Below are positions 1 through 35,845 of a stretch of 35,845 nt of DNA, piece by piece. A program made the translations under genes and the position numbers. The notes beneath the pieces were generated by a model. That model was not told the origin of the DNA. It was given only the letters and a program-made list of their open reading frames with translations, and searched no databases. The stretch's first letter is position 1. Every line of letters begins with the position of its first letter. Source of the stretch: Flavobacteriaceae bacterium (GTDB lineage: Bacteria; Bacteroidota; Bacteroidia; Flavobacteriales; Flavobacteriaceae); the NCBI GenBank assembly GCA_027080135.1, contig JALWUJ010000165.1, forward strand, positions 1 through 35,845, read 5' to 3'.

Positions 1-661
1 TCTTACCATAGAAGAAACTTACGAGTTAGGAGATGCAATACTAGATAACAACCTAGAAGAAGTTAAAAAGGAATTAGGAGATTTATTACTTCACATTGTT
101 TTTTATGCCAAAATAGGAAGCGAAACTAATGATTTTGATATAGCAGATGTTGCTAATGAAATTTGTGAAAAACTTATTTCAAGGCATCCTCATATTTATG
201 GAGATGTGAAAGTTGCAAATGAAGAAGAAGTAAAACAAAATTGGGAAGTATTAAAACTTAAAGAAGGAAAATCGAGTGTTTTAGAAGGTGTACCAAAATC
301 GCTTCCTGCATTGGTTAAAGCTAGCCGAATCCAAGATAAAGTTGCAGGAGTAGGTTTTGATTGGGAAGAACCTCAACAGGCTTTTGAAAAACTTCAAGAA
401 GAATTAGGTGAACTACAACACGAAATATCCGAGAATAATACCGATAAAATTGAAGCTGAATTTGGCGATGTGCTTTTTTCGATGATAAATTATGCACGTT
501 TTTTAAAAGTAAATCCCGAAAATGCTTTGGAACGTACCAATAAAAAATTTATTAAACGTTTTAAATATATAGAGTCAAAAGCAAAAGAAATAAAAAAATC
601 TATTAAAGAAATGTCTCTATCTGAAATGGATGAGTTTTGGGAAGAAGCAAAAACACTCTGA
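1..661 (+). CDS. mazG: Nucleoside triphosphate pyrophosphohydrolase MazG (5' end missing)
   Basis: MazG hydrolyses (d)NTPs to the monophosphate and pyrophosphate, cleaning aberrant nucleotides from the pool in the cytoplasm. The reading frame is open from base 2, so the gene starts before the window; about 219 residues are visible and roughly 40 N-terminal residues of the usual 260 are missing. Both tandem MazG helical domains can be seen. The first has LTIEETYELGDAI, then EVKKELGDLLLHIVFYAKI and RHPHIYGDV. The second has KLQEELGELQHEI followed by EAEFGDVLFSMINYARFL. The acidic ExxE...ExxD pattern that binds magnesium is present in both. A start at the ATG at 206 would remove the first domain and is not credible. 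The stop codon lies inside the hairpin at 656-684. Confidence 0.95.
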   Translation, partial: LTIEETYELGDAILDNNLEEVKKELGDLLLHIVFYAKIGSETNDFDIADVANEICEKLISRHPHIYGDVKVANEEEVKQNWEVLKLKEGKSSVLEGVPKSLPALVKASRIQDKVAGVGFDWEEPQQAFEKLQEELGELQHEISENNTDKIEAEFGDVLFSMINYARFLKVNPENALERTNKKFIKRFKYIESKAKEIKKSIKEMSLSEMDEFWEEAKTL

Positions 662-684
662 CAAAGTTTTAAACTTTGTCAGAG
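656..684. terminator. Perfect 14-bp hairpin between convergent mazG and DUF349 gene
   Basis: Bases 656-669 are the exact reverse complement of 671-684 around a single central base, so the real loop will be a few bases wide. The left arm begins in the last sense codon of mazG and contains its stop codon. The DUF349 gene ends 6 bases beyond on the other strand. The position between two converging genes fits a bidirectional terminator, although no long T-run follows on either side. It could also be a dispersed palindrome that carried in the present stop. Confidence 0.6.
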
Positions 685-689
685 TTAAA

Positions 690-2636
690 TTAACTACGTA
701 AAGCTCTAACTTTCTTAAGTTTTTCAACCCAAGTATCTAATTGTTCTTTTTGTTTAGCTATGTTTTTATGAACCTCCTTAACTAAAGGATTATCATCTTT
801 TACATGTTTAAAAAATAATAAGTTATTTTCTAATTGTCGGATTTCATCTTTTACTTCACCTACTTTTTTAGAGATAAAAAATTCTTCGTTTTTTAGTTTT
901 CTGTCATCCTCTTCTGAGGTCATGGTATTCAACTTATTTTCAAATTTGATGAGCTCTGCTTGTTTTTTATCAAGATCCAATTGTCCAAAAAGATCGTCTA
1001 ATTTTTTGTTAAATTGTTGTTCAACTTCTCTTTTGTTATAAGGGACTCTACCTAATTTTTTCCATTCAGTAATTTTTGCAGTAATGGTAGAAATATCCTT
1101 TTTATGATCTCCTTCTAATTTAAAATTATTTAATGCTTCTAAAAATTCTTTTTTAGCTTCGTAATTTGAGTATTCCTCTTTGTTGGCTTCATCTTTTTGA
1201 GCGTGAAGTCTGTCAAAATAATGGTTACAAACAGCTTTAAATTCTTTCCAAATTTTATCACTTTCTTTTCTAGGAACATGACCTATTTTTTTCCAATCGT
1301 TTTGAATTTTTTTCATCAATGGAGTTACTGCATCAAAATCGTCACTGTCCTTATTGTCTTTGGCAATTTTAATAAGTTCTCGCTTTTTTTCCAGATTTTC
1401 AAATTGTTCTTTTTTCTGGTTTTTATAAAAAGTGTTTTTTTCTTTATTAAAAGAACGAGTTGCTTCTTTAAACAAATTCCATATTTCGGTATTTTTGTTT
1501 TTAGGAACTTTCCCCGATTCAAAAAACTGATCTCTTAATTCTTGAACTTTATTAATGTTGTTTTGCCAACCTTTATGTCCTTTGCTTTTAGCATTTTCAG
1601 TAAGAGTATTAATTTGGTCTATAATCCCTTTTTTAATTTCAAAATTATTTTCAGCTTCTTTTTCAAGTTCTTTTAAATATTCATGACGTTTGTCATGTAT
1701 AATTTTTGTTGCTGCACTAAATTTATTCCAAATTTCATCACTATATTCTTTTGCTACGGGACCAATTTCTTCTTTCCACATTTTATGAAGCATTTGTAAT
1801 TCGCGAAAAGCTTTATTGTTGTCTGGCTCTTTTGTTAACTCTTCAGCACGACCAATTAATCTTAGTTTTTGTTCTAAATTTTGTTTAAAATTACGGTCTC
1901 GAAACTCTCGGTCTAAATGTAAAATATCGTAAAAGTTTTCTACATGATGGTGGTAATTTTCCCAAACAGTATTGTATTTATCTCTTGGAATTGAACCTGC
2001 TTCATACCAGCGTTCTTGAATGTCTCGAAACATTTTATAAATGGTACTGGTTTTTTCTTTCACATTAAAAAGACCTTTTAATTCTTCTATTAAAGCTTCC
2101 CTTTTTGCAAGGTTTTCTTTTTGGTCGTTTTGTAGGTTTTTATAGTAATTGCTACGTTTGTTTTTGTAAAGGTAGTATGCAGAGTCAAACTCTTTTTTTA
2201 AAGGAGTAGTGTAATAGAAATCAATCATATTTCCTCCTTCTTCCAAAAATTCTTCTTTATTTTTTTCTAATTCTTTATTAAAAATATTGTTAAATTCGGT
2301 TTTAATATCTTCAACAATATTTTTAATATCCTGTATGGGTTTATTTTTTACAATTGAATTTAATTCTTCAATCAATTCCTCTTTAGAAAGAAGGCTATAA
2401 TCCTTTTTGGGTTCTTCAGATATTGTTTCTTTTTTGGTTTGAGTTTCTTCAGAAACTTCTTCTTTTTCCTCAACTTCGGAGGTAGTTTCAACCTCTTTTT
2501 TTATTAGAGTTTCAACTTTTTCAATTTCTTTTTTTTCGGTGGAGGTTGTTTCTAAATTTTCTAAAGTGTTTTCAGTAACTGAAGTTTCCGTTATTTCTTT
2601 TTCGTTTTTCAATTCTTTTTCTGACATTTTTTTCAA
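690..2636 (-). CDS. DUF349 repeat protein
   Basis: A 648-residue cytoplasmic protein with no signal peptide or membrane segment. The first ~95 residues are low-complexity and very rich in Glu, Lys, Thr and Ser. The rest is helical and carries about five DUF349 units of 70-80 residues, each recognisable by a W/F...G.(I/V)P(R/K) core followed by an aromatic-rich helix: RWYEAGSIPRDKYNTVWENY, MWKEEIGPVAKEYSDEIW, QFFESGKVPKNKNTEIWNLF, DWKKIGHVPRKESDKIWKEF and EWKKLGRVPYNKREVEQQF. Coiled-coil character is likely at the C-terminus. DUF349 has no agreed function; some databases label such proteins chromosome segregation proteins on weak grounds. It is separated from upstream aroE by 117 bases and probably has its own promoter near the palindrome at 2655-2669. 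Confidence 0.85.
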   Translation of the reverse strand: MKKMSEKELKNEKEITETSVTENTLENLETTSTEKKEIEKVETLIKKEVETTSEVEEKEEVSEETQTKKETISEEPKKDYSLLSKEELIEELNSIVKNKPIQDIKNIVEDIKTEFNNIFNKELEKNKEEFLEEGGNMIDFYYTTPLKKEFDSAYYLYKNKRSNYYKNLQNDQKENLAKREALIEELKGLFNVKEKTSTIYKMFRDIQERWYEAGSIPRDKYNTVWENYHHHVENFYDILHLDREFRDRNFKQNLEQKLRLIGRAEELTKEPDNNKAFRELQMLHKMWKEEIGPVAKEYSDEIWNKFSAATKIIHDKRHEYLKELEKEAENNFEIKKGIIDQINTLTENAKSKGHKGWQNNINKVQELRDQFFESGKVPKNKNTEIWNLFKEATRSFNKEKNTFYKNQKKEQFENLEKKRELIKIAKDNKDSDDFDAVTPLMKKIQNDWKKIGHVPRKESDKIWKEFKAVCNHYFDRLHAQKDEANKEEYSNYEAKKEFLEALNNFKLEGDHKKDISTITAKITEWKKLGRVPYNKREVEQQFNKKLDDLFGQLDLDKKQAELIKFENKLNTMTSEEDDRKLKNEEFFISKKVGEVKDEIRQLENNLLFFKHVKDDNPLVKEVHKNIAKQKEQLDTWVEKLKKVRALRS

Positions 2637-2654
2637 TGTTAAGGTTCTGTTATA

Positions 2655-2669
2655 TCCGAATTATTCGGA
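2655..2669. promoter_or_regulatory. Palindrome upstream of the DUF349 gene
   Basis: A 6-bp inverted repeat (TCCGAA, 3-base spacer, TTCGGA) lies 19-33 bases before the DUF349 ATG, between that gene and aroE. It has the size and position of an operator, but the next stretch is AT-rich and no clear -7 box is seen, so a small stem-loop in the leader is equally possible. Confidence 0.25.
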
Positions 2670-2753
2670 ATTTTAAATTTAAAGTGTCAAGATACTAACA
2701 ACTATGAAATTTCCAAAGAATGCATCGATTAATTCAATAAATTTGAGAATATT

Positions 2754-3485
2754 TTATGATTTCCATATTGTCCAAGCTTTTTTTGCTTGAAATTCTAACA
2801 TTTTTAAGCCATTGCTAACCATTGCTCCACGTGACTTACAAAGTTTCATGAATTCAGTTTCTCGTGGATTGTAAGTAAGGTCGAAAGCTAAATGTTTTTT
2901 TGTAATAAATTCATAAGGAATGTTTGGAAATTCATGAATATTTGGAAAAGTGCCTAGAGGTGTGCAGTTTACAATTAAATAATTTTTAGAAATGAGTTCT
3001 CTGTTTAAATCGGAATACAAAATGGTGTCTTCTCTTTTGGTTCTTGATACCTGTATAATATCAAAATTCATAGTTTTTAGTACATATTTTATGGCTTTGC
3101 AGGCTCCTCCAGTACCTAAAAGTAATGCTTTTTTTTCTTTAATTGGAAGAAATTCCATCAAGGCTTTTGCAAATCCGTAATGGTCGGTATTATAACCTAT
3201 TAATTTTCCTTCTTTGTTTATTTTTATGGTGTTTACTGCACCTATTTCCTTGGCTTCTTTGTCTAATTTGTTTAAAAATGGAATCACAGACTCTTTAAAA
3301 GGAATAGTTACATTTAAGCCTTTTATATCTGGGTTGTTTTTTAAAATTTCTGGAAGTTGATCTATCTTTGTAATATCAAAATTATGGTAAGAGTCTTTTC
3401 TTTTTTCTCTTTCAAATTTTATGGAAAAAAATGTTTTTGAAAATGAATAACCTATGTTGGTTCCAATCAAACCGTATTTAGCCAT
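2754..3485 (-). CDS. aroE: Shikimate dehydrogenase
   Basis: AroE reduces 3-dehydroshikimate to shikimate with NADPH in the pathway to chorismate. The 243-residue length suits the short Bacteroidota form. The substrate-binding SxS pair is at residues 14 and 16 (GYSFSK), the catalytic Lys at 64 (NVTIPFK), the catalytic Asp at 101 (GYNTDHYGF), GAVNT before it, and the NADP-binding loop LLGTGGA at 122-128. The family's usual HSxSPxxHN is degenerate here (YSFSKTFFS), as it often is in this phylum. The start codon sits inside the end of the upstream DUF368 gene: ATG at 3485 and that gene's stop at 3478 overlap by 8 bases, indicating translational coupling. Confidence 0.93.
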   Translation of the reverse strand: MAKYGLIGTNIGYSFSKTFFSIKFEREKRKDSYHNFDITKIDQLPEILKNNPDIKGLNVTIPFKESVIPFLNKLDKEAKEIGAVNTIKINKEGKLIGYNTDHYGFAKALMEFLPIKEKKALLLGTGGACKAIKYVLKTMNFDIIQVSRTKREDTILYSDLNRELISKNYLIVNCTPLGTFPNIHEFPNIPYEFITKKHLAFDLTYNPRETEFMKLCKSRGAMVSNGLKMLEFQAKKAWTIWKS

Positions 3486-4500
3486 TTTGTTCCATTTTGA
3501 TTTTATGATACCAGTCTAAAACTAGTAAGATTAATATTCCTACAATGATAAAGAAAATTGCAAGAATAATTTCGTAAGAAAATTCTGAAGGCAAATAACG
3601 TTCGTAACTGTTAATAATTTTTCTTCCGTTACTATCATAAATAACATTTCCTAAATTATCTGTCTCAAATATTTTTGTTTTCCATGGCCATACAACTCCC
3701 AGTGAACCAGTAATAAAGCCTATAATTACTGCATTGGTTATTTTTTTGAAGTGTTTTAATAAATACGCCAATACATTAGATAATGTTACCAATCCTACAA
3801 CAGATCCAAATGAAAATACTACTAATACTTTTAATAGATGCATTCGGGGTTCGTTATAAAAAAAGCTAAAATCACCTTTAAATACTTCCGAAAAGGTATT
3901 AAATAATGCATTTACAGAATCTACTAAAAGCAATACATAATTTCCTAAAAGTATTAGTACAAACGAGCCCGATAATCCTGGAAGAGTCATTCCTGAAACA
4001 CCTATAATTCCACATAAAAACACAAAATAAAGGTTGTCGTTTTCTTTTGCGGGTTCTAAAAAACTTATTCCAATACCTATAGTGATTCCTATTAATAAAA
4101 AGAAAATAAATTTCCGATTCCATTTGCCAAAATCCTTAGCAATATAATATACAGATCCTATTATCATACCGAAAAAAGTACTCCAAACATAAAGTTCGTA
4201 ATGAAGTAATAAGAAATCTAACAGTTTTGAAATACTGAAATAACTTATAATCATTCCCAAAAAAAGCAAACCCAGAAAACGTGCGTTGGTATATTCAAAA
4301 AATGATTTAAACCCTCTTTTTGAAAGAAGTAAGAAAGCTTTTCTGTTTATTTTTTGTAGTGAATAAATAAATTCTTCATAAAAGCCAGCAACATAAGCTA
4401 CTACACCTCCCGAGACTCCAGGAACTTTATTTGCTGTTCCCATGGCAAGTCCTTTAAAAACCAGCCAAATTTTATCACCTAAAGAACGTTCTTGTGCCAT
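3478..4500 (-). CDS. DUF368 family polyprenyl-phosphate transporter (PopT-like), copy 2
   Basis: A 340-residue multi-pass inner-membrane protein of the DUF368 family. Work on this family (PopT) indicates that it flips undecaprenyl phosphate back across the membrane for re-use in wall and surface glycan synthesis; applying that here is inference. The two inverted-topology hallmark loops are present: an N-terminal AMGTANKVPGVSGG near residues 15-28 and a mid-protein LPGLSGSFVLILLG. About eight hydrophobic segments are visible. It is the downstream member of a tandem pair and overlaps its partner by one base (TAATG) and aroE by 8 bases, so the three should be made from one message. Both copies are full length and divergent, so this is not a frameshifted single gene. 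Confidence 0.88.
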   Translation of the reverse strand: MAQERSLGDKIWLVFKGLAMGTANKVPGVSGGVVAYVAGFYEEFIYSLQKINRKAFLLLSKRGFKSFFEYTNARFLGLLFLGMIISYFSISKLLDFLLLHYELYVWSTFFGMIIGSVYYIAKDFGKWNRKFIFFLLIGITIGIGISFLEPAKENDNLYFVFLCGIIGVSGMTLPGLSGSFVLILLGNYVLLLVDSVNALFNTFSEVFKGDFSFFYNEPRMHLLKVLVVFSFGSVVGLVTLSNVLAYLLKHFKKITNAVIIGFITGSLGVVWPWKTKIFETDNLGNVIYDSNGRKIINSYERYLPSEFSYEIILAIFFIIVGILILLVLDWYHKIKMEQNG

Positions 4501-5516
4501 TATTCTTTTTTAAATGAAGCAGTTTTTTCTAAAATAAAAATAGTTAAAAATCCTAAAATCATAAGAATTACAGCATATAAAATTGAGGCATCTATACCAT
4601 TGTTTATTTCAGAATATCGAAACGGACTTATACTTTTTTCGAGTACGGTTTTGTATGATTCAAAATCGTTAGTTTTTAAATGCATTACAGAAAGTGTTCC
4701 TAAATCTGAAACTTGATGAAAAGGAATTTGTTTTCCTGTTTCTTTTGAAAATACAGAAACGGTTTCTTTCCAAGGCCAAATTTTATTTAAGGAACCAATA
4801 ATAAATCCTGTTAATACTGCTAATGTGATGTTTTCGTAATTTTTAAATAACCATTTTAAAAGTCGGCTAAAACTTAATAAACCTACAAAAGCACCACTTA
4901 TAAATAGCATTAGTTTTTGTAAATTAAAATCATGAACGGCGTCGCTTAATGTTTTATAAGCTCCTAAAATTACCAATATAAATGAACCAGAAATACCTGG
5001 AAGTATCATAGCACAAATAGCAATAGCTCCAGCTATAAAAAGAAAATAAGAGCTTTCATTACTTCCCATTACCGGAATTGTAGTGATGTAAAAAGCTAAT
5101 AACGCACCCAAGATAATAGCAAAAATTACTTTTGGATTCCAAGTTTTTATTTGCTTACCAATGTAAAATATACTAGCAATGATAAGCCCAAAAAAGAAAG
5201 ACCAAATATAAATGGGGTGGTTTTCAATCAAGAATTTTGCTAAACGCATAAAACTTACAAAACTAATGGCAATTCCTGTGAGTAAGGCTAAAATAAAGTT
5301 TCCATTTAGTTGTTTCCAAAAAGCTGAAAGGCCATCGTTTTTTAATGTTTTAAAAAGAGATAGATTTACATTACTTATGGTAGTTACTAACTCTTCATAT
5401 ATACCTGAAATAAATGCAATAGTACCTCCAGAAACTCCTGGAACAGCATCAGCAGCACCCATGGCAAGACCTTTTGCTGTAATAATTAAATATTGTTTTA
5501 ATTTGCGTTTTGGCAT
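4500..5516 (-). CDS. DUF368 family polyprenyl-phosphate transporter (PopT-like), copy 1
   Basis: A 338-residue membrane protein paralogous to its downstream neighbour, with the same signatures: AMGAADAVPGVSGGTIAFIS near residues 17-36, LPGISGSFILVILG in the middle, and WPWKE in a late loop, where the neighbour has WPWKT. The likely role is translocation of undecaprenyl phosphate, by analogy with characterised PopT proteins. The start at 5516 begins MPKRKLKQYL, a positive N-terminus before the first membrane segment. Only 72 bases separate it from the TPR gene upstream, so the TPR-DUF368-DUF368-aroE run may be one operon. The copies are clearly related but well diverged, suggesting an old duplication with separate roles. 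Confidence 0.88.
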   Translation of the reverse strand: MPKRKLKQYLIITAKGLAMGAADAVPGVSGGTIAFISGIYEELVTTISNVNLSLFKTLKNDGLSAFWKQLNGNFILALLTGIAISFVSFMRLAKFLIENHPIYIWSFFFGLIIASIFYIGKQIKTWNPKVIFAIILGALLAFYITTIPVMGSNESSYFLFIAGAIAICAMILPGISGSFILVILGAYKTLSDAVHDFNLQKLMLFISGAFVGLLSFSRLLKWLFKNYENITLAVLTGFIIGSLNKIWPWKETVSVFSKETGKQIPFHQVSDLGTLSVMHLKTNDFESYKTVLEKSISPFRYSEINNGIDASILYAVILMILGFLTIFILEKTASFKKE

Positions 5517-5588
5517 AAGAAGTGTTTTATGTTTCTAATAAAAATAAGAAATAACATTTGTTGTAACGAACTGAATTAGTAAACACTA

Positions 5589-6989
5589 TTAAAGAGAAAT
5601 ATTTTTATGTGCTTTAATTATGTTTTTTACTTCTTCTTTCTCATAAACGGAAGGGTATAATTCTTCTAAAATTATAAGGTATTCAGCATCAATATTTAAA
5701 GCATTTTTTAAATGATATTCTCCTTTTCTGTTGTTTTGAACAAAGAAATATATTCCTGCTAATCGGAATTCTATTTCTGCACATTCTGGATAAAACTCCG
5801 ATGCTTGAAAAAGATTGTTAATAGCAGCTTCATATTCACCTAAATAAATAAGAATGTCGTTTCGTGTAAGCCATGTGTTTAACTCATAATTACCTAACTC
5901 TAGTGTTTTTCTGTATCCTAGTTCGGCTTCTTCAAAAAGATTTAATCGGTAGTTAATTTTTGCATATCGTTTCCAATACAACACATTCTCGCTATCTATA
6001 TTAATGGCTTTATCTATATAATAAAGAGCTTTCTTATAATTTTTGTTTTTATAATAATAATCGGTTATAGCAATCCAGCCCTTGTCTAACAAAGCATCTT
6101 CTTCTACACATTTGTTGTAAAATTGAATGGCTAATTCTGGAATACCTAATTTTTCATAACATCTACCTATTCGTAATAAAGCAAATGATGTTGGGTCGTC
6201 CAAACCCAATGTAACAGTATAACTTTCAATAGCTTCGTTGTACTTTTTTAGTTTTTCTAAAACTTTTCCTTTTTCGAGATAAGCACCAATAAAAGTATCG
6301 TCACTAATAATAGCAAAATCAAATGCCGCTAGTGCTTTAGGATATTCCTTTAAGTAGTAATATTGTTTTCCTACTTGATGCCATGCCACTTCACAATAGG
6401 GATTTTTGTTTAAAAAACTATTTAAATATTCGATAGCTTCTTTGTTTTGTTCTAAAAATTCAAAGCAATAAATAATATTGTATAGTGCCGAATAGTCTTC
6501 AGCATCTTGCTCTAAGCATTGTATAAAATAGTATTTTGCATTTTCAAAATCTTCTAAAAACAAATATTCCATTCCGATAAGTGATAGTACATCAGATTCA
6601 TCAGTGGTAAGCTTGTATGCTATTTCTAACATTTTGATCGCTTCCAAATGTTTATCTCTTCGGGAGAGGATATTTGCTTTCTGAATATAAACTTCTTCGT
6701 TTGATTTTTCTATTAAAAAAAGGTTTTCTAATAATTCTTCGGCTGTATCTAATTCATTTTCAAAAATAAACATCTCTACTTCAAATAATTTTAATGAAGT
6801 GGACGAAGGATGTTGCTCAAGGCCTAATTTTGTGGCTTTTTTTGCAAGTGCCATTTTTCCATTTTCCAAATAATATTGTATAATTTCTTCAAACTCGTTG
6901 GAGTCGAAAAAATACACACTGTTTGTTTTTAACATGGATTCGAAACGGGAAATGGATAAGTTGTTATTCTCGTTTGGGCTCAACTGCAT
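5589..6989 (-). CDS. Cytoplasmic tetratricopeptide repeat protein
   Basis: A 466-residue protein made almost wholly of about eleven TPR-like helical hairpins, with the usual G/A, Y and P spacing (for example ALYNIIYCFEFLEQNKEAIE and WHQVGKQYYYLKEYPKALAA). No signal peptide, membrane helix or catalytic domain is seen, so a cytoplasmic scaffold is likely. The partner cannot be read from the sequence. It precedes the two DUF368 genes by 72 bases. A near-consensus -7 box (TATCTTTA on the minus strand, 7012-7019) lies 23 bases before the ATG, so transcription may begin here. Confidence 0.85.
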   Translation of the reverse strand: MQLSPNENNNLSISRFESMLKTNSVYFFDSNEFEEIIQYYLENGKMALAKKATKLGLEQHPSSTSLKLFEVEMFIFENELDTAEELLENLFLIEKSNEEVYIQKANILSRRDKHLEAIKMLEIAYKLTTDESDVLSLIGMEYLFLEDFENAKYYFIQCLEQDAEDYSALYNIIYCFEFLEQNKEAIEYLNSFLNKNPYCEVAWHQVGKQYYYLKEYPKALAAFDFAIISDDTFIGAYLEKGKVLEKLKKYNEAIESYTVTLGLDDPTSFALLRIGRCYEKLGIPELAIQFYNKCVEEDALLDKGWIAITDYYYKNKNYKKALYYIDKAINIDSENVLYWKRYAKINYRLNLFEEAELGYRKTLELGNYELNTWLTRNDILIYLGEYEAAINNLFQASEFYPECAEIEFRLAGIYFFVQNNRKGEYHLKNALNIDAEYLIILEELYPSVYEKEEVKNIIKAHKNISL

Positions 6990-7123
6990 TTGTTTTTAAG
7001 TTTCTGTAATTTAAAGATACTAATGTTGTATAAAGTTAAATAACGATGTTGTTTTTATTGTTAACGAACTTATTAACACCTTTGTTAAAGATTTAAGCTC
7101 CAAAATTTAAAGAATGTAAGTGG

Positions 7124-8311
7124 TTATTTTGAAGTTTCTATTTGATTTAAAACTTGAAGTAAAATCTGACAACCTTCTTCAATTTCATCTTCTGAAATGG
7201 TTAAGGGTGGAGTAATTCTAATGGCTTTTGTTTCAAAAAGAAGCCAAAACAAGAGCAATCCTTTTTCTTGACAAGTTAAAATTACTTCGGAAGCAATTTC
7301 GGGACTGTCCATTATTATTGCTAACATTAAGCCTTTTCCTCTTACTTCTTTAATTAATCGATGTACCAATAATTTTCTGAAGAGTTTTTCTTTTAGGAGG
7401 GTTTGTTCCATTAAATTGGTTTCGGTAATTTCTTTTAAAGTTGTAAGTGCTGCGGATGCAATCACAGGATTTCCACCAAACGTAGTAATGTGGCCTAATT
7501 TTGGTTGAAAAGTAAGTAATCTCATTAAATTTTCCGAAGCTACAAATGCTCCAATAGGCATTCCGCCACCCATCCCTTTTCCAATGGCTAAAATATCTGG
7601 ACTAATTTTAAAGTGTTCAAAACCAAACAACTTTCCGGTACGACCAAAACCGGGCTGAATTTCATCAAGAATTAACAAGGCACCTACTTCATCACACCTA
7701 TTTCGTACTTTTTGTAAATAATTGTTTTTTGGAATAATAAAACCTGCACCACCTTGGATGGTTTCTAAAACGACGGCTGCAGTTTTGTTGGTGATTTTTT
7801 CTAAATCCTTTTCGTTATTGAACTCTATAGAATTACAATCTGGTATCAAAGGGTAAAAAGCTTCCTTGCGTTCTTCCAAGCCCATAATACTAAGTGAGCC
7901 CATAGTGTTTCCATGATAGGCATTTTGGGCATAGATAATTTCTTGCTTACTCGTTGCTCTTCTTGCTAATTTTATGGAACCTTCAATGGCTTCGGTACCA
8001 CTGTTAGTTAAATAAGTAGTGGTAAGATTTTTTGGAAGATGATCTGAAAGTAATTTGCAAAGCTCCACGGCGGGTTCTTGGATAAACTCTCCATAAACCA
8101 TTACATGCAAATATTTATCCAACTGATTTTTAATTGCCGAAATCACCTTAGGGTTACAATGCCCCAAACTACAGGCCGAAACTCCTGCAACAAAATCCAA
8201 ATATTTTTTGTGTTTGGTGTCGTAGATATAGCTTCCTTTTGCATGAGAAACTTCTATTGCTAGTGGATGCGGTGTTGTTTGAGCTTGGTATTTTAGGAAA
8301 TTTTTTTTCAT
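7124..8311 (-). CDS. Class III PLP-dependent aminotransferase (acetylornithine/ornithine type)
   Basis: A 395-residue fold-type I aminotransferase of class III, the group that includes acetylornithine, ornithine and 4-aminobutyrate aminotransferases. It shows NSGTEAIEGSIKLAR at 103-117 (phosphate binding), the cofactor-contacting DE at 216-217 within LILDEIQPGFGRTG, and the Schiff-base lysine at 245 in AIGKGMGGGMPIGA. The substrate cannot be settled by eye, and no arginine-biosynthesis genes are nearby, so argD should not be assigned. It starts 24 bases after the OstA-like gene on the same strand and is probably cotranscribed. The start is the ATG giving MKKNFLKYQAQTTPHPLAIE, which aligns with the family's normal N-terminus. 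Confidence 0.88.
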   Translation of the reverse strand: MKKNFLKYQAQTTPHPLAIEVSHAKGSYIYDTKHKKYLDFVAGVSACSLGHCNPKVISAIKNQLDKYLHVMVYGEFIQEPAVELCKLLSDHLPKNLTTTYLTNSGTEAIEGSIKLARRATSKQEIIYAQNAYHGNTMGSLSIMGLEERKEAFYPLIPDCNSIEFNNEKDLEKITNKTAAVVLETIQGGAGFIIPKNNYLQKVRNRCDEVGALLILDEIQPGFGRTGKLFGFEHFKISPDILAIGKGMGGGMPIGAFVASENLMRLLTFQPKLGHITTFGGNPVIASAALTTLKEITETNLMEQTLLKEKLFRKLLVHRLIKEVRGKGLMLAIIMDSPEIASEVILTCQEKGLLLFWLLFETKAIRITPPLTISEDEIEEGCQILLQVLNQIETSK

Positions 8312-8335
8312 AAAAATTTGTCAAGAAATAAAAAA

Positions 8336-10081
8336 TTAATTTTCATTTTCTTCGTCAATAATTTCTTTCTCTTCCTTTAAAGGCGAATCTCCTATTTTAT
8401 TTTTAAAATGTTCTGGTGTAAGTTTAGAAGCTTCAGGAATAAGGAGTTCTTTTTCGGGATCTTCATCAAAAAACTCATCTTCCACTTTTGGAAGTGGAAT
8501 ACCTTGAATTTTAGGTAGGATAGGAGCGGGTTTTCCTTTAAATAAATCTATTACTTTTAACAATCTTTCTTCTCCTCGCCAATTAAATCCTTTTAAAATT
8601 CTTGCATTTTCTGGAAATTGGGAGGGAGGAGTAAGTTTACCTGTTACTTTGGTTAAAAACTTAATTCCTACTATTTGTTGTTCTTCCAAATACATTTGTA
8701 TAGAGCTGCATTTGGTATCATTTATACCAACTAATTCCTGTTTGTCGTTTCTTGAAAAATAGATAACCTGGGTGTTTTTTATAATGTTTATGGTATCTAA
8801 CTGATTATTGGTAAATAAACCAATTAATCGTTCGCCTTTTACTTGGTTGTACCCTGCGCTATCTTTTTGAATAATAAAGGCATTTTTAAAAACCTTTAAT
8901 GTATCCAATTGTTTGGTTTTTAAATTCCGAAGCAAATGAATGGTATCTCCAGTAATCTGATTTTCGCCACTCCACAAAACAGGATTCCGAAGTAATTTAG
9001 TTATTCCTGATTTTTCATTTACATATATTGAATCGCATTTTCCGCTTGTAGGTTCTTCGCCTTCTAATCCTTGTTTAAAAAAACGTGCTTTGTAATAAGC
9101 CTTTAAAATACGGTTATCTGGTTTTCCCGTAATGCGAAGGGTGTCTGCATGAACATAAACCGAATCGTTATCTCTAAGGGTAATAGCAACGGCACGTTTG
9201 GTAATAAAAACCGAATCTTTTTCTCTAAAAACTTCAGCATAATGTCCTCGAACAAAACTTTGGTTAAGCGTGTCTATTAATCTAATATTGTTAGTGGCAG
9301 AAGCAAAACTTCGGTTTCGGTCAAAGTAAATACTATCACCATACATGGTTCGGTTTTTATAATCTACACGAGAGTTTTTTACAAAATAACCAATATCGGT
9401 TCTGGTGTTATAATATCCTCGTTCGCAATAAACGGTACTGGTTTCACTAACGATAGTAGATTTTCCGTATAAATAAGCAACACCAGATTCAGAATAAAAG
9501 TCTAATTGATTAGAATGTATGGTGTATTTTGGGTTTTTGATGATGACATTAGAAATAAATTGATATTTTTTCGATTTAGCAAAATAACGACCTACACGAC
9601 TTGTTAAGGTACTTGCGGTATCTTTTACAGTTCCTCCACTTCGGTAAAAGGCTTGTTGTTTTATTCTGTCAAAATATAAGGTGTCTGTTTTTAAGGAAGT
9701 TTTAGTATCATTAAACCGCACATCTCCACTGGCAAAAGCAAATTGTGTGTTTCCGTTGTATTCACCGTAATTACTTCGCATTTGAATACTGTCTCCTTGT
9801 ATAATTTTCACTGCTCCGTAAGCTTTTACAAAATTATCTTTGGTGTAAACATAAGCTTGGTCGCACCACATTTCTACTCCTTCGTGAACAATATAAACTT
9901 GCCCCGATTTATCACGAGTGTAAATTACAGCGTCTGGAAATTCAGGTTTTTTTTCCCAATATCCAGATTTTATGGTTACTTGCGTTTTTTTGTTTGATGA
10001 AATACTGTCTTTTTCTTGTGCAGAAATAACACTTCCGAAGAATAAAAATAAAAATACAAGGATGTAGTGACCGAGTTTCAA
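8336..10081 (-). CDS. OstA/LptA-like exported protein
   Basis: A 581-residue protein with a cleavable signal peptide (MKLGHYILVFLFLFFGSVIS, then AQ). After it come many short beta-strand repeats of the kind found in the OstA/LptA beta-jellyroll: alternating segments such as SIQMRSNYGEYNGNTQFAFA, SLKTDTLYFDRIKQQAFYRS and TMYGDSIYFDRNRSFASATN. LptA and the N-terminal part of LptD form the periplasmic bridge that carries lipopolysaccharide to the outer membrane, and that role is inferred here. The C-terminus is acidic and proline-containing, without the LptD barrel. A variant -7 box (TATCTTCG, 10109-10116) lies upstream, and purA ends 49 bases before the ATG. Confidence 0.82.
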   Translation of the reverse strand: MKLGHYILVFLFLFFGSVISAQEKDSISSNKKTQVTIKSGYWEKKPEFPDAVIYTRDKSGQVYIVHEGVEMWCDQAYVYTKDNFVKAYGAVKIIQGDSIQMRSNYGEYNGNTQFAFASGDVRFNDTKTSLKTDTLYFDRIKQQAFYRSGGTVKDTASTLTSRVGRYFAKSKKYQFISNVIIKNPKYTIHSNQLDFYSESGVAYLYGKSTIVSETSTVYCERGYYNTRTDIGYFVKNSRVDYKNRTMYGDSIYFDRNRSFASATNNIRLIDTLNQSFVRGHYAEVFREKDSVFITKRAVAITLRDNDSVYVHADTLRITGKPDNRILKAYYKARFFKQGLEGEEPTSGKCDSIYVNEKSGITKLLRNPVLWSGENQITGDTIHLLRNLKTKQLDTLKVFKNAFIIQKDSAGYNQVKGERLIGLFTNNQLDTINIIKNTQVIYFSRNDKQELVGINDTKCSSIQMYLEEQQIVGIKFLTKVTGKLTPPSQFPENARILKGFNWRGEERLLKVIDLFKGKPAPILPKIQGIPLPKVEDEFFDEDPEKELLIPEASKLTPEHFKNKIGDSPLKEEKEIIDEENEN

Positions 10082-10130
10082 ATAATTTCTTTTTGTAAGT
10101 TGAAAGTACGAAGATACTAAAGAAATGGTT

Positions 10131-11402
10131 CTAACGATGTATGGTTTGTGTTCTGTCTGGTCCTACGGAAACGATTTTAATTGGAACTTCCAGTTCTTTT
10201 TCTAAAAAATTAATATAGTTGTTTAAGGCTTTTGGAAGTTCTGAAGCGTCTGTCATTTTTGTTAAATCCTCTTCCCAGCCTTCCATTTCAGTATATATAG
10301 GTGTTACGTTATGTTCTTCAATATTATAAGGTAAATGTTTAATGGTTTTACCTTTATAATTATAAGCAGTACATATTTTTAGCTTTTTAAATCCGCTTAA
10401 TACATCACCTTTCATCATCATTAATTGAGTAACACCGTTTACTTGCACAGCGTACTTTAAAGCTACTAAATCTAACCAACCGCAACGTCTTGGGCGACCT
10501 GTAGTGGCTCCAAATTCGTTTCCTACTCTTCCCATTGTTTTTCCGTCTTCATCAAATAATTCGGTAGGGAAGGGTCCACTACCAACGCGAGTGGTGTAGG
10601 CTTTAAAAATTCCGTAAACTTCGCCAATTTGATTTGGAGCAACACCCAAACCTGTACAAGCTCCTGCTGCTGTTGTATTTGATGAGGTTACATAAGGATA
10701 GGTTCCAAAATCAATATCTAATAAGGATCCTTGAGCACCTTCGGCAAGGATGGTTTTTTCTTTTTTTTGGGCTTGATAAATATATTCTTCACTATCAATA
10801 AAAGGAAGTTCTTTTAGTACTTTTAAGGATGCGAAAAATTCAGCTTCTAACTCGGCTAAATCGTATTCTATTTTGGCAGCATAAAAATCTATCATAGCTA
10901 CATGTTTGTTGGCAAGTGCACGATATTTTTCTTTCCAATTATCCATTTCTAAATCACCTACACGAATACCATTTCTTCCGGTTTTATCCATATAAGTAGG
11001 CCCAATACCTTTTAAGGTAGAACCAATTTTTGCTTTTCCTTTAGAAGCTTCTGAAGCAGCATCTAACAAACGATGTGTTGGGAGAATTAGATGTGCTTTT
11101 CTAGAAATATAAAGGATGTTTTTAATATCTAAATTAAATTTTTCTAATTGATCTAATTCTTTTTTAAAAATCACGGGATCAATCACAACTCCGTTACCAA
11201 CAATATTGATAGCGTTTTTGTGAAAAATTCCACTGGGGATGGTGTGTAGAACATGTTTAATTCCATCAAATTCTAAAGTATGTCCAGCATTTGGACCTCC
11301 TTGAAAGCGAGCGATAATATTATAATTTTTGGTAAGTACATCAACGATTTTACCTTTTCCTTCGTCTCCCCATTGTAAGCCTAGTAATAAATCTACTGCC
11401 AT
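10131..11402 (-). CDS. purA: Adenylosuccinate synthase
   Basis: PurA joins IMP and aspartate using GTP to make adenylosuccinate, the first step from IMP to AMP. The 423-residue length is normal. The GTP-binding loop GDEGKGK lies at 12-18, with catalytic Asp13 and His41 (GGPNAGHT) at the same positions as in the E. coli enzyme. LKGIGPTYMDK, ILAEGAQGSLLDIDFGTYPYVTSS and ATTGRPRRCGWLD are also family signatures. The gene begins only 3 bases after the Fur-family gene, so the two are cotranscribed. It is thus downstream of rel and fur, an arrangement that would link AMP synthesis to stringent-response output, although no regulatory site shows this directly. Confidence 0.97.
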   Translation of the reverse strand: MAVDLLLGLQWGDEGKGKIVDVLTKNYNIIARFQGGPNAGHTLEFDGIKHVLHTIPSGIFHKNAINIVGNGVVIDPVIFKKELDQLEKFNLDIKNILYISRKAHLILPTHRLLDAASEASKGKAKIGSTLKGIGPTYMDKTGRNGIRVGDLEMDNWKEKYRALANKHVAMIDFYAAKIEYDLAELEAEFFASLKVLKELPFIDSEEYIYQAQKKEKTILAEGAQGSLLDIDFGTYPYVTSSNTTAAGACTGLGVAPNQIGEVYGIFKAYTTRVGSGPFPTELFDEDGKTMGRVGNEFGATTGRPRRCGWLDLVALKYAVQVNGVTQLMMMKGDVLSGFKKLKICTAYNYKGKTIKHLPYNIEEHNVTPIYTEMEGWEEDLTKMTDASELPKALNNYINFLEKELEVPIKIVSVGPDRTQTIHR

Positions 11403-11405
11403 AAT

Positions 11406-11873
11406 TTATGCTTTGTCCTGTTTATTGTCAAGAGTTTTTTTATTTCCGTAGAAATAAAGTGAATGATTAAATATTTCAATATTAAAAACTTCTTCGATAG
11501 TTTGTTTTATAGATTGGATTCTAGGATCGCAAAATTCTATTACTTCTCCATTTGAAAGTATAATGTGATCGTGTTGTTTATCGAAATAACATTTTTCGTA
11601 ATGAGCTTGATTTTGACCAAATTGATGTTTTCTAACCAAACCGCATTCTAATAATAATTCAATAGTATTATAGAGTGTGGCGCGGCTAACACGGTAATTT
11701 TTATTTTTCATATTAATGTACAAAGACTCAATATCAAAATGGTTATTTAAATTATAAATTTCTTGAAGAATAGCAAATCTTTCGGGTGTTTTTCGGTGCC
11801 CTTTTTCACCTAAAAATGTAGTAAAAACATTTTTTACAATTGCCTGATTATTAACACTAGATTTTGTACTCAT
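11406..11873 (-). CDS. Fur-family transcriptional regulator lacking the CxxC zinc motif
   Basis: A 155-residue winged-helix DNA-binding protein of the Fur/PerR/Zur superfamily. Recognition-helix region [21 protein letters not shown] lies near 62-82, followed by the metal-binding HDH motif at 101-103 ([16 protein letters not shown]). The paired CxxC structural-zinc sites of classical Fur are absent; the only cysteines are at 77, 95 and 115. Which metal or signal it senses cannot be told. The gene lies between rel (20 bases) and purA (3 bases). A minus-strand -7 box (TATTTTTG, 11881-11888) ends 7 bases before the ATG, so it could also be made from a nearly leaderless transcript of its own. Confidence 0.9.
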
Positions 11874-11880
11874 AATACAG

Positions 11881-11888
11881 CAAAAATA
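11881..11888 (-). promoter_or_regulatory. Candidate -7 box for the Fur-family gene and purA
   Basis: Read on the minus strand the bases are TATTTTTG, an exact match to the Bacteroidota -7 consensus TAnnTTTG. It ends 7 bases before the ATG, so transcription would start almost at the initiation codon. No convincing TTG -33 element is seen at the usual spacing, so the call is tentative. Confidence 0.35.
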
Positions 11889-11893
11889 CTCAA

Positions 11894-14098
11894 TTATACT
11901 CGAGTAACTTTATCGATACCATTAATTTTTTTTATGTTTTTCACAAGGTTATCAAGAATTGATATATTATTAACAACTACTACTACATTTCCGTTAAAAA
12001 CTCCGTCGTTACTTTTAAACTGGACACTTATCATGTTTATATTGTGGTTATTGGAAATAATTTTGGTAACTTCATTTACAAGACCAATGGTATCTATTCC
12101 TGAAATTACCAATTCTGCTTTAAACTCATTTTGGGTAGAATCTATCCATTTGGCTTTAATTATACGGTAACTAAAATTACTTTGAAGTTGAAGTGCATTG
12201 GGACAGTTTTTTTTATGAACTTTAATTCCATCTGAAACTGTTACAAACCCAAAAACTTTATCGCCAGGAATTGGATTACAACAAAGAGCTAGTTTATAAT
12301 CTAGTTTTTCTTCTTCTTTTCCAAAAACAAGCTGGTCATATTTTGCTGTTATTTCCTCTTTATTAACATCCTCTGGTTTAGAAGATTTTCGCAGTCTGTT
12401 TTTAAAGAAACTAACAAATGCATTGTTACGTGATGCAGCAAATTCTTTAAGTTTTTTGTTATCTATTATTCCTACTCCTACTCTGTAAAATAAATCGAGG
12501 CTTGTTTTAATTTTAAAATAAGAAACCAATTGGTTAACCATATTTTCATCCAAGGTTAGTTTTAAGGATTTTAATTTTCGGGCTAAAACTATTTTTCCTT
12601 CGGCAGCGATTAATTTTTCTTCTTCTTTTAATGAAGATTTTATTTTGGAAAGTGCTCTTCCTGAAGTTGCATATTCTAACCAGTTGGCATTAGGTTTTGC
12701 TTTTTCTGAAGTAATAATTTCTACTTGATCACCACTTTTTAATGGATGGCTTAAAGGAACTAATTTTCCATTCACCTTGGTTCCTCTGGTGTGTAATCCT
12801 ACTTCAGTATGAACCGAAAAAGCAAAATCTAATGCTGTTGAACCTTTTGGAAGTGAATATAAATCTCCTTTTGGTGAAAATACAAATATTTCTTTTGCAT
12901 ACAGATTTAGTTTAAATTCTTCAACAAAATCTACCGCACTAACATCTTGACTTCCTAAAGCTTCTTGTAACTTGTTTAGCCAATCATCTAGTTCTACATC
13001 GCCTTTTTCTTTGTTTTTATATTTATAATGTGCTGCAAATCCTTTTTCGGCTATTTCGTTCATTCTTTCAGAACGAATTTGAACTTCTACCCAACGACCT
13101 TTGGGTCCCATTACTGTAATATGCAAAGCTTCGTAACCCGTAGATTTTGGCGAAGAAATCCAATCACGTAATCGAGTTGGGTTGGGTCTGAAATGATCGG
13201 TTACAATCGAATAAATTTTCCAAGCAAGAAATTTTTCATTTTCAGATGAAGCTTTGTAAATTATTCTTACTGCAAATTTATCATACACCTCATCAAAGCT
13301 TACATTTTGAACCATCATTTTTCTTCTGATAGAAAAAATGGATTTGGGTCTTCCTTTAATTTCGTATTCTAATTTTTCTTTATCTAAAGTGTCTTTTATA
13401 ATACTTGTAAATGTTTTAATATAAGCATCTTGTTCTTCTTTACTATCTTTTATTTTACTAAGTATATCGTTGTAAACTTCTGGTTCTGTATATTTTAAAC
13501 CCATGTCTTCGAGTTCGGTTTTAATATTATACATTCCAATTCTATGAGCAAGTGGAGCGTAAATATAAAGTGTTTCCGAAGCAATTTTTACTTGTTTATG
13601 AGCAGGCATCGAATCCATTGTTTGCATATTGTGCAATCGATCGGCAATTTTGATAATGATTACACGAATGTCTTCATTTAAAGTAAGTAGCATTTTCCGG
13701 AAATTTTCTGCCTGCAACGATATATCTTTATCCGATGAGAGATGAGAAATTTTTGTAAGTCCATCAACAATTCTTGCTACTGCTTCACCAAACATTTGTT
13801 CAATATCCGAGATGGTAAAATCGGTATCTTCTACCACATCATGAAGTAGTGCTGCAGCAATAGAAGTAGAGTCCAAACCTATTTCTGAAGCTACAATTTT
13901 TGCTACAGCAATAGGATGAAAAATATAGGCTTCACCCGATTTTCTACGCTGGTCTTTATGAGCATCTACAGCCACATCGAAAGCATTTCTAATCAGCTTC
14001 TTATCTTCTTTTGTTAGGGTTCGGTAACTAATTTTAAGTAGCTTTTTATATTGCTTGGCAATTTCTTTGTTTTCTATTTCTAACTCGGCTTCAGTCAT
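11894..14098 (-). CDS. RelA/SpoT-family (p)ppGpp synthetase/hydrolase
   Basis: A 734-residue stringent-response enzyme. The hydrolase HD domain has [14 protein letters not shown] and the catalytic HDVVEDTD at residues 86-93; the synthetase domain has [13 protein letters not shown] and [20 protein letters not shown]; a TGS domain ([20 protein letters not shown]) follows; a Cys/His zinc-finger-like segment ([18 protein letters not shown]) and a C-terminal ACT domain complete the long-RSH order. With HD and synthetase motifs both intact it is probably bifunctional, though relative activities cannot be judged. The frame stays open to a GTG at 14113, but the ATG at 14098 gives the usual N-terminus [20 protein letters not shown] and is preferred. 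It lies 42 bases after the M48 protease gene. Confidence 0.94.
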
Positions 14099-14155
14099 AA
14101 AATAAAAATACACAAATGAATGTAAATAGCAAGGAAAATAATAATTAATTATTAG

Positions 14156-15394
14156 TTATTTTTTATTTTTTAAATTCCGAAAGCGTTGCAAAAGTGTAGG
14201 ATGCGAATAATGCACAAAAACATAAGCAGGATGTGGTGTTAGATTACTCAAACTGTTTTTTGAAAGTTTTTTTAATCCTGAAATTAACGGTTCCGCTTCA
14301 AAAGTATCTTTTGCATAATTATCTGCTTGGTATTCAAACTTTCTGGAAATATAGTTCATAAGTAAACCCGTAATTTCAGAAATAGGTGTGTATAAAACTC
14401 CGAAGGCAATTAATCCAATATGAAAGGAGGCTTGTGAAACTCCCAATGCTTGAGAAAGTAAATCACTACCTACAAACAGCGATAATAACCAAAAGGTAAA
14501 ACCCATTAATCCAATGGAAGCGATTAAGTTAAAAACAATGTGTTTACGTTTGTAATGTCCCACTTCGTGAGCGAGAACGGCAACGATTTCATCTTCTTCT
14601 AAATCGTTGATTAAGGTATCGTAAAGAGTAACTCTTTTTTCACTTCCGAAGCCTGAAAAATAGGCATTGGCTTTGGTGCTTCTTTTAGAGCCATCGATGA
14701 CAAAAATCTTGTCTAAATTGAAGCCTACTTTTTTTGCATAGGTTTCAATTTTTGTACGAAGAGTTCCATTTTCTAAAGGAGATTGTTTGTTGAAAACAGG
14801 CACAATTAATCGCGCGTAGAACATATTCATAAAGAATGTAAATGCAGCTACCATTCCCCAAGCATATAACCAAAAATTGTTTCCGGTAGTTTCGTAAAAC
14901 CAAATAATTACTGCTATAATTCCGCCGCCAATAACAGCCGTCATCAACCAACCTTTTACTTTATCTAAAAAGAAAGTTTTACGAGTTGTTTTATTGAAAC
15001 CAAATTTTTCTTCAATTACAAAAGTGTGGTAATAACTAAATGGTGTGCTTAAAACATCGCTAGTAAACATAATACTTCCGAAGAAAATAAGAGCGACAAT
15101 AATGTTATTTTCAGAAAAAGTTCTCGCCCATTGATCTAACCAAGCAAAACCATCAAAAAAGAAAAAAGCAAGAGTTGCTAATAAAGAAATAAAAGAAGTA
15201 AGGTTGCTAAATTTATCATTTACCTTTTTGTATTGTTGCGATTTTTCATATTCTTCCTTTTCGTAAACATCGCTTAATTCTTCCGGAATTGGGTCGTTAT
15301 AGTGTTTTGCGTTTAAGTTATCTAAAATTTTATCGATGATAAAACTTAGGATTAGGATGGTGATTAGTATGTAGAATAAGGTTTGTGAGGTCAT
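14156..15394 (-). CDS. M48 (Ste24/CAAX prenyl protease-like) membrane metalloprotease
   Basis: A 412-residue integral membrane zinc protease. The catalytic HEVGH is at 276-280 and the third zinc ligand is Glu354 in SRKFEYQAD, the arrangement typical of M48 subfamily A (Ste24). An N-terminal membrane helix begins almost at once (LFYILITILILSFII), with further helices near 65-80, 98-116, 150-166 and 176-190 and two more after the active site. In bacteria these enzymes are linked to membrane-protein quality control; prenyl substrates are not expected. It is 194 bases downstream of the methyltransferase and 42 bases upstream of rel. There is no truncation, and the length matches the family. Confidence 0.9.
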   Translation of the reverse strand: MTSQTLFYILITILILSFIIDKILDNLNAKHYNDPIPEELSDVYEKEEYEKSQQYKKVNDKFSNLTSFISLLATLAFFFFDGFAWLDQWARTFSENNIIVALIFFGSIMFTSDVLSTPFSYYHTFVIEEKFGFNKTTRKTFFLDKVKGWLMTAVIGGGIIAVIIWFYETTGNNFWLYAWGMVAAFTFFMNMFYARLIVPVFNKQSPLENGTLRTKIETYAKKVGFNLDKIFVIDGSKRSTKANAYFSGFGSEKRVTLYDTLINDLEEDEIVAVLAHEVGHYKRKHIVFNLIASIGLMGFTFWLLSLFVGSDLLSQALGVSQASFHIGLIAFGVLYTPISEITGLLMNYISRKFEYQADNYAKDTFEAEPLISGLKKLSKNSLSNLTPHPAYVFVHYSHPTLLQRFRNLKNKK

Positions 15395-15448
15395 GTTTTT
15401 TAGTATTCAGTCTTCAGTAATTCAGTAGTGAGTATAGTTAAAAATTAA

Positions 15449-15498
15449 GGTCACTGAGTGAAATTACGACCTTAGGAGTAATTTTGTATCGAAGTGAC
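15449..15498. repeat. Short inverted-repeat element, copy A
   Basis: The arms GGTCACT (15449-15455) and AGTGAC (15493-15498) face each other across a 37-base interior. The left end shares 12 identical bases (GGTCACTGAGTG) with the element at 33315-33355, and the right end shares GTAT.GAAGTGAC. Two copies about 18 kb apart suggest a small dispersed repeat family. It sits in the gap between the M48 protease and methyltransferase genes, next to a methyltransferase gene-end remnant. Confidence 0.5.
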
Positions 15499-15503
15499 TA
15501 TTT

Positions 15504-15545
15504 TTATTGAAAATCTCGTTGTCTTTTGGCTTCAAATATAAAACA
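15504..15545 (-). pseudogene. Remnant of a TrmH-type methyltransferase C-terminus
   Basis: On the minus strand these bases read FIFEAKRQRDFQ followed by a stop. The intact methyltransferase directly upstream ends ILIFEAKRQRNFN, so eight consecutive residues (IFEAKRQR) and the following F match, and the DNA also matches closely over about 38 bases (15507-15544 against 15593-15630). The remnant lies about 85 bases downstream of the corresponding position in the live gene and is in an intact local frame with its own stop. It looks like the leftover 3' end of a duplicated or replaced copy. Only the last ~13 codons remain. Confidence 0.6.
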
Positions 15546-15588
15546 TCCCCCTTCAAAGGGGAAACTAAATATTGCTTTCATCAAGTTG

Positions 15589-16386
15589 TTAGTTGAAATT
15601 ACGTTGTCGTTTGGCTTCAAAAATTAAAATTCCAGCAGCAACCGAAACATTCATCGAGTCGATTTCTCCTTGCATTGGGATGTGAATATTTTCCTTGCTT
15701 TCTTCTCGCCATTCTTGTGAAAGTCCGGTGGATTCTGTGCCGACTACAATCGCGGTGCTTTTGGTGAAGTCGCAGGTGTGATAAGGAACCGATTCCTGTA
15801 AAATAGCACTGTAAATCGCAATGTTGTTTTCTTTTAAAAAAGTGATAATTTCTGAAGTTGTACCAGTAGCAATTGTATTGGTAAACACACAACCTACGCT
15901 ACTTCTAATAATATTTGGGTTGAACATATCTGTCTTCGGATTGGCAATAATCACAGTATCTACATTTGCAGCATCTGCGGTACGGAGAATGGCACCAATA
16001 TTTCCTGGTTTTTCGGGAGCTTCAGCAACGAGAATTAAAGGGTTTCTTGTTTCAAGTTTCAAGTTATTGATTTGTAATTCTTTCGATTCTGCAATAGCAA
16101 CAACCCCTTCTGTAGAAGTTCGGTAAGCAATTTTTTTATAAACTTCTAGGGAGGTTTCGATGACCTCGGTAGTTGAAATGTTTAAGTTTTTAATAGTTTC
16201 TTCGGAAGTAATTTCAGGACAAAACAATAGTGTTTTAATAGTGTAACCACCTTTTATAGCGAGTTGTATTTCTCGCTGTCCTTCAATAACAAACAATCCT
16301 GTTTTTTTACGTTCGCGAGATTTCTCTTGAAGTAATAATATTTGTTTGATAAGTGAATTTTGAAGGCTTGAAATTTGTTTGTTCAT
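15589..16386 (-). CDS. TrmH/SpoU-family RNA 2'-O-methyltransferase
   Basis: A 265-residue SPOUT methyltransferase that would transfer a methyl group from S-adenosylmethionine to a ribose 2'-OH in rRNA or tRNA. An N-terminal substrate-binding domain (residues 1-105; GLFVIEGQREIQLAI) precedes the knotted domain. Its three motifs are visible: motif 1 NIGAILRTADA with Asn129 and Arg135, motif 2 VVGTESTGLS at 214-223, and motif 3 IPMQGEIDSMNVSVAA at 236-251. The RNA target cannot be read from the sequence. Its promoter is probably the TATATTTG box at 16417-16424, back-to-back with that of the small secreted-protein gene. A remnant of a second C-terminal end lies just downstream. Confidence 0.92.
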   Translation of the reverse strand: MNKQISSLQNSLIKQILLLQEKSRERKKTGLFVIEGQREIQLAIKGGYTIKTLLFCPEITSEETIKNLNISTTEVIETSLEVYKKIAYRTSTEGVVAIAESKELQINNLKLETRNPLILVAEAPEKPGNIGAILRTADAANVDTVIIANPKTDMFNPNIIRSSVGCVFTNTIATGTTSEIITFLKENNIAIYSAILQESVPYHTCDFTKSTAIVVGTESTGLSQEWREESKENIHIPMQGEIDSMNVSVAAGILIFEAKRQRNFN

Positions 16387-16416
16387 CTGGTAAATATACT
16401 TTTATTGTTTCAGTTA

Positions 16417-16424
16417 CAAATATA
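16417..16424 (-). promoter_or_regulatory. Candidate -7 box for the TrmH-type gene
   Basis: The minus-strand reading TATATTTG matches TAnnTTTG exactly and lies 31 bases before the methyltransferase ATG. A good -33 TTG is not evident. With the plus-strand box at 16462-16469 it makes a compact divergent promoter region. Confidence 0.4.
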
Positions 16425-16461
16425 GGTCAGATGTCCTATAAAATTATCGTGGTATAATACG

Positions 16462-16469
16462 TAACTTTG
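16462..16469 (+). promoter_or_regulatory. Candidate -7 box for the small secreted-protein gene
   Basis: TAACTTTG matches the Bacteroidota -7 consensus and ends 21 bases before the preferred ATG at 16491, leaving a leader of roughly 15 bases. The TTG inside the box (16467) is therefore promoter sequence rather than a start codon. No clear -33 element is seen. Confidence 0.4.
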
Positions 16470-16490
16470 AAGAAATTATTATACCATCTT

Positions 16491-16991
16491 ATGAAAAAAC
16501 TACGATTATTATTTGTTGCTGTTTTGTTATCAACTATTTCTGTTCAAGCACAAGAATGGAAAACTTTTACTTCGGAAAAAGGAAATTATTCTATTGAATA
16601 TTTGGGTGACATATCTAAAGAATATATTTCAGATTCTGAAAAGGTAAGAAGTTACAAAGTGAATATATCTAACGTTCCCATGGCTTATTTAATAAGTGCT
16701 ACAAAACATAATGTTAATTTAGAAGATAATATTGATTTGCTTTTAGATACTTCTTTAAATGCTTTTAACGAAGCAATTAAAGGAACAATTAAAGAAACCA
16801 AAGAGCTAGATAGAAACGGTATTAAAGGTGTTTATGCTTTAATTACGATGAATGATGATACGATAAAATTTGAATATTACCTTTATATGAAAGGGATGTA
16901 TCAATATCAATTAGTATTTTATGCTGAAACGGCTACCTATAATCAAGAGGAGGCGAATCTCTTAATTGCTTCTTTTAAAATGTTGGAGTAA
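16491..16991 (+). CDS. Small secreted protein of unknown function
   Basis: A 166-residue protein with a signal peptide MKKLRLLFVAVLLSTISVQA, cleaved before QEW. The mature part is a single domain of about 145 residues with alternating strands (EWKTFTSEKGNYSIEYLG, KVRSYKVNISNVPMAYLISA) and ends SFKMLE. The overall pattern recalls PsbP-like small exported domains, but I do not recognise the family. The frame extends upstream to a TTG at 16467, which falls inside the -7 box; the ATG at 16491 gives a canonical signal peptide and is chosen. The stop is 4 bases from the end of the convergent barrel gene, with no terminator between them. Confidence 0.75.
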   Translation: MKKLRLLFVAVLLSTISVQAQEWKTFTSEKGNYSIEYLGDISKEYISDSEKVRSYKVNISNVPMAYLISATKHNVNLEDNIDLLLDTSLNAFNEAIKGTIKETKELDRNGIKGVYALITMNDDTIKFEYYLYMKGMYQYQLVFYAETATYNQEEANLLIASFKMLE

Positions 16992-16995
16992 TATT

Positions 16996-18420
16996 TTAAG
17001 GAGTTATAATTTTAGGGTCAATATTATATTTCTTAAAAGTTTTTTCCATAAATAAAATTTCTACTCCAACAAGAAACCTCCATCGATTCACTTTAACTTT
17101 TGCAGTGTCAAAATCATCTATTTCGTCTGGTTTAATAGGGTTGTTCAAAGGCCTAATAATTTCGGAACTACCACTAGAATAAACAGTTCCTAAAATAAAA
17201 TTTGCCCATTTGGTACTCATATTAACCCCAATGCCATAATGAGAATAATCGGTTTCAAAATTAATATTTTCACTAGACTGGTTAATGGCATCAAAAACGG
17301 AAGCACTTTGTTTATACGGTGAATAATCTGTGGAAAAACTTCCATAAACATTAAATTTTTCAGAAATAAATATTTCGGCACCCAATCCAAAATTAAAAGT
17401 GGAACGCAATTCTTCATTAAAAAAGATGACGGGGACATCGTCTCCAGTTTCACTTTCTAATGTAGGTACATCTAGTTTGTTATAATCACCTACGGGAGCA
17501 TTCCAACTTATGTTGGCGTGTAAGGTATGTTTTTTGTAGGGTATTCCTGTTCCAACAGAGATTCCTAAGGGATATTTTCGTTTCGCTTTGACATCATCAA
17601 AATTATTGTAGGTAAAAATATCGTCGTTGGTAGAACCTGTTAAATATTCTTCATAACTAAAACTTCCTTCGCTATAAACCTCGAGATAGGGGAGGTCTAT
17701 ATTAACTCCAAAATCGATATTTGAATACACCCAAGAAACGGCAATTTTTGTAAAAACACCATACGATTTTTGACGAAAAGTAACAGAATTATTATACAAA
17801 GCAACATTATCATCAACGTCTATAGTTGAAAAATTCTGGGTGTTATTTCCATCAAACCGGTAATCTGAATAAAATACAGAAGCTCCAATACTAAAATTTT
17901 TGGACAATGATTTAGCCCAAGAAATTCCAAACCAATTTTCTCGTAAATTATTATTAAAATTTATATTACCTACATATTTATCGATGTTGGGGAGATCATC
18001 TATAATTTCGTCTGTTATTAAACCGGTGTTATATCCTATATTAAGTCTTGTTCTGTTTCTTGAAATGATGGAATAAGCAAATTGGTGACCTTCTAAAAAT
18101 TTTAATTTGAAAGTTCCAGCTAACATACTAGGAATACCATCAAATTGCGATTCGGAAATATTTTCTCCATTTATTAAAACATTATCAATTTTTATATTAC
18201 TTAACTGATACATTTTTGCATTTAATGAAAAAACAGGGTCTTCAACCAAGGCAAGACGAGCAGGATTGTAATAGGTAGCTCCTAAATCATCCACACTACC
18301 AGTTACATTTCCGTTTAATAATATAGAACGATTCCCGAAATTCTCGAATTTATAATTTCGTTGAGCTTGTATATGGTTTAAAAAACCAATAAGAATTATA
18401 ATAACAATAGTAGGTTTCAA
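16996..18420 (-). CDS. FadL/OMPP1-like outer-membrane beta-barrel protein
   Basis: A 474-residue exported protein with signal peptide MKPTIVIIILIGFLNHIQAQ. The N-terminal region of the mature protein has DLGATYYNPARLALVEDP, similar to the NPA signature of the FadL/OMPP1 group, which forms hydrophobic-ligand channels. Alternating hydrophobic strands follow (NFSIGASVFYSDYRF, FTKIAVSWVYSNIDFGVNID, STFNFGLGAEIFISEKFNVY, WANFILGTVYSSG, WRFLVGVEILF), consistent with a barrel to near the C-terminus. It starts 18 bases after the 434-residue amidohydrolase-like gene on the same strand, so it should be cotranscribed with it. The ligand is unknown; a role in admitting or exporting a product of those enzymes is only inference. 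Confidence 0.75.
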   Translation of the reverse strand: MKPTIVIIILIGFLNHIQAQRNYKFENFGNRSILLNGNVTGSVDDLGATYYNPARLALVEDPVFSLNAKMYQLSNIKIDNVLINGENISESQFDGIPSMLAGTFKLKFLEGHQFAYSIISRNRTRLNIGYNTGLITDEIIDDLPNIDKYVGNINFNNNLRENWFGISWAKSLSKNFSIGASVFYSDYRFDGNNTQNFSTIDVDDNVALYNNSVTFRQKSYGVFTKIAVSWVYSNIDFGVNIDLPYLEVYSEGSFSYEEYLTGSTNDDIFTYNNFDDVKAKRKYPLGISVGTGIPYKKHTLHANISWNAPVGDYNKLDVPTLESETGDDVPVIFFNEELRSTFNFGLGAEIFISEKFNVYGSFSTDYSPYKQSASVFDAINQSSENINFETDYSHYGIGVNMSTKWANFILGTVYSSGSSEIIRPLNNPIKPDEIDDFDTAKVKVNRWRFLVGVEILFMEKTFKKYNIDPKIITP

Positions 18421-18438
18421 AATAAAAAGAGTACGTGG

Positions 18439-19743
18439 TTATTTCTCGCTATATTTTTTCGAATACCGTTTCCAAAGTTCGGTTTGATGGGTTTCAAGAG
18501 AAACATCTCTTCCGTCTATAAATGCGTGAGTTAAAATGTTGGTTCGCATATCTAAGGCATCACCTTCGCTGATAAATAAGGTGGCACTTTTGCCTACTTC
18601 TAAAGTTCCATATTCTGAATCGATACCCAATATTTTGGCTGCATTTAAGGTAATTAATTGCAATGCCACTTCTTTATCCAAGCCTTGTGCTACTACTTCT
18701 CCTGCGTAAAAAGGAAGATTTCGGGTATTCATTGCTTCCATTTGTCCACTGGTTTGTAGAGCGACTAAAACACCATCATCGGTTAATAATTTTGCTAATT
18801 TATAAGGTAAATCGTAATCATCATCATCACTTTCAGGTGTAGTGTGCACTCTTTTAATTAAAACTGAAATATTATTATTTTTTAAGAAACTTGAAATTTT
18901 ATATGCTTCATAAGCACCAATAATGGTAATGTTATTAATTCCTAAATCTTTTAAAATAGTAACTGCATCTATAATTTCTTTTTCTCCATTTGTATAGACA
19001 TACATTCTTTTTTTGCCATTAAAAAGTCCTTGCATGGCTTGGTATGCTTCGTTTTTAGTTTTTGGTGTTTCTTTTCCGTAGGATTTACTGTTTAAAATAA
19101 AACTTTTAATTTCTTCAATTCTTTCCTGATATTTCTCGTTGGGTTTATAAGCAGCCGATTCTCCTAACCACCATTTTCCTTGCGAGTAACTTTCTGGCCA
19201 GTGTAGATGAATTCCGTCATCAACTTTTACAGCAGCATCTTCCCAGTTCCAAGCGTCAAATTGTACGATGGAAGAGGTTCCAGAAATAGTCCCGCCACGA
19301 GGTGTAATTTGCCCAATTAATACTCCGTTAGGTCGCATAGATTCTACAACTTTACTCTCTGCGTTATATGCAATTAAACTTCGCACATTCGGAATCATAT
19401 CTCCCAATTCATCTTGATCTCTTGTAGGTCTAACTGCTTCAATTTCTACCAATCCTAAAGTAGTATTGGGAGCTATAAAACCAGGGTAAATATGTTTTCC
19501 TTTGGCGTTAATTACTTGTCCTTGTTCTTTAACGGAAGTTTTATTTTCTTCTCCAATGGCTGTTATTTTTCCGTTTTCAAAAACGATAACAGAATTTTCA
19601 ATCACAGCTCCATTTCCTAAATGTGCGGTAGCTCCAATAATAGTTATTGTTTCACTCTGAATAGGAGCTGGGGTTTGTTGGGCAATTGATGCTATACCTA
19701 TACAAAGGATTAGTAGGTTTGAAATATTTTTTAATAGTTTCAT
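18439..19743 (-). CDS. Exported amidohydrolase-like protein without the metal-binding HxH
   Basis: A 434-residue protein of the amidohydrolase superfamily (imidazolonepropionase-like branch), with signal peptide MKLLKNISNLLILCIGIASI. The composite-domain edges are typical: GAVIENSVIVFENGKITAIG at the front and LITLNAAKILGIDSEYGTLE with GKSATLFI at the back. The expected D-x-H-x-H after the PGFI turn is replaced by IAPNTT (Asn93 and Thr95 at the two His positions), and the late TSD acid region reads LQTSGQMEA. It is therefore probably not a conventional metal hydrolase. The frame extends to 19788, but the ATG at 19743 gives the clean signal peptide. It lies 90 bases after the larger amidohydrolase gene and 18 before the barrel gene. 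Confidence 0.8.
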   Translation of the reverse strand: MKLLKNISNLLILCIGIASIAQQTPAPIQSETITIIGATAHLGNGAVIENSVIVFENGKITAIGEENKTSVKEQGQVINAKGKHIYPGFIAPNTTLGLVEIEAVRPTRDQDELGDMIPNVRSLIAYNAESKVVESMRPNGVLIGQITPRGGTISGTSSIVQFDAWNWEDAAVKVDDGIHLHWPESYSQGKWWLGESAAYKPNEKYQERIEEIKSFILNSKSYGKETPKTKNEAYQAMQGLFNGKKRMYVYTNGEKEIIDAVTILKDLGINNITIIGAYEAYKISSFLKNNNISVLIKRVHTTPESDDDDYDLPYKLAKLLTDDGVLVALQTSGQMEAMNTRNLPFYAGEVVAQGLDKEVALQLITLNAAKILGIDSEYGTLEVGKSATLFISEGDALDMRTNILTHAFIDGRDVSLETHQTELWKRYSKKYSEK

Positions 19744-19764
19744 AATTTTATTTTTTCTTAATGC

Positions 19765-19792
19765 CTTAATGGTTTTATTTTTTACCATTAAG
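19765..19792. repeat. Hairpin in the leader of the smaller amidohydrolase gene
   Basis: CTTAATGGT (19765-19773) and ACCATTAAG (19784-19792) form a 9-bp stem with a 10-base AT loop, between the two amidohydrolase genes. The CATTAAG motif recurs again next to it (19756-19762 on the minus strand). It could weaken read-through from the large gene to the downstream pair or protect the processed message; no T-tract makes it a standard terminator. Confidence 0.4.
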
Positions 19793-19832
19793 TAATTAAG
19801 TTTTTTATTAGTTTAATTATAAATTAACCTTT

Positions 19833-22793
19833 TTATTCAGATTCGCAGGTATAAACTTTGCGTTTCTTTTTAGTTGGTTTTTTCTTTTTTGAATTGTCTC
19901 CCTTTTCATTTCTCATAAGGTTAATGAGTTTGTTTCGTTCTGCTTTAACAGCTGCTTGTTGTTGTTTATCTTTTTCAATATCAAAATAAACAGCTCCTTC
20001 AATTAAAGTCTTTTCAGCTTTGGCGTAAATGGATAAGGGATTATCAGACCACAAAACCAAATCGGCATCTTTACCTACTTTTATACTACCCACTTTATTA
20101 TCTAAATGAAGTAATTTTGCAGGATTTAAGGTTACCATTTTCCAGGCATCTTCTTCAGACATTCCACCGTATTTCACCGATTTTGCCGCTTCTTGATTCA
20201 ATCTTCTAGACATTTCGGCATCATCGCTATTAATAGCAACCGTGATTCCAACATTGTTCATAATTGTTGCATTATAAGGTATAGCATCGTTTACTTCGTA
20301 TTTATAAGCCCACCAATCACTAAAAGTGGAAGCTCCCACTCCGTGTGCTTTCATTTTATCGGCAACTTTATAACCTTCTAAAATATGAGTAAATGTGTTA
20401 ATTCTGAAACCAAAACGTTCTGCAACTTTCATTAGCATATTGATTTCACTTTGCACGTAGGAGTGACAAGTAATAAATCGCTCTCCGTTTAAAATTTCGA
20501 CCAAAACTTCCATTTCTTGATCGTAACGGAAAGGTTTTCCACTTTTCTTTAATGCTTCATATTCTTGAGCTCTGGTAAAGTAGTTGATATACAATTGCTC
20601 AACGCCCATACGGGTTTGTGGAAACCGATTAAAGCTCTGCCAATTAGACTGTTTTACATTTTCGCCCAAAGCAAATTTTATAAATTTTGGAGCGCCTTTA
20701 TATAAAAGTCCGTTGGCATCTGAACTCCAACGAGGTTTGATAATCGCCGAACGACCACCAATTGGGTTTGCCGAACCGTGCAATAACTGAATGGTTGTAA
20801 CACCGCCCGCAAGATTGTAATAAAGGTTGATGTCTTCTGGGTTTAGAGCATCTGCCATACTAACTTCTGCAGACGAATTTTGACCGCTTTCATTAACAGA
20901 GGAAAGGGCAATATGCGAATGCTCGTCTATAATTCCGGAAGTTAAATGTTTTCCTGTGGCATCTATTATGGTTGCTTTTCCAGCCGAAATATTTTTACCT
21001 ATTTTTTCAATTTTTCCGTTTTTAACTAGCACATCGGTTTGGGTTAAAATGCCTTCCTCTTCATTGGTCCAAACGGTGGCGTTTTTAAATAGGATGGTTT
21101 CTTGTTTTGGAATTTCAGTAAAACCATAACCCACATTTGGATAAGTAATTGGAACGATTTCTATTGCTTCAGGATTGTTTTTATCTTCAGATTTATCTTC
21201 CTCCTCCTTTTCGTAATCGTTCTTTTTTATAGCTGTAAAAGTAGTTTCTTCTCCGTTGGGCAAAAGCAGTTTTCCTGAAATAATATTGCTGTCTTTTTTA
21301 ATGATTGCAGTACTGTTGTAAACTTCTTTTGTTTCTTCGTTGGTAAATGAAAGTGTGATCCAATTGTCTTTATAAGTAAATTTTGAAGGATATTTTAAAG
21401 TATCCACTTTTACTTCGGATTTAATTTTATCCAATTCTCCTGATAGTACGATTTTATATGTTTTTCCTGAAACAGTTATCGTGTATGTTCCGCGAATATC
21501 TTTAGTGTTTAAAGGGTTTATTACGTTTTTGTTTCCTTGAACCCAGTTTTCATAAAGAGTGGTTTCTTCTTCAAATAATTCACCTGAAGTGATTAAAAAA
21601 TTAGCATAACTTCCCTTTTTTAAACTTCCTATTTTATCACTTTGTCCTAACATTTCAGCAGGAATTGTAGTAAGAGATTCCAAGGCTTTGGTTTTGTCGA
21701 AACCGTATTTAAATGCTCTGTTCAATTTTGATTTAAATTCGGAAGGTTTTTTTAAATCGTGAGTGGTTAAGGCAAATACAATTCCGTTTTCCGATAAAAC
21801 TTTTGGGTTGTTGGGAGCTTGATTCCAATCGCGCATTTCTTCAATCGTTAGATAATTAACTGCGTAAGGGTCGCTTACATCATAGGCTTCAGGGAAATTA
21901 ATAGGAATAATATATTTTGCTTGACTTTCCTTGATACTTTTGATGGCTTCGTATTCATTGCCACCTCCAACAATAATGTAGTTGAGGTTAAATAAATCGC
22001 TAATTTTATCGGCAGAAATATCTTTGTATTTATCGCCAGCATCAATAAACGAGGTTAAATTTTTGTTGGCAATTAAAGCTTCTAATGAAAGGTCTTTTGT
22101 TTTTGAAAGTCCTTTAGCATACCAATTGGCATCATAATTCATCTGTTTCAATAAAGCCACAGAACCCATAAAAGAAGATGGATAAGCCTGTCTGCTAGCT
22201 CTCGATTTTTTAAATGAAAAGTACTGACCCGAAGTATCGTTAATCACTCGTTCTGAATTATTTCCGTCATCGTTTAAAGCAACTAAAACGCCAGTTCCTC
22301 TTGCTATTCCGTCCATAATATGACTATTAACCACACCAAAACCAGCTTCTCGTAATGCTTTGGCGTCTTTGCTTTTATATTCAAATTTATTAATGGCTTT
22401 GTTTTCTGGCATAATATGGTCGTTCCAATAATAACCATCGCGTTTGGTTTCGTATTGCTGCGATCTACTTCTTTCAGCTTTCTCTGGAAGCTCTATACCA
22501 AAATTAGAATAGGAATCGATAAAAGAAGGGTAAATATATTTTTCTTTCAAATCTATAATGATAGAATTTTTAGGAATTGTTACCGATTTTCCTGTTGCCA
22601 CTACTTTTCCATCTTGTATAAGAAGGGTTCCTTTTTTAATAACTTCGGTGGGAGTTACGTAGATTGTTGCGTTTGTAAAGGCTGTGTAATTATGACTTTC
22701 TTGTTTTAATTCGGAATTATTTGGAAAATAATCTTGTGCAATTATGGAAGAAATACTCGCTGAAAACAAGAATAGAAATAGAAGTTTTTTCAT
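19833..22793 (-). CDS. Exported double amidohydrolase: inactive-looking N-terminal half, intact C-terminal half
   Basis: A 986-residue protein with signal peptide MKKLLFLFLFSASISSIIAQ. Residues 35-430 form one amidohydrolase module whose metal-binding site reads FIDSYSN (Tyr95 and Asn97 replace the two His). Residues about 430-540 hold a beta-rich insert ending in a charged stretch. Residues 560-945 form a second module with an intact site: IIDEHSHIAL (His625, His627), Lys706 in KFALGEN, His777 (CHSY), His803 (THILEGY) and Asp857/858 (NSDDAEM). The last ~20 residues are Lys-rich and end CESE. The family hydrolyses C-N bonds in cyclic amides or peptide-like substrates; the substrate here is unknown. 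The other two exported genes follow on the same strand. Confidence 0.88.
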   Translation of the reverse strand: MKKLLFLFLFSASISSIIAQDYFPNNSELKQESHNYTAFTNATIYVTPTEVIKKGTLLIQDGKVVATGKSVTIPKNSIIIDLKEKYIYPSFIDSYSNFGIELPEKAERSRSQQYETKRDGYYWNDHIMPENKAINKFEYKSKDAKALREAGFGVVNSHIMDGIARGTGVLVALNDDGNNSERVINDTSGQYFSFKKSRASRQAYPSSFMGSVALLKQMNYDANWYAKGLSKTKDLSLEALIANKNLTSFIDAGDKYKDISADKISDLFNLNYIIVGGGNEYEAIKSIKESQAKYIIPINFPEAYDVSDPYAVNYLTIEEMRDWNQAPNNPKVLSENGIVFALTTHDLKKPSEFKSKLNRAFKYGFDKTKALESLTTIPAEMLGQSDKIGSLKKGSYANFLITSGELFEEETTLYENWVQGNKNVINPLNTKDIRGTYTITVSGKTYKIVLSGELDKIKSEVKVDTLKYPSKFTYKDNWITLSFTNEETKEVYNSTAIIKKDSNIISGKLLLPNGEETTFTAIKKNDYEKEEEDKSEDKNNPEAIEIVPITYPNVGYGFTEIPKQETILFKNATVWTNEEEGILTQTDVLVKNGKIEKIGKNISAGKATIIDATGKHLTSGIIDEHSHIALSSVNESGQNSSAEVSMADALNPEDINLYYNLAGGVTTIQLLHGSANPIGGRSAIIKPRWSSDANGLLYKGAPKFIKFALGENVKQSNWQSFNRFPQTRMGVEQLYINYFTRAQEYEALKKSGKPFRYDQEMEVLVEILNGERFITCHSYVQSEINMLMKVAERFGFRINTFTHILEGYKVADKMKAHGVGASTFSDWWAYKYEVNDAIPYNATIMNNVGITVAINSDDAEMSRRLNQEAAKSVKYGGMSEEDAWKMVTLNPAKLLHLDNKVGSIKVGKDADLVLWSDNPLSIYAKAEKTLIEGAVYFDIEKDKQQQAAVKAERNKLINLMRNEKGDNSKKKKPTKKKRKVYTCESE

Positions 22794-22906
22794 TTGAATT
22801 GTTTGGTTTTACTGAAGGAATAAAAATACAAATACCAATCGAGATAATGGGTGAATTCAGAAATTTAACATTATCTAGTACTATAAAAACATTGCTCAAA
22901 AAAATA

Positions 22907-22977
22907 AGACACGAATTACACTAATTTTCACGAAGAAAAGAATGATGAAAACTAGACACGAATTAGTGTAATTAGTT
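22907..22977. repeat. Repeat cluster with ACACGAATTA units and a 13-bp inverted pair
   Basis: The 12-base unit AGACACGAATTA occurs at 22907-22918 and 22954-22965. In addition AATTACACTAATT (22914-22926) is the exact reverse complement of AATTAGTGTAATT (22961-22973), giving a 13-bp stem around a 34-base loop. The cluster lies between the large amidohydrolase start and the DUF3810 stop, and could act as a 3' end for the latter. A related ATTCGTG motif occurs on the other side of DUF3810 at 24371-24388. Confidence 0.5.
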
Positions 22978-22987
22978 TCTATAAAAA

Positions 22988-24055
22988 TTAAAAAGGTTGG
23001 TCTTCGTAATAATTTACAATTAAAGCCACCATATAACTGTAACTTTTAATTCCTTTAGATTGGTTGTTGGATTTTAAAAACAAGTCCCAAAAGGTTTTTG
23101 AAAACACTTCAAAGGGGTTTTCGTAGCTTTTCCAAAAATCCCGCATTTCTTTGTAGCTTTTTAGTATTCCTGGGTTGATGGTTTTTAAAAGTTCGTGATA
23201 AGTATCTAAATCTCTTCGGGCAATTTCGTTTACACAATAGCGAAGTGCAAAAATATAACCTGAGTATTTTATAAAATCATCATCGCTGTTTATAGTTGCT
23301 AAAGCCGCTATAAAGTTAGCTTCGTTTTCGGCTGCATAACCAATTTGGTGTGCTTGCTCATGACAACTCACCACAGGGAATTTATGCAGTTTTATCAAGC
23401 CATTTACCTGTGCTTCTCCAGAAAACGGATTGTAATAACCACTATAACCCATATAAGTTAAGCCCAAACTCCAAGTGCTTTTCTTCAGGCTTAAAACCGA
23501 ATAATCTAAATTGGTATAAATTTTCCCTAAATTATGATAGCCATTTAAAGTCAAATCAAAAATTTGTTGTTGGTCGTAGGGTGAATCTATTTTTACAGAA
23601 TCAGCAAAGCCTAATTTACGATGCATTTCGTTCGATTTTTTAATCAAACGTTTTGTGGTTGCAATGAGTTGCTCGGTAGTGTATTCAGTATTAATTGATA
23701 GTTTTTTATGAAGTGGAATTCGGTAATAATTTAATCCCCACATTAAATTAAAAACCAAGTAAACCAAAGAAAGTGTTGCGATAATTTCTAAAAAGTATTG
23801 AACAAAATCGGTTCTAATTCGTTTTCTGTTTTTAATTAACCATCTAATAGCAAGAATGATTAAAAGCAAGTAAAATATATCTCCTACTGAAAACGGAACC
23901 CATCCAAATATATATCTAAATGTTTTTGATAAAAAAGGAAACAAACCTGTACTATAATAGGTTTCAATAAAATTAGGAAAGTGTTTTAAAATCTGTAAAA
24001 CTAATATCTGAAGTGGGAGTAAGGCAACTAAAAATAGTTTTGTTTTCTTTTGCAT
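22988..24055 (-). CDS. DUF3810 membrane protein with a zincin-like HExxH motif
   Basis: A 355-residue protein of the DUF3810 family. Three hydrophobic segments occupy the N-terminal third (about 7-24, 58-72 and 88-106), and a soluble domain follows. That domain contains HEQAH at 232-236 with Glu residues at 243 and 245 (AENEANF), the layout of a gluzincin active site, and Tyr/Gly-rich GYSGYYNPFSGEAQV just before it. No function is established for the family that I can cite; a membrane-tethered peptidase is the natural hypothesis. It seems to be a single-gene unit: the next minus-strand gene is over 190 bases away. A TAATTTTG box at 24060-24067 lies only 4 bases from the ATG. Confidence 0.85.
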   Translation of the reverse strand: MQKKTKLFLVALLPLQILVLQILKHFPNFIETYYSTGLFPFLSKTFRYIFGWVPFSVGDIFYLLLIILAIRWLIKNRKRIRTDFVQYFLEIIATLSLVYLVFNLMWGLNYYRIPLHKKLSINTEYTTEQLIATTKRLIKKSNEMHRKLGFADSVKIDSPYDQQQIFDLTLNGYHNLGKIYTNLDYSVLSLKKSTWSLGLTYMGYSGYYNPFSGEAQVNGLIKLHKFPVVSCHEQAHQIGYAAENEANFIAALATINSDDDFIKYSGYIFALRYCVNEIARRDLDTYHELLKTINPGILKSYKEMRDFWKSYENPFEVFSKTFWDLFLKSNNQSKGIKSYSYMVALIVNYYEDQPF

Positions 24056-24059
24056 TTTT

Positions 24060-24067
24060 CAAAATTA
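24060..24067 (-). promoter_or_regulatory. Candidate -7 box close to the DUF3810 start
   Basis: The minus-strand reading TAATTTTG matches TAnnTTTG and ends 4 bases before the ATG at 24055. If used, the transcript would be essentially leaderless. No TTG lies at the normal -33 distance. Confidence 0.25.
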
Positions 24068-24131
24068 CAAATAATTAGTGAGATAATTATTTCAAAAGCC
24101 CTTAGGCACATTGAAATGATTTAATCGAACT

Positions 24132-24151
24132 ATCCCTATAAAAATAGGGAT
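24132..24151. repeat. Intergenic hairpin with 8-bp stem
   Basis: ATCCCTAT and ATAGGGAT form a perfect 8-bp stem around four A residues. There is no adjacent gene end on the plus strand, so a terminator role is unlikely. A dispersed hairpin element is the better description. Confidence 0.45.
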
Positions 24152-24212
24152 TTCATCAATTTGAAAAGATATTAAATCTTAATAAAGGAAACTTTACCTT
24201 TTTGTTTACAGA

Positions 24213-24239
24213 CCTACAAGGTTTTAAAAACCTTGCAGG
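24213..24239. repeat. Intergenic hairpin with 12-bp stem
   Basis: CCTACAAGGTTT (24213-24224) pairs with AAACCTTGCAGG (24228-24239) with one A/C mismatch. It is followed 4 bases later by a second small hairpin, GTTTCAA/TTGAAAC at 24244-24259. Both lie well upstream of the pepD promoter and away from any gene end. Confidence 0.45.
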
Positions 24240-24398
24240 ACAAGTTTCAAAATTGAAACCTATTGAAGAAGGAGTTTTATAAGAAGTAAGCCACTAGGAA
24301 CAACTTAGAGCCTTTATACCTAAATAAATTATAATTGGTGTTTTTTATATACGAATAAAGTTCTAATAAAGAATTCGTGAATTCGTGCCATTTAATCG

Positions 24399-24406
24399 TA
24401 ATTTTG
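24399..24406 (+). promoter_or_regulatory. Candidate pepD -7 box
   Basis: TAATTTTG, an exact TAnnTTTG match, ends 26 bases before the pepD ATG. The usual -33 position falls in the ATTCGTG repeat, which lacks a TTG, so the promoter would rely mainly on the -7 element. Confidence 0.4.
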
Positions 24407-24432
24407 CATTCAGAATTTAAAAACCTATTACT

Positions 24433-25884
24433 ATGAATGAAGCCATAAGAAATCTTGAACCCAAAGCACTTTGGAATAATTTTGCCGATTTAAATGCCGT
24501 TCCGAGAGGATCTAAAAAAGAAGAACGTGTGATTGAATTTATGAAAGATTTTGGTACTAAATTAGGACTGGAAACTTTTGAAGATGATGTACGAAATGTA
24601 ATTATTAGAAAACCTGCAACTCCAGGAATGGAGAATAGAAAAGGAATCGTATTACAATCGCATTTAGATATGGTACATCAAAAAAATAATGATACCGATT
24701 TCGATTTTGATACACAAGGAATTGAAATGTACGTAGATGGTGATTGGGTACGTGCCAACGGAACCACTTTAGGAGCCGATAATGGTTTGGGAGTGGCAAC
24801 AATTATGGCGATTTTGGAAAGCAATTCAATTGCACACCCTGCTATCGATGCACTTTTTACCATTGATGAAGAAACCGGAATGACAGGTGCCATTGGTTTA
24901 AAAGGAGGAATTTTAAAAGGCGAAATACTTTTAAATTTAGATACCGAAGAAGATGATGAAATAGGAGTGGGTTGTGCTGGTGGAGTAGATGTTACAGCAA
25001 CCAAAACTTACGTTCCTGTAGAGGCTTCAACTAATGCAGTAAGCTATAAAATTTCGGTTAAAGGATTACGAGGAGGACATAGTGGTATGGAAATTCATTT
25101 GGGTTTAGGAAACGCCAATAAGATGATGAACCGTATTTTGTTTGAAACTAGAGATACAATGAATGTCGCTTCAGTTTTAGGTGGAAGTTTGCGAAATGCC
25201 ATTCCTAGAGAAAGCAATTCTATGGTTTTGGTTACAGATGAAAATAAATTTCTTTCAGGATTTGAAAAGATTAAAAATGAAATTGTTACAGAATACCAAC
25301 ATATAGAAAAAGACATTTCTATTACTACTGAAAAAATAGAAATAGTTACAACCAAAGTGATGTCTTCTGAGGATCAAGAGGAATTTTTAAAAGCTGTATT
25401 TGGAGCACATAACGGAGTTTTTAGAATGAGCCCTGCCATTGAAGATTTGGTAGAAACCTCTAATAATATTGCTAAGATTTTAGTTTTAGAAGGAACTATT
25501 AGGGTAGAATGTTTAACGCGCTCGTCTGTAGAATCTTCAAAAAAAAATATGGTAAATACCTTAACCTCTGTTTTTGAATTGGCTGGTTTTTCAGTACAAA
25601 CTTCAGGAGATTATCCAGGCTGGGCACCTAATATGGATTCTGCTATTTTAAAAGTATTGGACGGTTTATACGAAAAAATGAATGGTAAAAAAGCCAACGT
25701 TGCTGCTTGTCACGCAGGTTTGGAATGTGGAATTTTAGGAACCCATTATCCGGGTATGGATATGATTTCGTTTGGACCTACCATTAAAGGAGCACACTCT
25801 CCAGATGAAAGAGCTAGTATTTCTTCTACCCAAAAATTCTGGAAATTTGTTTTGGAGATTTTAAAGGAAATACCTTTGAAATAA
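24433..25884 (+). CDS. pepD: Aminoacyl-histidine dipeptidase (M20C peptidase, PepD)
   Basis: A 483-residue cytoplasmic di-zinc exopeptidase that cleaves dipeptides such as Xaa-His. All M20 landmarks are present: His77 and Asp79 (LQSHLDMVHQ), bridging Asp116 (LGADNGLG), catalytic Glu146 and metal-binding Glu147 (IDEETGMTG), Asp170 (LNLDTEEDDEIGVGCAGG), and the final His455 (IKGAHSPDE), at nearly the same positions as in E. coli PepD. The lid or dimerisation domain is inserted around RGGHSGMEIHLG. The length equals the family norm. It is monocistronic: own -7 box upstream and a hairpin with T-run 26 bases after the stop. Confidence 0.95.
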   Translation: MNEAIRNLEPKALWNNFADLNAVPRGSKKEERVIEFMKDFGTKLGLETFEDDVRNVIIRKPATPGMENRKGIVLQSHLDMVHQKNNDTDFDFDTQGIEMYVDGDWVRANGTTLGADNGLGVATIMAILESNSIAHPAIDALFTIDEETGMTGAIGLKGGILKGEILLNLDTEEDDEIGVGCAGGVDVTATKTYVPVEASTNAVSYKISVKGLRGGHSGMEIHLGLGNANKMMNRILFETRDTMNVASVLGGSLRNAIPRESNSMVLVTDENKFLSGFEKIKNEIVTEYQHIEKDISITTEKIEIVTTKVMSSEDQEEFLKAVFGAHNGVFRMSPAIEDLVETSNNIAKILVLEGTIRVECLTRSSVESSKKNMVNTLTSVFELAGFSVQTSGDYPGWAPNMDSAILKVLDGLYEKMNGKKANVAACHAGLECGILGTHYPGMDMISFGPTIKGAHSPDERASISSTQKFWKFVLEILKEIPLK

Positions 25885-25909
25885 CTTTCTTGAAAATTTA
25901 CCTAGAAGA

Positions 25910-25941
25910 GGCTGTCTAAAAACAATTTAGGCAGCCTTTTT
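25910..25941 (+). terminator. Intrinsic terminator of pepD
   Basis: GGCTGTCTAAA (25910-25920) and TTTAGGCAGCC (25926-25936) form an 11-bp stem with one G-T pair around AACAA, followed directly by five T. It begins 26 bases after the pepD stop and is the clearest rho-independent terminator in the window. Confidence 0.8.
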
Positions 25942-26161
25942 AGCTTTTGTAATTTTCGGTTTTAGTCTTAATATAATTGATAGATAATTAAATTAGTGAT
26001 TAGTTATAATGTAAAGTTTGCAGGTATAAAAAGCTTGTGAAACCTACCTTAAAAAGGTGTAAAAAGTGTAATGTATATTGTTGTTGACTTAGAGATAAGT
26101 TGGTTATAAGCTTAGGAAACCATTAGGTAAACACAAACAAAACATTAATTAATTACGGAAG

Positions 26162-26200
26162 AACTACGAGACAACTACGGGAGAACTACGGGAGAACCTA
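26162..26200. repeat. 11-base tandem repeat, about 3.5 copies
   Basis: AACTACG recurs at 26162, 26173 and 26184, with a truncated copy AACCTA at 26195, so the period is exactly 11 bases and the consensus unit is AACTACGGGAG. It lies in non-coding DNA, and an 11-base period is not a multiple of three. It may be a slippage tract. Confidence 0.75.
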
Positions 26201-26386
26201 ATTAAATTCTTTGGTTTTGAAGGGAATAATCTGTGTTAAATAAACGATACAGGTTAAAGGATTGTTGCTTATGTAAGTTTACGAAATTATTTGATTTTCT
26301 GAAAATATTTGAGGAGGATTTTTTTTAAAACCCTTTAACCCTTTTAGTTTTTAATATCTGGTACTGTTATAAAACCTAACCCGTTT

Positions 26387-26504
26387 TCCTCCTTCGCTTA
26401 GGGCTTCGGAGGACGTATTGAAACTTGTTAGGATAGCTTAGGTGTTCCTCCTTCACTTAGAGCAAAGGTGGACGTGTTGAAACCTGTTAGGAGAGCTTTG
26501 GTTT
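26387..26504. repeat. Direct duplication of a 59-base unit
   Basis: Bases 26387-26445 and 26446-26504 align without gaps, differing at 11 of 59 positions (about 81% identity). Each begins TCCTCCTTC and continues to a GGACGT(A/G)TTGAAAC core. The first copy can fold through TCCTCC/GGAGGA arms, while the second has lost part of that pairing. The unit is more GC-rich than its surroundings, which suggests an inserted small element that was then duplicated. Confidence 0.75.
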
Positions 26505-26615
26505 TTGTTTTTTGTAAATTATTGTATATATTTACAATATCAACCTACTAGCGAAATAAATTATTTTTTATTTCTCCCCCGCTTACAAAATTCAAAAAAT
26601 CCTATATAGCAATAT

Positions 26616-27320
26616 TTGATAAAAAAAATTTTAATAATACTAATAAGTATATTTGTAAACTTTGATTTTTATGCACAAGATTCACAGCTTTTTGAGAATA
26701 CTTGGTACTTAAATAAGGTAATTATTAATGGAAATAATAGTTTTCCACCTTCAAATTCTGAAGTGGAATTTGTTTCTGCTATTTTCACAAAGCCAAATAT
26801 TTTTAGAACATTTGTATGTAACACATTTGATACAGAAATAGACTTTTCTAATACTGATGAATTTACCATTACAAGTTATTCGTTAACTCTTATTTTATGC
26901 AATCTACAAGTTAATTCGGATTTTGAAGGAGTCTATTTTGATTTCTTTTTTGATCAATCAACTCAAGATCCATACACAATTCCTTTTCTTTATGAAATAG
27001 TAGTAAATGGCAATCGGAAGGTTCTTACAATTACAAATGTTAATGGAGATATGGCTATTTACGCTAATGAGATTTTATCCAATCAAGATTTTGATGTTTT
27101 ATCATTTACTATTTTTCCCAATCCTGTAAAAGATGTGTTGCAGGTAAGTACTCAAAATGAAGTAGAGCTAAAGCAAATACAAGTGTATGATGTAATGGGT
27201 AAATTAGTGCTTGAGGGTAAAAGTGCTTCTATAGATTTTACTGGTTTGGCTAGTGGTTTGTATTTTGTTGAGGTGGAGACTAACCAGGGTGTTTTGGTAA
27301 AGAGAGTGGTTAAGGAGTAG
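26616..27320 (+). CDS. Secreted protein with C-terminal T9SS sorting domain
   Basis: A 234-residue protein with a signal peptide (IKKILIILISIFVNFDFYA, then QDS), a unique ~130-residue domain beginning ENTWYLNKVIINGN, and a type A T9SS sorting domain over roughly the last 70 residues: FPNPVKDVLQVS, VYDVMGKLV and GLASGLYFVEVETNQG ending KRVVKE. The C-terminal domain sends the protein across the outer membrane by the type IX secretion system and is usually cleaved off. The unique domain opens WYL like many Bacteroidota lipocalin-like exported proteins, but I do not assign it. The start is unusual: a stop lies at 26607 in frame, no ATG precedes the signal peptide, and the only normal initiator is TTG at 26616. 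Confidence 0.82.
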   Translation: MIKKILIILISIFVNFDFYAQDSQLFENTWYLNKVIINGNNSFPPSNSEVEFVSAIFTKPNIFRTFVCNTFDTEIDFSNTDEFTITSYSLTLILCNLQVNSDFEGVYFDFFFDQSTQDPYTIPFLYEIVVNGNRKVLTITNVNGDMAIYANEILSNQDFDVLSFTIFPNPVKDVLQVSTQNEVELKQIQVYDVMGKLVLEGKSASIDFTGLASGLYFVEVETNQGVLVKRVVKE

Positions 27321-27379
27321 TAAAAGAAGACCTAAAGGTTTTTATGCCTAGTAGGTTTATAATAAATATAGTCTATAAA

Positions 27380-27408
27380 AAAAAGAGGCTTTTGAGCCTC
27401 TTTTTTTT
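27380..27408. terminator. Bidirectional terminator between the T9SS cargo and immunophilin genes
   Basis: AGAGGCT and AGCCTCT pair around a TTTG loop, flanked by an A-run on the left and eight T on the right, so the structure is a good intrinsic terminator read in either direction. It lies 60 bases after the T9SS gene and 19 bases before the end of the convergent immunophilin gene. Confidence 0.85.
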
Positions 27409-27426
27409 ATGTTGTAATTTAAGTTG

Positions 27427-28542
27427 TTATTTTACAATTTCAACCAATTCTAATTCGAAAATTAGGTCACTGTTAGGAGGAATTACATTAGGAACCCCTC
27501 TTTCGCCATAGGCTAAATGTGCTGGAATAAATAAAGTAGCCTTGTCGCCAAGATTCATTAATAATAAGCCTTCTCTAAATCCTGGGATAAGTTGAGCATC
27601 TTTGCTATAACTTGTTGGTATAGGTGCATAACCACCTCCGTCTGCTCTTCTGTGATCCCATACATTGTATTTTTTTGCTATTTCTTCTTTGTTAGAATCA
27701 AACAATTTACCGTTAGTTAAGTAACCTGCATAATTCATTTTAATTTGAGCACCTTCATTGGGTTTTACACCATCACCTTTTTCGGTAAAAGCAATTTTTA
27801 GTCCTGTTTCGGTTTCTTGTGCGGTTGCTTTTAAGGTTTCTAATTCTTGGGCTTTTTTAGTAGCTATTTTCATTATTTCAGCTTCTTTTTCGGCTTTCTC
27901 TTTTTCTTTTTCCTCTAAAATAGCTTTAAAAGGTTTTAAATTGGTTTTACCCACTCTTATAATATTTACTTCGTTTAATATTACAGGGGTTACAGGCTTG
28001 TCTCCTGGTTTTGTGGTTTCTACTAAGCCAATGCTATCTACCACTTCTTGACCAATTACTATTTCTCCAAAAATAGTATGTTTTCCATTAAGCCAAGGAG
28101 TTTCTTTTAGGGTTATAAAAAACTGGCTGCCGTTGGTGTTAGGACCCGAATTTGCCATAGATAAAATTCCTTTTTTGCTATGTGTTAATTCTGGGTTGAA
28201 CTCGTCTGGAAATTTATAACCAGGATTTCCAGCACCTGTACCAAGAGGGTCACCACCTTGAATCATAAAGTCTTTTATAATACGGTGAAAAGTAAGTCCG
28301 TTATAAAACTTTTTACCTTTGTAAATAGAATCTACCATATCTTGTTTTCCTTCGGCTAATTCAACAAAATTGGCAACGGTTAAAGGGGTTTTGTCTGCGT
28401 AAAGTTTGGCAACAAAATTTCCTTTGTTGGTTTTAAACTCGGCGTACACTCCGTCTTTTCCTTTAAGTTCGGGGTAGTTTTTTAAGTTTTGGCAAGAGAC
28501 AAAACTAATGGATAGGGTTAATAAAAAAAATAGTTTTTTCAT
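27427..28542 (-). CDS. Cyclophilin-FKBP fusion (dual-family immunophilin) lipoprotein
   Basis: A 371-residue peptidyl-prolyl cis-trans isomerase with two unrelated catalytic domains. A lipoprotein signal MKKLFFLLTLSISFVSC ends at Cys17. The cyclophilin domain (about 28-190) shows FHRIIKDFMIQGGDPLGTG, MANSGPNTNGSQFFITL and WLNGKHTIFGE. A Lys/Glu/Ala-rich helical linker (about 205-250) leads to an FKBP domain (about 260-371) with LIPGFREGLLLMNLGDKATL, IPAHLAYGERG and IPPNSDLIFELELVEI. The cyclophilin-then-FKBP order is known from Bacteroidota. The frame extends to an ATG at 28560 that overlaps gldI by 14 bases; the ATG at 28542, 4 bases after the gldI stop, gives a standard lipoprotein N-terminus and is preferred. 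Confidence 0.9.
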   Translation of the reverse strand: MKKLFFLLTLSISFVSCQNLKNYPELKGKDGVYAEFKTNKGNFVAKLYADKTPLTVANFVELAEGKQDMVDSIYKGKKFYNGLTFHRIIKDFMIQGGDPLGTGAGNPGYKFPDEFNPELTHSKKGILSMANSGPNTNGSQFFITLKETPWLNGKHTIFGEIVIGQEVVDSIGLVETTKPGDKPVTPVILNEVNIIRVGKTNLKPFKAILEEKEKEKAEKEAEIMKIATKKAQELETLKATAQETETGLKIAFTEKGDGVKPNEGAQIKMNYAGYLTNGKLFDSNKEEIAKKYNVWDHRRADGGGYAPIPTSYSKDAQLIPGFREGLLLMNLGDKATLFIPAHLAYGERGVPNVIPPNSDLIFELELVEIVK

Positions 28543-28546
28543 ACTG

Positions 28547-29104
28547 TTAATTGTTTTCATTTTTTTGGTTTATTGAATTTAATGTTATAGTGCATTGTAT
28601 GGGCACATTTGTTCCTAATTTGTTTTTAATTCCGTAGTAGCCATAGGCTTTGTGAGAAGGAAAAAGAAAAGTTACTGTTTCGCCTTCTTTCATTAATTTT
28701 ATTCCATCTCTTATTCCAGAAATTAAATCTTGGTTGGATTGATCGACCCAATAATTTTGAAGTCCTATTTCGTCTTTGGTATATATAGTATTTCCGTTTA
28801 AGTCTTTTACATCATATTCAAAAATAACCTTATCACCTATTGATGGTTTTGGAGCTTGCAATGTGTCTTTACTATTGTAATAATACCAGAATCCTGTATC
28901 GGAAAAATAGTAAGGTTGTTGTTTGTTTTTTTCTAAAATAGAAACAATTTGTTTTTCTTGTTTTTCGAAAATAGCTTTGTTTCGCTCCACAGATTTAGAA
29001 ATATAAGACCCAGATTTGTGTTTAATTGGTCTTCTTGCTTCTGGATTTTTACAAGAAAATATCCCCAATAAAATAAATGATAAGAAGATAAATTTAGCTT
29101 TCAT
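28547..29104 (-). CDS. gldI: Gliding-motility peptidyl-prolyl isomerase lipoprotein GldI
   Basis: A 185-residue FKBP-type lipoprotein. The signal MKAKFIFLSFILLGIFSC ends at the lipidated Cys18, followed by the GldI-like KNPEARRPI and an N-terminal helical segment (SVERNKAIFEKQEKQIVSIL). The FKBP domain has DTGFWYYYN, SIGDKVIFEYDV and LISGIRDGIKLMKEGETVTF, then FPSHKAYGYYG. GldI is one of the gld proteins needed for gliding in Flavobacterium and is thought to help fold motility or T9SS proteins at the periplasmic face. It overlaps nrnA by 11 bases and the fused immunophilin follows at once, so two prolyl isomerases share one operon. No other gld gene is in the window. Confidence 0.87.
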   Translation of the reverse strand: MKAKFIFLSFILLGIFSCKNPEARRPIKHKSGSYISKSVERNKAIFEKQEKQIVSILEKNKQQPYYFSDTGFWYYYNSKDTLQAPKPSIGDKVIFEYDVKDLNGNTIYTKDEIGLQNYWVDQSNQDLISGIRDGIKLMKEGETVTFLFPSHKAYGYYGIKNKLGTNVPIQCTITLNSINQKNENN

Positions 29105-30113
29105 TTAATTCGTTTTTATATTTGGGTAATAAATTTTTAAATTCCGAAACGGTTTCAGTTAAGGTCTTTAAACTTTTACCTCCAGCAGCATTGGTATGTC
29201 CACCGCCGTTATAATATTTTCTTGAAAATTCGTTCACAGAAAAATTTCCTTTACTTCTGAAGGATATTTTTACAATATCTTCTTTTTTGTTTTCAATAAA
29301 AATAGCTGCAAAAATTACTCCTGTCATAGAAAGAGCATAATTTACAAAGCCTTCGGTATCTCCCTTCTTAAAATTGTTTTGGTTGAGTTCTTCTTGTGAA
29401 AGGGTAATGTAAGCTGTTTTAAATTCGGGAAGCATCACCAAATTATTAAGAGCAACACCCAAAAGTTTTAAACGATCGGGGCTATTAGTATCATAAATGT
29501 TTTGGTGTATTTCAGAATTTTTTGCACCTGCTTCTATCAATTTTGCAATAACTCTATGTGTTGTAGCTGTGGTTGCAGGAAACCGAAATGAACCTGTATC
29601 GGTCATAATACCAACGTATAACTGAGTGGCATTTTCTTTATTTAAGCACGAAATATCGTCCATAAATTCTATAAAATGAAAAACCATTTCGGAAGTAGAG
29701 CACATAGCAACATCGCTATAGGTTACTGTTGCAAAGTTGTCTGGTTGTTGGTGATGGTCTATTAAAATAAAATTGGCAGTTGCTTTTTCTAAATATTCTT
29801 CTAAATCTCCAGTACGGTGAAGTGCGTTAAAATCTAAAGTAAAAATTAAGTCCGCATTTTTTATAGAGTCCTTTGTTTTTTCTTCCTCGTTTTCTAAAGT
29901 AATTATTGAAGAAGCTTCTGGAATCCATTTTAAAAAATCTGGAAAATCATTGGGCATAACTACGGTTACCTGATGTCCTTTTTGGCGAAGGTAATTACCC
30001 AAGCCAAGACAAGAGCCAATAGCATCTCCGTCGGGGTTTTTATGACCAACAACAACAATATTTTTGGGTGTAGTTAAAAGCTTTTTAGCTTCTGAAATAG
30101 CTTCCGAATTCAT
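29094..30113 (-). CDS. DHH-family phosphoesterase (NrnA-like nanoRNase/pAp phosphatase)
   Basis: A 339-residue DHH/DHHA1 phosphoesterase. NrnA-type enzymes degrade 2-5-mer RNAs to mononucleotides and dephosphorylate pAp; some relatives act on cyclic dinucleotide products. The metal-binding residues can be seen: His24, Asp28 and Asp30 in VVGHKNPDGDAIGS, Asp94 in FTLDFNALHRTG, and DHH at 119-121 in LIDHHQQPDNF. The DHHA1 signature GGGHTNAAGG is at 303-312. It is the first gene of the operon with gldI, overlapping it by 11 bases. A weak -7 box (TATATTCG, 30120-30127, minus) lies 6 bases from the ATG. Substrate preference cannot be judged from sequence. Confidence 0.9.
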   Translation of the reverse strand: MNSEAISEAKKLLTTPKNIVVVGHKNPDGDAIGSCLGLGNYLRQKGHQVTVVMPNDFPDFLKWIPEASSIITLENEEEKTKDSIKNADLIFTLDFNALHRTGDLEEYLEKATANFILIDHHQQPDNFATVTYSDVAMCSTSEMVFHFIEFMDDISCLNKENATQLYVGIMTDTGSFRFPATTATTHRVIAKLIEAGAKNSEIHQNIYDTNSPDRLKLLGVALNNLVMLPEFKTAYITLSQEELNQNNFKKGDTEGFVNYALSMTGVIFAAIFIENKKEDIVKISFRSKGNFSVNEFSRKYYNGGGHTNAAGGKSLKTLTETVSEFKNLLPKYKNELNES

Positions 30114-30159
30114 AGTTTGCGAATATACAATTTATTACTAGTTAGCCATTATTTTTTGT

Positions 30160-30167
30160 TACATTTG
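30160..30167 (+). promoter_or_regulatory. Candidate -7 box for the PhoD-like gene
   Basis: TACATTTG matches TAnnTTTG and ends 22 bases before the ATG at 30190. The DHH phosphoesterase gene diverges from the same 76-base gap. No TTG occurs at the -33 position. Confidence 0.4.
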
Positions 30168-30189
30168 ATGTTTATAAAACGTTAAAAAG

Positions 30190-31242
30190 ATGAAAAATAT
30201 TCTATTAATAGTAGGTTTGGTTTTGTTGGTTTCTTGTAAAAATAGAGTTGTAAAAGAGGCTTCAGAAAATAACGACACTTCGGTTCCAGTTAAAGAAACT
30301 ACCGACTTTACCATGGTTTTTGCCAGTTGTAACGATCAAAAAATGAAGCAACCCCTTTGGAAACCAATTATAGAAAACCAACCAGATGTTTTTGTTTGGG
30401 GAGGAGATAATGTATATGCAAATACGGACGATTTGTCTAAAATGAAAGCTGCTTATGACAGTGTTTGGGCAAATCCAGATTATAAAAAATTAGCTTCCAT
30501 CACTAGGATTACAGGTACTTGGGATGACCATGATTATGGAAAAAACGATGCAGGAAAAGAATGGCATATAAAGAAGGAAGCTCAACAGGAGTTTTTAGAT
30601 TTTATACAAGCTCCCGCCAACGATATTCGAAGAACACGCGAAGGTGTTTATTCTTCCGAAACTTTCCATACAGAAAAAGGAAGTATTAAATTAATCATGT
30701 TAGATACTCGTTATTTTAGAGATTCTCTTTTGTTGAGTTCTATTGAAGGAAGAAGGTATGACCATTGGCCCAAAAACCATAAAGGTACGGTACTTGGAGA
30801 CGCTCAATGGAACTGGCTTCAAAATGAATTGAACGACGAAACGCCCACTTTTACTGTAATTATAAGTAGCATACAATTTATTGCAAACGAGCATTATTGG
30901 GAAAAATGGGGTTATTTTCCTGAAGAAGTTGAAAAATTAAATAATATGATTGTTCAAGCCAAAGCTAAAAATATTTTTATTTTAAGTGGCGATCGACATT
31001 TGGCTGAATTCTCAAAGAAAGAATTGGAAGGATTGGATTATCCATTAATAGATTTTACTACCAGTGGAATGACAAAAGTATATCCAGATACTCCCGAAGA
31101 CATCAACAAATACAGAGTAGGACATCAGGTTAAAAAACTAAATTTTGGAGTCATAAAATTCGACTTTAACAACCAAACCGTTACTATGGAAATTAGGGGA
31201 GAAGATAATGTGATTTACGATGTTTTAAAACAGAAATATTAA
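30190..31242 (+). CDS. PhoD-like alkaline phosphatase family lipoprotein
   Basis: A 350-residue lipoprotein metallophosphoesterase: the signal MKNILLIVGLVLLVSC ends at Cys16. The PhoD-type order of metal motifs is clear: FASCNDQ near 44-50, WGGDNVYAN (Asp73, Asn74), TWDDHDYGKND (Asp112, Asp113, His114, Asp115), MLDTRYFRD and LSGDRHLAEFS. The extended N-terminal domain of Bacillus PhoD is missing, as in the shorter Bacteroidota forms. It probably hydrolyses phosphodiesters or phosphomonoesters in the periplasm or at the cell surface. The gene appears monocistronic; its stop shares a TTAA tetranucleotide with the stop of the convergent small gene. Confidence 0.88.
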   Translation: MKNILLIVGLVLLVSCKNRVVKEASENNDTSVPVKETTDFTMVFASCNDQKMKQPLWKPIIENQPDVFVWGGDNVYANTDDLSKMKAAYDSVWANPDYKKLASITRITGTWDDHDYGKNDAGKEWHIKKEAQQEFLDFIQAPANDIRRTREGVYSSETFHTEKGSIKLIMLDTRYFRDSLLLSSIEGRRYDHWPKNHKGTVLGDAQWNWLQNELNDETPTFTVIISSIQFIANEHYWEKWGYFPEEVEKLNNMIVQAKAKNIFILSGDRHLAEFSKKELEGLDYPLIDFTTSGMTKVYPDTPEDINKYRVGHQVKKLNFGVIKFDFNNQTVTMEIRGEDNVIYDVLKQKY

Positions 31243-31577
31243 TTTAATTCTTTTTTAGATTTTAAAACCTCTTTAACTTTTTGGAGCAAATACGGAACCA
31301 TTTCTTTTGCTACCGTATAACCAATAAAATACTTACGAGTGGCTTTGGATGCTAATAATAAGGAGCTTATTAAAGTTTCTCCCGATTGAAAATTGAATTC
31401 AGAAAGTGCCTCTTTTACAGAACCAGTAACCGATTTTGAACCATTAAATGAATTGGCAATTTTAACAACAGGATTTTCTTTTAGGGAGTTTTCTTGTTCT
31501 ATAATTTTTTGCTTTAGTAGCATTCTTTCCTGTTGTAATTCTTCATAAGAAAATATGTCGTACTTTTTTTTTGTCAT
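31239..31577 (-). CDS. Small protein at the end of the YtxH/holin-like operon
   Basis: A 112-residue protein with a basic N-terminus, a helical first half (YEELQQERMLLKQKIIEQEN) and a second half with a moderately hydrophobic stretch (ETLISSLLLASKATRKYFIG, YTVAKEMVPYLLQKV). It resembles the small DUF6327-like proteins often found after YtxH and holin-like genes in Flavobacteriaceae, but that identification is from memory and tentative. Its start overlaps the stop of the preceding holin-like gene by 4 bases, so it is translationally coupled. Its stop overlaps that of the convergent PhoD-like gene by 4 bases (TTAA), leaving no room for a terminator between them. Confidence 0.72.
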   Translation of the reverse strand: MTKKKYDIFSYEELQQERMLLKQKIIEQENSLKENPVVKIANSFNGSKSVTGSVKEALSEFNFQSGETLISSLLLASKATRKYFIGYTVAKEMVPYLLQKVKEVLKSKKELN

Positions 31578-31921
31578 AATTCTTTATTTTCTTCAACCAA
31601 TTCTTTTTCGGCAGCAAACGCAGCTTGAACTATCTTATCTTTAACTTTAGTATCCATATTTTTCTTGGCAAAAATCATATAAATTGCAAAAATGGCAATG
31701 TATATTCCACCCACTATAGCAAAACCCAAAGCCGTGTTGTTGTATTCTTGTCCTATAAAATAAGCTAAAGAAATACTAAACATAAACAAAATAATAAGCA
31801 GCATTAATAAAATTAAAAACGAACTAATAAGGTTTGCTGTTAGGTTTGCCATAACACTTACCACTCCTAATTTTATAAGTTGAATTCGGTTGTCTATATA
31901 ATCTTTTATAAAATTTACCAT
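31574..31921 (-). CDS. Holin-like (phage holin superfamily, DUF1469 type) membrane protein
   Basis: A 115-residue membrane protein with an N-terminal amphipathic part (MVNFIKDYIDNRIQLIKLGV) and two strongly hydrophobic segments, about 28-58 (NLISSFLILLMLLIILFMFS) and 68-88 (FAIVGGIYIAIFAIYMIFA), then a charged tail rich in Lys and Glu. This pattern fits the Phage_holin_3_6/DUF1469 group, which in chromosomes is not associated with phage lysis. It starts 6 bases after the YtxH gene stop and overlaps the next gene by 4 bases. The three proteins probably act together at the inner membrane, perhaps under envelope stress, but nothing in the sequence proves this. Confidence 0.75.
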   Translation of the reverse strand: MVNFIKDYIDNRIQLIKLGVVSVMANLTANLISSFLILLMLLIILFMFSISLAYFIGQEYNNTALGFAIVGGIYIAIFAIYMIFAKKNMDTKVKDKIVQAAFAAEKELVEENKEL

Positions 31922-31927
31922 AATTAT

Positions 31928-32290
31928 TTAGGCATTATTAGAGTCTGAAAATTTATTTTGAGCTTCTTGTTCTAAATTCTTGTATTTTGAAATTATTTCG
32001 TTTTCAAGTTCTTTTACTTTGTGTGATACCGAAGCGTATTGGTCTTTTATTTTTCCTTTTACATCGTAAAATTTATCTTTAAATTGATCTAATGTTTCAT
32101 TTTCTAAGCTTTTTATTTTTTCTGAAACATCTTTAAATTTTTCATCTAATTCTTCTTTAAGCCCCGAAGTTTTTTCGGCAATTTTTTTTCTGGTTTCTTC
32201 TCCAGATTCTGGTGCTAATAAAATCCCTGCTACTGCACCTACAACAGCACCTATTACTAATCCGCTAAAAAAATTTGATTCGTTTGACAT
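31928..32290 (-). CDS. YtxH domain protein
   Basis: A 120-residue protein with the YtxH signature: a glycine-rich hydrophobic segment (GLVIGAVVGAVAGILLAPES, residues 10-29) followed by GEETRKK, then a long charged helix with coiled-coil character to the C-terminus (ELDEKFKDVSEKIKSLENE). The family is general-stress associated in Bacillus, with unknown mechanism. It is the first gene of the three-gene membrane operon. The gap to ndk (136 bases) contains the divergent promoters; no exact -7 box was found on this side. Confidence 0.85.
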   Translation of the reverse strand: MSNESNFFSGLVIGAVVGAVAGILLAPESGEETRKKIAEKTSGLKEELDEKFKDVSEKIKSLENETLDQFKDKFYDVKGKIKDQYASVSHKVKELENEIISKYKNLEQEAQNKFSDSNNA

Positions 32291-32382
32291 AACATAAAAT
32301 TTAAATTTAAAGTAAAAGTACTATATAAATTTTAATAAAGAGCATACATTTATTATACATAAATAAAAAAAATGAGTTTGTG

Positions 32383-32412
32383 TTGCAATTGTAGCTTATT
32401 TCTATATTTTTG
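32383..32412 (+). promoter_or_regulatory. ndk promoter with -33 TTG and -7 TATTTTTG
   Basis: TTG at 32383-32385 and TATTTTTG at 32405-32412 are separated by 19 bases, the spacing expected of the Bacteroidota sigma-A type promoter. The -7 box ends 14 bases before the ndk ATG at 32427, so the leader would be about 10 bases. It is the best two-element promoter seen in the window. Confidence 0.6.
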
Positions 32413-32426
32413 CAAAAATTTTAAAA

Positions 32427-32846
32427 ATGAGAACAAACAGAACGTTTACCATGTTAAAGCCCGATAGTGTTGAAAAAGGACATATTGGAGCAATATTAGA
32501 AAAAATTACAGCTTCAGGTTTTAGAATAGTAGCTATGAAACTTACACAAATGACCAAAGCAGATGCCGAAGAATTTTATGCAATTCATAACGAAAGACCT
32601 TTCTTTGGTGAATTGGTGGAATATATGACTCGAGGTCCTATAGTAGCGGCTATTCTTGAAAAAGACAACGCTGTTGAAGATTTTAGAACTTTAATTGGTG
32701 CTACCAATCCTGCTGAAGCTGCTGAAGGAACCATCAGAAAATTATATGCTGCATCTATTGGTGAAAATGCTGTTCACGGAAGTGATAGCGATGAAAATGC
32801 AGCCATTGAAGGAGCTTTCCATTTTTCGGGAAGAGAAATGTTTTAA
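32427..32846 (+). CDS. ndk: Nucleoside-diphosphate kinase
   Basis: Ndk transfers the terminal phosphate of ATP to any NDP or dNDP through a phosphohistidine, balancing nucleotide pools. The 139-residue protein has [16 protein letters not shown] with nucleotide-contacting Lys11 near the front, the substrate-binding loop [16 protein letters not shown], and the active-site His117 in [12 protein letters not shown]. The length is normal for bacterial Ndk. It is monocistronic, with a recognisable promoter 14 bases upstream and a terminator 21 bases after the stop. Confidence 0.97.
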
Positions 32847-32867
32847 TTTTCTTGCCTGAATATTCAT

Positions 32868-32899
32868 AAATGCCTTCAAGAAATTGAGGGCATTTTTTT
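32868..32899 (+). terminator. Intrinsic terminator of ndk
   Basis: AAATGCCTTCAA (32868-32879) and TTGAGGGCATTT (32884-32895) form a 12-bp stem with one wobble pair around GAAA, running into a T-tract ending at 32899. It lies 21 bases after ndk and 22 before the end of the convergent DUF721 gene, so it may serve both. Confidence 0.8.
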
Positions 32900-32921
32900 A
32901 TAACTTTCTCCAAAACTATTA

Positions 32922-33218
32922 TTATCTCAAGACCAATTTAGTAACAACCTCTTTACCTAGTTCTTCGTTAATCATAGCAATAATTTTTGTCTTGCCATAA
33001 CTCAATTCTTCTCGTAATACAGAAGAACTCAACTGAACATACAGTACATCGCGTTTTAAACTTATTGCAGTTGTATATTTTGAAATGGCATTCCCCATAA
33101 GTTTGTGCCAAGCTTCTTCAACAGAAACTTTATCCAAACCTTTTTGAAGTTTATTAGCTTCAATAAAACCTTTTAAAACTTTACTAATCGGACTTTCTTT
33201 ATGTTCTCTTTTTGCCAT
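32922..33218 (-). CDS. DUF721 (DciA-like) protein
   Basis: A 98-residue basic protein of the DUF721 family, with VEEAWHKLMGNAISKYTTAI followed by YVQLSSSVLREELSYGKTKI, the beta-alpha KH-like core of the family. DUF721 includes DciA, a loader or operator of the replicative helicase DnaB in bacteria that lack DnaC/DnaI. That role is plausible here because recF lies directly upstream on the same strand, but it is inferred from family and context. The two genes are separated by 147 bases carrying repeat elements, so they may be transcribed separately. Confidence 0.85.
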   Translation of the reverse strand: MAKREHKESPISKVLKGFIEANKLQKGLDKVSVEEAWHKLMGNAISKYTTAISLKRDVLYVQLSSSVLREELSYGKTKIIAMINEELGKEVVTKLVLR

Positions 33219-33253
33219 ACAATGCCCGTAAATTAGGGGTTATTGTTTAACCA

Positions 33254-33289
33254 CAAAGTTCACTGAGTTTTTACGCAAAGTTCACTGAG
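33254..33289. repeat. Direct repeat of CAAAGTTCACTGAG
   Basis: The 14-base unit occurs at 33254-33267 and 33276-33289, a 22-base period, inside the gap between DUF721 and recF. The terminal CACTGAG is also present in the neighbouring inverted-repeat element at 33315. It appears to be a small dispersed intergenic repeat rather than a protein-binding iteron, as only two copies are present. Confidence 0.55.
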
Positions 33290-33314
33290 GCTTTTGTTTT
33301 ATGTTATTATCTGA

Positions 33315-33355
33315 GGTCACTGAGTGTTCGCCAAAGCGAACGTATTGAAGTGACC
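33315..33355. repeat. Short inverted-repeat element, copy B
   Basis: GGTCACT (33315-33321) and AGTGACC (33349-33355) are the outer arms. Inside them GTTCGC (33326-33331) and GCGAAC (33336-33341) form a second perfect stem around CAAA, so the element is a nested hairpin. Its left 12 bases are identical to the left end of the element at 15449-15498. It ends 10 bases before the recF stop codon and may double as the recF 3' structure. Confidence 0.55.
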
Positions 33356-33365
33356 GTCTTCTCCT

Positions 33366-34445
33366 TCACAGTCGAAACATTTTATAAGATTGATGAATTT
33401 TTTTAATAATAGTTTCAGTCCTTTCAGAATGGGTGTCGCTAATAAACAACTGCCCGAAATCTTCGTTTTTTACCAAACTGATGATTTGTTCTACTCGGTT
33501 TTCATCTAATTTATCAAAAATATCATCCATTAATAAAATAGGGTTGACCTTACTTTGTGCTTTTATAAAATCGAATTGTGCCAACTTCAATGCAATTAAA
33601 TACGATTTTTGCTGTCCTTGCGAACCGAACTTTTTAATGGGATGTCCTTCAATTTCAAATGTTAAATCATCCTTATGAATCCCAAAATTACTGTATTGAG
33701 AAAATTGATCTTTTTGAGCATTTTCTTTCAATAAAAGTAACAATTCTTTTTCTTGTAACTGACTTTTATACGAAAGATTTATGTCTTCTTTAGAGTTGCT
33801 AATAGATTGGTATCGTTTCATGAAAATAGGCATAAACTCTTCAAGAAAAGCTGTTCGTTTTTCAAAAATAGTGGTGCCTAAATCATTCATCTGTAAATTA
33901 TAAATGTCTAGCGTTTCTTGGTTGTGTGTGTGATTAACTGCAAAATATTTCAACAAAGAGTTTCGTTGAGCCAAAACCTTGTTATAGTTTAATAAAGTGT
34001 GTAAGTAATCGCTATCTCCTTGCGAAATGACACCATCTATAAATTTTCTTCGAGTATCGCTTCCTTCTATTATGAGGTCGCGATCTGCTGGAGAGATAAT
34101 TACCAAAGGTAAAAAACCAATATGCTCACTAAAACGAGGGTAAGGTTTTCCGTTGCGTTTAATTACTTTTTTATGACCTTTTTTGGCACTAATAATAATT
34201 TTTTCTTCTCTATCCGATTTTAGATAATTTCCTTCAATAACAAAAAAATCTTTTCCGTGTTTTATATTTTGAAGAGTTACAGGATTAAAATAGCTTTTTC
34301 CGAAAGAAAGATGGTAAATTGCATCCAAAACATTCGTTTTTCCCACTCCATTATTGCCAACCAAACAATTTATTTTTGAATCAAACTGAAAAGAAACCGT
34401 TTCAAAGTTTTTGTAATTCAGAAGATAAAGATTGTCTAATGTCAT
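33366..34445 (-). CDS. recF: DNA replication/repair protein RecF
   Basis: RecF is an SMC-like ATPase that with RecO and RecR loads RecA at gaps in damaged DNA. The 359-residue protein has Walker [10 protein letters not shown] at 30-38, the ABC signature region [17 protein letters not shown] and Walker [14 protein letters not shown] near the C-terminus, with a short coiled-coil or lobe II region between them. The length and motif order are normal. The ATG at 34445 gives [15 protein letters not shown], the usual RecF beginning. The divergent TPR-ribH unit starts 151 bases away. The gene ends next to the nested hairpin at 33315-33355. Confidence 0.95.
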
Positions 34446-34567
34446 AATAGTCAGTAGGTTGTAATGGTTATGTTTGATGTTGTTATATCAGAAATTAAAA
34501 TAAATTTACTGCTGCAAATTATTGAAAAATAAGAAATAAATTCGCTTTTATTATCTAATAAAAATTA

Positions 34568-34575
34568 TATTTTTG
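34568..34575 (+). promoter_or_regulatory. Candidate -7 box for the TPR-ribH operon
   Basis: TATTTTTG is identical to the ndk -7 box and ends 21 bases before the ATG at 34597. The -33 position reads TTT rather than TTG, so it would be a weaker match than the ndk promoter. Confidence 0.45.
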
Positions 34576-34596
34576 CACACCTAACAAGATTAAACT

Positions 34597-35361
34597 ATGG
34601 CAACATATAAGAAACGCGGAGGAAAGCCAAAAACCAAAGCAGAAAAAATAGATCATTTAGAACAGGAAAGCACCACAGCAGAAGTTTTTAGTTCTTTAGA
34701 TGAAGGAGCTTCAAGAACCGAAGCTTGGGTAGAAAAAAACCAAAAAGCAATCTTAATATTTGTAGGAGTTGTGGCAATTGGTGTTTTAGGATATTTAGGT
34801 TATCAAAATTTTATTCAAGAACCTAAAGAAGCAGAAGCAACTAACGAAATGTTTCAAGCACAAACCTACTACGAGCAAGCATTAACAGCAACAAGCAAAG
34901 ATTCACTTTTCAATTTAGCTCTAAATGGAGGGGAAGGAAAATTTGGATTTTTAGACATAATAGATAAATACAGCGGAACCAATGCTGCTAACTTATCAAA
35001 ATATTACGCAGGAATTGCCTACTTAAATACAGGTAAATACCAAGAAGCTATTGAGTATTTAGATGGTTTTAAAGCAGATGATATGAACGTAGCACCAATT
35101 GCAAAAGGAGCTATTGGCGATGCTTTTGCACAGTTAGATCAGCAAGAGGAAGCATTAAAATATTACGAAGCTGCTGCAGCAATGAGTAAAAGTGAGTTAA
35201 CAGCACCAAGATTTTTATTGAAAGCTGGAATTACTGCTATCAGCTTAGGAAAATCGGATGTGGCATTAAAACACTTTAAAACAATTACTGAAAATTATCC
35301 AAAATCACCTGAAGCAACAAAGGCTACCTTATATGAAGGAAAGGCGGAAGCAATGAAATAA
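34597..35361 (+). CDS. Membrane-anchored TPR protein (YfgM/YbgF-like)
   Basis: A 254-residue protein with a Lys-rich, acidic cytoplasmic N-terminus (about 1-48), one membrane helix at about 51-72 (AILIFVGVVAIGVLGYLGYQ) and a soluble TPR domain to the end, with GIAYLNTGKYQEAIEYLDGF, IGDAFAQLDQQEEALKYYEA and LGKSDVALKHFKTI as clear repeats. The arrangement resembles YfgM-type anchored TPR proteins that associate with the Sec translocon, but no partner is shown here. Its stop overlaps the start of ribH by one base (TAATG), so the two are translationally coupled despite unrelated functions. Confidence 0.85.
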   Translation: MATYKKRGGKPKTKAEKIDHLEQESTTAEVFSSLDEGASRTEAWVEKNQKAILIFVGVVAIGVLGYLGYQNFIQEPKEAEATNEMFQAQTYYEQALTATSKDSLFNLALNGGEGKFGFLDIIDKYSGTNAANLSKYYAGIAYLNTGKYQEAIEYLDGFKADDMNVAPIAKGAIGDAFAQLDQQEEALKYYEAAAAMSKSELTAPRFLLKAGITAISLGKSDVALKHFKTITENYPKSPEATKATLYEGKAEAMK

Positions 35362-35845
35362 TGGCTACAGAAAATAACAACTTATCGGTTTACGATAAAG
35401 CAACCATCCCAAACGCGAAAAATTTTCGGTTTGGGATGGTTGTTTCTGAATGGAATCCTAAAATCACCGAAGGAATGTTTCAAGGTGCTTTTGATGCTAT
35501 TTTAGAGAACGGAGGTATTAAAGAAAACATCGTTCGTTGGAATGTTCCTGGAAGTTTTGAGTTGGTATATGGTTGTAAGAAAATGCAAGAAAGCTACGAT
35601 ATGCTAGACGCAATTATTGCGATTGGTTCTGTAATACAAGGAGAAACCAAACATTTTGATTTTGTTTGTGAAGCGACCTCACAAGGAATTAAAGATTTGA
35701 ATGTACAAAATGACATTCCAGTTATATTTTGTGTACTGACCGATAATAATCTTCAGCAAGCCATTGACCGTAGTGGAGGTAAACACGGAAATAAAGGTAC
35801 AGAAGCTGCTATTGCGGCTATTAAAATGGCACAGCTACGTAAGAA
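35361..35845 (+). CDS. ribH: 6,7-dimethyl-8-ribityllumazine synthase (3' end missing)
   Basis: RibH condenses 5-amino-6-ribitylaminouracil with 3,4-dihydroxy-2-butanone 4-phosphate to form lumazine, the penultimate step to riboflavin. The frame begins at the ATG within TAATG after the TPR gene and is open to the window edge: 161 complete codons, probably lacking only the last residue or so and the stop. Family motifs are plain: FRFGMVVSEWNP (aromatic ring contact), NVPGSFELVYGCKKM, AIGSVIQGETKHFDFVCEAT with the catalytic His, and PVIFCVLTDNNLQQAIDRSG followed by KHGNKG. The N-terminus has about 20 extra residues compared with short RibH forms, as in other Bacteroidota. Confidence 0.96.
   Translation, partial: MATENNNLSVYDKATIPNAKNFRFGMVVSEWNPKITEGMFQGAFDAILENGGIKENIVRWNVPGSFELVYGCKKMQESYDMLDAIIAIGSVIQGETKHFDFVCEATSQGIKDLNVQNDIPVIFCVLTDNNLQQAIDRSGGKHGNKGTEAAIAAIKMAQLRK

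Follow-up and report, generated by a model that had tools for sequence, protein, structure and literature searches.

Why would a bacterium keep two amidohydrolase modules devoid of a metal site next to one that has retained it? This question is raised by a locus in the window, i.e., the whole stretch of 35,845 nucleotides analyzed here, whose source genome is a draft assembly of 2.4 Mb in 173 contigs, with a completeness of 81%. Its 986-aa gene (open reading frame coordinates 19833-22793, minus strand) encodes an N-terminal amidohydrolase module (N), a small beta domain, and a C-terminal amidohydrolase module (C), and a second gene of 434 aa encodes a separate module (S), whose longest possible frame begins 15 codons upstream and underlies the 449-aa numbering given for some residues below. 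Pfam finds amidohydrolase matches in both proteins; for N alone, the score is 30.9 bits against a cut-off of 25, and it is this match that assigns N to the amidohydrolases. The all-beta domain between N and C has no Pfam match. A gene for a predicted outer-membrane barrel (474 aa) starts 18 bases past the 434-aa gene, and the coordinates agree with the first-pass annotation of the window in placing all three genes on one strand. That annotation also proposed that the two dead domains capture or position a substrate for the live one and that the barrel, taken to be FadL-like, handles a hydrophobic substrate or product. The features are collected in Table 1.

Table 1. Features of the amidohydrolase set and the adjoining barrel gene, in window positions
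Feature	Position	Strand	Remarks
N module (residues 36-430 of the 986-aa protein) with a dead amidohydrolase fold	21504..22688	-	Tyr95/Asn97 replace HxH
Signal peptide and Gln20 ahead of the N module	986-aa protein N-terminus	-	
All-beta domain, residues 435-526, between N and C	21216..21491	-	Secondary structure from the AlphaFold2 model (pLDDT about 73-80)
C module, live amidohydrolase, residues 567-938	19980..21095	-	His625, His627, His777, His803, Asp857; conserved Glu711
C-terminal helix and lysine-rich tail with Cys983, including the stop codon	19833..19979	-	
S, separate dead 434-aa amidohydrolase with signal peptide	18439..19743	-	
Acidic loop of S: Glu100, Asp109, Glu112 (434-aa numbering)	19408..19446	-	Partly below pLDDT 50 in the monomer model
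Predicted outer-membrane barrel, judged outside the set	16996..18420	-	Chance neighbor

We verified in the window sequence that C keeps HxH (His625/His627), His777, His803, and Asp857 and that HxH is replaced by Tyr95/Asn97 in N and by Asn93/Thr95 in S, as the first-pass annotation had stated. A joint alignment of 254 modules, drawn from the window, the fetched loci, and four stand-alone relatives, shows that these losses are fixed across homologues. All five metal ligands (HxH, His, His, and Asp) are present in 84/86 C modules and 4/4 stand-alone relatives, against 0/80 N and 0/84 S modules, and the two C exceptions (L066 and L120) are broken frames. No ligand at all is left in 64 of the 80 N modules, one is left in 15, and two are left in a single module; for the 84 S modules, the corresponding numbers are 52, 27, and 5. 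These counts exclude a chance or strain-specific loss of the metal site in N and S. In a separate contig scan by C module, HxH was found in 80/80 C, 0/78 N, and 0/76 S, for a set (the best 80 of 535 confirmed matches) that is skewed towards close relatives. Counts from loci L058-L117 and from loci L145-L224 are not additive as independent observations, because the two sets overlap in species, with L058 and L148 apparently being one contig.

One N module among the 80 (L143) retains HxH with the other ligands gone, which fits a relic of live-enzyme ancestry. Neither N nor S has a conserved set of histidines. The former metal-ligand positions vary in both modules, which speaks against the retention of an inherited pocket. 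As judged from their ligand positions, N and S do not qualify as metalloenzymes.

C is a member of the amidohydrolase superfamily, and its nearest relative of solved structure is 3ooq, an amidohydrolase of Thermotoga maritima. The module matches Pfam PF01979 over the cut-off and has the TIM-barrel amidohydrolase fold, and 3ooq is the closest solved structure both by sequence (E = 2.8e-54 for C and 1.4e-26 for S) and by fold (Z = 43.1, rmsd 2.3, and 360 aligned for C; Z = 45.3 and 355 aligned for S). The next fold matches fall to Z = 25.5 and 26.1 in the C and S searches, respectively. The NCBIfam matches listed (25 of 58 for the 986-aa protein and 23 of 23 for S) to named amidohydrolase families, such as HutI, dihydroorotase, and NagA, are all below the curated cut-off. 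Enzymes of the 3ooq type consist of a single live module whose own chain carries a long acidic beta1 loop, whereas the set in the window is composed of N, C, and S. Our literature search found no paper on TM0814 or 3ooq. In two annotated live-dead loci, the genes are named amidohydrolase or amidohydrolase family protein, and fragments are named hypothetical protein.

The spread of the set was followed in 149 genomes of the family and 395 genomes of the phylum. S matches occur in 96 of the 149 family genomes, including one fragment. In the phylum sample, S was found in 212 genomes and the 986-aa protein in 214, and all genomes with S are among those 214. For 15 of the 214, the match is a distant one only, and these genomes hold a second live-dead system instead (described below). 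With these subtracted, S and C occur together in 198 genomes, and one further genome has C without a detected S at a locus that is masked. The set is thus present in 198 or 199 of the 395 Bacteroidota genomes sampled, or about one in two. Among the matches listed, the nearest named contigs by C module belong to Flavobacteriaceae such as Zunongwangia, Formosa, and Cellulophaga. Viral contigs scanned with S gave no relative, and a 2523-aa frame in one genome was discarded as an artefact of masked bases.

Linked genes share one strand and are arranged in the order N, C, S. S and C lie at separate places, on another contig or far apart, in at least 24 of the 198 genomes (families f23, f25, f28, f48, and f49), a number that is a lower bound given that not all coordinates are listed and in which different contigs of a draft assembly are no proof of physical distance. 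Within single contigs, the distance between S and C is about 1.0 Mb (G189) and 1.4 Mb (G205). All of the separated loci that we fetched (seven for C and six for S) sit amid other genes. N and C are themselves separate genes in eight loci (L086, L089, L093, L104, L106, L111, L116, and L117), and the unit is therefore three modules, fused or not. Between the window and 13 relatives, identity is about 60% for N, 65% for S, and 78% for C, which indicates that N and S are under constraint and are less conserved than C. The retention of the dead partners in one genome after another makes it likely that N and S are functional subunits and not genes in decay.

The second live-dead system (L235-L250) is found in Bacteroidota genomes without a detected triplet. 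Its live gene adjoins its dead gene in 15/15 genomes, often with frames overlapping by 4 bases, and the dead gene is cut short in one. All 16 copies of the live gene have the five ligands (16/16); the 15 full copies of the dead gene have the first His in 10 cases and the other four ligands in none. On two Sphingomonadales plasmids, too, a live gene precedes a dead one. On the Qipengyuania citrea plasmid, this pair (L118, 3991-8489) comes directly after an oligopeptide:H+ symporter gene. Four more relatives, on Bacillota and Actinomycetota records (L121-L124), are single live genes in which every ligand is present, as is the GEN motif seen in C; no signal peptide is obvious in them by eye, and their loci of roughly 9 kb gave no second amidohydrolase match.

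Outgroup-free trees split the dead modules (N, S, Sphingomonadales, and second system) from the live ones, with support of 100/97 for 37 rows and 99/97 for 63 rows. An earlier 65-row tree separated C and the stand-alone relatives from the rest at 100/99 and left the Sphingomonadales dead module loosely placed (90/65). With the stand-alone relatives as the root, branching within the dead clade follows the order second system, Sphingomonadales, and then N and S, and the live clade mirrors this order, with the second system followed by Sphingomonadales and then Bacteroidota C. The split between dead and live modules is compatible with one ancient loss of catalysis. The simplest reading of the history, based on the outgroup-free trees and the rooting by stand-alone relatives, is one old duplication and one catalytic loss, after which the dead gene would have been doubled in Bacteroidota and one of the copies fused to C.

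Three other histories were compared on the 37-row outgroup-free tree. N as a copy of Bacteroidota C (p = 0.0002) and a private Sphingomonadales duplication (p = 0.00006) were rejected, and a private origin of the second pair was only weakly rejected (p = 0.032), all of these p-values being flattering because the groups were named after the trees had been seen. Two points temper the reading of a single ancient loss. A rooting on distant amidohydrolases from the same genome carries little weight either way, with very long outgroup branches, a root support of 56/29, and one outgroup row, L263, that falls among the dead modules (93/98). In addition, the faster-evolving dead rows may attract each other.

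In the AlphaFold2 monomer model of the 986-aa chain (mean pLDDT 83.9, pTM 0.80, 34 sequences), N (about 36-430) is followed by the beta domain (435-526), C (567-938), a helix, and a tail, and S is predicted to fold as one amidohydrolase module (pLDDT 85.8, pTM 0.86, 32 sequences). The loop after beta1 of S carries three acids, Glu115, Asp124, and Glu127 (449-aa numbering; the Glu100, Asp109, and Glu112 of Table 1), which are conserved in 98, 100, and 96% of 84 modules, respectively, and are spaced as in the stand-alone enzymes. Arg152 (449-aa numbering) is a further conserved polar residue of S. In Bacteroidota C, the loop is eight or nine residues shorter, and the last acid alone is left (Glu635, 97%). 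The dead chain of the second system retains the Asp and the Glu (14/15 each), and the live chain is shortened. In the Sphingomonadales live module (L118), most of the acidic loop is present. Given that C keeps Glu635 and L118 keeps most of the loop, the exchange of the loop between chains is neither complete nor universal. Three conserved stretches have a pLDDT below 50 in the monomer models (99-109 of S, and 714-727 and 828-832 of C), as would be expected if these loops were ordered on contact only; shallow alignments can also give low pLDDT.

Altogether, these results suggest that the set forms an exported, metal-dependent amide hydrolase hetero-oligomer, in which C would be the sole catalytic module and N and S would be obligate non-catalytic subunits, and we consider this reading the probable one. 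It is supported by the ligands being intact in C alone, by the co-retention of S and C even when unlinked, by the second live-dead system and the tree split between dead and live modules, by the loop acids that S keeps where Bacteroidota C is shortened, by the low pLDDT of conserved loops in S and C as monomers, and by the precedent of an inactive subunit in Pseudomonas (PMC7053772, as far as its available text goes). The retention of Glu635 in C and of most of the loop in L118, as well as the lack of a consistent pathway among the neighboring genes, speak against it. Mechanistically, the 986-aa chain and S would be in contact: N and C would constitute a built-in pseudo-dimer, S would dock onto it, and the resulting N-C-S assembly would replace the homo-oligomer presumably formed by the stand-alone ancestor. 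S would then shape or complete the mouth of the C active site, the beta1 acidic loop being its most likely means, and N may support or shape this site as well.

A more specific form of the proposal, which we regard as bolder and less likely than not, is that the dead paralogue completes the active-site mouth in trans. According to it, duplication would have yielded a live chain that kept the metal (its loop being shortened in Bacteroidota) and a dead chain without the metal in which the loop was retained; the two would have stayed together since in Bacteroidota and Sphingomonadales, with a second dead copy later fused to the live one.

An alternative role for N and S is that of independent binding proteins, in which the old active-site pocket captures a substrate or a signal and delivers it to C. 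This would suit the retained fold (as seen in the match of S to 3ooq), the constraint on N and S, and the conserved polar residues of S (its three loop acids and Arg152). However, a conserved pocket would show constancy at the former ligand positions, which N and S lack, and the conserved acids of S sit in the loop after beta1, so that we regard this alternative as unlikely. As such, the earlier proposal of substrate-capturing partners survives in part: the partner role is supported by co-retention and by the fixed loss, and capture by the pockets is at odds with the varying metal positions. The near-invariance of the three acids in S could also mean that N or S is catalytic after all, through another metal site (for example, at Glu115/Asp124/Glu127) or a metal-free reaction. 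Yet the same acids occur in stand-alone relatives with a normal metal site, and the acids of S consequently need no new metal; moreover, N and S are without a conserved set of histidines, and catalysis by either of them seems distinctly improbable. The notion that the dead modules are dispensable leftovers in decay could draw on their lower conservation relative to C and on one family genome (G052) that has only an S fragment, with no C in the stretch fetched. It is contradicted by the conservation of the dead modules, by the identical loss across the phylum, and by the co-retention of S and C when unlinked, and it is the reading to which we give the least credence.

The barrel gene was weighed in the same manner, as a component that handles the substrate or product of the set, and the 18-base spacing on the same strand in the window is what favors this role. 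The survey of adjacency that bears on this suggestion of the first-pass annotation went against it: the barrel was found near the set in 0/60 and 0/80 fetched loci of about 4-14 kb (the second group being the best 80 of 535 matches). The barrel gene is present in 13 of 149 family genomes, the genome of the window included. Among the 12 others (of 148), it is never adjacent to the set: seven lack an S match, and in the remaining five the barrel is 60 kb or more away from S or on a different contig. The searches did not confirm a likeness to FadL: the barrel has no Pfam match at E <= 0.001, and its best PDB match has E = 0.18. The non-conservation of the barrel largely refutes a partnership with the set, and the hypothesis that the barrel handles the substrate or product is to be taken as very improbable. 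For the dead domains, the fixed HxH losses, the travelling of the dead modules with C, and the exported appearance of both proteins make a partner role the best reading.

The other neighbors of the set vary between families. In many Flavobacteriaceae loci, genes for a DUF3810 protein, a dipeptidase, an RNA methyltransferase, and an M48 peptidase lie near the set, and these genes were not found in the fetched stretches of other families. In the window, the DUF3810 membrane protein (22988-24055) has an HExxH motif by eye and resembles a membrane zinc peptidase. A 174-aa exported-looking frame lies on the opposite strand (16467-16991), with 4 bases separating its end from that of the barrel gene; it has no Pfam match and no match in the compared loci.

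As a substrate class, a peptide or N-acyl-amino-acid amide bond is our guess, and one that is more apt to be wrong than right. The fold neighbors after 3ooq are peptidases, deacylases, deaminases, and other hydrolases, with Z about 22-26. Among them, the Xaa-Pro and Arg/Lys carboxypeptidases (3mtw, 3be7, and 3n2c) belong to the same superfamily and chemistry class, with Z about 24-25 to C, far below 3ooq. The neighbor scan covered 27 proteins from hand-picked loci, from which no enrichment is claimed and in which no consistent pathway was seen. It includes peptide-related genes, namely, an S9-type hydrolase right after S in three loci (L107, L108, and L115) and a gamma-glutamyltranspeptidase gene following S in another (L138), together with GTPases, a sigma factor, AAA proteins, and a terpene-utilisation protein. 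The best hint of a peptide substrate is the symporter adjacent to the Qipengyuania pair.

Regarding export, a signal peptide followed by Gln was found in 144/148 N and 133/150 S by a loose and uncontrolled pattern. The 986-aa protein and S thus look exported, and this arrangement fits the Q-rule of Bacteroidota, by which signal peptidase I substrates have Gln after the signal peptide (PMC10653852, in the part of the article available). Signal peptides had been assigned to all three gene products; those of the 986-aa protein and S are upheld by eye and by this pattern, and that of the barrel by eye only.

Inactive subunits of this kind have precedents. The pseudo-dihydroorotase (pDHO) of Pseudomonas aspartate transcarbamoylase is a cytoplasmic protein. 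According to the accessible portions of the respective articles, aspartate transcarbamoylase requires this inactive chain of the amidohydrolase family for its activity (PMC7053772), and the trypanosome AdoMetDC prozyme is a dead paralogue that activates its live paralogue (PMC5201418); both dead amidohydrolase subunits and enzyme-prozyme pairs are, to this extent, already known. The pDHO resembles N and S in being an inactive amidohydrolase-family chain needed by a partner, but its partner is an unrelated enzyme and not a live paralogue. The AdoMetDC pair has an unrelated fold and is eukaryotic, and activation by the dead chains of the set in the window would be a prediction. The secreted metalloBSH of Bilophila is, by its description, of the same superfamily and chemistry class, and the available part of that article (PMC13081902) mentions no dead partner. 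In the available parts of two other articles, amidohydrolases are not mentioned (PMC10211241) or the content is irrelevant to a live-dead set (PMC7847538). No paper on a live-dead amidohydrolase set was found in the literature within reach, which leaves out most subscription papers. Dead-live pairing within one amidohydrolase subfamily, exported, old, and phylum-wide, appears to be new.

Should the dead modules be obligate, experiments on the live module by itself would be unsuccessful or misleading, and such a need for dead subunits may partly explain why we found no substrate in print. The series that runs from stand-alone enzyme to pair, triplet, and fused or split set offers a test of how an enzyme family comes to need a dead paralogue.

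Finally, the 986-aa protein has only two cysteines, Cys776 (20466-20468) beside His777 and Cys983 (19845-19847) at the end of the lysine-rich tail, in a stretch with pLDDT below 50. Of 155 C modules, 121 have both residues, 19 have only the tail Cys, 6 have only Cys776, and 9 have neither, a rough count that includes fragments and scores modules with a missed motif as lacking Cys776. By a stricter pattern that missed most rows, both are present in 58 of 71 classified modules. A disulphide between Cys776 and Cys983 is possible and would pin the tail over the active site.
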